Origin: Muricea muricata
Lineage: Eukaryota; Cnidaria; Anthozoa; Malacalcyonacea; Plexauridae
Reading direction: 5' to 3'
NCBI GenBank assembly: GCA_963855995.1
Contig: OY979717.1
Coordinates: 18,823,906 to 18,887,905, forward strand
DNA length: 64,000 nt
The notes under the pieces are model-generated. The model searched no databases. It was not told the DNA's origin and saw only the letters and a list, made by a program, of their open reading frames with translations. Within the stretch, counting starts at the first letter, position 1; every line of letters starts with the position of its first letter. This document shows, piece after piece, positions 1-64,000 of this stretch. The translations under genes were made by a program, and so were the position numbers.

Positions 1-2094
1 TGCAGTGATATTTAATTATTAAGATTTAACGTATATATTGGCTGCATGTTGAGACCACTGGCTATATTTCCGCAACTTAGGTGGGGGATCGCCTAGTATT
101 GTTTTGGCAAAATAAATTCCTGTCACGTGCATTGCGATTGACAAAACACTGATTTAAGTAATAAATATGTTCTTCCAAGAAAAATACAAACTAGTGTTTA
201 TGAGCCATGACAGGGCGAAACGTGCATGTTATGACAAACAACATACTATAACCACTCTTTCTCTATAAGAGGAAACTGCAGGTGGTAGACTATTTCCTGT
301 TTGATGAAACATGATGCAGCCGTAATAGCATACATTTAAAACGCTCATTGCACTTGTTAATATCAACACGAAAAATTCTATATCAACCAGGTAAATGTTT
401 GTTAATATCAGTACGGAAAATGTTATATCAACACGGATAATGTCTGTACATGTTAACATTAACACGGAAAATGCTGTATCAACATGGGAAATGTTTTGCA
501 AATTTCTTAAATATATCCATCACGTTATCTGTCAAATATTGCATGCACTATTTCTGCTGTACTTACAAGTCACACGATCGATTTTTTAGTGGATATATAT
601 ATACGTCGATCACTTTGCTGAGTTTTGCTATTTCCTGTTTCCACTTCATAGTAATGATCCGTTTACTTTTTATTTGCCTGTATCTGACTATACACTAGTA
701 ATAACATACTGTATATCTTATCTTGTTTAACAATTTATACAGGACAGCTGAATGATAATAGCTTACATAATAATTATATAAATGGTTACAAATGCTAGAA
801 CTCTTGGAGCAATATGCAAGACAGAATTTCTTAAAATAGGTCAGTAAATAAACATTGTTCATAATTGTATATAGGCTACATCTCTAACGAGTAAATACAG
901 TGATAGAATTAGCAAAAGACTATAAAATATTTTCCCAATGTCTAAATGCAATATGGCGCGTTATCCGGCACTTCTAGCTGGTGCTAGCTGCATGATGGCA
1001 TAAATTTAGCTACGCATGCATTCAAATTAAAGCTACCCATTATATTTTCTACGAGACTTCGCAGACAAGGTATAAAGAACGAAGCAGGCGTGTTGAAAAC
1101 ATATCGAAAAAGAAAGTACACTTATAGCTAAGATCCTACTCAACAGTCAAAAATGTATCCATGCGCAAAATTAAATGTGCAATGCAGCTCTTCATTTTTT
1201 ATTTCCATCACTTAAAAGCATAGTGATCAGGGAGTACATTATCAGATTCTCCTAGTATTTAAATTTTAAGGAAGGTCATGATAGCAGGGAAATATATAAG
1301 GCCCTATTTTATTCCAAACATTTTTACAGCAAAGTAGTCAGTGTTAGTTTTCCATCACTTCCGCGTAGTTAACTAAAGTTAACAAGAAACCTATCCGAAC
1401 AGACATAGAATTAAGACCGAGTTCAGGTATGTTTTCCGCGACAAGCACTACTATAACACTAGTTAACCAGTATAATGGTCTTCCATGTACCCAAACAGAA
1501 CTGTTCTCAATCAAACGATCTTTTACTTATAACATCCTAAAAACGTCGCCGTGCTAAATTTCATGCGCTGATCTTTTCTCTACAACCTTATACATTCGGC
1601 AAACCCCCCTGTATAATACATGATAAAAAATTTTCACTTTTGTGGCAAATATATATACAACATACCTGTCAAGGTTAGTCAACTTTAAGACGATGCTTGT
1701 AGATCACCAAACAACGTAATATATGTGGTTGTTACTTGCTTCCTTGTTGATGCCAGTGAATACACAACCGGAACACGGATTGTTGACTTAGCCGGAAATT
1801 TGAAAGTTGAAATGGTTAATAAGCGCCCTGCCTCGACTCCTCAAGTAATACAAGTATAGGTGCAGGATTATCCTTCTATAGTAAGTATAGGGCGTCTCGC
1901 GCGCCCAATATCTTAATTTTATAACGTTAGTGAATCTAGTTGTGTAATTTTGCAAATTATTTTCATGACACAAGCATAATTAATGCAGAATAATCCAGTG
2001 TAAAGCTTTGTAATGCAGCCTGATGTCAATGAAGTCTAATGTGGTATGAAGCCGTCGGTTGAATCAGACGGTTGGTAGCATCTTTAATGATCGA
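1..2094. other. Gene-poor AT-rich stretch
   Basis: I see no supportable gene here. Short ORFs of 60-90 codons lack domain signatures and look like chance. The only structured sequence is the minisatellite near 355-495. The stretch ends where the 3' region of a Penelope-like element begins. Confidence 0.6.
355..495. repeat. Degenerate minisatellite, about 33-bp unit
   Basis: Four to five diverged copies of a unit built on TATATCAACACGGAAAATG and TTAATATCAACACG follow one another. The overlapping ORFs on both strands are by-products of the repetition. Confidence 0.7.
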
Positions 2095-3660
2095 TACTGT
2101 AGCTATGAATATGCCGGGCGGAAATCGAGTTCGCAGAATTGAATATCAAAGTCCAACACAGTGCTTTTTAGCAGAGCCATTTGTAAAACAGTCTCAAAAA
2201 GTGTATATATTTATTAGAAATGGCGTTTCGTCTTAGCATAAGGTATCTTCAGACAAAATGAATACATGAAGATACATTAGCATGCAATATTTGAGTATAT
2301 ATAAGCTCTTTAATTGTGTTATTTTACCAAGTGTCAAATTACAAGAAAAATTAGCTGTAGGAGTAGGACAAGGTAAAACAGCGTGATACATTACTCGGAC
2401 TGCCTTGGACATTAAGAGTAGGCTTGTATTCATTTATGAGGAGGCTCTCGTGTATCATTAACCCATACGAGAAGGAACAGGAAGAAAGGATTTTGAAATC
2501 GTCAAAGTCCACTTTGTGACCAGAACCAGAAAATTACACTAGACATACCGACATAGGGGGGTTAGAGGCACGTTTTCCCTAGCCTGTGTTCCAGTCCTCC
2601 CCCGTAATGACTACGTAGTCACTACGGGGGTGGACTGGAACACAGGCTACGTTTTCCCGTGATAGGAGAGATACCCAAGTGCTCTGATATTTTAGTGTGT
2701 AAATGGCGTGTGGTTTGACCCACATACGACGCGGAACAGCATCGACACTTCGGCAATTTTATACGGGAAAAAAGAAGACATTCGTGTGGAAGAACTGAAA
2801 ACAAACCTGGTATCGAGATGAAGGGATTGAGGCGGCAATTGATTTGGATGCGGAGTCGAAGAGAATGTGTCCCTGTGAGTGGAAGGCAGAAATACATTAT
2901 TTTCTTGGGAACCGTCTGGACAGAAGGTTTGGGATGGAAGGTATTGTCGAAGAATCTACGAACAACCCATTTAAACATGTGAGAAGGGAAACCATTGAGT
3001 TTAAATAAATTTCTTACAACCTCAAGTTGGATGTGAAAATTTTCATAACTCGTGCAGAGATTAAATATGCGATGAATAAGCAAGACATTAAGCAAGACGT
3101 GGAAGTTAGTGAAGAGACCAGTAAACGTAGGTTTGCCGCAAACAGATGTATTGAATTTACCCTGGGAACTCTATGTGTCCATATGAAGGAACGGCAACTT
3201 CCCATCAAGTTCAACTTCAGAGGTAAAGGTTATATTAGGGAGCTGTTGTTTGTGATATTCAAGGAAAAGAGGCACACGGTTCAAGAATCGGACAAGAAGA
3301 AAGGTAGAGTAGAGCCTTGAACAAAGGACAATTTTGGAGCCAGATTTGTTCATGGAAGGACGTGAACACATTGGCAAAGAGTGGACCTAAGGGGCTGCCC
3401 ATTGCCACACCGTCCACTTGTTGGTATAGGTGGCCATTGAAAATAAAGTGGCAATTTTTTACAGATAGCGACGGACAGAGCGATCAATACAAAGAACTGG
3501 CAAATGGAAAACAAGAGATTACAGATTATATCGATGGTTTCATTCAAAGGAATATTGGTGAACAAATAAGTAATTCAAAACTAACCGTGACAACATTGCT
3601 TGAGTCAATGTCACTGTTCAGGAGTTCTTGCACGAAGGAGGAAGAATCAGAATGATGTGG
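2095..3660 (-). mobile_element. Penelope-like element, decayed copy
   Basis: Read on the minus strand, the segment carries pieces of a Penelope-like retroelement. A reverse-transcriptase piece (SLFTNIPL-type motif near 3560) is followed by the end of the RT domain (NITFTSEVELDGKLPFL near 3200). A conserved linker (RIFNLCTSYENFHIQLE) precedes a GIY-YIG-type endonuclease start (CSASYVGQTTRHLHTKISEH near 2720-2780). Several frameshifts and stops break the frame. Its C-terminus and 3' untranslated part (GATTTCCGCCCGGC block near 2120) match the plus-strand copy at 58.3-59.4 kb, so both belong to one family. The C-terminal coding end (about 2380-2580) is separated from the GIY-YIG start by the palindromic insert at 2580-2649. 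Confidence 0.82.
2580..2649. mobile_element. 70-bp near-perfect palindrome with 9-bp target duplication
   Basis: The insert starts TAGCCTGTGTTCCAGTCC and ends with its reverse complement. The two 35-bp halves pair with only two mismatches around a central GACTAC/GTAGTC. The 9-mer CGTTTTCCC lies immediately on both sides (2571-2579 and 2650-2658), as expected of a target-site duplication. The insert breaks the Penelope C-terminal coding sequence. A 9-bp duplication fits Mutator-like transposition, but there is no coding capacity to prove the family. Confidence 0.8.
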
Positions 3661-3714
3661 GAGCTTGTTGTGAGAGGAGACAAGAGTGGAATGAATAATT
3701 TATTGTGAGAAGAG

Positions 3715-4010
3715 TTAAGAGTGGAATGAAAAAACATACAATGAGCTATACCCAACTGCGGAGCTGCCTGGCTCTCGCATAGGCATACTGTATGGTCTCT
3801 CTAAAATCCATAAATCCACCATTCCTCTTCTGTCACTAACTGTAAAAAATTGCATTATTATTTTCAATGGGTGCCTATGCCAACAGGTGGACGGCGTGGC
3901 AATGGGCAGTCCCCAGGTCCACTCTTTGGCAATTTGTTCATGTTCTTCCATGAACAAATCTGGCTCTAGAATTGTCCTTTTTCGTCCAAGCCTCAACTCT
4001 ATACCGACGC
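3715..4010 (+). pseudogene. Penelope-like RT fragment in opposite orientation
   Basis: Plus-strand translation gives ELYPTAELPGSRIGILYGLSKIHKS, of the PLE pattern leading into the RT, and later QQVDGVAMGSP, the RT palm motif. The minus-strand copy at 3300-3480 contains the same palm region, so the two fragments form an inverted, head-to-head pair around about 3690. Frameshifts separate the motifs. No functional product is expected. Confidence 0.65.
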
Positions 4011-4639
4011 TTGTCCCAAATTTTGAAAATCATTCAAATTCTTGAGTTATATTTGGAAGTTTTTGGACAGGCGCTGTAGCTGTAGTCTGATTGAGGAATG
4101 CTGGTTAATGAGGAATGCCGGTGAATGAGGAATGCTGAAAATATAGCCAAATTGATACGTTAGTTTTATGCTACACGATCACAAGGCTCAAATTGTTCAA
4201 AGTTGATCTATAATTAGAAGGATCAGTCTCATCCATATTATTCAAACAAGACTGAGTATTCAGAGATTAGTGAATTGCGTCAATTGTTAAGAGAATTGTT
4301 TTTCAACGGGGCGCTATAAATGGGAAAGCATATACTTCACAATCACAGCTGTGCAAAATTCCCAGCAATTTAAACGCACCAATCACACGGAAGTTAAACA
4401 CACGTACACCGCCCAAATTATATATATATGCTAAACTTGACTTACCGTTGAAATATTCTGTAGAGTTTATGCAAATAACAAGAGCAAAAGTTAAAACAAA
4501 CAATAATGTAATAATTTGGACATTTTAAAGTGGATAACATGACTTTTTTGCAGTACTGTCGTCGCAGGTGCGATTCGTTTTGCTAAATGCGAGAACGAGG
4601 CAAATGCCACATCCAAAAATCTCAAAAGACCACAGCATC
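4011..4639. other. Intergenic, nothing recognised
   Basis: No ORF with recognisable domain content. The tandem phrase GAGGAATGC(C/T)GGT(G/T)AATGAG near 4090-4135 is the only local repetition I noticed. Confidence 0.5.
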
Positions 4640-4930
4640 CAGCCGTGACGTCACAAGTAGGAAGCGTTCTTCTTCGTCCAACGCAAATAGAAATTATTTT
4701 TGCATGTTTAAGCTTCTTTGGATGGATATCAGATTCAACTGATTTATTAATAATATTTGACAAAGGTTTACTTAATATCTGTCGAGGACATCTTAATATT
4801 CGGGCAGGACAAGAGTCAAAACCAAGTATTTTTCTCACATGGACATTCAATATTTCCAATTCAATTTCTTCTGGCGTGACAAGATTAAAAGCAAAAGAAG
4901 TTCGATTATTAGTTCTGGCAAATAATTAAT
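4640..4930 (-). pseudogene. LINE (CR1/Jockey-like) reverse-transcriptase fragment
   Basis: The minus strand reads ILSKPLSNIINKSVESDIHP followed by KKLKHAKIISI. This is the conserved segment just before the first RT palm motif of CR1/Jockey-type non-LTR retrotransposons. The typical continuation (SNYRPISLL-type) is missing: the sequence runs into unrelated DNA, so this is a short 3'-truncated relic. The plus-strand ORF over the same bases is a shadow. Confidence 0.7.
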
Positions 4931-5476
4931 GCTATGAGCTGTTAGGGTTTAAAAACCTTCATTAAAACCCGAAGAAAAACTTAAACGCCTAAAGGTACAA
5001 AAGTTATAATTTTTTCTGAATATTTCATGAAAATTTTAAAAAAATCGGACTTATATCAAGCGTGCAGTGGCGATTTTCCCATGAGCCGACCAAACGTGTC
5101 CTGTAATCTTATTCAGACAAAGTCCTAAACCAGACCCTCGCCATGAAAATGTATAAATAGTATACAGATATATTTGACTACATTTATTGACTACATTTAG
5201 ATAGTTGTTTACATTTTTCAATCTCTTTAGATTTCGATACTACATATTGTAACTGGTATTAGAGGATCATTAGAAGAAAACGGCTTTAGCTAAATGCATC
5301 TATAGAATAGTCTGTGGCGCTATTTCGTGAGTGAGTTGAACGGCCATGCCTAGCTTACCACGGTGTAGAACCTGTTTTTTTGTAACCTGAAATTTCATGA
5401 ATAAACTTTCCATTATCGCAGTATCGCCAATAGTTATATTAGCAATTTCTGACATTTACAATGATTTTCTGATGCT
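4931..5476. other. Downstream flank of the GPCR gene
   Basis: AT-rich and without a recognised gene. It presumably includes the 3' untranslated part of the minus-strand GPCR. On the minus strand, AATAAA-type signals occur near 5180, but nothing fixes the transcript end. Confidence 0.4.
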
Positions 5477-6436
5477 TCAATGAGCACAGATACCCCTTAA
5501 CACTTTGAAAGCTTCTTTTCGTAAGATTGGCCTTGTCCAGAAGAAGATAAGGGAGTTGAGTAATGTATTTAGTCCAAGTGCTACAGCATACCAAGAAATC
5601 ACGACTCGGTATGCTATTATGTCGTGCTCGAGATAATAAATGTTGAGAACCTCGCCAGGGACACAACAGACATAGAATGTGCCAACAACCAGTGCGCAAG
5701 ACTTGGCGAGCTTTATTTCTTGCGACGAATACCGTTTTTTCATGCGATTTCTTGTGCCATTGAATGCGACGTTTGTCTCTGCTAGGTTGCTGGTTAACCT
5801 GTTATCCCTTTGGAGTCTTTTCCTCACTGAGCAGAAGATCCTCGCATAGCAAAATGTATGAAGCAACAACGGAATAATAGCATATACTGCGCAAAAAATG
5901 TAATAAAATATTGCTGAGGCTGTAGCTAACGGGACGATTATCAGCGTTACGAATACAGCACTACAAATGTATACGACAAATTTCTTCCTTGTAAGATGGT
6001 TGCGATGGGTGATAGGATGAATAACACCCATATATCTCTCAAATGTCAAGGCACATAAAGCTGCCAAGGATAATCCCCACGGTATAAATGCAATAGTGGA
6101 AAGTATATAGCTTGAGATACAGCCGGGTGAACCATAAACTTCGTTGAGGTTAACATAGGTGAACAATGGGAGGGTGAGCAGTCCGACAGTAAAATCAGCG
6201 GTTGACTGGATGAAAACAGGAAATTGAGAAATTTTTGTCTTTAGCTGAGGGCTTTTCAAAATTGCGAAACTTGTAATAGCGTTGAAAAGCATCACAGGAA
6301 AGGACAATATACAGTACACCACCGATGTAACAATTTGGTTGAAGGCATATTTATTTGAAGGGAGTTCCTGAACAATGGAATATGTTCCGCCCGCTATTGT
6401 ACATTCTTTAACGCTCACGGGCATTGTATCATTCAT
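5477..6436 (-). CDS. Rhodopsin-type (class A) G protein-coupled receptor, single exon
   Basis: An intact 319-residue intronless ORF with seven hydrophobic segments. Hallmarks: Asn in TM1 (MLFNAITSFA), Asp in TM2 (STADFTVG), a TM3 Cys after GSPG, an ERY version of the DRY motif (LTFERYMGVIHP), Pro in TM5 (AIIPLLLHTFCYARIF), a CCVPGE version of the TM6 CWxP motif and NSLIFFW in place of NPxxY in TM7. The second extracellular loop is almost absent: TM4 runs into TM5 through about ten residues (SAIFYYIFCA), with no obvious loop cysteine, as in melanocortin-type receptors. The Trp usual in TM4 is missing. Intronless class-A receptors of this kind are abundant in cnidarians. The ligand cannot be told from sequence. 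Length and motifs indicate a functional plasma-membrane receptor. Confidence 0.92.
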   Translation of the reverse strand: MNDTMPVSVKECTIAGGTYSIVQELPSNKYAFNQIVTSVVYCILSFPVMLFNAITSFAILKSPQLKTKISQFPVFIQSTADFTVGLLTLPLFTYVNLNEVYGSPGCISSYILSTIAFIPWGLSLAALCALTFERYMGVIHPITHRNHLTRKKFVVYICSAVFVTLIIVPLATASAIFYYIFCAVYAIIPLLLHTFCYARIFCSVRKRLQRDNRLTSNLAETNVAFNGTRNRMKKRYSSQEIKLAKSCALVVGTFYVCCVPGEVLNIYYLEHDIIAYRVVISWYAVALGLNTLLNSLIFFWTRPILRKEAFKVLRGICAH

Positions 6437-8500
6437 TTTTGTTTCTTCGTTATTATATGTTTTCGTGTGGTGTCCTTCAATGATATCTTCCTACGAAAAT
6501 ATAAAATGATTGACAAATCGAGATTGACACACACTAAATAAATAATAGAATACAGACATACAGTAATTTAACTGGATCGAAGTCTGTGTACACACACGCA
6601 ATATGCAGCGATGCTGGATTTGGCTTGATTAAAACCACAGAACACATCTGTTATTCAAATATTTAACTATACGTGTAACAATCATTGGGATTCATTGATT
6701 GTATATACACTCCTACACAAAAATGAAATGACCGGCAGAATTCGGACACAAACGAAGAACGTATATAATACAAAAATTTTACCCAAGGTCAAGGACTTTT
6801 GTCTGCTGATGGCATATTATAATACAAGTAACACAATACTGCGTGTGAGAAAAAACTGCTTATAAATGGAATATGTGAAATTAGAGAATCAGTCAGTCAG
6901 AGTGATGGAGAACTTTTCTGTAAATGCACGCCCACATCATTGTATGCATAACAAAGCATAATTAGTCTTTCCGTTTCCGTTTCATGATAACGCCCTATCT
7001 ATACTATAGTATTGTATTATTTGCGCGCGCGTTCAACTTTAATTACCAGCCTATAGTTTTGCTACACTAGCAGCATATATATTAGGGGGACTATAATATT
7101 CATTGTAGTACATGCAGATTGGTGTATTTATTACATTATTGGTATTTTTTTATAATCACTGAAATACTTGTGGAGTAGCAATATGGGCCAATAATGCAAT
7201 ATAAGCCGAGAAGCAGAAAAATATTTTCTTTGTTTTAAATGTAATATTGTATTTGCATATATGTCTCGTTGATACGCCAGAGTCTGAGTGGGCTTTATGA
7301 AGTCTTTTGGATTTTAAGAAACACTATGGACGTAAATTTTAGTCATTCAAGGTAGTCCTGTTTTGTTGCGCTTACAAAGATTGTAGTGACAGCACGTCAT
7401 AGTTATGCCCTCTCCTATTTGAGCGCAAAACTGTGAATAATTTGGTTTGATGCCACAGTTGTTTTTATGTCTGCGTCACAGCTGTCTAAAACTTAGTAAG
7501 GGAAAACTATTGAATACAAATATTTGCAGTTTGCACCTGTATACATGCATTATTTTTACGAAAGCGAAGCGACGACGTTGAGGAGGGCCATTTCAATAAT
7601 CAACATAATATAAACATTGTCAAAGCACCTTGGCTTTTTCCTGACAACTCGTTTTTACTTAAAAAACAGCTGATTAACACAGCTTCATGCACCTAACCTA
7701 ATACATTTGAGTTCGACACCGTGGGGCGGCGCTAAAATGTCGCTGCAAATGTATACAACATAAAATGCAGTTCAGAGTTAATTTATCATGATTGGGTAAG
7801 AACTGAGTGTATATGAGCGACGTTTAATTCAACTTCCAGGCTGTTAGGTCGTCTCTAATGCCATTTGTCAAACTTCGAACTTTATTCAGCTATACTGCTG
7901 CTACATGGGTTCGGCGCATTAGAAGAGGGACGTATCAGAGTCAATCACAGCCTCATTATAAATTATTACAGGCAATATTCTGGCGTAACATGTCCTTATA
8001 TTGTCTACCGCAAATAAACGAAACAGTCTTAATTCGGCTGAATCAGCAGAACTGCTTTTAAAGTCATAAAGACCTAACTCTCTCAAACTAATAAGTAATA
8101 ACAATTGCAATTTCATTCGACATGTCTTATATCTATACATGCTGCACAAGTTGTTATCTTTCTTGTGGAGTTATATATTTATCTAGTATATACATATCTA
8201 TATATGCTGTTACAAATGTACATGATACGGTCCTGGAGATTCGACTCTATCGGTAATAATAAAGACAACCTACCTCTACCAAACTCCAATGCAATACTAG
8301 TCGATTTCAAAATGAGTATAATTATTATGACAATGTCAGTGATTATATTACTGACCGATATTGGCATAAAAGCACAATGTTTGGCCGGAAGCACGGAAGC
8401 GCGCATTCGCTGACATGCGTAGAAATTTTGAAGCCTTTGAAGTATCCTCATTAATAAGCAGGGATATCTGCCAGATAATTTTTAAATCATACCTGAGTTC
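6437..8500. other. Upstream flank of the GPCR, no gene recognised
   Basis: This holds the presumed promoter of the minus-strand GPCR and further non-coding DNA. Short ORFs near 7858-8450 overlap each other on both strands and lack domain content. I found no repeat with clear ends. Confidence 0.45.
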
Positions 8501-8504
8501 ATGT

Positions 8505-8735
8505 TGCTGGTCTAATGGTTAGCGTGTGAATTGTTGTGTACAAATTTAAACTGAAGGTCATGCGCCGGATTGCTGACAAGCCACGATTATAAAATGACGC
8601 CCATGCAAGGATACGTGATCAGTAATTTGTGGAGAAAAGTCCCCAAAGAGTCTTGGTCTATGTACGCCTCTGTATTATATTTACCGTGAGTCGAACTTAA
8701 AAAATATTCGCTGTAATCTGTGACGCTTTTTTCTC
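8505..8735 (+). repeat. Possible tRNA-derived SINE, copy 1
   Basis: The head contains TGGTCTAATGGTTAGCG, which fits the D-arm/A-box of a tRNA. About 45 bp later comes a weak B-box-like stretch (GAAGGTCATGCGCC). The body, from about 8559 (GACAAGCCACGATTATAAAATGA) to the TGTGACGC near 8720, recurs with many changes at 8875-9085. An ageing SINE fits best. The B box is poor, so the tRNA origin is tentative. Confidence 0.4.
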
Positions 8736-8874
8736 AGTGTGACCTCGGTTGCCCCAATCAATTTATTAACATTGTTGTTAAAAACAGACTGCAACAATGT
8801 TGTTGGGGCAAATTGAACAATATTGTTGAGCCTGAATCTACCAGCAATCAGGTTTTAAAAAGTCATGAGTCATG

Positions 8875-9085
8875 TTTCGGATGGCTGAAAAGTCGTGAAT
8901 ATAAAATGATATGCGCGCAGGGATACGTGTATATGAGAGGCTGATACTCAGGCTAGGATACGTGATCAAATCTGTAGAGGAAAATCACAAAAGAGAATCG
9001 TCTTTGTACGCCCCTGTACTTCATCTACCGTGAAACGTGATTTCAAAAAATTATTCGTTATTATTATCTGTGACGCCTTTGTTAG
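8875..9085 (+). repeat. Diverged second copy of the 8.6-kb repeat body
   Basis: Shared blocks with 8559-8733 include ATAAAATGA, GGATACGTGATCA, GTACGCC(T/C)CTGTA, TACCGTGA and CTGTGACGC. The order is the same, with small insertions. No tRNA-like head is visible in this copy. Confidence 0.6.
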
Positions 9086-9315
9086 CCTTTTAGAACTTAA
9101 GTTAAGAAACTGACATCGCATCCGTGATTTGGCCACTCCTAATAAAGTCCTATTTCTTATATGATGTATAACATTAACAGTTCTATAACATAACTGTTCC
9201 TATAGATGTCATATAGACTTTTATTATATAGATACTGCAATGTAAGTATATTTTTATGATGATTTTATTCATATGAACAGCCATTTCGAGATTAGTTCTA
9301 AAGCATCAGTAACCA

Positions 9316-9389
9316 CAACCTCGCAAGCCAGGGTCTTTACCTACGCCCAGCTCTGCGACAAAGACCCAGGTTCAGGCTGGTCACGTGAC
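9316..9389. repeat. Short palindromic repeat, left copy
   Basis: The stretch reads CGCAAGCCAGGGTCTTTACC through AGGCTGGTCACGTGAC and contains an internal inverted pair CCAGGGTCTTT / AAAGACCCAGG. A near-identical copy lies in opposite orientation at 14518-14590. The two either bracket a 5.2-kb unit or are separate copies of one small element. Confidence 0.65.
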
Positions 9390-9837
9390 ACCCTAAAATC
9401 TGGGGTATTTTTAATTAGCGCCCTTCATGTCATTAGGGAGGGATGGTAGAGTGGCTTATGAATGCTTTCTCGTGTTCAATAAAATTGCCAAGAAATCTCA
9501 TCAAAAATTGTACTTTTGCTGCCGGGGTCATTATTTTCTATGCTCGAAAGCTCAAGCGCGTGTCAATTTTCACATGAAACTCAAACGTGGATCAGATTTC
9601 AAAAGATTACGCATCGCCGCAATGTACATGTCGAAGAGAAAATAATCCTGTAATCTTGGCTTTGGGGTCGTATTGACGGCGTTTGCAGTCTGTATAATAT
9701 AACTGATACCAAAGGATGCATTTATTATTGAGAGTCTGGATTTATATTACTGCGAAATTTTTGTGGAAATATATAGAAAGAATTACCGCAACTGGCAAGC
9801 GACGGCAGAATTTGTAAACAAATGTCAACTGTGCAAC

Positions 9838-10433
9838 CACAGGCGGCCCAAACGCGCGCTAGACTATAACAATTATTGTATATTTGATATATAGAAAAAA
9901 TATATCACTAAAATATATTTTAAAATGAAATTTACTTGCCTATTTGATTGTGTGTACTGCTTTTGTTGTTATTTTGCTGTTATTATATTTTTTAAACGCT
10001 TTACAGTCGATGGTTGCGACGAGTCACTTGTGTACATATAATAAGTAAAAGGCTGCAGACTCCCGCCCGTCGATCCGTCGACGCGAGAACTTTGAGTCAA
10101 AAATTCGCCCACTTAAATAACTCCATTCTCAAAAAAAAGTCGTCAGCATGTAGATCAGATGCCGCTCTTCGAAAATATTACGATACTTTGCCGAGATCCA
10201 CACGATTTCAACAATTATTCAACGATGAAAATCAAAATCGCTTTTATGTCGAACTTGGAAAGACCGATCACTGCTACGGCGGCGGCTTGGCAGCCAGGCC
10301 TTCTTGACCGTTGGGATTTACAGGGGGGGGGCAGACGGCGCCAGCGCGCAGCATGCAAATACCAAGCAAATATTTCCGGTAACAGACAGCCAATCGCTAC
10401 GGAGCTAGAGACTGTTTACATAATTTGAAATCT
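9838..10433 (+). repeat. Left inverted arm of the foldback element
   Basis: It pairs with 12478-13075 at about 596 of 598 positions. Observed differences sit in the G-run near 10326 (GGGG versus GGAG) and in GCGCAGC versus GCACGCAG-side bases near 10352. Such near-identity implies recent insertion or gene conversion. Confidence 0.88.
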
Positions 10434-10483
10434 ATAAATAAAAATATCAGTTGTAAATCTTGTATGAAAGCAACCGCGCACTA

Positions 10484-10485
<2 letters not shown>

Positions 10486-10516
<31 letters not shown>

Positions 10517-12150
10517 AAATACACACATTAAGTAGCTTAGACAGCTAAATTGTTATGTGATTTACATGAAAAAGAGAGACGAAATCAATTATATGTATAT
10601 AAGTACAATTACAGAGTTTTTGTAAAACTACAATCTATATTAAAAATAATTAATTAAAAGTGCCCCAGAATACCAAAGCCATAGTAGTTCAATAGTTAAA
10701 ATATTTGAAATCCAAGAAAAAACCATTAATTATTGTCAAAAGCCATATTGTATTTGCGGATCGCATATACTAAGGGACTATTGTTAAAACGTTCTGTTTT
10801 GCATTTAAAATTATAAAATTTATTTTCATTAAGTCTCGTGTGTTTCTCCCGTACCAGACCGACAATAGGTGGCAGAAGATCGTTTAGTTTGTGGGTTGGC
10901 TGTTTCATGTCTTTTATTAAATTTACACACATTATATCTCTTCTGTATTCTAGAGTGTGCAAACCACATTCAGTTAATGCCTGTTTGTAAGTCTTTCTTG
11001 GACATATTATTTTCATAGCGCGCCTTTGAATTCTCTCTATATCTTTAGACTGTTCCTGTGTCAGGCCACCATGCCAAATTTGAGCTCCAAATTCCACAAT
11101 TGATCTGATAGCCGAGATATAAAATATCTTTAAGTCTTCTCGTGGAGCATTGTACCCTTTAAGAGTTTTTAAAAAATATAACCGCTTAGCTGCCTTCTTT
11201 ACAACGTATTCCGTGTTTGATTTCCACTTGAGGTCATCATCTATCCATAAACCAAGTAATTTATAAGAGCTAACTCTTTCAAGGACACAGTCATTTATTT
11301 TCATTGCAGGAATAACTGTTCTATCTTTTCGAAAGTCAATGATCATTTCTTTACATTTTTTTGCGTTTAATACCATTTTCTCGTTTTCCGCAAAGGTTTT
11401 TACTGACTCAATTTTCTTGGGTATGTTCCCAATTTCCATTCCAGAAACGTGATAATGAACATCTAACGCCTCCCAACTCGTGGTATCGTCCATGAAGAGA
11501 ATCGTATCACCATCCACAACAACATCCTCGTTTCCAACAACTTGTTCTATAACACTAGGTAGCATATTAATTTTAATTACAAAGGCAATTGGTCCCAATT
11601 TACTGCCCTGTGGGACGCCCCCAGTAACATTTTCAAAATCAGATGTTTCTTTCCCAAACTGTGTGAAATGAGATCGCTCATTCAAGTACGAAGCAAACCA
11701 TTTTATCAAGGCGGATCTTACACCCATTGATCTCATGTTTTCTAGCAATTTATTGTGATCGATGAGGTCGAAAGCCTTGCGAAAGTCGAGGAAGACTATC
11801 CTAATCACTCTATGCCTTTCGTCCATTAATTTGTGCCAATTATGTAATAAATTAACTAAGGCATTAACTGTCGATGATCGCGGTAAACCACCATATTGAG
11901 AATCCGAAATTTTCCCAGTGGTATCATCATACATCCACTTAATTGCAAAGGTTTTTTGGATTTTTGCCAGGACACTTGTTAAAGCAATTGGTCTTAAATC
12001 TTCTGCAAGCGTACAAGGTATTGATTTTGGAATACCCGACACTTTATAATTCTTCCAAACTTTAGGAAAAGTTTTAGATTGAAAGGATTCATTGAAGATT
12101 TCGGTCAAGGGTACAGCAAAGTACTTTGCAAAGGTCTTCAAAATATACGT
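10486..12150 (-). mobile_element. 5'-truncated LINE nested in the foldback loop
   Basis: A minus-strand non-LTR retrotransposon copy ends in a (TAA)n-type tail (TTA repeats at 10485-10515 on the plus strand). Its coding sequence begins abruptly near ILKTFAKYFAVPLTEIFNESF at about 12145, the start of the RT region, so the endonuclease part is missing. About 330 bp of loop sequence between 12150 and 12477 is not LINE-like and may belong to the host element. Confidence 0.8.
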
Positions 12151-12249
12151 GTATAAAAGCGAGAACGCATAGTACACACGAAAGAACAAATTTTCCGACT
12201 GTACGTATATAGTACAGATGTTACCAACTTGTGTTTTGTTATGTATCAT
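10726..12249 (-). CDS. LINE reverse transcriptase, uninterrupted ORF
   Basis: 507 codons are open; the first 40 or so probably derive from element flank and not from the LINE. RT motifs in order are RPIALTSVLAKIQK, SDSQYGG, the first catalytic Asp in FLDFRKAFD, GVPQGSKLGPIAF, and the MDD box (ILFMDDTT) in place of the usual FADD. The thumb and C-terminal region follow (SSYKLLGLWIDDDLKW, GAQIWHGGLTQEQ, IERIQRRAMKII), as in CR1/Jockey-type elements. There is no endonuclease domain, so the copy cannot move by itself, although the frame is intact. This points to a young 5'-truncated insertion. Confidence 0.88.
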   Translation of the reverse strand: MIHNKTQVGNICTIYVQSENLFFRVYYAFSLLYTYILKTFAKYFAVPLTEIFNESFQSKTFPKVWKNYKVSGIPKSIPCTLAEDLRPIALTSVLAKIQKTFAIKWMYDDTTGKISDSQYGGLPRSSTVNALVNLLHNWHKLMDERHRVIRIVFLDFRKAFDLIDHNKLLENMRSMGVRSALIKWFASYLNERSHFTQFGKETSDFENVTGGVPQGSKLGPIAFVIKINMLPSVIEQVVGNEDVVVDGDTILFMDDTTSWEALDVHYHVSGMEIGNIPKKIESVKTFAENEKMVLNAKKCKEMIIDFRKDRTVIPAMKINDCVLERVSSYKLLGLWIDDDLKWKSNTEYVVKKAAKRLYFLKTLKGYNAPREDLKIFYISAIRSIVEFGAQIWHGGLTQEQSKDIERIQRRAMKIICPRKTYKQALTECGLHTLEYRRDIMCVNLIKDMKQPTHKLNDLLPPIVGLVREKHTRLNENKFYNFKCKTERFNNSPLVYAIRKYNMAFDNN

Positions 12250-12477
12250 GTATCATATATATCAACGATCAGATCGCGGTCATATTTCAAAAGTCCAATA
12301 TCAAATTTCAAATTTGCGTTACAAATTTGTCGTGTGTAGAAATAAATTATCTTACCATGCTTTCCAACAAATAGCCGCTGTAGACTTCTTCACATTCGCA
12401 AAATCTCCGTCGTTTAATTTTCTTTTTTTCGACAGCATATCGAGTTCATAGTATTAGTTTAAAAAGTTTCGGAGGTC

Positions 12478-13075
12478 AGATTTCAAATTATGTAAACAGT
12501 CTCTAGCTCCGTAGCGATTGGCTGTCTGTTACCGGAAATATTTGCTTGGTATTTGCATGCTGCACGCTGGCGCCGTCTGCCCTCCCCCTGTAAATCCCAA
12601 CGGTCAAGAAGGCCTGGCTGCCAAGCCGCCGCCGTAGCAGTGATCGGTCTTTCCAAGTTCGACATAAAAGCGATTTTGATTTTCATCGTTGAATAATTGT
12701 TGAAATCGTGTGGATCTCGGCAAAGTATCGTAATATTTTCGAAGAGCGGCATCTGATCTACATGCTGACGACTTTTTTTTGAGAATGGAGTTATTTAAGT
12801 GGGCGAATTTTTGACTCAAAGTTCTCGCGTCGACGGATCGACGGGCGGGAGTCTGCAGCCTTTTACTTATTATATGTACACAAGTGACTCGTCGCAACCA
12901 TCGACTGTAAAGCGTTTAAAAAATATAATAACAGCAAAATAACAACAAAAGCAGTACACACAATCAAATAGGCAAGTAAATTTCATTTTAAAATATATTT
13001 TAGTGATATATTTTTTCTATATATCAAATATACAATAATTGTTATAGTCTAGCGCGCGTTTGGGCCGCCTGTGGT
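12478..13075 (-). repeat. Right inverted arm of the foldback element
   Basis: Reverse complement of the left arm. Beyond it, 13076-13089 adds a second copy of the terminal motif (on the minus strand CACAGGCTGCCCAAAC), then the GTGCAAC duplication. Confidence 0.88.
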
Positions 13076-13096
13076 TTGGGCAGCCTGTGGTGCAAC

Positions 13097-14517
13097 GCGG
13101 CGACCAGGCGACGAAAAACTTATCAGAGCGAGGAGATACATCTATATTATCAACTTCACTATAAAGCCAACAAGAATTTTTCAAAGATAAGTCAAAGCAT
13201 AGTCAAAGGCTCGTCTTATACGTGTATTTTTAACAATACAATTTTTTAGTTGATCCAGTCATCTTCTATGCGATATGTATGGCTATGTAGTAATACTTTA
13301 CATGTAGAAAATGAATGACAAATAATAATTTTGTTAGATGCAGGAATACAGTACTTGCACATTATTAAACGAGGAATATCTATATAGGTAGTGCTGTAAA
13401 TAGTGTGTAACTTATGTTACATAATAATTGTCTGTGTAAAATTTCTGTTCATATATATATATGTATATACATATTGTGGTCCTGGTAGGGAAGTGTGGAT
13501 GTTACTCGTCTGATTTTCAAGGTATGCTACGTGTCGCCCTTGAAAACAATGCTATGTCTCTTTCGAAAGTTTTAATTGTTTCCCCCTGATATATGATTAT
13601 GACAGTATTGACTATGGTCTATGGCGTTGTCGCTATAGCCAGCAATTGTGCTAAATTTACCCAAGAAGTGCCTCATTATTTCTTACTTTAACTCTTACAT
13701 TGCTGTTATTTTGTTGCTCGATTCACGGGGTCAAAACTAACAAATGATAAAAAGAGTATGTATATATAAAAATATAATATAGGAATTATATTATGTGCAA
13801 ATGTCAGTTGCAAAAGGTGAAATATATTTCACTCCATGGGGCCTGTGTTGGACATTCCCATTTTCGTATTTATTTCATGCACAGAGTAGAATTCCCCTGT
13901 AATACAGTTCTCGTCCTTTTTAAATCAGTAATCTAGTAGTTTTAAGATAGTTTTAACATAGTAGTTTCACATGGTCATTGAGAGTTTTGTAAAGTCACTC
14001 ATGGCTCATCTAATTATACGCCCTTGGCAATATTGATCTTTAATGATGATAGACATGATACACGTACGGCGTACACTCTGTGCGTACACTAAATATTTGC
14101 ATTGGTGCACACACAATTTAATGAAATAATTCAAAGATCATGAATGTATATGATATAAACGAATAAAGCAACAGTGAGCTAGTGGCCATTTTAATGTCTT
14201 TTAAAACAAACACGGCAAGGAAAGACAGACTTAATATATTAAAACTTGCGCGATCGCGTGCCGATGGCCCGATGCCAGTTGCCCAAGCCCAACTTAGCAC
14301 TCAAACTGTCATTGAAATACTCATGATTTTGGAGTTCAAACGCTGACAAGAAATACGGACAAAAAAAGAGAAAAGTACATAATTTTAGATCAGAAAATTC
14401 ATGTTATTTTTCGCAACCATTACATCTCGCTCCTTGCGTTTAAAATGTATCGCTTGTATGTGGAAGCATGTAATTTGATACTTTCCCCACCACACAGAGC
14501 AAAAGATTTTTGAAAGA
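13097..14517. other. Intergenic, no gene recognised
   Basis: AT-rich with scattered short TA runs (for example 13455-13470). ORFs are under 70 codons. I see no domain, tRNA or clear repeat boundary before the palindromic repeat at 14518. Confidence 0.5.
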
Positions 14518-14590
14518 GTCACGTGACCAGCCTAAACCAGGGTCTTTGCCGCAGCGTCGGGCGTAGGTAAAGACCCTGGCTTGCGAGGTT
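14518..14590. repeat. Short palindromic repeat, right copy (inverted to 9316)
   Basis: It begins GTCACGTGACCAGCCT and ends TGGCTTGCGAGGTT, the reverse complement of the left copy with a few changes. The internal CCAGGGTCTTT and AAAGACCCTGG can pair into a hairpin. Confidence 0.65.
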
Positions 14591-14670
14591 GCAGTAAGCA
14601 ATCAGTAACGTAAATTAGTAACGATTATTTTACACGTTCGAAAGACGTTTCGTCCAATCAGCGCTGTCGT

Positions 14671-15102
14671 GTGTTTACGTACGAGCAAATTCGCTCACGC
14701 CCTGCAATCCGGGCCATCTACCTATTCAAGATTACATACATTCTTGAGCAGGAAAACAAAAATACCCGTGCCAAAACAAACAGAGACGTAAAGTTACTCA
14801 TTGACCTTTTGAGACAAAGAGGCGAGCCTCGAAATCCAAAAGAATTGCCGCCTGAAGAATTAAATGGTTATCTCTCTGAATTCATTGAGTGTAAAAAAAA
14901 GGACGGTGGGGATTACGAACCTTCCAGCCTTCGAGGCTTTTTATCGAGCTTTCATCGACATTTAAAGGAGCCTGAATACTCCGCGAATATCATCGAAAAC
15001 ATTGCATTTGAACAAACACGAGACTCTCTCCAAGCACGATGTAAAAAATTTAAGAAAGAACTGCAAAGGAGACAAATCAAATGCTGCTCAAGCCTTAACT
15101 AA
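14671..15102 (+). pseudogene. KIAA1958/Crypton-type (DUF3504-like) N-terminal domain relic
   Basis: 143 codons without an in-frame ATG at the start. The core NTRAKTNRDVKLLIDLLRQR, PPEELNGYLSEFI, KKDGGDYEPSSLRGF and SFHRHLK has the pattern of the SAM-like DNA-binding segment upstream of Crypton-derived tyrosine-recombinase domains in KIAA1958/ZMYM-type proteins, which are amplified in cnidarian genomes. The frame ends shortly after this domain (KKFKKELQRRQIKCCSSLN); no recombinase domain follows. A truncated mobile-element copy is likely. A single exon of a domesticated gene is the alternative. Confidence 0.6.
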
Positions 15103-15171
15103 TCACAAGATAAACATTCTGTACGAAAAAAACAATGGAAAATATAAGTATCTATAAAATAAACTATTTTG

Positions 15172-15314
15172 TTAATGGGAAGTGCTTATGTACGGTATTT
15201 ACGCACTTGCTAATTTGTTTTCGCCGAACTTACTCGCTTGTTGCACTCGCTCGTTCGTTTTGCGAAAACAAATTAACGCGTGTGTAAATACCATACGTCA
15301 GCACTTCCCATTAA
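15172..15314. mobile_element. 143-bp palindromic MITE bounded by TTAA
   Basis: The ends read TTAATGGGAAGTGCT and AGCACTTCCCATTAA. The inverted arms continue for about 55 bp (GTATTTACGCAC... AATTTGTTTTCGC paired with GCGAAAACAAATT ... GTGTAAATACCAT). TTAA at both ends fits the target duplication of piggyBac- or Kolobok-type transposons. There is no coding capacity. Confidence 0.8.
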
Positions 15315-17102
15315 GAAATCTATATTTGTCGTATAGACCATATGTATAGACTAAGCTGATTCTGCATGATTCGGTATCTTTTATTTACCTTTGTAAATTC
15401 ATACTCTTCCCCAGTCCCTTTAATTTAGTCGGTGTCAAGCGAAGTTTATGATCCTTGCGAAATACCTGATCATACGTGACGGGTCAGAAATTTCGCGCAT
15501 GTGCATGGGAGCGAAATAAATGAAATTTAAGGCTCAACTGTTGGTCGATGTAGTATTTACGTGGCGCTGCGGCGCTGATAAAACCCAAGAACACGACCAG
15601 TTCCAGAAACGTTTTTAAACCGCTATTGATAATTGTGTCACATGGGCACACGGGTTGTGATTACGCCAATATCAAGCGAGCGTTTGTCACTTTGTCGAAA
15701 TGAAAACTGTTTTGACTTTATCCGCCTACTCCACGAAAAATGTTGCCTTTCGCTTTAATTTCAGTTACCTTTCCAAATTTTCGAAAGTGAATTTATGAAT
15801 TTATGAAAATTTGAGGCGATTTTTCAATCAATACGATAGTTGATAATTTCCATCAATATTTTCTATAGATGTAATGGATATTAATAATAAATTCTTACAA
15901 ATTTGAAGTATTGTAGATTATGTTGGATCACTGAATACAGTAACAATATGTCATAATGAGATTTACAAACATTGTAACTTTACTTTTATATTAATTGCCC
16001 GTTTGACATTTGAAATAATGCTTCATTTTATCAAATCTTTGATAACCAGTCGATACGATTGTTTCCAATTGAGAGGCAGGAATCAAAACTAAGCAAAAAA
16101 TTTCAACCACACTTTCCTGCTATACACACATCTTGTTGACTTCTGACATACACATGACTTGGCTGGACTACTTAGACTCGGACTGGTCCCAATTAAAGGG
16201 CCTTGCCATTCTAGCACTGAGAGGAACCCCGAAATTTTTTGCTGCCCTGAATGTTTTAGGTGAAGATTTTATGGTATTCTAGAGAGAACATGATGAATTA
16301 TTTAACCGCTTCCCTGAAGAGTTCAAAAATTCCAAATCATTCCCATCCGGTCCCTTTTATTTTCGTTTTGTACTGCCTGATAGTCTGTTTTAAACATCTT
16401 TGAATGTTTACAAATACGGAAATCAAACAACATTGTGAAGGGCCCATTTGATGTCCCAGTAGGGGCCCATGTGCCATGGCACAGTGGTACATAGGCCAGT
16501 CCGAGCCTGGCCGACTACTCGAACTCGAAGACGAAGTAAACAATCTCCTCACAGTTGAGTACTTTCCTGAAGAAACAACGCTGTTGTTTTCCTAATATAT
16601 GTTGTTCCTTTTTTCGTAATTGTGATTTGTTTTATGATTTTTCAGTGATTCGCCCCTCATCCAATCCTATGGGATCTGAAATTGAGAGGAGACGCCACAC
16701 AAAATATTTAGCACCCTATGGAACGCAAAGATTTTAAATGCTTCTGATAACTCTATGTTCACGTCTCGTTCTTCATAAATTTTGACAGCGGTTTACTAAT
16801 TATTGAACAGCGAGATTCTCCGAGACATGATTTGTCCATGCAATAACACGCCGATAAAGTTTTGAATTACGCACTTGACAATTAATGCTTCCATCGTCAT
16901 GACGTTATCAAATTCATATTTACTGAAATATCTCTACAAAGCTAACATCTCGAGAAAGCGGTAAAATTCACGTCACAAGTTTACATAAACAAGTAGCTTC
17001 CCTTACCAGAGTAGTCGACAGTGTAAATACTGTTCTTGAATCAGTATGTAGGGTTGTAATTCCAAACGAAGGTTCATATTCGCTTTCCGGTCCTTGATTG
17101 AG
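15315..17102. other. Intergenic, no gene recognised
   Basis: No ORF has convincing content. GGACTGG and its complement recur near 16180 and 16498 (CTCGGACTGG / CCAGTCCGAG), possibly a worn inverted element, but the arms are too short to call. Confidence 0.45.
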
Positions 17103-17275
17103 CAAGACGCCCGCTCAGGCGTTCACTCCACCTGCCAAAACGAAAATGGGCACAAGGCTGTAACTAGAGCGTTCATTGGGGGTGGGGTATAGTCACTTAT
17201 TTTTGTTCTGCCCAACGAACTCCTTTTTAAATCCGTTATTATTAGGGTACCTTAGTAGTACTGGTCTGCCCCTTT
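17103..17275. repeat. Dispersed repeat family, copy 1
   Basis: About 165 bp from CAAGACGC to TTAGGGTACCTT match 38474-38632 at most positions. Shared phrases include GGCGTTCACTCC, AACGAAAATGGGCACAAGG and TTCATTGGGGGTGGGGTA. A partial third copy (CAAGACGCTTGCTAAGCGTT) is at 56702. The family is unknown to me. Confidence 0.75.
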
Positions 17276-17394
17276 GGGGTGTAATTATAAATTCAAGATA
17301 GCGGAATAATTTATGCAAGATGGCGGAATAATTTATGCATTGCACTGACGTCATAATAACGTTATTGCGCTGACGTTGTGATTACGTTATTAGC

Positions 17395-17546
17395 GAGGTT
17401 CAGATTTGGCTTCCAATACCTCTACCGCTACCTTAATCTATCTTTCAGCCAATCAGATGTGTCGGACCTACACGATTAGCCAATCAAATTGTTTAAAAAC
17501 TGGGAAAAGGTAGCGGTAGTGGTAGAGGAAGTCAAATCTGAACCTC
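17395..17546. mobile_element. 152-bp palindromic MITE
   Basis: The ends are GAGGTTCAGATTTG and CAAATCTGAACCTC. The arms continue through TACCTCTACCGCTACCTT and its complement AAGGTAGCGGTAGTGGTAGA. No clean target duplication is visible, so the superfamily is unknown. Confidence 0.72.
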
Positions 17547-17692
17547 TCTATTGCGTAATGGTTGGCTTTAGCGAGGGAAGTAATTAGTATTCAGGATGTT
17601 GGCGAGGGAAGTAATTATTATTCAAAATGACGCCGGAAGTAATTAGTATGCAGGATGGCATTGGCGCCGGAAGTAACGAGTACGTCATGTGC

Positions 17693-17755
17693 TGACGTCA
17701 TGATAACGTTACCGGTAACGTTACCAGTAATGTTACCGGTAACGTTACCGATCAG
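17693..17755. repeat. GTTACCGGTAAC palindromic array next to TGACGTCA
   Basis: Three to four GTTACCGGTAAC-type units (17705-17750) follow a perfect CRE-type TGACGTCA (17693-17700). A second TGACGTCA lies at 17346-17353. ATAACGTTAT boxes occur throughout 17346-17790. The array could be a simple repeat or a dense binding-site cluster; no gene start ties to it. Confidence 0.5.
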
Positions 17756-18009
17756 ATGGCGGCTAACGTCAGCATGATAACGTTATGGCTTATGGGGATA
17801 ACGTTATGCCTAATATTGTTGAGAAAACATATAAAAGAGAACAGTGTTTCCACATATTTATTAAGATATAGCCTTCTCATCACAAGCATTTACTTAGGGC
17901 AAAAGTTTATCTTTGGCTCTTTTGTGTTTGGATTCATTGTTCTGGAAAACGTCCTTGACCTTCTAAAAGCCGTTTCAGCAAAAACTTTCTCTTCTTTACG
18001 GCTGCTGGC

Positions 18010-18075
18010 TTGACAGAAGCTTGGCAAAAGCTTGGCAGAAGCTTGACAGAAGCTTGACAGAAGCTTTACAGAAGC
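18010..18075. repeat. 11-bp tandem repeat TTGACAGAAGC, six units
   Basis: Units follow without gaps and show one or two changes each (TTGGCAAAAGC, TTGGCAGAAGC, TTTACAGAAGC). The ORFs crossing it on the minus strand are by-products. Confidence 0.8.
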
Positions 18076-18313
18076 TGTAGAGAGGTTCCAACTTCTCCAC
18101 CGTGATGGCAAAGGTATATAGAATTGTGTTTCTATGTAAACATGAATAAAAGGGGGATAAATGGGGTATGGCGAATACGAAAATGTATGCATACTTAGAC
18201 AGCAAAATATTAGTGCGTTTCTTTGGTTTGCATAAATCAACACACGAATTAACGTTTGGAATAGTTTATTTTTATAAGTATTGCACAGAGTAGGGCTTTA
18301 TCTTGTTAGTCTC

Positions 18314-18420
18314 GTACAAGTTTATGCAATGAGCAGATGAGCATCTGCTCATAATTGCTCATGAGCACACGCTCATAAGGCCCGATGTGGCCCGCCAGGT
18401 TAGTATAGCTATATCTTGTT
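18314..18420. repeat. Hairpin-rich GTACAAGTTTATG repeat, copy 1
   Basis: It starts GTACAAGTTTATGCAATGAGC and ends TTAGTATAGCTATATCTTGTT. The centre is a run of TGAGCA and TGCTCA words that can fold on itself. It recurs at 19004-19130 and partly at 19135-19160. Confidence 0.75.
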
Positions 18421-19003
18421 AAAATTTCGTGTTTGATAATTCGTTCAATGGCTTCCATACCATGCATTATCCATCCTTCTTCTTCCGACACCATGAGACA
18501 TTCATACCTTCTTTGACTCGGTTGGATCCTTGTCACTTTTATACAAGTTCAGGCGTGGCAAGCGTGTTTGAAAATGACTGAGATGGAACTGATTAAATTG
18601 CTGATACTGACTAAATTATACAATAATCCTCACCATATATCAACAAAATTACCCAGAATGTCATAATCATTGGAGATGTACCCATACATTATGCAAGCAT
18701 CCCAAACTTTTTTGATGAATTTTTCATCAGTAGCTGTCTTGTCTTCAGAAGCATCAAAATCCCACAAGTTTTGACTAAACTCTTCATTTGTCAAATTATC
18801 AAAAATTTTATCGTAAAGACTAGAACAGGTCATATTAGTGCGCACTACTGGCTTGTTGTTTTGTATAAAAAGTAAATCGAGCGTCATCCTTACTCTTCAA
18901 CGGTCAGTCTCTAAATGAATTTTTAGGATCATATATTTCTGTTTAAAGGTATTCCAGGACCTTTTGTTTTAGTGACTGTTGATTTTTTCCGCAGAAACCA
19001 CTT

Positions 19004-19160
19004 GTACAAGTTTATGCGATGAGCAGATGAGCACCTGCTCATAACTGCTCATGCATGCTCATGAGCACATGCTCATACGCTCATAGGTCCCGATGTGACT
19101 AGCCAGGTTAGTATAGCTATATTTTGTTAGTCTTGTACAAGTTTATGCGATGAGCAGATG
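19004..19160. repeat. Hairpin-rich GTACAAGTTTATG repeat, copies 2 and 3
   Basis: Copy 2 (19004-19130) matches 18314-18420 with an added TGCTCATGCA segment. Copy 3 restarts at 19135 directly after TTAGTCTT, the same word that precedes copy 1, so the repeats are tandemly organised. Copy 3 breaks off after GAGCAGATGA. Confidence 0.72.
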
Positions 19161-19394
19161 ACTCATTTGGTGCCTAAGTAACTCGAGAGGCAATATTATT
19201 TCCCAATCAGTTTAACTTCCTTTTATTGGAACGAGCGAACATGTACAGTGTTGGATTAATATTCTTATATGCAAGCTTAGAATCTTCCTTCAAAACCAGA
19301 CAATTCACCAATATGGAAACGCGATCTCAGAGACAGCAGTATACGACCCTATGGACAGTATATATCTTCGTTTGATTGGTCTGCCATCTTTTGA

Positions 19395-20290
19395 ACATGT
19401 TTGCGTGGAAAGTTCAACGATACAATAAGTGCAATGATTGACAATTTTTTCCCCTTGAAGCGTGCTAGTGTGCGGAAATGTGATAAACCCAGGATGACAT
19501 CAATAAAGTCCTCTATTGCGATACGCCAGAAAGCTCTCCATAAAAGTGGAAAAATTCAAATATCTATACGTTTTTCCGTATACAACAAGGTTCAATCAAG
19601 TATTAAAACTGTGCGCAAGAAATACTATATGAGTTCAGTCGAGAAAATTTCAACCCAACGAAATGGTGGAAAGAAGTTAAAATCCTAGGTTGTATCTCGT
19701 CTAAATATTCTCGGTACACTCAGTTACTTTCTGATGACGTTAAGAATTGTGAAAATCTGGCCGTAACCTTCAATACTTTTCTTGTTTCCTTCGCCTCGCA
19801 TTTTCATCCGTTTAACCCGGAAGAAAATTTGGCTGATCTAGAAGTACCACGTGAATACCTTGTCTACACCCAGCAGATCTACAAGAAACTTCGTGCAATC
19901 AAAACTACCAAATCGCCAGGTCCAGATAGGTTCCCAAATAAAATTCTGAAAATATTTGGTTTCGAACTTGCCCCAATCATTACTTAACATCCCAAATTAG
20001 AAAGGTTATGGGAGACTGTGCCTGGGCATTCTTTCCCTCCAAATCAAATCGTTAATAAATTAAATACCAAACAATTTGCACTCCCCAAGAAATCAACAAC
20101 TCACGCCTTGATATATCTTCTATTCATATTGTGGATCACAATCTTATTGTCAAAGAGTTAACTTGTCTTGATGCACACCCCGCGGGTATTCGATGGATTA
20201 AAGCATTTCTTACTAATCGTGAACAATGTGTCAGGGTTGGGAGCTATGCGTCGCCCTGGAAAACGAAGAATGGTGGTCTCCCCTAAGGTA
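19395..20290 (+). pseudogene. LINE (CR1/Jockey-like) relic, 5' part before the gypsy insertion
   Basis: The plus strand reads the endonuclease-RT linker (FNDTISAMIDNFFPLKR, KALHKSGK), then TTKSPGPDRFPNKILKIFG near 19910 and RWIKAFLTNREQCVRVG near 20190. The palm motif GGLP at 20275-20285 follows. Frameshifts and stops lie between these pieces. The sequence is cut exactly at 20290 by an LTR retrotransposon and resumes at 24568. Confidence 0.82.
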
Positions 20291-20295
20291 CAAAT

Positions 20296-20437
20296 TGTAG
20301 TGTTTTACTCGATGCTTTATTTAATGAAAGACTGCCATGCTATTTTCATACGCTTGCAGAACCCCGATTCCATGCAGTTATCCGGGTTAGTCTGCTAAAC
20401 CACGTGACTGAATAATATTAATTATTTAAACACCACA
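20296..20437 (-). repeat. 3' LTR of the gypsy element
   Basis: It matches 24423-24562 with scattered differences and starts and ends TG...CA on the minus strand (TGTGGTG ... CACTACA). Just inside it, 20438-20448 reads as a purine tract (TTGAGGGGGGA) on the minus strand, the expected plus-strand primer. Confidence 0.9.
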
Positions 20438-20641
20438 TCCCCCCTCAATTTACTAAAAGGAAAGTCAGTTCGATGTTAGAAGTCAGTTAAGTGTTCGGTG
20501 ATAAAAGTCTGAACAAAACACGACAATAATTGCAGTGCAATATGTTATTCAGCTTCAACGCAACATCAAAAATAAATGTTTTAATTACGAATAAGAGCTA
20601 GAGTGTCGATTGAATAAACGTTTTAACCGTTCATAGCTTCA

Positions 20642-21866
20642 CTACTGGAACTGTGCTCCATATCTATTAGGACGTCTTCTTTCTCGTCGCGGGTAAGGGG
20701 GTAACTCGGGTGCTTCTTTCACTGCTCCCTCATGTCGACAAACAGGAATGTCAATATCCTCGTCATCACTCGTCTCTGGAATTTCGATCGACGCTTTCTT
20801 GAAAAACGACAAATTCCGGATTACTGTGCCACTTTTATTTCTCGCCGTCACCATTGATCCCTTCTTTGCAATAACAGCATGGTTCAGGTCGGTATGGAGT
20901 ACCTCGCTTTCTCTTCGTGTCGTCACGCCTTACAAATACAGTGTCATCTTCTTTGATTTCGGATGGACGAACATACGCCTTCGCGTCAGCATATGTCTTC
21001 ATTTTCTTCTTTGCCCTGCGGTTATTTGCTTCAAGTGTTGATGCTTGTTGGCCTTCGTTAAACTCCGGTAACTTGGTCTTTATTGCTCGATTGACGAGTG
21101 CAGTCACCGGGAGAATTCTTGTTGTTGTATGAGGAGTTACTCTGAAACTTCTTAGGAACTGATACATTTCCTGTTTCCAACTTTTTCGCTCAAGATTCGC
21201 GGTTTTTATCACCTTCTTCACCGTTCTTACGAATCATTCGACTTCCCCATTTGCTCTTGGCCATCGAGCGGTTGCTTTACGATGTTGGAAACCAAGAGTC
21301 TGGGCAAATGATTTGAATGCACTGCTGTTGAAGGGCGGACCGTTGTCGGTCTTTACCACGTTTGGTATGTCAAATTCTGAGGAAACTTTATCAACTTTTG
21401 GGATAACAGTATTTGCTGACGTCGACTTGACCGTTTCAACCACGGGATACCCAGAGTAATCATCCGTGATTATGAAAAGGTACTCGCTGTTTGGAAGCTC
21501 GGCGAAGTCCATGCTAACTTCTGACCACGGAGCTTTTGGGAGCGGTGACACCAATACTGGTTCACGTTTAGACCAAACACGCACAGCATGACTGGACTTT
21601 TTTCTCCACCATCTGGTCAATGCCGGGGAACCAAACTTTCTCACGCAAAAGTGCTTTAGTTTTGCTTCTTCGATTTCTGCAACTGTCATCACTTTGGGCG
21701 TTGATGTGGAGACGATATAATTGACATATTCTTCGGCAATTTTTTGTTCTCGGCTGGCAACGGCGATCTGTTTGGAAGGGTGACGTGATAAGTAGTCTGC
21801 CGGGTTTCCGTTGCCTTTCCGATGTAACGCACTGTAATTTGATACGGCTGTAACCTGAGAGCCCAT
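20642..21866 (-). pseudogene. Gypsy integrase and C-terminal region, frameshifted
   Basis: The integrase core keeps its catalytic triad context: VSMDFAEL (Asp), VVKTDNGPPF (Asp) and WPRANGEVE (Glu). A zinc-binding region upstream is damaged. The reading frame then shifts near 21230 into ...EMYQFLRSFRVTPHTTT and again near 20920 into a proline/arginine-rich tail (LPPYPRRERRRPNRYG), as in Mag-type elements. It belongs to the surrounding retroelement and is not a host gene. Confidence 0.88.
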
Positions 21867-22923
21867 CTCTCAATTCGTGGAGGGGGTTTAGAGCATGGAT
21901 TACCAAAAATGGATACTAGCGACTTGTGATCTGTGTAGACGGTTAGGGGTTTGCCATAAATGTACAGATGCAAATGCTCGCAGGCCCAAACGAATGCTCG
22001 CAGGCCCAAACGATATCGAGAGCTTCTTACTCAGTCTCGCTATAGCGTTGTTCTGTCTCGGTCAAGGAACGACTGGCATAGGTGACGATGGGGAAAGTTC
22101 CGGTGTCTTGACCTTTCTGCGAGAGAATGCCTGCTAATCCAACAGGGCTGCCATCGACCAACAATTCGGTGTCTTTAACTGGATCGAAATACGCTGTGAC
22201 AGGTGCCTTTAATAAGGCATCTTTTAGCTCGTCGACTGCGCTATCGTGTCGTGGTGTCCACTCCCATGGTTGGTTTTTATGGGTAAGCTTGCGTAACGGT
22301 TCGGTCTTGGTTGCATAATCTGGAATGAACCTGGAACAATAGTTAGTCATCCCCAACAGGCTTCGGACCTCAGATGCAGATGTAGGAGTTTGCAAGTTGA
22401 TGATGTCTTCAATCTTTTTCGAGTCTGGTGTGATGCCATCTCCAGAGAAGGTGTAGCCAAAGAACTCTACCTTGTTTTTGCTGTACTCGCACTTTCGTTT
22501 GTTGAGGGTGAGGCTACGTTCTTTAAGTCGCCGAAAGGAGTGATCATGGGCACTCTGTGTCTTGCCAAACACCAAGATGTCATTGCTGATGTTAAGGGTT
22601 CCCGGGATGCCTTCTGGGGCTTCTCGGATAATGTTTTGAAAGATTTCGGCTGCCCTTGAAATGCCAAAGTTCAATTTTTTGTATCTTATCAAGCCAAGGT
22701 GCGTTCCAAATGTAGTAATGTACCGTGACTCTGGCGCTAACTCTAGTTGGTTGTACCTTTGCTTAAGACCTAACTTACTAAATACTTTGGCCCCGTTTAA
22801 GTCAGCAATGATTTCTTTGATGGTGGGTGTCACGTGTCGCTCTCGTTTAATGGCTTGATTTGCCTGGCGCATATCCACGCAAACGCAGACTTGTCCAGGA
22901 GATTTAGGTTTGGGTGCAACCAC
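21689..22923 (-). pseudogene. Gypsy reverse transcriptase and RNase H, catalytic residues lost
   Basis: The RT fold is easy to follow (VCVDMRQANQAI, YITTFGTHLGLIRYKKLNFG, SRAAEIFQ). The first catalytic Asp motif reads KLGLKQRYNQLEL, with Gly for Asp, and the YxDD box reads ISND. The connection domain and RNase H follow (TYASRSLTETEQRYSETE, then VWACEHLHLYIYGKPL, YTDHKSLVSIF). The frame breaks at the tandem duplication of AATGCTCGCAGGCCCAAACG near 21978-22017. The enzyme would be dead even if translated. Confidence 0.9.
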
Positions 22924-23235
22924 TATGGGGGATACCCATGGTGCCTAGCCTTCGATTCGCTCCACAACTCCAACGTCTTCATTGCGTTTTAATTGTTCCT
23001 CTAACTGCTGACGCACGTGGAAGGGAACTCTTCGATGAGGCTGAGCAACTGGCTGGACACTTTCGTCAATGTGTAGTTTCACTTGCATTGGTATCCCTTT
23101 AACTTTCCGAGACCATGAAATAGCTCATTATACTCTTTTACTAATTCCTCGACTCTTATGGAGCTACTGTCGTGAACACGGTGTACTGCTTTCAATAGTC
23201 CGAGGTCCTGGGAAGTTTTCCTGCTTTGTAACGAA

Positions 23236-24333
23236 TCACTGGATCCTTTGACTACATAGATTTTGTCTAACGCATGTCGATTTGAATTTTAAAACAGTGG
23301 TAAATTTTCCAAGAACTGTGAGGGACTCGCTTGACTTGTAAGCGTGAATTTTTACTTTGGTTTGCTGAAGCGTAGGGGGCTTAGTCAACGATTGATAGTC
23401 TTTTTCATCTAACACATTCACACTTGCACCTGAGTCCGCCATGATTGTTAATGGAGTGTCATGAACGATGACTTGGAACATAGACTGCGACTTCATTTTC
23501 CCAGTGGTATTAACAGAGAATGTATAAGCAATATCGTCGGATTCTTCGGAGCTGGAGTTGTCATACGCTACGTTTTGAACGTCCCATTTTCGAGTTTTGG
23601 GGTCATTTCTCTTGTTAGGGTTTTTGGATCTGCATACAGCTTCAAAATGGTTTTGTTTGCCACACCTACAGCAAGATTTTCCATACGCAGGGCAGGACGT
23701 TTTTCCTCCCGGGTGTGGATACCCTTTGCCACAGTTCCGACACTTGCGACTTTCGCCGGGTGTAGTATTCCTGTCGCGTGACTTTGAACTACTGGACTTC
23801 CGGTCAACATGTCCACCGTCCTTGTTTGGCTTCGAGATGGGTCTTGTATTGTGCTTTTTCGACAATTTGTTTACATCTTGCTTACCTTCGATGTTGTCTG
23901 CTTGAGATTTTGACATTTCCATGGCTTTACCAGCGTCCAGAAGTTGAGTCAAGGTTAGATCAGGATTCTGTAATGCTTTCATGCGAAGTTTGTGCGACAA
24001 ACAATTCTGCACAATCTGTGTTTTGATTTCTCTGTCCGTGTTTTCAAATTCACAGGTCATAGCTAGCCTTCGTAGACGAGTGTGAAATGCAGCAATACTT
24101 CCATCGCTTTCTTATTCGTCTTCGCCAGCATCCGTATCGGGCAGTGTTTCGAATATTTCGTTCACGCTTTCTCCAGCATAATGCAGCAAAAGAGCTCTTT
24201 GTCTTTTGGTGTTGTCTAGAGCTAATGCTAGCAGAAGATTTCGAAAACGAGCGAGCCATTTCTTCCATCGAGTATCGACTGCCCCGTCCGAGTGAACATC
24301 AAATTCAGCAAAATTCGGTAAAGCTACTGCCAT
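23236..24333 (-). pseudogene. Gypsy gag with zinc knuckles and aspartic protease
   Basis: The N-terminal gag piece (LPNFAEFDVHSDGAVDTRWK; WKKWLARFRNLL) is separated by a frameshift near 24100 from the remainder (MTCEFENTDREIKTQIVQNC). Two cysteine-histidine knuckles follow (CRNCGKGYPH and CCRCGKQNHFEAVC), then the retropepsin motif MADSGASVNVLD. This gag-protease arrangement is standard for the lineage. Confidence 0.9.
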
Positions 24334-24403
24334 ATTTCTTTATTTTTTTTCGATTTTGGTGTTGTTTCTTTTTGTGGATTACCACATGCTGTTGTGGAGA
24401 CAG

Positions 24404-24421
24404 ATCCCATCCTCGTCGCCA
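24404..24421 (-). promoter_or_regulatory. Primer-binding site, tRNA-Ser(GCT) type
   Basis: One base inside the 5' LTR, the plus-strand bases ATCCCATCCTCGTCGCCA equal the 3' end, including CCA, that I recall for animal tRNA-Ser(GCT). All 18 bases fit. Serine-tRNA priming is known from Mag-lineage gypsy elements. Confidence 0.85.
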
Positions 24422-24422
24422 G

Positions 24423-24562
24423 TGTAGTGTTTTACTCGATGCTTTATTTGATGAAAGACTGCCATGCTATTTACATACGCTTGCGGCCCCCGATTCCATG
24501 CAGTCATCGGGTTAGTCCGCTAAACCACGTGACTGAATAATATTAACTATTTAAACACTACA
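24423..24562 (-). repeat. 5' LTR of the gypsy element
   Basis: 140 bp, bounded inside by the primer site and outside by CAAAT. On the plus strand it starts TGTAGTGTTTTACTCG and ends TTTAAACACTACA, giving short inverted termini. Confidence 0.92.
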
Positions 24563-24567
24563 CAAAT

Positions 24568-24990
24568 TAAATTTGGGGCCGTTAGTGTTTGCTGTTCTCA
24601 TTAATTCCTAACTCAGAGACTGGCCTGGAAGGAATAAATTCGCTGATGACACCTCGGCCCTAGAAATAATACCAAAATACTCCCAAGTTTAATGGCATTG
24701 GTGGTAAATGACATTTCGGCCTTCGGACCGAACATGGAATGAAACTAAACCATTAAAATAGAAACAAATGGTAATCAGTTTTCTCAAATAGAAAGAATCT
24801 GACGAGAACTAAATCTTTGTTGCTGGAAACTCTGTTGAAATTGTGTCAAGTTTTAAACTTCTTGGTGAGCGGATATCCAACGACTTGTCATGGAATACCC
24901 ATATTAACATAGTTTTAAAAACGGCAAAATCTAGTCTATACGCATTGCGCTTGTTAAAGAAGGCTGGTCTTCTTCCATCAGACATTAATT
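24568..24990 (+). pseudogene. LINE relic, 3' part after the gypsy insertion
   Basis: It resumes the RT where 20290 stopped: LGPLVFAVLIN, then NKFADDTSALEIIPK (the FADD catalytic box), then SSFKLLGERISNDLSWNTHI and LYALRLLKKAGL. It is broken by frameshifts and ends near 24990, where unrelated sequence begins. Confidence 0.82.
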
Positions 24991-25259
24991 GTACAAATCT
25001 ATGTCTTCTTCATTCGATTCAGAATCATAATATGCGTCCCCTGTCTGGTCGTCACTACCTAAATCACCATCTAAGTATCCAAAAGAGTTTAAGAAAGCTT
25101 TAATTGAAAGTTCTCTACACAAGTTCGACGCATGAGGAAGCTTTAGAAATTTCAAATCTGCAGCTTCTGAACATTCGTAGGGACATATCACCCCCTCGCT
25201 AAAATCATGGAAATTAGTCCACGTATCCGAACTTATGATTACAACTTGCGGAATGGCCA

Positions 25260-25945
25260 ACAAAGTTCGAAACCAGTCAACACACCGACTGATCCCTGAA
25301 CAGAACTGACGAAGGGAACGGAAGATAGTCAACGCGCACGCAGTTAAATACCAGAGAGTAGTCGGACATCTTCTTTACCTATCTACGAAAACTAGACCTG
25401 ACATTGCATAATGCAGTGAGTAATGTCGCTCTATTTGTGTTGAGCCGGCGGAGGAGCATTTGGATAGCTATTGAACGCATCATGCGTTACCTGAGTGGAA
25501 CTCGAGATATAGGTTTACTCTAGGATAGGAATGAAGAGACAACTACATGCGTGAGATATTCAGACACCCCAACTAGGTTGGAGATCTTGATGACCGAAAG
25601 TCAACGTCGAGTTATGTCTTCCAGATCAGCAACGCAGTCATAAGTTGGAGAGGTAAGAAGGAATCATGTGTAGCTCTCTCCACAACAGAAGCTGAATACA
25701 TAGCATTAGCAAGCGCAACTCAGGAGGCAGGGTGGCTCTTACAACTTTTAACTGATCTCAAAAGCAAGCTAAATGGTCCAATGTTGATATTTGAAGATAA
25801 CCAAGCGGGAATCAGTATGGCGAAGTACGTGCAAAGATATTGAAATTAAATATCATTATTAAAGCTACTGTCAAACTGGAACACTGCAGCTCTCAAGAAA
25901 TGTTGCCGACATTTTTACAACGGCACTAAGTGCAGCCAAATATGA
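25260..25945 (+). pseudogene. Ty1/copia RT-RNase H fragment
   Basis: Across shifting plus-strand frames the reading is KPVNTPTDP, YQRVVGHLLYLSTKTRPDI, RIMRYLSGTRDIGLL, SYVFQISNAVISWRGKKES, then ALSTTEAEYIALASATQEAG and EDNQAGISMAK. This is the end of copia RT and its RNase H with the diagnostic TEAEY motif. There are several stops and frameshifts. No LTRs or target duplication were found. Confidence 0.85.
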
Positions 25946-27052
25946 TCAAATATGTATCCCACATATGAATGATTATATGTCATTCTTATATGAAGTATCT
26001 CGATATTAGTACCTTAACAAAAAGCAGATGACTTCAGATGAGAGCATGCTTGGAAGCTGTGCAGAGCCGGCAGGCCACAAGCATCTTGTTTTCCATTAAT
26101 TGTATGGTGTCACATCACCGCCAATATTCATGTTTTTATTTCTTCAACATAATTGCAGTATTCAAGTTAAATCCGTCCACTTCCTCTTTTTGTGGTTGCT
26201 TTTCCTTTTCCTTTTCCTATAGATCCATTGCCAGTGTTGCCATAGCCAAAAAGCCTTTTATGTTCATTGATGGACAGATTTCCACCGATTCTTTGTCTTG
26301 CAATGTTTGCTGGAATACATTCGTTTGAAGTGCTTGGTTGTGCAAAACTTCCAGCTGATGTGCTAGGTTGACTCACACCACTTGAGGGAGCGAGATTGTT
26401 TGATTGATTTTTTAAATGTAATATCATAATAGCATTTTGACATTATTCAACAACAAATATTAAATGCTTTGTCTGTTTGCTAGTGGAAACTACAACTAAA
26501 AAATATTCAATTTCATGCGCACAAATTTTGCACATAAATTTATGCAATGATAAGTTCATTAAATTTTGAACCGCATTTTACGCTACAACATGATTGCAAG
26601 TCTCTATAAAATAATTCTTTCTTGGCAATGTCACATTACGCTCAAACACGTGCTTGCCTCAAAAAAGCCAAATTAATATCCAAAAATCTGGAACACAAAA
26701 ATCAGCGTATTTGCTTTCAATGCATGTTTCTAATAAATAGATATGGCTACAGAGTGTGAAAGTTTCGTAAATCTCCAATCTTGGACAAAATAGTTTGGCA
26801 AAACCTATTTTGCTTTCTTATTTTTCGTCATATAGTTATTTGTCTACTATATTTAAATTAATAGTGTCAGGAAACCAGGCGAGATACTGACATACTGTAT
26901 GTGGCATGTGTGAAACAATGACAGCTGATGCATTATTTATATTTTAAAAATGTAAACATCAACCAACACTTACCTACAAGTGGTTTAAGGCGCTCAGCGC
27001 TTCTAAGAGAGCGTTTCGAGCAGAACTCAGTTCATCAGGATTCATTGTGAGA
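25946..27052. other. Intergenic, one low-complexity ORF
   Basis: An 86-codon minus-strand ORF (26167-26427) is Ser/Gly/Lys-rich (SQPSTSAGSFAQPSTS ... GKGKGKATTKRG). It might be the N-terminal exon of an unidentified gene or chance, and I do not call it. The rest shows no features. Confidence 0.4.
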
Positions 27053-28162
27053 TGTACCGGTGTCACAGGAAATTTGCCCCCCTAGGAATTTCGCCCTCCC
27101 ATCTATTCTCACTCACTGAGACTGTATCTACTTCACCAAATTTAGTTAAAGAGGGAGCGCGTACCGCGACAATCATTTCTTGCCCTTCGGGCTCGCGCTT
27201 TAGCTAAATTTCTGGTCTGTGGCAAATGTTTAGAACTTTTGTGCTTCGCTGTGATTGGTCAATTTTACGAATTCTGAAATCGACAAAGAAACATGAATGA
27301 CAAAGTGAACGTGTAACACTTGTGTCTATTTATAACAATATTTTTCGATTCTACCACAATTAATACATGGTTTATTAAGCTTATCGGGGGAAAAGATCTT
27401 CAAAGTTACACCCATATCGATTTAAGCGTAAATACGTACGTTATTTAATGCATAAAATGTCGATATTGAAGCAGCAATTTGTAGTTCTTCGTGGCGCCAC
27501 TGACATCAGTTGGCAACATGAAGTTGCATGTGTATTACACTACTTTTTTCATTTTAGACGTCGTTTTTACGTCTGAATTTCTATCCTATTCGGTGGATAC
27601 CTTTTTGAAGACTATTGACTGTTAACTATATGGACTACAGTGGCTGGAGTTGAACAAAATAGGTACAAAACGAACAATGGGTGTATTAAACATTTGCCAC
27701 AGACCGGAAATTTGGTGAAGTAGATACAGTCCCAGTGAGTGAGAATAGTTTTAATCAGTGGCGTAGCCAGCGTCGATAATTGGAGGGGCAAATATTCATG
27801 TATCATGTTTTGCATCATTAATTTCTTTTGAAATCGATTGTTTTTAAGGTCTGTGAACACAAATATATGAATATTCGCCCCTCCAATTATCGAAGCTGGC
27901 TACGCCACTGGTTTTAATATAGCAAAAGTATTATAAAACCTTTGTTTGGCCGTGTAAAATTGACGAAAGTACTGGTACCGATCTGCTTCAAGGTATCTGA
28001 AATAGCCTTCACCTAGTTGTAAGAAGGGGGAGGGCGAAATTCCTAAAGAAGGGCTATATTCCTAGGAAATCTGTCCCCCGGTAGGGCGAATTTCCTAGGA
28101 ATATCGTCCCCCGGGGCCGGGGCAATATTACGGGGGGACGGATTTCCTGGGACACCGGTACA
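27053..28162. mobile_element. 1.1-kb non-autonomous DNA transposon with nested MITE
   Basis: The ends are TGTACCGGTGTCACAGGAAAT and, inverted, GATTTCCTGGGACACCGGTACA. If TA is the duplication, the termini start CCGGTGTC, as in mariner-like elements. Inside, TAGGAAAT and GTCCCCCGG words repeat near both ends. A second inverted pair lies inside (CTGTATCTACTTCACCAAATT near 27121 with its complement near 27711; GGTCTGTGGCAAATGTTTA near 27213 with its complement near 27688). No transposase is present. A complete hAT-type MITE is nested at 27756-27910. Confidence 0.72.
27756..27910. mobile_element. hAT-type MITE, 155 bp, exact 8-bp duplication
   Basis: The ends are CAGTGGCGTAGCCAGC and GCTGGCTACGCCACTG. 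The 8-mer GTTTTAAT flanks both sides (27748-27755 and 27911-27918). The arms also share TCGATAATTGGAGGGGC with its complement. The CAG(T)-GTAGCCAG terminal class is related to the element at 48413. Confidence 0.92.
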
Positions 28163-31100
28163 GTAATTTACAAACGCGAATTTGTGAAAGATGAAGGTTG
28201 TCTACGAGGCTTCAAAACACGCCATAGCGTATGCACGTGGAGAAATTCGATTTACCGAACGCAACTCACACGCGAGTTTTTTGCGAGTTTCTTCCCGGGG
28301 GGGATCGATAATATTTGCTAATTAATATTGGCGGACAATACGCGCTTTGGTATGATGCCGCCAATATTCAACATTTTATGAACATTAAAGTACACAAACA
28401 CGTCGAATACAGTTGATGTTCAAACGGCCGCATAACGTCAATGATCCAACTATGTTGAATAACATGGGTGTTTTATGTCCGAAATTACATGAACGATGTC
28501 GATGGAAATATGTTGAAATTATAAATGTTTGATGTCCGAAATTACATTAATGTTAAAAATATGTCGAATAAGATAGATGTTGAATGTCGCATTTAACTTG
28601 AATACTGCAATTATGTTGAAGAAATAAAAACATGAATACTGGCGATGATATGACACCATAATTGCGGGAGCGCGCTAGAGATAATAATAGGAAGAAACTT
28701 CGCGTGAGCTTTTCACAATTACATCATACTTTTCAGGCCTGTTGCACCGTTGGGAAAAACGCTATCAAATTATAGTTATGTATTTATACGTCTTTGCCTC
28801 CCGCTTTATAAATTCGAGCGGTTTAATCAAGTGTATTGTATATATTGTGAGAGATGAACTATTACCGAATCTCATAACCAAATACTGATAGTTAATAAGT
28901 TATTAAACACTTTCATTTATTAAATATTTTCATAAAGAATACGGAATATTTGATCATGCAACATGATCAGATGCTTTCAATATCTTTGTATAATTATGCA
29001 GATCGAAAAATGCGCTGACTTTTACATTTTTCTGTTATCTGATAATAAACATGCTTATCGTGATTTACCTTATCTGCATGCTCACCAGTAATTTCCCTTA
29101 ATGTTTACACGTCAAAATACCTACCGCGCACTGCGTTCGTAACTCATTAATCTTTCCATCATTGCATCATTTGCTGTCTCGTCGGTTTATATACGAGACT
29201 ATTCATTCTTGGCATATATTGCTTCTGTTCCGCCTGTAAACTTTCAAAAGTTGAAACAAGTTAACATAACTGACACGGCTGACGGTTTATGCTGCCGACA
29301 AAAAAGTGTTCAATCTGTAAAATTGTAGCCAATGTTTTGGTATATTTCTGCTTGGCCCTTGCCATAAGCATGGCTCTTGTTGGACTGGCCTGCATCAGTT
29401 TCTGAAGTAGATAAAAAATATATATGATAAACAGTCGTCGTTCTTTCAACTTTCACACTTTTTTTATGAGCGGGGTACCCGATTTTAATGAGCGGGAGGA
29501 GTGGAGGGGAGGGGATGGGGCACCTAGGGATCCAAAACAAAGAATTGAGCGAGCACAATACATAGTGAATTTAACTAATGCAATTAATAGTTCAATTTCT
29601 GTATCGACTGATGGCTGAACATTATATGTTGTTGTTCTCACGCTCAAGATAGGATTAGACGTAATGTCTCTTATATGTAGTAGGTAAAATCTGGTAATTG
29701 CACTATTTTGCCCTAAAAAGTAGCACGAAAAACACTCCTAAAAATAGTCAGTTTAGGCGGCAAATCACAAATAATATTGACTTTCATTGGGATTGTAAAT
29801 GATATCATCCAAGACCTGGCCTCAAATAGGCTTCGGTTACTTAGTGACCACATGTGTCACATAAATCAAAGCACAACCAACCACAGTCTCGTGCTTGTAA
29901 AACAATAGTCAATTATTTTTTTAAAAAGATCTATACGATGTCACCTGGTCGGCGACGACCAACACAAAAATGAATGTTTCAATACAAGTAATTTATGGAT
30001 CGGGATCCTGGAATTTTTCAAAACAATTTTAAGCTGATTTGTTCCCCAAACCTTGAGCCCTCCTGGAAAAACTTGAGGCTTGAGTTTCAACACTGAGATT
30101 CACAAGCATATATTGTAATAATCACTAAAGAGAAAAAATATCAACATTAAAGTCCAATGCATGACCGTAGTGTAAAAAGCTGTACGTTTAGTCTTGATGA
30201 ACAAGCTTGCAAGGTAAATCCAATAATGCCTTGAAGTTAAACGGTGAGACCGTGAGATGAGACCTTAAAGCGTGTTTCTCCCGGCCAAACTTTGACTGCG
30301 CGAGTGTTGAAAAGTCTGTCAGATCAAGCAGCTAAAATGATCGATTTTAAGAAATAGCTCCGCTGCTTTAAGTCGCAATTTTAATTGTGACGTTGAAACG
30401 TGGCTCCTACGAGATAAAATAATTGACTAAGGTGTCTGTTAGGAAAGAGAAGGCGGCTCAGGAATTTAAAAACCTAGCTGGCGTTAATTAATAAAGTGGC
30501 TAAATCATTTTCTTTACTGTATAAAGTATAATGCTTTATAGAGATTTCGGACACTGATAAAACTGATAATCAGATTATTTATGATAATTGACATGTGAAA
30601 ATTATCGATTTTCATTCATAATAATAATCATTCATAGCTTATGGCCTATGGGCATTTTATATTCCTAGAAAATTAAAAGACTGTATAGTTTATATAACAA
30701 ACCGAAAAATACATGGTTGCTTGAAAATACCCGATATATTTCTCATGTTGAAGTGTTGAACCGTATATACATATTCAACACTCCACTCGAAACAAATCTG
30801 GTATTTCCGCGTACCCTTGTATTATTCTCTCACTATATAAGCACTATTCATGATGAAATTCTAACCGTGTCGAACACCTGGTAGCTCTGTGATGTGTTGT
30901 AGTTTCCAACCAGTACGAGAGATTAATAAATATTTTAAAGCAAACACGCACTATGTCTATGGTTTTCAATTCACACTGACCACATTCGGGTAGTGCCCGT
31001 CTATTATTCATTATTCTATTACAAATTATAAGCAACAAAACCAATATGCTGTTATAGTGGTACTCCATAACAGTTGACGCAAAGTAAATATACGTAAACC

Positions 31101-33211
31101 AAAACCCAACTACAAAATAATTGCAAAAATTTTCAAATAACAATCAGATTACTCGCTCTCAATTTCTATGCGGTGATTTGTATTCGGGCTTCGACCTCAT
31201 CAACTATCACTTACACTGCACAGAAAATCAGAGCGAGTAATCTAATTGTTTTAGTAGAATATGGGATGAATAATTTATTGGAATATGGGATTGGTTTTCA
31301 TTAAAAACTGTTACAAATTGTCTTTGAATTACACCGGAGAAATTATTGTTTCACTACTCGCTATCTATCAAGCAATGCCAATGGATAGCGAGTAGAGTAG
31401 CCAATCAAATTACACCATTTACATGATTCTACTACAATGGCTAATAGATGCTTTGTGTGAGACTCAATTGTCGCTAATCGAATGAATAAAACAACTCAAT
31501 CCATTGCTGTTTATTATTTGGATAGAGGTCGACAGTCAACGTTAAATGCACTTATGCACTTGGTCTTTCATGCTGACATGTGATAAATTATTGATTTTTA
31601 CGCTCTTATCACATTTAATGTAGTTATTATTTACATATGCATATGTACATGTATTGATTTTGCATGATAAACTAGATCATAGACATCGTAAATTGATTTG
31701 GCAACTGCTTACATCAAGGACTATATGCTTTAAAACAAAAATATAAACTGAAATTCTATTTTTTCGTGTATAGATAACTATCACATGAAATTGCAGCGCT
31801 GGGAAAAACATTTATGAAAAAAAATGCATTACATGCATATCTTGCGTACTATACGGATTTCACCGAATTCAATATTATGGATTATGAACTGATAGACACG
31901 GAATTATTATGGTCCACGGAAAATTAAAATTAAACCATTCTAATTCCAATAATGGTCAGCTACATACAATATCCATATTATATGTAATGTAGGTAAATAC
32001 TGTATATACCCAATCACAATATTGAGAGAGGTCAGATTGCCAATCTTTTCTGCACTTTGCATCCACGCATGGAAATGTTTGGAATTTTAATGATTAACTA
32101 CGGCACACAATGCACCCATCAATCTTCTCACGCGTATGCACAATCATGCTCAAATTAGCCGCAAATGTAGATATTAGGAGCTAGTGGACATTTTGGTTAG
32201 TACGAGCAATAATTATATATTTATATATCTTTAATCATAAATAATTTAGGTCAGGTGCATGACCTCTCCTTCTCTAATTCAATAAAATTCACATTTTTAC
32301 TACCTTTCTAAAAATAAAATGTTTCAGAATTCCGTGCCAGATTCAAGATAAACATACTGTTAAATTTACTCTTGCTTTATAGAAATGAAGTCCAACTCTA
32401 GGGCACGGCTAACATGTCTTCTCGTGCCAGTTCGCGTTCTTCAAAAACTGTGCAATTGTTTCATGGTGATTGTATTGAGCTTACATGGCGTGTCATTGTC
32501 ATGTTATGTCATCATTTATTTAGTTCCTGCTTCAAGCTATCTTGACTTCATCAGATACATATAAACCAATAATGTGATAATATACATCGACACAGTTAAG
32601 TTTTTGGTTGTAATTAAGTTGTTACTCAGTTGGAAAACATGCAAAAAAACACTGTTTATATGATCCCGCTAAGCGCTTTGTTGGCCATGATAGAGTTTTG
32701 GATCCTTTAATGTACTGAATTTAACAGAACTATAATTGCCACCTTGGTACAAGCTAACGAAAGTTTTGATATTATAAGCAAAGAGACTTAAATGCCAATT
32801 GGAAGATCATGTAGTTTAACGAGATTACTGTTCAATGCAATTATACAAGGAACTTAAGATTATTTACTGTTGATTCGTCAAACTTTCATTTGAGATTTGT
32901 ATGCGATGAATCCACCACGGGCAAAATAATAGAATGCCTGTGGAGTTTCGCTTTTTGAATATCATGAACTGCATCATCAAATTCTTTCCGCCTCATCATC
33001 TCTACTCCGTACAGCGGGATCGAACTAAGATGTCGTCAATGTCAATGAAACTTTGTGTGACGACCTTTTTGCATTGCTGTCAGCAGTCATGACTCATGAA
33101 ATCAGGAATCGTTATTCAAAACCATTGTTGATCATGGTCTATTCCACTCCATTTCATTTCTTTTAAAACAATAGCAATGGATACTGCGGGCGGAAATCTC
33201 AGCTTGGTCTG
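28163..33211. other. Five-kb gene-poor stretch
   Basis: I find no supportable gene. ORFs stay under 100 codons and overlap on opposite strands (for example 29261-29647). The one clear structure is the inverted repeat at 31139-31250. A hairpin ACTCGCTATC / GATAGCGAGT lies near 31345-31395. Confidence 0.45.
31139..31250. mobile_element. 112-bp inverted-repeat MITE candidate
   Basis: The ends AACAATCAGATTACTCGCTC and GAGCGAGTAATCTAATTGTT pair over 20 bp with one mismatch. No duplication of flanking bases is evident, so transposition is inferred from shape alone. Confidence 0.5.
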
Positions 33212-34432
33212 AAATATTAAAGCCCAGACAACAGCATAAGACGATGAAATATTAAAATCAGCGAAATAAAAGAGTACTTATTAAACTTTTTTGTACGAAG
33301 TAGGAATGAAACTATCAAAATTAGTAAACAAACCCGTAAACGTAGGCTTCCGGTAAACGGATGTCGACAAAATACCGTCAAGAAACATAATATTTACTTC
33401 AAGAAAAGGAAGACAATGATCTTTCGTATTATCAGTTTCACATTTTTTCAATTTTTTATTTCACTATTTCAATATTTCATCGTTTTATGCTATTTTCCAT
33501 GCTAAAGTTGAAAAATTTAAAAAGATTATGATTTTAAATGGTTATCTTGAAAAATTTTTGAGAGAATGGTGAGGTCGTTTTTTAACAAAATTTTTGAAAA
33601 ACCGTTATCTACGTCCGCGCCTAATGAACCTAAAAGGATTGTACTTTTTATGCTTCCCTTTTCAGGTGTACATTCCTCTCAAATTCCAAATCAAATTAAC
33701 AACTAAACTATTTTCTTCGGCCTATCCACATATTCAAATTCGTTGTATTTTTTGACCTATGGCTATGCAAAGACTTTCGGCTTTTTTCCGCTTTAAATAC
33801 CGCATTCCTTTAAGTTTAAGATCGCGCATTGTTTATAAAACAAGTGTCAATGCTGTAATGCATTGTATGTTGGTGAAACCGTTCGCCATTTTCATAAGTG
33901 CATTTCTGAACACATGGGTATTTCCGGGCCTTTACTGGTAAACCTCTCTCGAAACCTCCTTTCTCTAATATTCGTGATCATCATCAGGCTTCTGGTCCTG
34001 ATGATTTCTCCGTTCTCTCCACTTGTTCTTCATTCTTTGGACTTTTGTCAAGAGAAAGTTTACTCATCTCCAAACTTAATGCCAATCTTACTTCTATGCC
34101 TTTAACCTTGTATAATTAGCCTACTATTAACCTTGCATGACCTTTGTATATATCTTGCGTTATATATCTTGTTATATGTCCTTAGTGTTGTTATTGTCAT
34201 GTAAATCACTATGATTCGCTTATTTTAAATCTTTGACCGTTTTTTTGTAACCTTAGAATATTTCGCTTTGTATAAACTATGAAGCTTTTGTACATATTGT
34301 AATACTTTTATTGCTCTGAAGATGTTGCAAGTATAGCAACGAAACGTTAGCTTCATTAAATATTTTTTTTAAAAATTTGTTCTGTTTAGTTATGTTATGG
34401 CTCTATTTAAAGCTGTTGTCTGGGCTTTAATA
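33212..34432 (+). mobile_element. Penelope-like element fragment with inverted flanks
   Basis: The flanking words AAATATTAAAGCCCAGACAA (33212) and TTGTCTGGGCTTTAATATTT (to 34432) are inverted copies, as PLE terminal repeats can be. Between them, plus-strand pieces read FFRFKYRIPLSLRSRIVYK and, in another frame, LYVGETVRHFHKCISEHMGI: the linker and GIY-YIG-type endonuclease. Frameshifts are many. The 3' end carries a hammerhead-like fold (34313-34351). Confidence 0.75.
34313..34351 (+). ncRNA. Variant hammerhead-like RNA motif in a PLE terminus
   Basis: In order: stem I GCT, core CTGAAGA, one extra T, stem II GTTGC-loop-GCAAC, GAAA, a tiny stem III (ACGT), then T and stem I partner AGC. Every catalytic-core word of a type I hammerhead is present. 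The deviation is the extra base between the CTGANGA box and stem II. The same layout, with different stem sequences, occurs at 43321-43362. Confidence 0.55.
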
Positions 34433-35583
34433 TTTCTGACTAAGGATTTCTTTTACTTTGTTCTTTTATTTCTTTGTATCAAGTGTTTATATCATAACCT
34501 TCATGATATGTAGCTATATACATTTCTATAATCTAATTAACCAATGCTCTGGCTGCCGGACGGTTATAACTCATATTACATAAGAAAATGCAGTTCAGCG
34601 GTTGAAAATGGAAACATTTTAGACCTTTTTTTTTACCAAAACTTGTACATATGCAAATGACATCATATCCTATGTAGACTTCAAAACATCGCTTTGCAGT
34701 TTTCCTTTCTGAATCAGCCGGCTTACAAACACTCCAAAAATTATATTAAGCAGAGCAATAATCAGTTTTCTTGTGAGAAAGCTATAAATGTACCGATGTA
34801 GTTGTTAATTTTCTTCTATTTATGGAAGGATTTCGAGTGTCTGCCGAAATATTTTTAGTAAATTACATGGAAGATCACGAGTGGAATTCTTCGAATATGT
34901 AAAACTGGTGCGTTAATTACCCTTCAAAGATAATCAAGCCAGGTATCAACTGCGATAAATATTCCAGAAGCGCACAACTGCGGGCGTGCTCAGCACAGTT
35001 AAGCTTGAAGGCCAGATAAGGAAGAAAATCGTCTCGCTGCCCTAATGATGTATACATACTTGGCTTTGTGATAGTGCGGTTTTCATGAAATCCAATACGG
35101 GCGGGTCTAAGCGAGATGAATAAATTTAAGAAGTGTGGTCAGACTTCGTAATTATAATCAAAGCGAAGAGACCAGAAGACAATATCTCGAAACGCTTTGA
35201 AAAGATTGCCGAATTAACGGGCGCTCGATATCACGCACATTTTAATGTGGTTCATTTTCGATTTTTCGCAAATGCTACTTTCTTGGTCCGTCTAGACAAG
35301 TCATCAACTCAAGTTTCTCGACCATTTTGCACTCTTGTTGTTCACACGGCCGAGCTGAGACATCGAGTCTCTACTCTAGAGATAAGGCCAGAAACACATT
35401 TCCGGGGTTGGTGTATGACAACTTATTATTAAGGTCAGGTGGCATTGCACAAAAACAAATTAAATCGAAGCGCGTCGGACGTCTCGCTACATAATACACG
35501 GAGACCAGCTTGTGCTCGCTTTCTCGTCATACTGGGAGCTCAAAACTACCGCGTAAATCGCGTTTACCTTTACAAAGAACAAA
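34433..35583. other. Upstream flank of the Ig-superfamily gene
   Basis: No gene is recognised. The 99-codon ORF at 35133-35432 shows no domain and probably lies in the promoter or 5' leader of the next gene. Confidence 0.45.
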
Positions 35584-35641
35584 ATGGAGAACCTTTACAC
35601 CTTTATTCTAACACTATTGTGGCTCAAGCTGGCTGTAAATA
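35584..35641 (+). CDS. Ig-superfamily surface protein, exon 1 (signal peptide)
   Basis: ATG opens a classical signal peptide: MENLYTFILTLLWLKLAVNS, with a hydrophobic core and a small residue before the likely cut. The exon ends with one base of the next codon and the perfect donor GTAAGT (35642). Exons 1-5 (58, 402, 282, 279 and 116 nt) sum to 1137 nt, an exact 378-codon frame plus stop. All four junctions are phase 1. The start is chosen because it is the only ATG giving a secretory leader in frame with exon 2. Confidence 0.85.
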
Positions 35642-35988
35642 GTAAGTGGGAACTCTGTGGCAGCTATTCAGTTCATACTTGTGTTCTATTAATATGGAAC
35701 AATTATAGAGATATTTGTATGAATTTTTACAAAAACCACATTGTTATTCAGCGTCGCAAAGTGTTTGCATGCAGACTTTTTTGAAAAATAGTTGAAACTA
35801 TACGAAATAGAAAAATGAGAATGCATTACAGACTGCAATATATTTACCGTAAAAGTTTCAGTTAATATCAAAATGAATGCTCTTGGCGCCTTGACCTTTA
35901 TACAAATCGCTCATCCAAGTTTATGTAATTAATTTTTGTCGACAACGTAGCGTATTCTTTATAAAAACAACTATATGTTTCTATACAG

Positions 35989-36390
35989 GTACTACAACAG
36001 TAGATCCAAGAAGGCCCATCTTCACATCCACTCCTAGTAGATCAAATTCCGTTCTGGTGGGAAGAAATATTAAATTGGAATGGAGCTTCAAAATTCAATC
36101 GGTCAATGATCTTAGTGAGATATCACTTTATAGTTATGAGCTACGCTCAAAAGCAAAGAAAAAAATCGCTTTGAAAAATGTTAAGTCCGGAGAATTTTTA
36201 TATAGAACTGGTTTCAAAGGTCGTTATGTTTGCGAGATCTCTTTTACGGAGAATGGGATCGGACGGGCTTCAATTTCAATATCGAATGTACAATTCAATC
36301 AGACGTATGACTACGGAATCATATTGAAACTCAAAGGCAAAGGACACCTCCCAACGGTGGTGGAAAATTCTGTTTCGGTCCGAGTTGTCG
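35989..36390 (+). CDS. Ig-superfamily surface protein, exon 2 (V-like Ig domain)
   Basis: Acceptor CTATACAG precedes it and donor GTAAGG follows. It codes for a linker (TTTVDPRRPIFTSTPSRSNS), then an Ig-like fold of the invertebrate V-like type: VGRNIKLEWSF for strand B, GRYVCEISF for strand F, and a closing SVSVRVVG strand. The canonical strand-B cysteine is absent (Glu-Trp instead), so only one of the disulphide pair remains. Such domains occur in fast-evolving invertebrate surface receptors. Phase 1-1 makes it a shuffling-competent cassette. Confidence 0.8.
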
Positions 36391-38473
36391 GTAAGGGGAT
36401 ATAAAAAAATTAAGTACAGTCGTACTGCGTTTAGATTCTGTAGTGATTACTCAAACAGCGAGTTAATAATTACGGTTTTAATTTTACTTTATCCTTGGGT
36501 GCTTGAAAACAATTTCCAAATCGCTTATTTGCTTATTTAATGACTCAAACATAAGCAACTATGCATGATGGAAAATATTGAAAACTTGTCCACAAGCCAA
36601 CTGAATGATTCAAACAATGTACTGTTTTCATTTTTGCAAATATCAAATTGAAAATTAGTAGATATTGCTAACAATCTGAAAAGGATTAGCATTATAGTTT
36701 GAAAGTTTTGCCAACGCTATGCAGTCTAATTGATCCTTCCGCAATATACATGAACAACACGACGGCGAAAGCAACATGTTCGCGGTATAGCCTGCGAACA
36801 CAGAATCAATTTATCGGCTATTGAACGGCCTAATCGAAATCTAGCTCTCTTTATAAATAGTATTATAGTACTGAATATTGAATATTTCAGACTTGTTTGG
36901 GATTGAAATATTTTGAAATCTCAAAGATTGATTTTAGATTTTAAAAAATGTGTAGTGTCGGCAGAAATTAATCTTTCCACTCTTTTCTCCGATTGAATCA
37001 GAGTGATTTTAATCGAAAGCTTATGGATTTTGATTCTAAAAGCAAAATTTTCAGTCACAATGGTTTATTGGTCCCTGCAAACAATATCAAGGATTGAAAT
37101 TTCAATATACGAGTTTTAATGGCGTATGATCGAAGCTGCATTTACAAAAGTAGCTGTATCATCTCACGTCTTAATAAACAAAAGCCAATATAGCTAACGA
37201 GAAAGCTCTAATAAAATATCGACATTGAGGATTTTTCACTTAAAGAATGAAAACTATGTATGCATTTATTGACAGAGGCACGTTTCTTGTGTTGACTTAA
37301 ATCCTTTCTTTTTCAAAACATGGTTCGACTCCATGCTTAATGTATCTTATCCGAGGAATGACTGTCAAAGAATTTGCAAGTCTAAAACACATCAACACCT
37401 GGTATTGCGCAATAATGTATTATATATAGGCATCCAAAATTTCATATGAACGTATTATTGGTGTATGTAGAAGCTTCAAACAATAACTTTAAGCTGACTG
37501 CCAGCCGGTGCATGACCGCGCCTTTCGAGGGTTTTTTGTAAATCTACAAATTTTCTTATTTTCTTCGCAAATTATACATATTGTTTTGATAGCAATATTT
37601 TAGCTGTCATAGAGTCACACTATATATATATGAAGTAACCTGATATCTTCGTTATCACAATTGATTATGATAATTTTGAAAACAAACATATCGCGCAAGT
37701 TGCGGTATTTATCTTATCTCAACCAAAAATAAAACTGAACACTCACAAGGCGATGTATTGTTTATTTGGTATCTTGTGTTTGATTTTGAATCAGTATTTT
37801 CAAAAAGCCTTCCAAACTCAGCAATGAATATTTTGCATCATCATGCAACCACATATTTTCATTTCATCCTTTTTCATCGAAACATATTGAAATATTTTGG
37901 TTTAATATATCCAATTAGCGCAACAAAGCGAGCAGTTTCTAAATCATTTATGGGCCTTGATAATTCATGCCATCTCCAAACAAAGATGAATTCATTACTC
38001 CGCAGGAGATCGTACGCATTTGAACTGACTCAACAGTTTGAAAATAAATATATAAACAACGTTGCCTTAGAAAAATTGTATGGGTGTCACGAGGATTATG
38101 TCTTAACTTTGCAACATGTCTGAGATTAATGAAAATCGTTATCTCATAATAAAAGAAGCTTTAAAACAAAAGTAATATTAAGGTCTTTTTCCATTAGTCC
38201 AGAAATTGAATATTTATTACCCTCTTTTAAATGAACACAGACTAATTTCGATAATTATCATATTCGCAATAAGGTTGATGACGTCACTACTACCAGGTAA
38301 TGCGAAAACACGAAAAAGTGCAGTCACCATATTTGTCATATAGATATCCAATAGCCAAATCTAGCGATCTCAAAACTTTGATTAAGCATACAATACGAAA
38401 ATCCATCATCGCCGTTGGCAAGAGGACATCAAAATTAGTATAAGTGCAAAATTTAGTTGAAAAATAGAACAAA

Positions 38474-38632
38474 ACAAGACGCCTGCTAAGGCGTTCACTC
38501 CGCCTGCCAAACGAAAATGGGCACAAGGCCAGGCAGGGCTGTAACTAGAGAGTTCATTGGGGGTGGGGTACATTCACTTATTTCTGTTCTGCCCAACTAA
38601 TTCCTTTTTAAATCAATTATTATTAGGGTACC
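38474..38632. repeat. Dispersed repeat family, copy 2
   Basis: Same orientation as the copy at 17103-17275 and ends at the same GGGTACCTT. It carries an extra CCAGGCAGG after GCACAAGG. Confidence 0.75.
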
Positions 38633-38989
38633 TTCCAAGGCATTTTAAGACATTGCTAGCACATCTTATGCAATCACTAAGATAACCAAAAATCAATGTC
38701 TGAATGACCTGCCAGGCACTCTGTCCAGAGTCCTAGTAGGATTGCATTTTTTAGAATTTAATTTAGATTAAAGACTTTCATAGTACATATGTTAAACAAG
38801 ATTCTTTTGCCATAATGCCAGTATGCCACCAACAAATAGCTGTTTTATTTTGCAAGTAAAGAAAATTTTACTAAAAGTGTATACAATACATCAATCTATT
38901 AAATCCATCAATTTATTAAATCTATTCTGTAGCACACTGCCTGAAGTCTCCACGATATAATTTGTTGGGAAAATGTTGGCTAGCCTTTT

Positions 38990-39540
38990 GATATATTGAC
39001 AAGCTTTGAATTAGATATTTGATGTGTTGATAAGGTGTCAGGTAAATATTTGGCATGTTTATAAAATGTTGGTAAGGATTTTGACTAGTTGACAAGTTTT
39101 TGAGCAGACTTTTGACATGTTGATAAGATCTGGGTTAGTCTTTTGATATGTGGACAAGCTTTGAAATGGACTTTTGACATGTTGATATGCTTCTAGTTAG
39201 ACTTTTGGCATGTTGACAAGATGTCGGTTAGGTTTTTGGCTTGTTGACAATATGTCAGTTAGGCTTTTGGCTTGTTGAAAAGATGTTGGTTAGGCTTTTG
39301 GCTTGTTGACAAGATGCCGGTAAGGCTTTTGGCTTGTTGACAAGATGTCGGTAAGGCTTTTCGCTTGTTGAAAAGATGTCAGTTAAGCTTTTGGCTTGGT
39401 GACAAGATGTCGGTTTGGCTTTTGGCTTGTTAACAAGATGTCGGTAAGGCTTTTGGCTTGTTGACAAGATGTCGGTTAGACTTTGACCTGTACATGCCCA
39501 CAAGTTGTCAGTTAGACTTTCGACATGCTGACAAAGTATT
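38990..39540. repeat. 31-bp minisatellite, about 17 units
   Basis: The core unit is GTTGACAAGATGTCGGTAAG plus GCTTTTGGCTT. Units near 39230-39480 are almost identical; those at the edges are strongly diverged. As 31 is not a multiple of three, all frames read the same peptide cycle, which explains the artefactual minus-strand ORF there. The phrase TGAAGTCTCCAC(G/C)ATATA lies on both sides (38942 and 39976), suggesting the array sits in a duplicated segment. Confidence 0.88.
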
Positions 39541-40163
39541 TACTTCCAGAAAGCTTCAGGTGTCAGTTAAAACATTGGTATATTGGCAGGGTGTCTGATA
39601 AAGTTTTGGCAAATTGAGAAAGTGCCAGTTGAAATTTTACTAAATTTAAGTTAAATTTTGTTCCTTTTTTTATTTTGCATTTTTGAGTTTTTTTCTTGCT
39701 ATTTTAATAATTATAGCAACAATCTTTACAGTGATCGACTTAAAAGTATTTCTGTGATCTGTATTTTCTGTGATATCCAATTTGAAATCCTTTCTCTGAG
39801 TCAACTATTCAACAATAAACATGTCAATTTTTTTATAAAGAAAGTTTTTATAAATACTATAGATAAAGCCTAAAATGCCGCACTCAGCTATGACTGTTGA
39901 CGTTCTAACAAAACAAGTATTAAAATCGCTCATAAAAACAACAAAAATTAAAAATTAGACTAAGCTATTAAGTCTGAAGTCTCCACCATATATTTTGTTG
40001 GGAACTTTAGACTAACATATGTATTTCTGGAATTGGAATGTAAAATGTCTCTTACCTTTTATAATTATATGAGATCCCACAAGCAAATAAATCATTTTGC
40101 ACGAAATATTAGCATCTCAACATAGGTAGAAAACCAAGGAAAGAAATCACAACGTGTTTAGAA

Positions 40164-40580
40164 TTAGGAACACATTTCCTAGCTCACTCCTTAATCATGG
40201 AATGATGGAGTTTATCAAAATTTGCCGTTTTAAAACATTTCTGGAGCAATTTTTTGATAAAGAACCTTCCTGTTCCTTTTTGTTCACTATTACATGTTAA
40301 AAATTGTGTTTTGTATATAGATATCTCAGTAGAATTTGCGTTTGATTCTTGTGTAGAAATTTCTAAATTTCCTTAAAAGTAGGAATACAACAGAAAATGA
40401 CGGAAGCACGCTCTCATCACTCCTCGGTAAAGTTTCGCGGTGGAATTTGTCGTTTTAAAACATTTTGCATGAGAATTTTTGCACGTAAAACCTTCTTGCG
40501 GTTTAGATGTTCTAGCATACATGTTAAAATGCGTGTTTTGTTGACATATTCCACTGGAAATTGAGTTTAAACGCCGTGTT
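40164..40580. repeat. Two diverged copies of a ~200-bp sequence
   Basis: 40164-40350 and 40397-40580 share ATTTG(C/T)CGTTTTAAAACATTT, a run around AACCTTC(C/T)TG, ACATGTTAAAA, TGTGTTTTGT(A/T) and CTCAGTAGAA(T/A)TTG-like words in order. An A-rich tract (40647-40675) follows, suggestive of a retroposed sequence. Confidence 0.5.
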
Positions 40581-42178
40581 TCGGTCGGCTCACGCGGCTT
40601 GTGCCCAGCGGTATCACCCATTAGCGGCGGCACCGACTTCTGACACCGAAAAAAAAAAAAAATAAAAAAAAAAACAGAAACGGGGCGAATTTAAAACTCC
40701 GCCTCGCCTACGGCAGGCGGAGTAATAAGTGCTATGACCATGAAAGTTTTTACAATTTTTATGCTGTTCTAACGGCGGAAGTAATTGAACATCCACTTGG
40801 GCCTGTTACTTAGGCCTTAGTAACATTGGTTCCGCCCATAGCAACATGGACGTTTCGACCAATAAACATCAAGTTACATAACACAAAACAAACATGTGAA
40901 AAACGCACAATGCACGCTCAGTTGCAACAGCGGTAAGTTGAATACCAGGAAATGAATAATTGCACTTGTGAGCATTGAAACTGCAAGTTTTATTTCGACG
41001 TAATCTACGCTTGGTTTAGAAAAGGAAATATAAGATTTTTTAGTTTTGTTTACGGCGTGTACATTGGCGCCGCGTCAAATGGTATTTCATATTTGAGTCA
41101 CTTGATAATACAAAGCAACATTACTTATTACTATTTATTTGAAGTGTTTTAGCGTCGTCGTAACGTTACCGTTCTACATGCCTAAGTTTCACGTTAGCAG
41201 TTGAAAAACAATGTTTGGTTTTAACTATAATTTTAAATAAAATGTGTGAATCACTGAATCAACGTAAGCGGTTTTATTTAGAATAGGTTTTTTGTTACTA
41301 TCCGCAGCTCGCATCGCAATCCGTAGTCCGCATCTGCAATGTCGGTTGTGAATATTGAAATATGTTTTGAATAAATATTGATTGTGTTTTCATTTTACAA
41401 ACGTGTTGTGAATTTTTAAATGTGTTTTAAATAAATATTGAATTGTGAATTATTTATTTTGGAACAGTGTTGTTCTAATTTGAATTGTGTTGTCAGTGGA
41501 CAGTGACGCTTCTGTGCCACCGGTATATAACGGTATTCATAGCAAGAAGATCCAGTCCTTTTATTACTCGCTGTCTAATAATAACAATTCATTATTCGAT
41601 TTTTAAAACTGTCGAAAATTTCCGAAAAACGCGAATTCTGTTTAAGGCACTCAAAAATCTCTATTTTCGTCCGTGCTTGTGTAGTATCCAAAAATGGTAG
41701 TCCTTACAGGTTATTTTCTAACGGCATCTCGCCACAAAACATTTAGTTACCAAAAAATTATTTAGCTGTTCTTTTGCGCCGTCAAAAGGTCAATTGACCC
41801 TGAAGTTGAAGATGTTCAAAGTCTGGAAATGGTCCCACGGAATGAAAGTCAAAAAATATTTATTTCGAGATTTAGCTAATCTAACCTAACTTTAGCCTAC
41901 TCTCTATGTCTTCTCGCTACCGCCCTGCTGTTCTAGGGTGATATTTCGACATGGTTGGTAGGTTGACAAGATTTGACTTCATAAAAGTTATTTCTTTAAA
42001 GTTCCTTTTCTTTAGTGTAAAGGCATATCATATAGCTACCTTGTTTTTTTTATAAATTTGTCTATGTGTAGTTGTCGGGTGGTTATGTAAAGTTCTTTAA
42101 ACTAAGAGAATTTTTACTACTATACCTCCTGTTACATGTGTTTAATAACGAATCGATGTAAAATATTTCTGCTTTCAG

Positions 42179-42460
42179 ACATGGTTCGCAGGGATACAAG
42201 AAAAGACTCGAAAATCATCAGATCATGGTTTGGTCAAAAGCTTGTTTTAGAATGTGACGTCGTGTATGTAAGCGTCAAACCTGTATTCGAATGGTCCAGA
42301 AAATCATTGACTGGAAATACCGTACAAAAACTTGACGTTCCGAACAACATGAAGACTTTGATCATAGAGAATGTTAACACCACAGATTTTGGCGAATATT
42401 TTTGTCTTGCCACATCACCTATGATGCGAATCAAACAAAAGTTCAGAGTCCATAAATTAG
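42179..42460 (+). CDS. Ig-superfamily surface protein, exon 3 (I-set Ig domain)
   Basis: It lies between acceptor GCTTTCAG and donor GTATGA. It encodes a canonical Ig domain: GQKLVLECDV (strand-B Cys), PVFEWSRKS (Trp), IIENVNTTDFGEYFCLATS (DxGxYxC, strand-F Cys). The exon is 282 nt, phase 1-1. An N-linked glycosylation sequon (NTT) lies just before the DFGEYFC motif. Confidence 0.9.
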
Positions 42461-42576
42461 GTATGAAATAAATAAATATATATATATAATAAATATATAT
42501 ATAATAAATTTATATATATATATATATATAATAAATAGACAAGGAATAAAAATAAAACCATATATATGAAGAAAGT

Positions 42577-42790
42577 GCTCAATACCGAAGTAGAGCGGAA
42601 TAGACAATGAAATAGACTTTGGTTACTTCATAAAGTTTTATTCACAACAAATCTGTTTCGTATGACAAGCAATGCTTGCCACACTCGTCAGGTGATGATC
42701 GCGTCGAGTGTGGCAAGGATTGCTTGTCATACGAAACAGATTTGTTGTGAATAAAACTTTATGAAGTAACCAAAGTCTATTTCATTGTCT
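42577..42790. mobile_element. Inverted pair of PLE terminal segments
   Basis: The left half (TAGACAATGAAATAGACTTT, then TTCATAAAGTTTTATTCACA) is the reverse complement of the right half ending near 42790. The pair meets at about 42697. The left half holds an intact hammerhead core on the minus strand. The right half has lost the CTGA of the core. The word GTGCTCAATACCGAAGTAGA at 42582 recurs inverted at 45459-45478, tying this piece to the larger PLE pair. Confidence 0.75.
42642..42695 (-). ncRNA. Hammerhead ribozyme, PLE type
   Basis: Minus strand, in order: stem I TCAC, core CTGACGA, 11-bp stem II (GTGTGGCAAGC with GCTTGTCATAC, two G-U pairs), core GAAA, a minimal palindromic stem III (ACAGATTTGT), cleavage triplet ending GTT, stem I partner GTGA. 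This fits a type I hammerhead. The very short stem III is the known PLE form, thought to work as a dimer. Confidence 0.85.
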
Positions 42791-42792
42791 AT

Positions 42793-42923
<131 letters not shown>

Positions 42924-42948
42924 TAAAGATTTGTAATCCAGGCATATT

Positions 42949-43510
<562 letters not shown>

Positions 43511-43549
43511 TCAATCAATGCACACTGGTTTACTTCATAAAAACTTTAT

Positions 43550-43603
43550 TTGCTACAAATTTGTTTCGTGTGGTAAGCAGCGCTTACCACACTCGTCAGG
43601 CAA
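43550..43603 (-). ncRNA. Hammerhead ribozyme in PLE terminus
   Basis: Minus strand: stem I TTGC, CTGACGA, perfect 11-bp stem II (GTGTGGTAAGC / GCTTACCACAC), GAAA, palindromic stem III (ACAAATTTGT), site GTA, stem I partner GCAA. All invariant core bases are in place. Confidence 0.9.
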
Positions 43604-43645
43604 CTGTCGCTATTGATATTAACTAGGTTATATACATGATAGCTG

Positions 43646-44703
43646 TCATGAATGTTTGATGTGACACGCGCGTAGACAGGAAGCGCAGGATTTCAATGAG
43701 GTGTTGGATAGCAAGTATTTTTTGCGATGTCTGCAACTGGATATTAGTTCGTTTCTGCGGTTCAGCGAGCTTAATTTAGGTTGGCAAATTATTACATATT
43801 TTTCATGTAAACACAAGTCGCATTTTTTTCTCGTGTTGGAATAAGGTTTACAACGTTTTAGGATTCGCCACTTTATTGTATGATCCACATTGCGTTGTTT
43901 GAGTGTCCAAATGTACTTGCTTAATTCAGTGGTATGCTTCTGCTTTTCGTTTCGGAATGAACTCGTATGGTTTAAATACCGGGTTTTGAAGTTGTTTTCC
44001 GTTAGCCCCACATACGTCTGCTCTTCATCGGTATCGTTTCGGGTGACTGTGGCTTGGTAAACTATGCCCGAGGCTTGGCAGTTTCCATCTAATGGGCACT
44101 TTTCTTTATTACAGCAATTGCATTCTTTACTTCTGGTGTCGGTTGGCTGCGGGACGCTGTTTAGAATGTGTTTGTTGTGCGCTGAAATTATGTTTTGTAT
44201 ATTAGGCATGCAGCTGTAGCTAAGTTTCACCGTGTTTCTGTTGAAGATCTTTCGAAGGGCATGCGTTGGGGGGAAGCTTTCGTCGATAATTCTCAAGAAT
44301 TTCCGGCCGATGTTGGTAGCAACATTGCAGCTGTATGGCGGGTTGAACCACACGACATTTCTATTTCTTGTGCGCTTTTTTCTTTCTTCTGGTGGTTTGA
44401 AGTTTAGTTTAAACTTGTAGCCACTTTTTGTCAAAGCTTCTTGGTAGGGTTGCACAGTTTCAACAAACGCTTTTTTGTCCGAAGATATTGCTGATAATCT
44501 TCGGTTAATGGCTTCGGGGATACTGCGTAAGATTGAAGGTGGGTGATTGCTGCTAGAGTTGACGTACTGGATTGTGTTACCGGGCTTCGTGTAGGGCTTG
44601 AAAGTTCCAGTTCTCATGTCGAGTGTGACATCAAGGAAATGGACACATTTCTTGTTGGCTTCAATTGTCAGCTTTAAATTGTGGTCAGCGAAACAGAAAC
44701 ACG
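43646..44703 (-). CDS. Penelope-like RT C-terminus and GIY-YIG endonuclease (5'-truncated)
   Basis: The frame is open from the truncation point (about 44703), with VHFLDVTLDMRTGTFKPYTK at the end of RT; the first ATG is at 44617. RT thumb motifs (NSSSNHPPSILRSIPEAINR) follow, then ERKKRTRNRNVVWFNPPYS, a Cys-rich knuckle (CNCCNKEKCPLDGNC) and the endonuclease (GIVYQATV, TYVGLTENNFKTRYLNH, SKYIWTLK). It closes with a CNLC-like tail (CDLCLHEKYVIIC). Over 320 codons are intact, so the copy is young. The RT palm is missing, so it cannot move alone. Confidence 0.88.
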
Positions 44704-44725
44704 GTGATCTTCAACAAGAAACACG

Positions 44726-45310
44726 GTGAAACTTAGCTACAGCTGCATGCCTAATATACAAAACATAATTTCAGCGCACAACAAACACATTCTAAACAGC
44801 GTCCCGCAGCCAACCGACACCAGAAGTAAAGAATGCAATTGCCGTAATAAAGAAAAGTGCCCATTAGATGGAAACTGCCAAGCCTCGGGCATAGTTTACC
44901 AAGCCACAGTCACCCGAAACGATACCGATGAAGAGCAGACGTATGTGAGGCTAACGGAAAACAACTTCAAAACCCGGTATTTAAACCATACGAGTTCATT
45001 CCGAAACGAAAAGCAGAAGCATACCACTGAATTAAGCAAGTATATTTGGACACTCAAACAACGCAATGTGGATCATACAATAAAGTGGCGAATCCTAAAA
45101 CGTTGTAAACCTTATTCCAACACGAGAAAAAAATGCGACTTGTGTTTACATGAAAAATATGTAATAATTTGCCAACCTAAATTAAGCTCGCTGAACCGCA
45201 GAAACGAACTAATATCCAGTTGCAGACATCGCAAAAAATACTTGCTATCCAACACCTCATTGAAATCCTGCGCTTCCTGTCTACGCGCGTGTCACATCAA
45301 ACATTCATGA
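44726..45310 (+). CDS. Second PLE GIY-YIG endonuclease copy
   Basis: 194 codons nearly identical to residues from KLSYSCMPNIQ to the end of the minus-strand ORF. Observed substitutions are Arg for Gly in YVGLT (YVRLT), which hits the signature motif of the nuclease, and Arg for Cys in CNCC. It lacks the RT end and has no natural start. It is likely inactive. Confidence 0.82.
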   Translation: MKLSYSCMPNIQNIISAHNKHILNSVPQPTDTRSKECNCRNKEKCPLDGNCQASGIVYQATVTRNDTDEEQTYVRLTENNFKTRYLNHTSSFRNEKQKHTTELSKYIWTLKQRNVDHTIKWRILKRCKPYSNTRKKCDLCLHEKYVIICQPKLSSLNRRNELISSCRHRKKYLLSNTSLKSCASCLRACHIKHS

Positions 45311-45352
45311 CAGCTATCATGTATATAACCTAGTTAATATCAATAGCGACAG

Positions 45353-45406
45353 TTGCCTGACGAGTGTGGTAAGCGCTGCTTACCACACGAAACAAATTTG
45401 TAGCAA
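45353..45406 (+). ncRNA. Hammerhead ribozyme in PLE terminus, plus strand
   Basis: Mirror copy of the ribozyme at 43550-43603: stem I 45353-45356 with 45403-45406, CTGACGA 45357-45363, stem II 45364-45374 with 45378-45388, GAAA 45389-45392, predicted cleavage after 45402. Being on the sense strand of the Ig gene intron, it would be present in the pre-mRNA. Confidence 0.9.
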
Positions 45407-45522
45407 ATAAAGTTTTTATGAAGTAAACCAGTGTGCATTGATTGATCTATTATACGCTCTACTTCGGTATTGAGCACTATAAACTGTATATGATTCCGTC
45501 ATCCACAATCAATTTACTCATC

Positions 45523-45524
<2 letters not shown>

Positions 45525-45555
<31 letters not shown>

Positions 45556-45564
45556 ATACATACA

Positions 45565-45600
<36 letters not shown>

Positions 45601-45630
45601 CATACATATATATTATATATATATATATAT
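45525..45630. repeat. TA and CATA microsatellite
   Basis: TA units pass into about ten tandem CATA units and back into TA. The overlapping ORF is an artefact. Confidence 0.92.
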
Positions 45631-45645
45631 TCATTGTGCATATAT

Positions 45646-46799
45646 TATATTTATCATTTATATACCCGGAGCGAGGGGGATTCGGTGAAATATTTTCTGA
45701 AGTGATGATATTTCCCGAGAGCTTTAGCCCTAGGGGAATATCATCACTGAAGGAAATATTTCACTGAACCCCCGAGCGGAGGGTCTATAAATGGTATATT
45801 ATACCGAAAATCAAAAACTTCCGTAAGAATAAACTTTTAAGTTCTTCAAGTTGAACATACCTTCGTAAATATGATGCTCTAAAATACCAAATAGCCAGTT
45901 CTTTGTTTTTATAACGAGAAGTACAGAAAATTCCTTTTAATTTTTTAAATATTTGTGTTTTCAACGTCCTTGTCCTTCAAAATACTTTATAATTCTTCGC
46001 GAAGCTCATCAAACTTTTCGCAAATTCCGCCATTTTTGTTTACGAAAACTTGCCAATCTGTGCTTGCGTGTACAAGCGTTGCTATGACAGCGTGAGATAT
46101 TTACTGTATCTTACTTTAAAAGTGAGATTCAGTGGTATCTCACTTTAAAAGTGAGATACAGTAAGAAATCACCTCATCACGTGGTAGAAATACGATATTT
46201 TGATTGGACAATTTGAGTTTGAGGTATAATATTTATCATTTATATATCCGGAGCGAGGGGGATTCGGTGAAATATTTCCTGAAGTGATGATATTTCCCGA
46301 GGGCTTTAACCCGAGGGAAATATCATCACTGAAGGAAATATTTCACCGAATCCCCCGAGCGGAGGGTCTATAAATGATATATTATACCGAAAATCAAAAA
46401 CTTCCTTAAGAATAAACTTTAAGTTCTTCAAGTTGAACATACCTTCGTAAATATGATGCTCTAAAATACAAAATAGCCAGTTCTTTGTTTATTTTTATAA
46501 CGAGAAGTACAGAAAATTCCTTTTAATTTTTTAAATATTTGTGTTTTTAACGTCCTTGTCCCCCAAAATACTTTATAATTCTTCGTGAAGTTCATCAAAC
46601 TTTTCGCACATTCCGCCATTTTTGTTTACGAAAACTTGCCAATCTGTGCTTGCGTGTGCTTGCGTGTACAAGCGTTGCCATGACAGCGTGAGATATTTAC
46701 TGTATCTCACTTTAAAAGTGAGATACAGTGAGAAACCACCTCATCACGTGGTAGAAATACGATATTTTGATTGGACAATTTGAATTTGAGGTATAATAT
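45646..46799. repeat. 582-bp tandem duplication, each unit with two hairpins
   Basis: The units start at about 45646 and 46226 and share nearly all bases. Each opens with a 130-bp palindrome (GGAGCGAGGGGGATTCGGTG ... CACCGAATCCCCCGAGCGGA; centre GAGGGCTTTAACCCGAGG in unit 2). Each ends with a second palindrome of GTGAGATACAGT and ACTGTATCTCAC words. Unit 1 has extra changes in its palindrome (CCTAGGGG). The outer limits are TATTTATCATTTATAT and GGTATAATAT. Palindromic, possibly a transposon duplicated in tandem. Confidence 0.82.
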
Positions 46800-46817
46800 A
46801 TATATATATATATAAAC

Positions 46818-46854
<37 letters not shown>

Positions 46855-46954
46855 CAGCTGGAAAAATGTATAGTATTCAAATAGTCTAGTCACCCAGCAT
46901 ATTTCCTGGAATACTTAACCAATTTTTGTGACGAATGTTTTTTGTCCCTAACAG

Positions 46955-47233
46955 GTTACGCCGGTTCTCCAAAAAACGTCAAATACAGGTACTATCCATA
47001 TTCCAGAAGCTATGCACTATATTGGGAACAACCATCAACACACAATGGTCACTGGGTGAGAAAATATGTTCTTGAGGAATGGAAAGAGAATAAAGCGATG
47101 TGGGTGCAGCGTCACAACATAACAACATTAACTGTTACCGTAAAGAACATTGAATCGACAAAAAGATACAGAATTTGCTCTGCTAATGAAATTGGCTATA
47201 AAAACACGTCATGTTCAAAGTCTGTAGTACTGC
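46955..47233 (+). CDS. Ig-superfamily surface protein, exon 4 (fibronectin type III)
   Basis: Acceptor CCTAACAG, donor GTAAGT. The 93-residue domain has FN3 landmarks: SPKNVKYRYY at strand A, YALYWEQPSTHNG (Trp of strand B), VRKYVLEEW, and KNIESTKRYRICSANEIGY (Tyr/Arg of strands E-F and the loop NEIGY). It closes with SCSKSVVL. Phase 1-1. The order Ig-Ig-FN3 is typical of cell-adhesion and recognition receptors. Confidence 0.9.
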
Positions 47234-47325
47234 GTAAGTCAATATATACAGATTCTTATTTTATTGCGGCAGTCGAATCAGCATTTACTATTTTTCCCAG
47301 ATAACTGCGAAATGACTGTTTTTTA

Positions 47326-47599
47326 CAGTCAAAATACAAAGTGTCCCGCTTCCGCTTCTGTAGTCTGTTGCGATTTACTGTAGTTTGTTGTATTTTTCCG
47401 GATTAGATATCGATTAAACGCAATAAAATATATATTTCGCTGCATTTATCATCGACCACTTACTTTGTTGAAACATATCATTTCAAAAACGATAGTTGCA
47501 ATATTTGCAGATAAATCGCTCCTCGCTACTGAAAAACAAAACAAAGTACAGTAAATCACAACAGAGTACAGAAGCGGAACACTTTTTGTATTTTGACTG
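47326..47599. mobile_element. 274-bp MITE, mariner-type ends, TA duplication
   Basis: The ends are CAGTCAAAATACAAAGTGT and the complement of CAGTCAAAATACAAAAAGTG, with TA on both sides. Arms also share GCTTCTGTA and TTACTGTA words. No ORF. Confidence 0.8.
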
Positions 47600-47780
47600 T
47601 AAGTAACACCACCAACCAATAAAGCATGCAGTCAAGTGTAACTGCTAATTGAATAATAATATCAGAAGTCTGTTAAAGCTTGTCAGTTTTTTCAAACGGC
47701 GACAATAAGAAATTCTGACCACAAGGCTTTCTCCACCGCAGAGCCTCCTCAAAAGCTTAGTGACTAAGACTGTTAGCATA

Positions 47781-48166
47781 CAGGGTGAGTAAAAAAAAAC
47801 TGATGCCCTTTCAAATTCAAATTAGCCGCGACTTTCATTACGGAACTTAAAGTATTCCCGTAGGTATACAGAAAACAGATCGTGACTAAGTACACAGTAC
47901 AGGATGAGTAAAAAAACTGATACTATTGAAATTCAAACTAGTAGCATTGCATTCTTGCAATTTGACAGACGTTGATCTAAAACAAAATCTAGTTCCCAGT
48001 GGAAGTTAAAATGCATAATTTTAGCCGTGCAAGAATTGTCAGAATTGGTTTAGGTACTGTTTACTAAATCACGATCTGTTCTCTGTATACCCATGGGAAT
48101 GCACCGTAATGAAATTCGCAGCTAATTTGAATTTGAAAGAGCATCAGTTTTTTTTTACTCACCCTG
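47781..48166. mobile_element. 386-bp MITE, CAGGGTGAGTAAAAA ends, TA duplication
   Basis: The ends are CAGGGTGAGTAAAAAAAA and TTTTTTTTACTCACCCTG, with TA outside. Arms continue (CTGATGCCCTTTCAAATTCA / TGAATTTGAAAGAGCATCAG type). A second internal AGGATGAGTAAAAAAACTGAT near 47909 suggests an older nested or duplicated end. Confidence 0.8.
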
Positions 48167-48412
48167 TATAACAGTAAACGTAAAAACAAACAATTTAACA
48201 AATAGCAAGACCGCTCAAGAACACCATTAACAAAACGTGAGCCAGTTACGTTACAGACCTCTTACAAATGAATTAAGTGACATGATACAAACGCGCATGA
48301 TGACAATACCGAATATGCATGACGTAAAAAGGTAACATCGCAAGGCATTTTGAATATTTTTTACATTTGATGCAATCGGTCGGATTTCTTTGCTTGAGAT
48401 TTCCGAGTTGAC

Positions 48413-48564
48413 CAGTAGCGTAGCCAGCCCGACGATTTAGTCCCGCTATGCAAATATTTTCGTGTTCATTGACTGTAAAAACAACAATTTCTAAAGAAAT
48501 GAATAATTGTAATGATTTGAAATTTGCATAGCGGGACTAAATCGTCGGGCTGGCTACGCTACTG
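48413..48564. mobile_element. hAT-type MITE, 152 bp, exact 8-bp duplication
   Basis: The ends are CAGTAGCGTAGCCAGCC and GGCTGGCTACGCTACTG. The arms are perfect for about 45 bp (through TTTAGTCCCGCTATGCAAAT). The duplication GAGTTGAC is at 48405-48412 and 48565-48572. It is a relative of the element at 27756. Confidence 0.93.
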
Positions 48565-48588
48565 GAGTTGACGAACATAAGACATATT

Positions 48589-49238
48589 TTAAATTAATAA
48601 ATACGACGCTCACTGACTAATAATGTATTAAATCTTTCGCTAGCCAGACTGCTTAGCTTCCAGAAACATTAGACACCTAAAATACAATGATTATCAAAAT
48701 TATGTGCTTACATACTGCAGTGTGTTTGCAACTTTTGATGAAGGCCTTGACTCCCAAGGTCAATACGGAGTACCATATTGTCCTGCCCTTGTCACACAGG
48801 ATGGCTGGGTAAGGCCAAGATCTTCATCATACCATAGCGATAACTCACCAAGCGAATCTAAAGAGAGACACTCGACACAAGGTAGTTGTACGATATGATT
48901 CGGTACTTCCGGTCATTGTTCATCAAGACTAAATAACTACCTTGTGTCGAGTGTCTCTCTTTAGATTCACTTGGTGAGCTATCGCTATGGTGTGATGAAG
49001 ATCTTGGCCTTAACCAGCCATCCTGTGTGACAAGGGCAGGAAAATATGGTACTCCGTATTGAGCTTGGGAGTCAAGGCCTTCATCAAAAGTTGCAAACAC
49101 ACTGCAGTATGGAATGTAAGCACATAATTTTGATAATCATTGTGTTTTAGGTGTCTAATGTTTCTGGAAGTTAAGCAGTCTGGCTAGCGAAAGATTTAAT
49201 ACATTATTAGTCAGTGAGCGTCGTATTTATTAATTTAA
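48589..49238. repeat. 650-bp foldback with two inverted exon-like copies
   Basis: Arms of about 300 bp (48589-48887 and 48935-49238) are inverted copies at high identity around a 47-bp loop. Each arm holds the same exon-like segment: an acceptor (ATACTGCAG), 54 open codons (FATFDEGLDSQ(G/A)QYGVPY ... VTQDGW(V/L)RPRSSS ... SPSESKERHSTQ) and a donor (ACAAG|GTAGTT). The frame has survived in both arms with mostly conservative changes. The phases (2 in, 1 out) do not match exons 2-4 of the surrounding gene, so I do not include it there. A captured and inverted-duplicated exon is the likely reading. Confidence 0.75.
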
Positions 49239-49918
49239 TGTTTTAGTAACCTGACTACGCAATTATATAATAAGACATATTATCAGACAGTTATGCACCT
49301 GTAAGATGTCAATATCTTATCAACTTTTGTATTGGCATGCAAACGAGTTGCATATGACGTTACTGGTTGTGTTAAAACTAATTCACACTTCATCTAATTG
49401 AATCCTTTTATTGATATCTGGTGGCAAGTTGAAGTTACAATCATTTTATCTATTTTGGTATTCAATTCTTGATAAAACTTTCACCTAGATAGTACATATT
49501 GCACACAAAAAGTGTATTTGGGTATAGTTGCGACTGTTGTGCTATACATTATGGGCGTTTGTGTAAATCAACACATTTTAAAAATAAATATATAAATAAA
49601 TACCAGATGGAAGAGGTGGAATTATTTACCTAAAATCTTGCACATTCCCGACGGTAATTTGGCAACATTTGCCCAAAATGCCGCTTAAAACATTAAACAT
49701 CAGCTTATTTGTCAAAAAACAAAAAAATCTTATTCCTTTAAAAAGTTTCCTTTTCTTTGGGGGATTAACAGGAATCTACAAAAGAAGAGAAAAGAATGCG
49801 ACATTCGAGATTCCTTCCTCATCCCTGAAATTACGGATAAGAGAATCTTTATATTTTTACCGACATTACAGTATGTCTGGCGTGCACATGACTTTCTTCT
49901 TTTTTTACTTTTCTGCAG

Positions 49919-50034
49919 TAAAGACGAGAGAACCTACTTCAGACGAAAGAGGAACATCAAGTCAGTTTTGGCCAAGTTTGGGGCTTGTTCTTCTGATGAC
50001 CTTGCTGACCGCCGTCTTCTCTGAACATCACTGA
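49919..50034 (+). CDS. Ig-superfamily surface protein, exon 5 (GPI-type tail, stop)
   Basis: The acceptor is a long pyrimidine tract plus CTGCAG. In phase 1 it reads a polar stalk (KTREPTSDERGTSSQFWPS), then a hydrophobic end (LGLVLLMTLLTAVF) and SEHH before TGA at 50032. A C-terminal hydrophobic run with almost no cytoplasmic tail, preceded by small residues (GTSS), fits a GPI-attachment signal. A single-pass membrane anchor is the alternative. A possible polyadenylation signal AATAAA lies at 50376. Confidence 0.8.
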
Positions 50035-51229
50035 ATATGTCATTGGAGTTCCCCAGGCGTTTAACAAGGAGAATATATGGGCGATATTGCGTATCTCTAT
50101 TACTGATCACCCCCTACTGTTTATCCAACTTTGATTGAAAAATCCAAAAACAATTATTGAGTCAGTTATCGCACACTAAATGTGCACTTTTGTGCTGCAT
50201 TGATTACCATTGTTATAATTCCCCATTCGGAGAATGCTGCATTCGATTTTCAAGATTTAAGTGACATGGATAGGCATATTATAGGAAAGTGATCGCAGGC
50301 AAATAGTCTACCATTAATCCAAACATCCTTTTCAGTTAATTCAAGTCCTTTTGATTTACTATTTAACATACAATTAATAAAAGTTGAAATATATAGAATT
50401 AAACAGTGCAGTAGTTACTACACGAGATTAAAGAGCCATTCCATAATAGTGTAGAAAACACACACGTTAATTAATAATAACAGTATTTACTCCATCAACT
50501 AATTAAGACAGAGACATATTTGATGATAAAAAATAAGTACCACCTGCAGGTAATGTGAACATCTTCGACGACACATTAGCGTGAAAAAAACTTTTCGTGA
50601 ACTTATTTAACGTGTATGACTTAGAGCAATATTAATATACATTTTCACCAACATATTTCGCAAGAAAAACGTTCTGATTTTAATTTTTTTCATGATGCGA
50701 TATCATATGCATTAACAAGAGCACTTCAGCATTGTTTTGGGGAAATAGGATTTAGTTGAATTTGACCCTATTGTAGCGCAATAAAAACTGTTTCTGTGGA
50801 GAATTTCATTGAGGCTGATGTTATGGAATGGTTTTGTAGTAACTTCGTGAAATTATAGCGGTATATATTAACTATTTTTACTATATAAGCCTCTGTGATC
50901 TGACCGTGAGTAAAAGGCCTGGAACTAGCACCAAATAGAAAACCATTTTCCTGTTTTTTATCATCCACTTATTTCTTTTATTTTTCGCACTGAAACTTAT
51001 TGGAACTTACTATGTTCAACAAAGCAAATTACACAAGTCTACGAGAAATTTGAAACCGTACGAAAGTAAATTCAGTATTTTGGATCAACAAATGGATTTT
51101 TATATGACATAGATAAGCAGTGCCAGTACATTTCGGTCTTACGCACATGTTTCTTCATCTAATTTGCAGCATGCAATACTGAATATTCTTTTTGCAGCAC
51201 GTAATATTGAATATTCTTTTTTATCACAT

Positions 51230-51568
51230 ACTTGTGCCTTCATCTGGGTGATAACACGGTGACATAAAAACGATGTGTCCCGCGATATCGTTTTTTGTCC
51301 CGCTCAAAACAAAGATGGCGTCCGACTGAAGGATCGATAGACGATAGAGATATAACAACAAAAATATAAAATAATGCTGGGAAAATAACACAAAGAAATT
51401 TGCAGCTATTAAAAGATAAGTTATTTTTGGTTTGTTTTTGTAATTTCTACCTGTTTAGCGTATTTTAAACAATAATTTTGAATTCATTTTGAAATGTACT
51501 CGAAGTATAAATAATTTGAAAATATAATCTGGTTTTTGCTCTAGATAAAGGCACAAGTATGAGATAAA
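51230..51568. mobile_element. 339-bp inverted-repeat element
   Basis: The ends TTTATCACATACTTGTGCCT and AGGCACAAGTATGAGATAAA pair at 24 of about 26 positions. The interior contains an ACATAAAAACGATGTGTCCCG segment. No flanking duplication is clear. Confidence 0.55.
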
Positions 51569-51683
51569 TAGGTTATCACATTCGAGACTCGGTAATATCA
51601 GTTTTATCGCTCTAGTTGCGATATCATAGTCGTCTCTCGAGCGATAAAACTGATATCACCTCGCCTCTCATATGACAACCTAT
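51569..51683. repeat. 115-bp imperfect palindrome
   Basis: ATAGGTTATCACATTCGAGA and AGTTTTATCGCTC on the left pair with GAGCGATAAAACT and GACAACCTAT on the right. It directly abuts the preceding inverted repeat, so both may be one composite element. Confidence 0.55.
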
Positions 51684-52071
51684 ACATATACTTTTTCCCA
51701 CATGCAATTAAAATTAATTCCCCAATATTTTTGGTTGTTTTATCCAAATAGTAGTGGGTAATTACAGTGTGACAATGAAATCGTAGTTCTCACTTTTTAG
51801 ACGAGTTTTTGGTTTTTGAGAACTGTATATACTTGGGTGAATCCATTTAGAACAGACTTTTTCAAAAAGCTGGTGAAGATATAAAAAACATGTGTAGACA
51901 GAATGGCTTCATTTGTATTTAATATTAGTTACTGATTGTAATACTAAAAATTAAATCGTAAATATTGTAAATAAATATTGAATACCCGCAGTGTACCAAA
52001 TGTTTACATCTTCTGAATTTTTTTTATTAGTCTAGTTACACCAAGATTCATATTTCTCTGTGTAGTTTAAA

Positions 52072-53699
52072 CTATGAAGAGCAAATTTTCCTTACAGCTT
52101 TTGTGATACCCCAACTTAAAATTGGAACACAAGTATGCACAATGATAAGCAATGTAACTATGATAACAAACACAATAATGTAGGTATGATGACTACCACA
52201 ATAACTTTTATAGGTTGGGATGTCTTCCTGCACCCTAATTGTATCTAATTTCCAAATCCATGGTTTGTGTGGATCTGTAGATTTAAAAGAACGCTGAATC
52301 TGCCTCCAAGATTCACCAAAAACCTTTGCAAGATAAAGTTCGGGATTGCTGTGTGTTTTATATTGCCGACCATTAATAGTAATGTTTGTGGAAGCTGTTT
52401 GAACACCTTCATACGGATAAATATCAATATAGCCTACTGAATTCCATTCAGGTTTTGTAATGGGCAAAATAGCTCTCATTAGTTCTAATATTTGTTCATT
52501 AAACAAATCATAACTGAATAGGTTTGAGAGTTTAGTCCTCAAAGGAAAAAGAGGGATTATTCTCCTTAGCTGGTATATCAAAGGGGTGGAATAGTGCTTC
52601 TTCTGCATGACTTTTTTCAATCTACCAAAAGAATATGAGTCTCGATAATCTGTTGGTGCAAGATCAATGTCAATGTCTCTAGTCCAAGGAATAATGTTCC
52701 TAGATCTGACAGCTCCTAAAACTGTACCATAAGAAAGACGATAATCCAGTCCAACTTCATTCAGGCCATCCACAGCATCAATTAAGAACTGATTTAGGGC
52801 AACATCACAGCAAAATAATGACAATTGCTTTGAAATAGAATTCTTGATTTCTCCCATAGGTTTATTTGGGCAGTAAAATTCATTTCGTATGCATTTAGTC
52901 CAAGTAATTGAGTCACTTCGGATGATTCTTAAAATATTATGATTGAACCCCAAAAGACCATAGTCAAGGTATACTTCTGTTGTTTTCATACCACCTCTAT
53001 CAACAACCAACTGTTCATTAGTGAAAGTGCAATTCAAGGAAGAAGCAAATTGAGAGTACCTTTTGACCTGAGAAAAAAATCAAGCAAGGTAGCTTCTCCA
53101 TGTGATGGTCTAAAACTAAGCTTGTCAAACACTTTTTTTCGAATCAAAAATGGTGTTTCCACTATGGAACAGTTGAAAAATGATACAGACTGCTGGTTGA
53201 TTTCCCTTGTGTGCACTTTATCACCTTCACGTAATACCATACTCCAGTGTTTAGTAAAAAATGTACATGATGTCCTAATGGTGTTCTGGGCATCAGGATG
53301 AACTGGTTTGCTGGCACACGAAGCTCCATCGAAATCACACCAAGTTTCAAGAATATCTAATAGATTGCCTACATTATTACACAATCTCTGACTGCACGAT
53401 GAGCAAGAGGTTTCTCTTGGCAAAACCAAAAGATATTTCCCTTTACCCTGGGCACGACTGGTTCTTTGATGAATTCCGACAACTTCAACTTCGGAATACA
53501 TGTGTTTGTCCTCAAAATCTTCCTCTAAATGGCAGTTTATTTGTGACGACAAAGAGTGAACGCCTCGTGATAATGTAAAACTACACGGATCTAAGACCTC
53601 GTTGAATACAATTAGCACTGTGCAAAGAAAACACAACAATAATTTGTACTTTAAACATAGCGTTTGTTTGCAGGATTGAGAAATCGCCATGTTAGACAA
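52072..53699 (-). pseudogene. Fukutin/FKRP/LicD-family phosphotransferase-type gene, frameshifted
   Basis: Two abutting minus-strand ORFs, 53034-53699 (221 codons) and 52072-53037 (321 codons), form one protein broken by a single shift near 53035-53075. The first starts MSNMAISQSC with a type II membrane anchor (YKLLLCFLCTVLIVF) and a Cys-rich lumenal segment. The second has the LicD/fukutin core: LDYRLSYGTVLGAVR, then PWTRDIDIDLAPTDY with the DxD metal motif, and SVGYIDIYPYEG. Its end holds a further hydrophobic helix (YIIVFVIIVTLLIIVHTCV). Family members transfer ribitol-phosphate or phosphocholine-type groups in the Golgi. Apart from the one shift the frame is clean for about 540 codons, so a recent lesion, an allelic defect or a sequencing error are all possible. 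AATAAA lies at 52023-52028 on the minus strand. Confidence 0.85.
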
Positions 53700-54579
53700 A
53701 TGATTTTATATCTTGCTTCTTGTGACAACTGATGGGCTGATACTCTTGCCAGATTGACACGAACACCAATATTAGCAATATATACATGATATATCCGTCT
53801 GATGTTGCATGTTGAAAAAGGGTCGAATTGATTAAAAAATGATACATTTAATACAGCATTTGCATGTCATTTGAATAAAAAAAAATCACATATTCACATT
53901 TGAACGACTGGTAGGTCAGTAGCACCGGACGAAGGCCGATAGCGCCATTTGAACATCACTGGTCCAATATCGGATTACATCGGAGCGTCGCAATTTTCAT
54001 ACCGGTTAGGCTGTTGTTTAAATTCATAACATTCCATTCATATCAACGACACCTTATTATTAATGATATATTCCGTAAAGTGAAAATCAATGAGACGCAA
54101 TTAACATTACCATTGACGTATTATTATTGAGGTATTGACGCATGAACGTATTTTAAAACATTACCATTTTCACAACAACACAAGAAAAAAAACCCAAAAG
54201 ACATTTAACAACGTACAAATATTCATTAATACAGGCGTAGAAAGTATATATGGTCTGTTCACACAACAGCAAACATGCAATTAGATGCAACAGTTTTCAG
54301 CCCTAGACGTGTTTTCGGGCAAGGCATCGTGGCAAGTATGTCTGCATAGGTCTACCCCATGCAATAGACTTCTGTGCTGTTATGTAGTGCATATTTCTTT
54401 CAGCAGCTGCGATCAATATTTGTTGCCGAAATTCACCCAATGGTATTTGTGCATTTCTTGACGCTTGCCTGTCATTCATACGAAGTTGAATGTGAGGACG
54501 GGAAATGTCTGCCTTGATGTCTGCCTTAACACCACTGAGGCACTGACCGCTCTTCACATGGTGCAGCGCAAATATTTCA
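53700..54579. other. Upstream flank of the FKRP-like gene
   Basis: Promoter region and AT-rich DNA. The overlapping ORFs at 54303-54659 have no domain evidence. Confidence 0.45.
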
Positions 54580-54835
54580 GAAGCTCTAATTCAAGCTCTA
54601 ATGCTGAGAAAGCTAAGTTAGATCTCAAATTCCTGCTTCAATGCCGTGATAACAATTGACAAAATCACTCCAAAGTTTGTTCGATGGAAGAATCTAAAGT
54701 CGAAAAGCTTAAAACTAAGGAACTCATACCACCGCAAGATACTGAAAGAAGCGATACAAGATAAACGCATTTCCCTTAAGGAACTCAACACCCAACCCAA
54801 ACTGCATAGTATCTGGCAACTACGCACCTACGATT
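54580..54835 (+). pseudogene. Likely PLE N-terminal/RT-proximal fragment
   Basis: Across two plus-strand frames the reading is AEKAKLDLKFLLQCRDNN, then PKFVRWKNLKSKSLKLRNSY and RKILKEAIQDK. This pattern, FLLQCRDNxxxPKF followed by basic residues, is what I know from the region before the RT of Penelope-like elements. Only about 85 codons are present, with one frameshift. Confidence 0.45.
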
Positions 54836-55938
54836 TTTTTCGGGTAAAAAGTAGGCACCTTGCGGGGAAAATTACGGAAAATTTCAGGACACCTGGCGCA
54901 CCTAGTTTACTGTGCCTGGTGCTTTGGAAGACCTCGCAGAGTCACCTTATTTTAACCTTTCATGTTTTTGAAATATAATGCAGCACTCAATATTTTAGGC
55001 ACCCTTAAATATGTTTTTGTGCAATGTTCTTTAATAATACTTTGCTGCACCTAGAAGATTTTTCATGGCGCACCTCTTTACTCTTTTCGCACATCCGGCA
55101 TGGCTTGGTTATCCAGAAACTTTATTGATTTAAGTCTATGATCAAGCAACTGCGGCAAAAATTCTTCTTCAAAAGTTCCAAAAGGCAAATATTCTAATAT
55201 CTGAAGTACAAAAACTTTGTTGAAATAATCACAATATTTTGAACTGACCTGAGGTCTTTTCGAGCTCCTGTTTCCACATTACAACTTATCATCATGAAAA
55301 ACTTGGTTTCTCTTTATCATTTTGCTATTAACGCAGAATATTACTTGCTTTTAGGCCAAAAAAAAGAACTTTTCATAGTTAAAAAACACCAGTTTGTAAT
55401 TCATCACACGAGCCTGCAATTATTTTGGTCAGCACCATCAAAAATGAATGGTACCTCATCTTATCTTACTATTATCATGACGATAAAGAATTCAAGGAAA
55501 GGGAGTAAGGCTCTGGAGGTAAGGGATAAGCGTTAAACTCGTAAACGATAAGACTAATCAAGCCAAATTATTAACATCCCCAGCTTTTGACTTTAGCAGC
55601 AATGAGAATTTAGCAGCAATGCATATGTAGACAACACTTTTGGACGGCTTTTGGACGATAAAAGCACGTGTAGTATATTAGGATGTGTCACTTGACATTT
55701 TGGATAAACAAAGCGCGAAAGTTTGTTAAAGCGTGAGTCGAAATTTACCCTCCATATCAATTTGAATTGTTTTTGAAGAAATACTTATATATGAATAAAA
55801 AATAATTATTATCTATTTTTGAACGAAAAGTGCTAAATATCAATGAACGATAGAGCTGGGAATAATAATAGCATTTAATTGACGTGATTCGCAATTTCGC
55901 ATATTTTTTCTTCAACGTTCCAGCTATATTATCAATGT
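54836..55938. other. Intergenic, no gene recognised
   Basis: Only short ORFs; that at 55294-55536 has no known signature. No clear repeat. Confidence 0.45.
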
Positions 55939-56306
55939 CAATCTCGAACCCAGAGCCTGCGTTCCTTTTGGCAAGGACGAGAGGCTCTGGATAACGCCGA
56001 TGAAAAAGTCAGAATAATTATGATTTCGGTACCAGTGTCCTATTGGTAAAACGTAGCAATATCATAGAGCAATATTCCTAGATTTATAGAAGGCAAAGCG
56101 AACTATGACTTGAATAGAGAAATCAATATTTTTCACATCGGAAATGAAAAGAATACAGTTGTTTCACAATGCCCTGGACAGAGGTTTACAGGCTCTGGGG
56201 TACTGGAGCAGGAACAGCATAAACCAATCATATCACATATCTCATCGGCGTTATCCAGAGCCTCTCGTCCTTGCCAAAAGGAACGCAGGCTCTTGGCACG
56301 AGATTG
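55939..56306. mobile_element. 368-bp inverted-repeat element (MULE-like shape)
   Basis: The arms pair from CAATCTCGAACCCAGAGCCT through GCGTTCCTTTTGGCAAGGAC to TAACGCCGATGA, with the complement ending at 56306. The flanking 9-mers TATCAATGT and TATCGATTT agree at seven positions, perhaps a worn duplication. No ORF of note. Confidence 0.65.
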
Positions 56307-56823
56307 TATCGATTTATTCGTTCTTTCGTATCTCCGCCAACATTATTTTTGATTTAATTAAGCTTTGCAGATAACATGGAAACTTAGAAGAAAAAAAACC
56401 TTATACCATCAAGTGGTCAATCAACAAGCGAGTTCCTTTATTTTATATACAGCCAATTCAATTAAGGATGAAGTCGACAATAGTCAAATGTGCAATATGC
56501 AGCGACAAAAAAATAATGGGGCTAATCACAGTTTCACATGCAAATGTAAACTATATCATACTAAATACTATATTTGTAATCCTGTAAGACCACCAATGTG
56601 CTGATTTTATTTAAAACTATACATTTTCTCGACTTATTCTTTGGTCGCTCCTATTGTACCTTTCAGTCTTTCACTATTGTCGATGTCAAACTTAATTTGA
56701 ACAAGACGCTTGCTAAGCGTTTACTCGAGCTAAAGCGCTCAGCCGCGCTCTGCATGTGATGCAGCATGTTCACATATATTAAAAGGTGGCTGAGTTATTA
56801 TCTTTACAATAAGCATATTAAAA

Positions 56824-57232
56824 CATAGGCGTACGAGGCGGGGGGCTGCAGGGGGGGTTTGCGCCCCCCAATTTTTCGTAATCAAGGAAAGTCGGGCAAT
56901 TTGTGCTTGAAAAGTCGGGCAATTTAGGTCGAGCATGCTGCGCTCAAATGGGCTCAATTACAAAAATAGCCTACGGAGTACGAGTACGGACAAAACAATA
57001 ATTGTTGAAACCTGTTTCACATTCAGGCAAACCAACTTTGAACTGAATTTATAATACAATAATAATTTATCAAAAAAGTTGTTGGATGTGTATTTATATA
57101 GATATAGTGTTGCATCATGCAACGATTAAACGATATTTTGATTCATTTTTGACCCGTCGGGCAACTTTAGAATGCGTCGGGCAAAAATGTGTCCGCCCCC
57201 CCCCCCAATTTTTTTTGACCGGTACGCCTATG
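56824..57232. mobile_element. hAT-type MITE, 409 bp, exact 8-bp duplication
   Basis: The ends are CATAGGCGTACGAGGCGGGG and the complement of CATAGGCGTACCGGTC. TATTAAAA flanks both sides (56816-56823 and 57233-57240). The interior repeats GTCGGGCAA(T/C)TT several times and has C/G runs. It is non-coding. Confidence 0.9.
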
Positions 57233-57594
57233 TATTAAAATATATATTGAACCAATTATATCGGGCTAACTATGCTGGCTAGCGGCGTAACTAGCGTCAA
57301 TATATTTCAGATATAGATCTGTCAGCGTGAATTTTGTTACTCAGAATCTGACTTGGGTCTCCAGCGCGCTGTTGTCGATAGCATATCATATTCAGCCCAT
57401 TCACATCAAGATTTCGACACTGAGGTCTTTTTCAGTACATAATTAATACTGTTAGGGCAACATATTCTCCCGTATAACTCGATCGCGATAGAAGTAAGTT
57501 TGATCATATCGTGTAGATACATATGATGGTGTATAATTGTATAAACTAGACGAGTAGACAAATTAAAGTATGCGTAAGTCAGGTTGAGCGGCGT

Positions 57595-57890
57595 TTGAAA
57601 GCTTATACATATACAGCCATTTTGTTTGGATCGAGGACGCGTAGAAGCAAATATTCCCATATATTTGATCGAGTGCGCGTGTTAAAACGCACGTTTACAA
57701 TCACAATACAGCGCAGATGCCACTTGCCAGACCAGTCGTGATAAATGTGTATGGTCATTTAGTTTTGATCAGGTACGCGTAGAAAGCGTATATACAGCCA
57801 TTTTGCTTGGATCGAGTATGCATCAGCGTAGACGTAGTGCCGTTTTGTTTGGATCCGGAGTAGGCATAGAAAGCATATATACATCTTGCC
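57595..57890. repeat. Degenerate tandem repeats around TACAGCCATTTTG
   Basis: Four loose units share (A)GAAAGC(G/T)TATA(C)ATAC, AGCCATTTTG(T/C)TTGGATC and GAG(G/T)A(C/T)GC(G/A). Spacing varies between 45 and 150 bp. Confidence 0.6.
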
Positions 57891-58064
57891 ATGTGCCTGA
57901 CCCATCGTGGTCAAGGACAGGAAATCGAATGGGATGATAAACTGATGTGACTGAAGAGCAGCCAATCAGATAAGCTTAAGCCTGAAAGACCTTGCCACGA
58001 TTGGTCAAAATGTAGAGTGGCCGCGTGGGAGACTAAGTCTTGCGCAAAAAAAAACTTGAAGGGA

Positions 58065-58275
58065 ATTTATGACTCTTGCTTTAGCTCGAGTAATTAGCTG
58101 TACAGCGGGGGGAAACAGTTGTAACCTTTGCCTTGAGGAAAAACTTGCCATATTTAAATCGAATAGAGACAAAGCATTCAACAAACGCTCTGAACTTTTT
58201 ACTAAATGCCGACATAGAAATAGTTTTTGGGCGCAGAATTTCAAACGAGCGCGCGCACGCTGCAGTGCATGCTGA
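58065..58275 (+). pseudogene. PLE endonuclease tail fragment
   Basis: It reads NSCNLCLEEKLAIFK and NKRSELFTKCRHRNSF, the Cys/His-containing C-terminus that follows the GIY-YIG domain in PLEs. It lies directly upstream of another PLE copy and differs from that copy's own tail, so two insertions adjoin here. Confidence 0.7.
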
Positions 58276-58289
58276 ACATATAACATATG

Positions 58290-59470
58290 TCAAGGAACGG
58301 CAGTTTCCCGTCACGCTCAACTTCAGAAGTGAACGTTATATTGGGACATAGACATATCTCGTTCCCAGGGTAAATTCAGTACATCTGTTTACCGCAAACC
58401 CACGTTTACCGGTCTTTTGACCAACTTCCATAGCTTTATACCACTCACGTACAAGCGATGTTTAGTATCTTGCCTTATTCATCGTATATTCAATCTCTGC
58501 TCGAGCTATGAAAACTTCCACATCCAACTTGAGATTGCTAGAAATCTATTCAAACTCAATGGTTTCCCTTCTCATATGTTTGAACGCATTACTCGTAGAT
58601 TTTTGGACAATACCTTCGATCCTAAACCTTCAGTCCAGACGGTTCCCAAGAAAATAATGTGTTTCTGCCTTCCATTCACAGCAATACATTCTCTCCAAAT
58701 CCGCACCCAAATCGATTGCCTTTGTAATGCCGCTTTCCCTCATCTCGATACTAGTTTTGTTTTCTGCTTCTCCAGACGAATCGCTTCTTTTTTCCCTTTT
58801 AAGCATAAAGTTCCCAAGTATCTGAGATCTAGTGTTGTTTACCTTTTTAAGTGTCGAAGTGCTGTTCCGCGTCGTATGTGGGTCAAACCACACGCCATTT
58901 ACACACTAGAATATCAGAGCACCTGGGTATCTCTCCTATTACGGGAAAACATACCTCTAACCCCACTAAGTCCAGTGTGCTTTCCCACTCGTGTGCCTCT
59001 GGTCACAAAGTGGACTTTGACGATTTCAAAATCCTTTCTTGTTGTTCTGATTCGCATGAGTTAATGATACACGAGAGCCTCCTCATAAATAAGTACAAAC
59101 CTACTCTTAATGTCCAAGGCAGTTCGATTCCTCTTAACCTTTTCTAGTTCGACTGTCTTTGTGTGTAAATGTTCTTGTTGTCCTAATTGTATCACACTGT
59201 CCTATGTTGTTCTAGTCAAATCTAATTGTCCTTTGTAATTTGACACTCTGTAACATAACACTTAAACTTATATATTCAAACATTGCATGCTAATGTATCT
59301 TGTTGCTTTGATATTTATTCTGCGAATTCGATTTCCGCCCGGCAGTTCTATCGCCACAGTATATAATGCTTCATTAGTAAACCGTTAGTTTATGACGTGA
59401 TACTTTAAATAATTGATGTGAATCACCTGAGGATCCTTGAAAAACTGTCAAATACAGTGTAGCGATATTA
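58290..59470 (+). mobile_element. Penelope-like element, best copy of the 2-kb family
   Basis: The sequence enters at the end of the RT domain (RKPTFTGLLTNFHSF in shifted frame), then a 215-codon frame from 58417 with LIHRIFNLCSSYENFHIQLE and FKLNGFPSHMFERITRRFLD. A frameshift near 58850 leads to the GIY-YIG start CCSASYVGQTTRHLHTRISE and a C-terminus ending LLINKYKPTLNVQGSSIPLN at 59147. The 3' leader includes GATTTCCGCCCGGCA near 59330. It is 5'-truncated and frameshifted. Confidence 0.82.
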
Positions 59471-59692
59471 TTTTAAGATTAAAGGTTATTATTATAATAT
59501 TTGTATATAGTTATTAGCATTGACATAAATTCATCTGAACTGCCTGCTCGCAATATTTTCGCTTGAATTTTGCGTTACCAATTGAAAATGACGAATACTG
59601 ACGAATCTCTGACGAATATGAGAGTGATTGAACATCGCTTGCTCTTAAATAATACAAAAAGTACTGGTCAGCAGTGAACTTCATGAGCAAAC

Positions 59693-60146
59693 CATAGAGA
59701 TTATAAATAACACTAGAGGCTAGAGGGGACATCGAGGGTAAAATTTGGGAGCGCGGCGATTGGGGGCAAATTCAAGTCCCGGATGTTTACTCATTCACGA
59801 TGTCCCAGGCAAAAAAGTCTTTTTAGACGAGTTTTTCTGCTTTTTGACATGTTTTTTTCTTGTAAAAATATTGAAAATATCATTTCAGATTGTCTAAAAT
59901 AATAAAAACAATTGAAAAAGTACTATTTTGCGCACAAAACCGGCAAAACGACCTCAATAACGATCAGGAAAAAATTCATACAGATTTCTGCTGTTGCTAA
60001 GGTGGTTGCTACGCAAGCATTAGCTCAGCCAATAAGCGCCTGGCCTGCATCCGGGACTTGTATTTGCCCCCCAAAAAGCGCGTTCCCTTTTGTTTTCAGT
60101 GAAAAAGATTATGATGCCTCCTCTAGTGTTATTTATAATCTCTATG
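59693..60146. mobile_element. hAT-type MITE, 454 bp, exact 8-bp duplication
   Basis: The ends CATAGAGATTATAAATAACA and its complement (TGTTATTTATAATCTCTATG) are perfect for at least 27 bp. GAGCAAAC flanks both sides (59685-59692 and 60147-60154). A further inverted pair (CCGGATG / CATCCGGGACTTG) lies inside. The short ORFs within are not convincing. Confidence 0.92.
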
Positions 60147-60187
60147 GAGCAAACACTCTCATATTTCGGCCATCTTTGATAGGACTA

Positions 60188-60564
60188 CAGGGTGTCCCAA
60201 AAAACCCTAAAAACTATGTAAAATGATCTATTGTTAGAATTTCAATGCCTAGCACTAAATTGAACCCACGAGTGGATAAAGTATTGACATAACCGTCATA
60301 ATTAATTGTAATACTCAGTGTTAACCATTTTTATGCCAGGCAAAAAAACTAAACCTACGAGTGCATATTAAAATCAATGGGCATAATGCAATCAATGGGC
60401 ATAATGCAAATTGATTTAGAGAAAACAGTTTACAAATGTAAATTCCCATGAGCAAAACAAAAGTACTTTACAAAGATATTTTAATTTTTTAACAAGTGCT
60501 AGGGCATTCAAATGTTAACAATAGATCATTTTCAATAGTTTTTGGGTTTTTTTGGGACGCCCTG
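60188..60564. mobile_element. Mariner-type MITE, 377 bp, TA duplication
   Basis: The ends CAGGGTGTCCCAAAAAACCC and its inverted partner (GGGTTTTTTTGGGACGCCCTG) have TA outside. Arms also share AATGATCTATTGTTA and TGCCTAGCACT complements. The ends CAGGGTGTCCCAAAAA are well known from mariner-like MITEs. Confidence 0.88.
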
Positions 60565-60793
60565 TATAGGACCACTTTCCCTTTCAGGACCCTGCCACCA
60601 AACTGTTTGAAATAGTATACTTTAATGATACATGCATCCCTTAAGACAATTCAATCCTCGTTAACCACGATGTCGTGAGTTTGAATTCAATGTGAACAAT
60701 AAATAGTGTTTGCAAATTGTTGTTTACACTGACAATGCCGATAGTATTGGTATTGTCAATATACACCAATAGGTCCGCGACTTGACAGAGTTA

Positions 60794-60937
60794 TCAAATT
60801 ACACCACTTGTGCTATGTACAAGCCAACTTGGTTGCTTCTTTTTCTGAATGTTTAATGCGATTTTTGGAATATCTGTAGGGTGTTGTTTATTGAACTGCG
60901 ACATTACTTCATGTCGTGAAAACCAAGGGTTGTCGAT
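60794..60937 (-). CDS. C7orf31: C7orf31-like ciliary protein, last exon
   Basis: Acceptor TTTTTTATCGCAG, phase 0 entry, then IDNPWFSRHEVMSQFNKQHP through KKKQPSWLVHSTSGVI to a TGA stop (60794-60796). The phase agrees with the donor of the preceding exon. The terminal residues have no counterpart that I recognise in the long vertebrate protein, so the invertebrate protein may be shorter. Confidence 0.78.
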   Translation of the reverse strand: MDNPWFSRHEVMSQFNKQHPTDIPKIALNIQKKKQPSWLVHSTSGVI

Positions 60938-61523
60938 CTGCGATAAAAAAATAAATCAATCGGATAATGAAAATGTATAAAATAAAGAAGCCAACAATAT
61001 ACATACACTGATTTATTCATTACATGCATTAGATACCAAATTCTACATATCATGCAGTTTCAAATATTTTGCAGCATCCAAGATATCGTTTTCTATTTTT
61101 AAACCGATATTTTATTATCTAGCTGGTTTAACCGTGGGAATTAAAAGGCATGCAACTAGCCAGAGCTATTTACCTGTTTTAATCAGTATTTATATCATTT
61201 CTAATTTTTTATATTATAATTTTATTATGATCACTATATTTATATAATACGTGTTTCTGGTAGACTTGCAATTGACTCTACTGTGTAAAAAAGTAAATTA
61301 TATTTAGTATTTTGCAACGAAACGCGGATTGATATTTGACTATTAGCGCCATGCATTAATTTCGATTCCGTATTTTAATTTTAGATCACCTCGTACGATT
61401 TAGCCCAAAGCTTACAGTTTACTGTTTGCCTCGCCCATAAACTTCAGTGTGTGGTCTGGATCACAGGATACTATCAGCAATTTTTTCAACTTAGGTTTTT
61501 ACTATCTCTTTGGCTCGTCTTAC

Positions 61524-61812
61524 CTGTAGACGTTCAACTTTCCTGTGGCCTGAAATGAGAGGTTGTCGTCGGGCACTGGTCTGGGGAGTTAAGATCTCTC
61601 TGCGGGCAAAGTTGCCCATAATCTTTTGAACGACAACTGTCGAGCTAGGAGCTGGCACTAGTGAAGGAAGACAGTTCACAGCAGCCGTTTCTTCTTCATT
61701 GCTCAGTGGATCGACCGTAATCGTAGGGTCGAATTTTGGAAACATTTCTTGTCTGGACATGTGAGAACTTAGTGGGTGTTCTTGAGGAAACGCAACTTTG
61801 ATCTGTTTGTTG
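61524..61812 (-). CDS. C7orf31: C7orf31-like ciliary protein, penultimate exon
   Basis: Acceptor TTTTCTGTAG and donor GTAAGA. Phase 2 entry and phase 0 exit, both fitting the neighbours. It encodes NKQIKVAFPQEHPLSSHMSR with QEMFPKFDP, matching the vertebrate C7orf31 pattern PxEHPxxxHxxRxxMFPxF. It then continues into a Ser/Thr/Pro-rich stretch and a basic end (SARRQPLISGHRKVERLQ). Confidence 0.85.
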
Positions 61813-62390
61813 CTACAGAAAATTGATTTTTGGGTCAATACAACTTTGTATATCTCGCATCTGTCAAAGCGAAGAATGGCACATGATTATCAAGTACTAT
61901 AGTTGACAACTTACTGCACTTGACTTGTAGAGGGTCTTGGTACCCTATACAAAACAATTTATGATTACTAGTTATTATTTAAATTATTATAATACTCTCT
62001 TATATAAAATATTATCAAATATTATTTAACTTGCGATTTTGCACAACCAATGAAGTGTTTACTATTTCTTCTTCACAGCAGTGATACTTGGCCAACTCAA
62101 TTATAAAAATAAAAAAGGTGTGAAATACAGCACAACCAACACTGCAACAACCTTAATTAAAACGATGACCTAGCAAAAATACACCTTAACGCTGGTGAAT
62201 ACTGGTTTTAGTTGGCTTACAATTTGTGACAAATTTGTCAAGAGAGATCAAATAGAAGAACTCTCCCTGTCTCTCACATGAAACGCAACACACCAGACTT
62301 GGTTTATACAACGTGGTAACCACTTGCACTATGCCCGTGCTGCCCAATATATTGTGAACTGATGTGCATATATGGATGGTGTGTACTTAC
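61813..62390. other. Intron of the C7orf31-like gene
   Basis: 578 bp with GT-AG ends on the minus strand and nothing else recognised. The preceding intron, 60938-61523, is likewise featureless. Confidence 0.7.
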
Positions 62391-62462
62391 AATTCATCAC
62401 TGCTTCTGACATCGCTTTTCTTCAACTGCGTAAGGTCGTAATATTGGACAAGAGGGTTTCCC
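62391..62462 (-). CDS. C7orf31: C7orf31-like ciliary protein, 72-nt internal exon
   Basis: Acceptor ACATTCTTTTAG and donor GTAAGT. In phase 2 it reads NPLVQYYDLTQLKKSDVRSS, which matches the hallmark QxYxLTQxKKSDV of vertebrate C7orf31 (renamed SPMIP4, a sperm microtubule inner protein). The exon is too short to stand out as an ORF and is supported by the family motif and consistent phases. Confidence 0.85.
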
Positions 62463-63838
62463 CTAAAAGAATGTTATTAAAGGACAAGAAAAGACAATTA
62501 GAACGAACGTTGCCATCGTGATTCGTAAGCCTGGTTTTCGTATCAGTCGCAATTCAGTTCGTCGGCGATATATTTGTCGGTGCATGATCATCAATGATAG
62601 GAAAAATTCATTCTATTTCTGCGTTTTTTTTCTGAGATATAAATCGCAATTTATGAGGCCAAAGCTTTCCAATCAAGACTCACGGACAGAGTCTTTAGTT
62701 TAGCCTAAATTTGACTAAATCTCAGCATTTGACAAAATCATCTCAGGGTCTGTATATTTGCTGTGATTCTAATTCTATTCTTATTTTGAAATAGTTTTGC
62801 TGTCCGTAAATCCCAGTTCCATTTCTATGAATCCATTTCCAGGCTAAAAACTACCCTTTCTGGAAAATCTTTTGACCAAGCCACGCACGTTTTTAACCTG
62901 CTACGAAAGCGTACTAGTGCCAGACAAATGTTTATCGTGTGCATACATAAGTGCATTGCCAGAAATTTTGGACGTGGATTATGATTAACTGCATATGTTG
63001 TGATTAACTGCATATATAACGTGAGATTTATTATGAATTACATAACAGAGACATTAAAAAGATAAAATTTCTCGTCGTGCAAGCACATATCTTGAGGTGC
63101 CGAGTTGCCGACCTCTTGTTTTGAAGAAATATTATTACTGGATCACTTGATATTTTATCTATGGCAATCAGTATTGCCGTATATATAATTATATGGCATT
63201 AAACAGGCAATCATCAGAGATGACAAAATTGTCATTCGCGGCCTCTAAACACAGCTGACAGCGATAAATAAAATATCATGTCTCCTAATAATTATATTTC
63301 TACTCAGCGAGAGGTCGACACATCAAGAACATGATTGCACGACGACAAATTTTAACTTTTTAATGTCCCTGCTATGTAATTTGTAATAAATTTCACGGCA
63401 CCGTATTGACATATACAGTTAATTTATTCAAAAAGTGAGGGCGACACGTCACAAATTTCTGGTAATAGAACGCCAGTCGGAACAAATATTTGTAGGGATT
63501 CGTTCCAGTTCCCAGTTAAAAGTTATTTATAGTTATTTATAGTTTTGTGCTGATTTTATGTCAGCACAGTTCTCCATAATAACAAGTGACAAAGCAAGAA
63601 AGAAAATATGAACACTATTATTTAGAGGTGCTTAACTCGAAGGGCTTAACTCGACGAGTCCCGCCTTCTTTCCGACATGTACGTTAACGTGATCATGAAA
63701 TCAAGCCTTTTTCTTCGAGTGAATGTAAATCTTCACAGTTTGAATGTGGTACACTATATGTTGCTGTACGTTATTTGACCAATCAAACAGAATTTCCCTA
63801 ATAATATACCCGTTATGCAGCCAGGTCTTTTCACTCAC
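62463..63838. other. Intron of the C7orf31-like gene
   Basis: 1.4 kb with GT-AG ends on the minus strand. Short ORFs at 62518 and 62825 show no domain. No repeat was recognised. Confidence 0.65.
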
Positions 63839-64000
63839 CTGGGATGCGGAAAAAGGCCGCTGCCAAAGTGTTGATGCGTTCTTTGAAGCACAGGTGGTGG
63901 CTCACATTTTGGTCTATGTTCTGTTGGCAGAACTATTGGTCCATCACCAGCATAACTTCTTGATCTTCCCCAAGGAGTCTTAACATTTTCTTCACGATAG
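63839..64000 (-). CDS. C7orf31: C7orf31-like ciliary protein, partial exon at window edge
   Basis: It is open from the window edge to donor GTGAGT at 63838. It reads TPWGRSRSYAGDGPIVLPTE, HRPKCEPPPVLQRTHQHFGS and GLFPHP, then two bases of a split Arg codon. LPWGxxxxYGG...LPxxHRPKxEPP...HQHYG is the corresponding vertebrate run, so homology is clear. The protein belongs to the axonemal microtubule lumen set in vertebrates. The N-terminal exons lie beyond 64000. Confidence 0.88.

Follow-up and report, generated by a model that had tools for sequence, protein, structure and literature searches.

In the genome of Muricea muricata, copies of a Penelope-like element (PLE) form head-to-head pairs in which, as a rule, only one of the two arms carries a 3′ tail. 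We analysed a 64,000-nucleotide stretch of contig OY979717.1 (hereafter the window) together with the genome to which it belongs (453 Mb, 74 contigs). The 3′ ends of the copies fall into two main classes, SHORT and TAIL, plus two partial tails; the TAIL site is located ~75 nt beyond the SHORT site, and the two-arm arrangement seen in the window was found at about fifty other places in the genome. Exactly one tail was present in 47 of 53 pairs of subfamilies A and B (P 3e-9 against one half). These counts are best fitted by a reaction in which both target strands prime on one RNA, using two start sites, and the products are then end-joined, and we regard this as the probable course of insertion. 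The locus itself is an ordinary PLE insertion, with a (TA)n tract inside a host intron as its target; the paired-insertion counts, not an effect on the host, are the part worth pursuing.

The earlier note on this DNA had placed an inverted PLE pair inside an intron of a plus-strand Ig gene, and this is borne out. The two exons that flank the intron (Table 1) and one further exon at 35989–36390 have AG/GT borders and join in one reading frame, which makes the pair intronic, and the Ig domain is recognized by Pfam. The plus-strand hammerhead copy is in sense orientation in this intron. The inverted arms, described in the note as 700 bp, are 734 nt in length (43506–44239 and 44717–45450), and in an alignment of 741 positions the arms of the A pair differ by 3 substitutions. 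The stretch that separates the A and B pairs contains a 453-bp element (42948–43400), next to (TA)n, whose ends are inverted repeats of 50 bp without a mismatch; among the loci examined it was seen only at L021, which is the window itself. The host intron also contains two tandem units of ~585 bp that are 90% alike (45643–46813).

Table 1. Features of the host intron and its two head-to-head PLE pairs (positions in the window)
Feature	Positions	Strand	Remarks
A pair, whole	43506–45525		two head-to-head PLE copies in the intron
Left arm of A pair, 5′-truncated copy	43506–44693	−	SHORT 3′ end beside (TA)n tract
Junction filler, 12 nt	44694–44705		11 nt repeat nearby arm sequence in direct orientation
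Right arm of A pair, shorter copy, to SHORT end position	44706–45450	+	
3′ tail, on right arm only, then (TA)n	45451–45525	+	GCTC..TTCGG..GAGC, a short hairpin seen by eye
B pair, whole (subfamily B, smaller, head-to-head)	42535–42792		outer limits approximate; tail on left (−) arm only; arms join at ~42705
Stop-to-stop frame, 354 aa	43646–44710	−	C-terminal part of the element's reverse transcriptase-endonuclease ORF
Stop-to-stop frame, 200 aa	44708–45310	+	same C-terminal ORF part, right arm
Hammerhead, minimal type I, subfamily A	45353–45406	+	sense to host gene; predicted cut after 45402
Hammerhead, minimal type I, subfamily A	43550–43603	−	antisense to host gene; predicted cut between 43554/43553
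Third hammerhead, intact, subfamily B	42642–42695	−	predicted cut between 42646/42645
Core-broken B hammerhead, inverted partner of the 42642–42695 motif	42697–42750	+	CTGA of core lost at junction
Host intron, 4,494 nt	42461–46954	+	contains the A and B pairs
Host exon, Ig domain	42179–42460	+	Pfam Ig_3, E 1.2e-07
Next host exon	46955–47233	+	FN3-like by eye; no Pfam match at E ≤ 0.1

The copies have several traits of EN-containing PLEs: a hammerhead in the terminal repeat, 5′ truncation, an optional tail, inverted copies and an AT-rich target. The proposal that they are of PLE type and carry hammerheads at their 3′ ends is supported. The protein domains gave fainter signals. RVT_1 scored E 0.015, below the cut-off, in the longer copy L044. 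For GIY-YIG, Pfam gave no match on the arms, and nothing significant came from a PDB profile search, from Foldseek or from aligning the element to the window's other PLE. In comparisons using a structure model (mean pLDDT 56.5), the I-TevI catalytic domain had the top Z scores (4.5 and 4.3), tied with unrelated folds; a GIVYQA...TYVG motif could be seen by eye. Judged from sequence and model, the GIY-YIG and RT domains of the element are weakly supported. Elsewhere in the window, we observed another GIY-YIG element (58851–59147, plus strand; PF01541, E 6.2e-06) and a reverse-transcriptase frame (10726–12252, minus strand; RVT_1, E 4.4e-23).

An independent type I scan recovered exactly the two 54-nt subfamily A motifs of the earlier note, both with the invariant core CTGACGA/GAAA, a 4-bp stem I and an 11-bp stem II; stem III is 3 bp in length with a 4-nt loop. 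With this core, and with three helices of which stem I is the open one, they are minimal type I hammerheads of the PLE type, and they belong to the PLE copies, at their 3′ ends. The window yielded 3 motifs in the invariant-core scan, against none in 150 dinucleotide shuffles, and the core is kept in 40 of 59 copies examined. The third hammerhead and its broken plus-strand partner had been overlooked before.

The note had also proposed a covariance-model search of the window. Taken literally, with Rfam, this check fails: no match reached the gathering threshold in the whole window, and the 21 matches at E ≤ 10 on 42000–47000 contain no hammerhead. With our own model, for which the sister subfamily B alone was used (10 copies), both A motifs scored 68.9 bits (E 2e-18) and the broken plus-strand motif, at 42699–42750, scored 66.3 bits; because A and B are relatives, such scores indicate kept structure, not activity. 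In 25 copies, selected from 34 distinct ones by at least 13/18 pairs forming, which favours the pairing result, 95.1% of cells pair in the hammerhead helices versus at most 59.1% when slid. Changes on both sides were observed at 3 of the 18 helix pairs of these copies; they mostly separate A from B, and may thus represent few events. We set aside the reading of the Rfam negative as a refutation of the motif, since the sister-subfamily model and the two-sided changes back the structure, neither being a curated or independent model.

Genome-wide, a degenerate hammerhead half-pattern occurs at 180 places (about 100 listed) and the B-form pattern at 129 (100 listed). Among the matches listed, 164 places gave 52 close neighbours (≤6 kb); 49 are in ‘−+’ orientation, which is head-to-head with the 3′ ends outward, two are ‘+−’ and one is ‘−−’. 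One of the two ‘+−’ neighbours is the boundary between the two pairs of this window, the other is tail-to-tail. The latter, L060 (C1:25808206+ and 25808440−), is the only real tail-to-tail pair among the 52. Of the 62 locatable 3′ ends, 56 reach (TA)n and three further ends are unclear; within (TA)n, no target duplication or empty site was readable. By pattern, 63 of 112 clusters have a single end (among the matches listed), and an adjoining inverted fragment was found at 7 of the 28 single loci examined and was absent at the other 21. Many insertions may be single, about half looking so, and pairing as an obligatory rule is unsupported. Whole pairs or copies are also duplicated (L066/L067, L046/L048 and L025/L026), ~4 to 211 kb apart, two of the three sets being inverted.

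The one-tail rule holds in both subfamilies. Among the places listed, 28 of 31 B pairs are single-tailed, two lack a tail and one has a tail on both arms; for the B tail, 126 places were counted, 100 listed and 75 used, the 25 with another tail variant being excluded. Exactly one tail was also found in 19 of 22 A pairs. The other three have none by the strict pattern; among them, the tail of L036 contains an indel and that of L082 is partial. Without four presumed duplicates, two recognized by shared flanks or long colinear matches and two by spacing (one of the latter also backed by a shared tail variant), the count is 45 of 49. Compared to the observed tail frequencies, the one-tail excess has P values of 2e-6 (B) and 3e-4 (A). 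The duplicated pairs L046 and L048 are unlike in tail status, which indicates that tails can be lost after insertion.

The two arms of a pair are also related in length. In the 27 pairs read, arm lengths correlate within the pair (rho 0.82), and the arms are equal within 10 nt in 9 pairs, versus 2.1 by permutation. The SHORT arm is the longer one in 17 pairs and the tail arm in 7, with 3 ties; beyond a difference of 20 nt the numbers are 13 and 3 (P 0.02), a modest trend towards a longer SHORT arm. Lengths were measured with one reference copy per subfamily, and some are lower bounds. The test omits L042 (N between the arms), the duplicates L048 and L067, and L049, which has two tails; it includes the partial tails of L082 and L084. 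In thirteen arms the truncation point lies 35–47 nt before ACGAAAC, immediately 5′ to the hammerhead; truncation at this place was observed at L053, L054, L055, L059, L078, L083 and L084 and at 42642–42750 of the window.

Arm identity alone was indecisive as evidence for the same template, the subfamilies being nearly uniform, and private shared variants were used instead. Variants common to both arms and present in no other copy were found in 4 of 8 A pairs (10 variants) and 4 of 9 B pairs (5 variants); the background is 0.18 (A) and 0.06 (B) per 1000 columns. At the junctions, the arms meet with 1–9 nt of overlap or with short filler. Longer gaps are present at L056, L042 and L044, that of L042 consisting of N letters and that of L044 of arm extending beyond the reference. 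Among the 10 fillers of at least 8 nt, to which the match test was applied (5 shorter ones were outside it), 7 have a closer match to DNA within 80 nt than shuffled sequences have, two of these being of low complexity.

The hammerhead sequence upstream of the cut is retained in at least 54 of 60 subfamily A core ends, which indicates that those inserted RNAs were uncut there and limits the role of cleavage before insertion. Six ends are without the half-pattern, and among them no copy starting exactly at the cut was found as a footprint of cleavage. L085 starts within about 3 nt of the cut; L054 and L088 are mutated and L089 is truncated or diverged. In L086 and L087, the sequence on both sides is kept and the hammerhead is absent, with the break at about the same place in both; perhaps the reverse transcriptase skipped the folded hammerhead. 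On one side, the break of L086 and L087 is within about 3 nt of the cut.

We propose that the (TA)n target would be cut on both strands and that each target strand would serve as a primer at one of two start sites lying close together, with a single RNA, or RNAs from one source copy, as the template for reverse transcription. End-joining, perhaps via polymerase theta, would then link the resulting truncated cDNAs head to head, and the template RNA would usually be uncut at the hammerhead beside the start sites. The one-tail pairs, the co-varying arm lengths, the private shared variants and the microhomology or filler at the junctions all fit two-strand priming followed by end-joining. The co-terminating arms could come from fold-back instead, and the shared private variants from gene conversion between the arms. 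More tentatively, one RNP, perhaps with a protein dimer, may act on one RNA with both cut target strands as primers. Start sites ~75 nt apart would then be used one per strand, a complete event would be head-to-head with exactly one tail, and theta-type end-joining would seal it with the RNA hammerhead still uncut. Paired priming is weakened by the single-ended clusters and by the single loci that have no inverted fragment. Against strand-specific ends, the anole enzyme showed no difference in start site between the strands in vitro (PMC11167929, available in part).

Self-priming has been proposed for the PLEs of Adineta vaga (PMC3846280, available in part). One cDNA or antisense RNA template would fold back and copy itself, giving a head-to-head inverted repeat. 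Arms that are near-identical, or that end within 10 nt of each other as in 9 of the 27 pairs, would be expected from such a reaction, and some junctions are palindromic, for example that of L084. However, self-priming predicts the same 3′ end on both arms, whereas exactly one tail is the rule in the pairs counted, and many junctions have unequal arms and templated filler without any palindrome. We consider self-priming unlikely.

A still smaller chance can be given to two separate insertions, in which a second copy would enter (TA)n beside or inside an older copy by chance at a hot target. (TA)n is indeed the usual target, and one intron of the window holds two pairs and another element, but separate insertions predict mixed orientations, which is not the pattern of the 52 close neighbours listed; the complementary tails and correlated arm lengths also argue against them, as do the junctions read, which are direct joins or short filler without (TA)n.

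The earlier note had further supposed that the plus-strand hammerhead may cleave the host pre-mRNA, joining with the long dsRNA of the arms to give two RNA-level effects in one intron. Neither suggestion found support. Thermodynamic folding of the 1,945-nt inverted repeat (43506–45450), which takes account of neither protein nor transcription order, predicts that the plus-strand motif is paired over its full 54 bases with the minus-strand copy, so that ribozyme and long dsRNA would exclude each other. Forcing the hammerhead costs 77.7 kcal/mol in the whole repeat and 6.9 kcal/mol in the right arm alone. For the lone 54-mer, the exact hammerhead fold makes up 2.6% of the predicted ensemble, with probabilities of 0.96 for stem II, 0.71 for stem I and 0.15 for stem III. 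As the other plus-strand motif in the intron is core-broken, there is no intact cis partner for a dimer. The plus-strand hammerhead is probably silent in the host pre-mRNA, because the antisense copy, lying upstream, is made first during transcription and can pair with the entire motif; against this, self-cleavage of a PLE hammerhead at 3–25 mM Mg is mentioned in PMC11167929. Cleavage of the host pre-mRNA by this hammerhead, with regulation of the Ig gene by ribozyme and dsRNA arms together, is the least probable of the readings considered: the core is intact and lies in sense orientation in an intron, and amniotes have conserved hammerheads in introns (PMC6155905, available in part), but the predicted sequestration by the minus-strand copy and its energy cost, the predicted probability of the active fold (0.026 for the lone motif), the anole PLE hammerhead, which cut only with protein (PMC11167929), and the occurrence of the same motif family at 180 genome places by one pattern all speak against it.

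PLE hammerheads and head-to-head PLE copies are already published; only the counts and the test between mechanisms may be new. Minimal type I hammerheads of PLEs were described by Cervera and de la Pena (2014) and Lunse et al. (2017), as cited in PMC7761336 (available in part); in sequence, the present ones appear alike in type I topology, reduced stem III and terminal-repeat position, and no trait that distinguishes them from those published was found in the material available. Minimal PLE hammerheads may cut via dimers, and their role is called unknown in the same source. Hammerheads were displayed by all PLE sequences then available (PMC6155905). Like the amniote intronic hammerheads of that paper, the present one is of type I and lies in an intron; the amniote ones are conserved across species, whereas this one is part of an element copy within an inverted repeat. 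Our literature search on Penelope-like elements and twin priming returned no paper; the tail rule may nevertheless have been described already.

The EN-containing PLEs of Adineta vaga resemble the present element in their inverted copies, most commonly head-to-head, in their AT-rich targets and in the tail that one inverted repeat may carry, as far as the available part of PMC3846280 describes them. Different from that system, dozens of pairs are present here, which gave counts of tails, arm lengths and junctions that point to two priming events and away from self-priming. The closest biochemical counterpart of two-strand priming is the Poseidon protein of Anolis carolinensis (PAc), an in vitro system from another family. 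According to the available part of PMC11167929, PAc cuts and extends both target strands, initiates at two adjacent sites flanking the tail, and takes unprocessed RNA, with its hammerhead uncut, as the main substrate; the tail is 30–40 bp in a fly element related to PAc, compared to ~75 nt here. The pairing of end types within one insertion is observed here and is not reported for PAc in that part of the paper. The later steps of PAc insertion are called not yet validated there, and the genomic pairs provide a direct test of such a mechanism: dozens of them tie one reverse-transcription start site to each insertion end, and their tail, arm and junction counts argue against self-priming.
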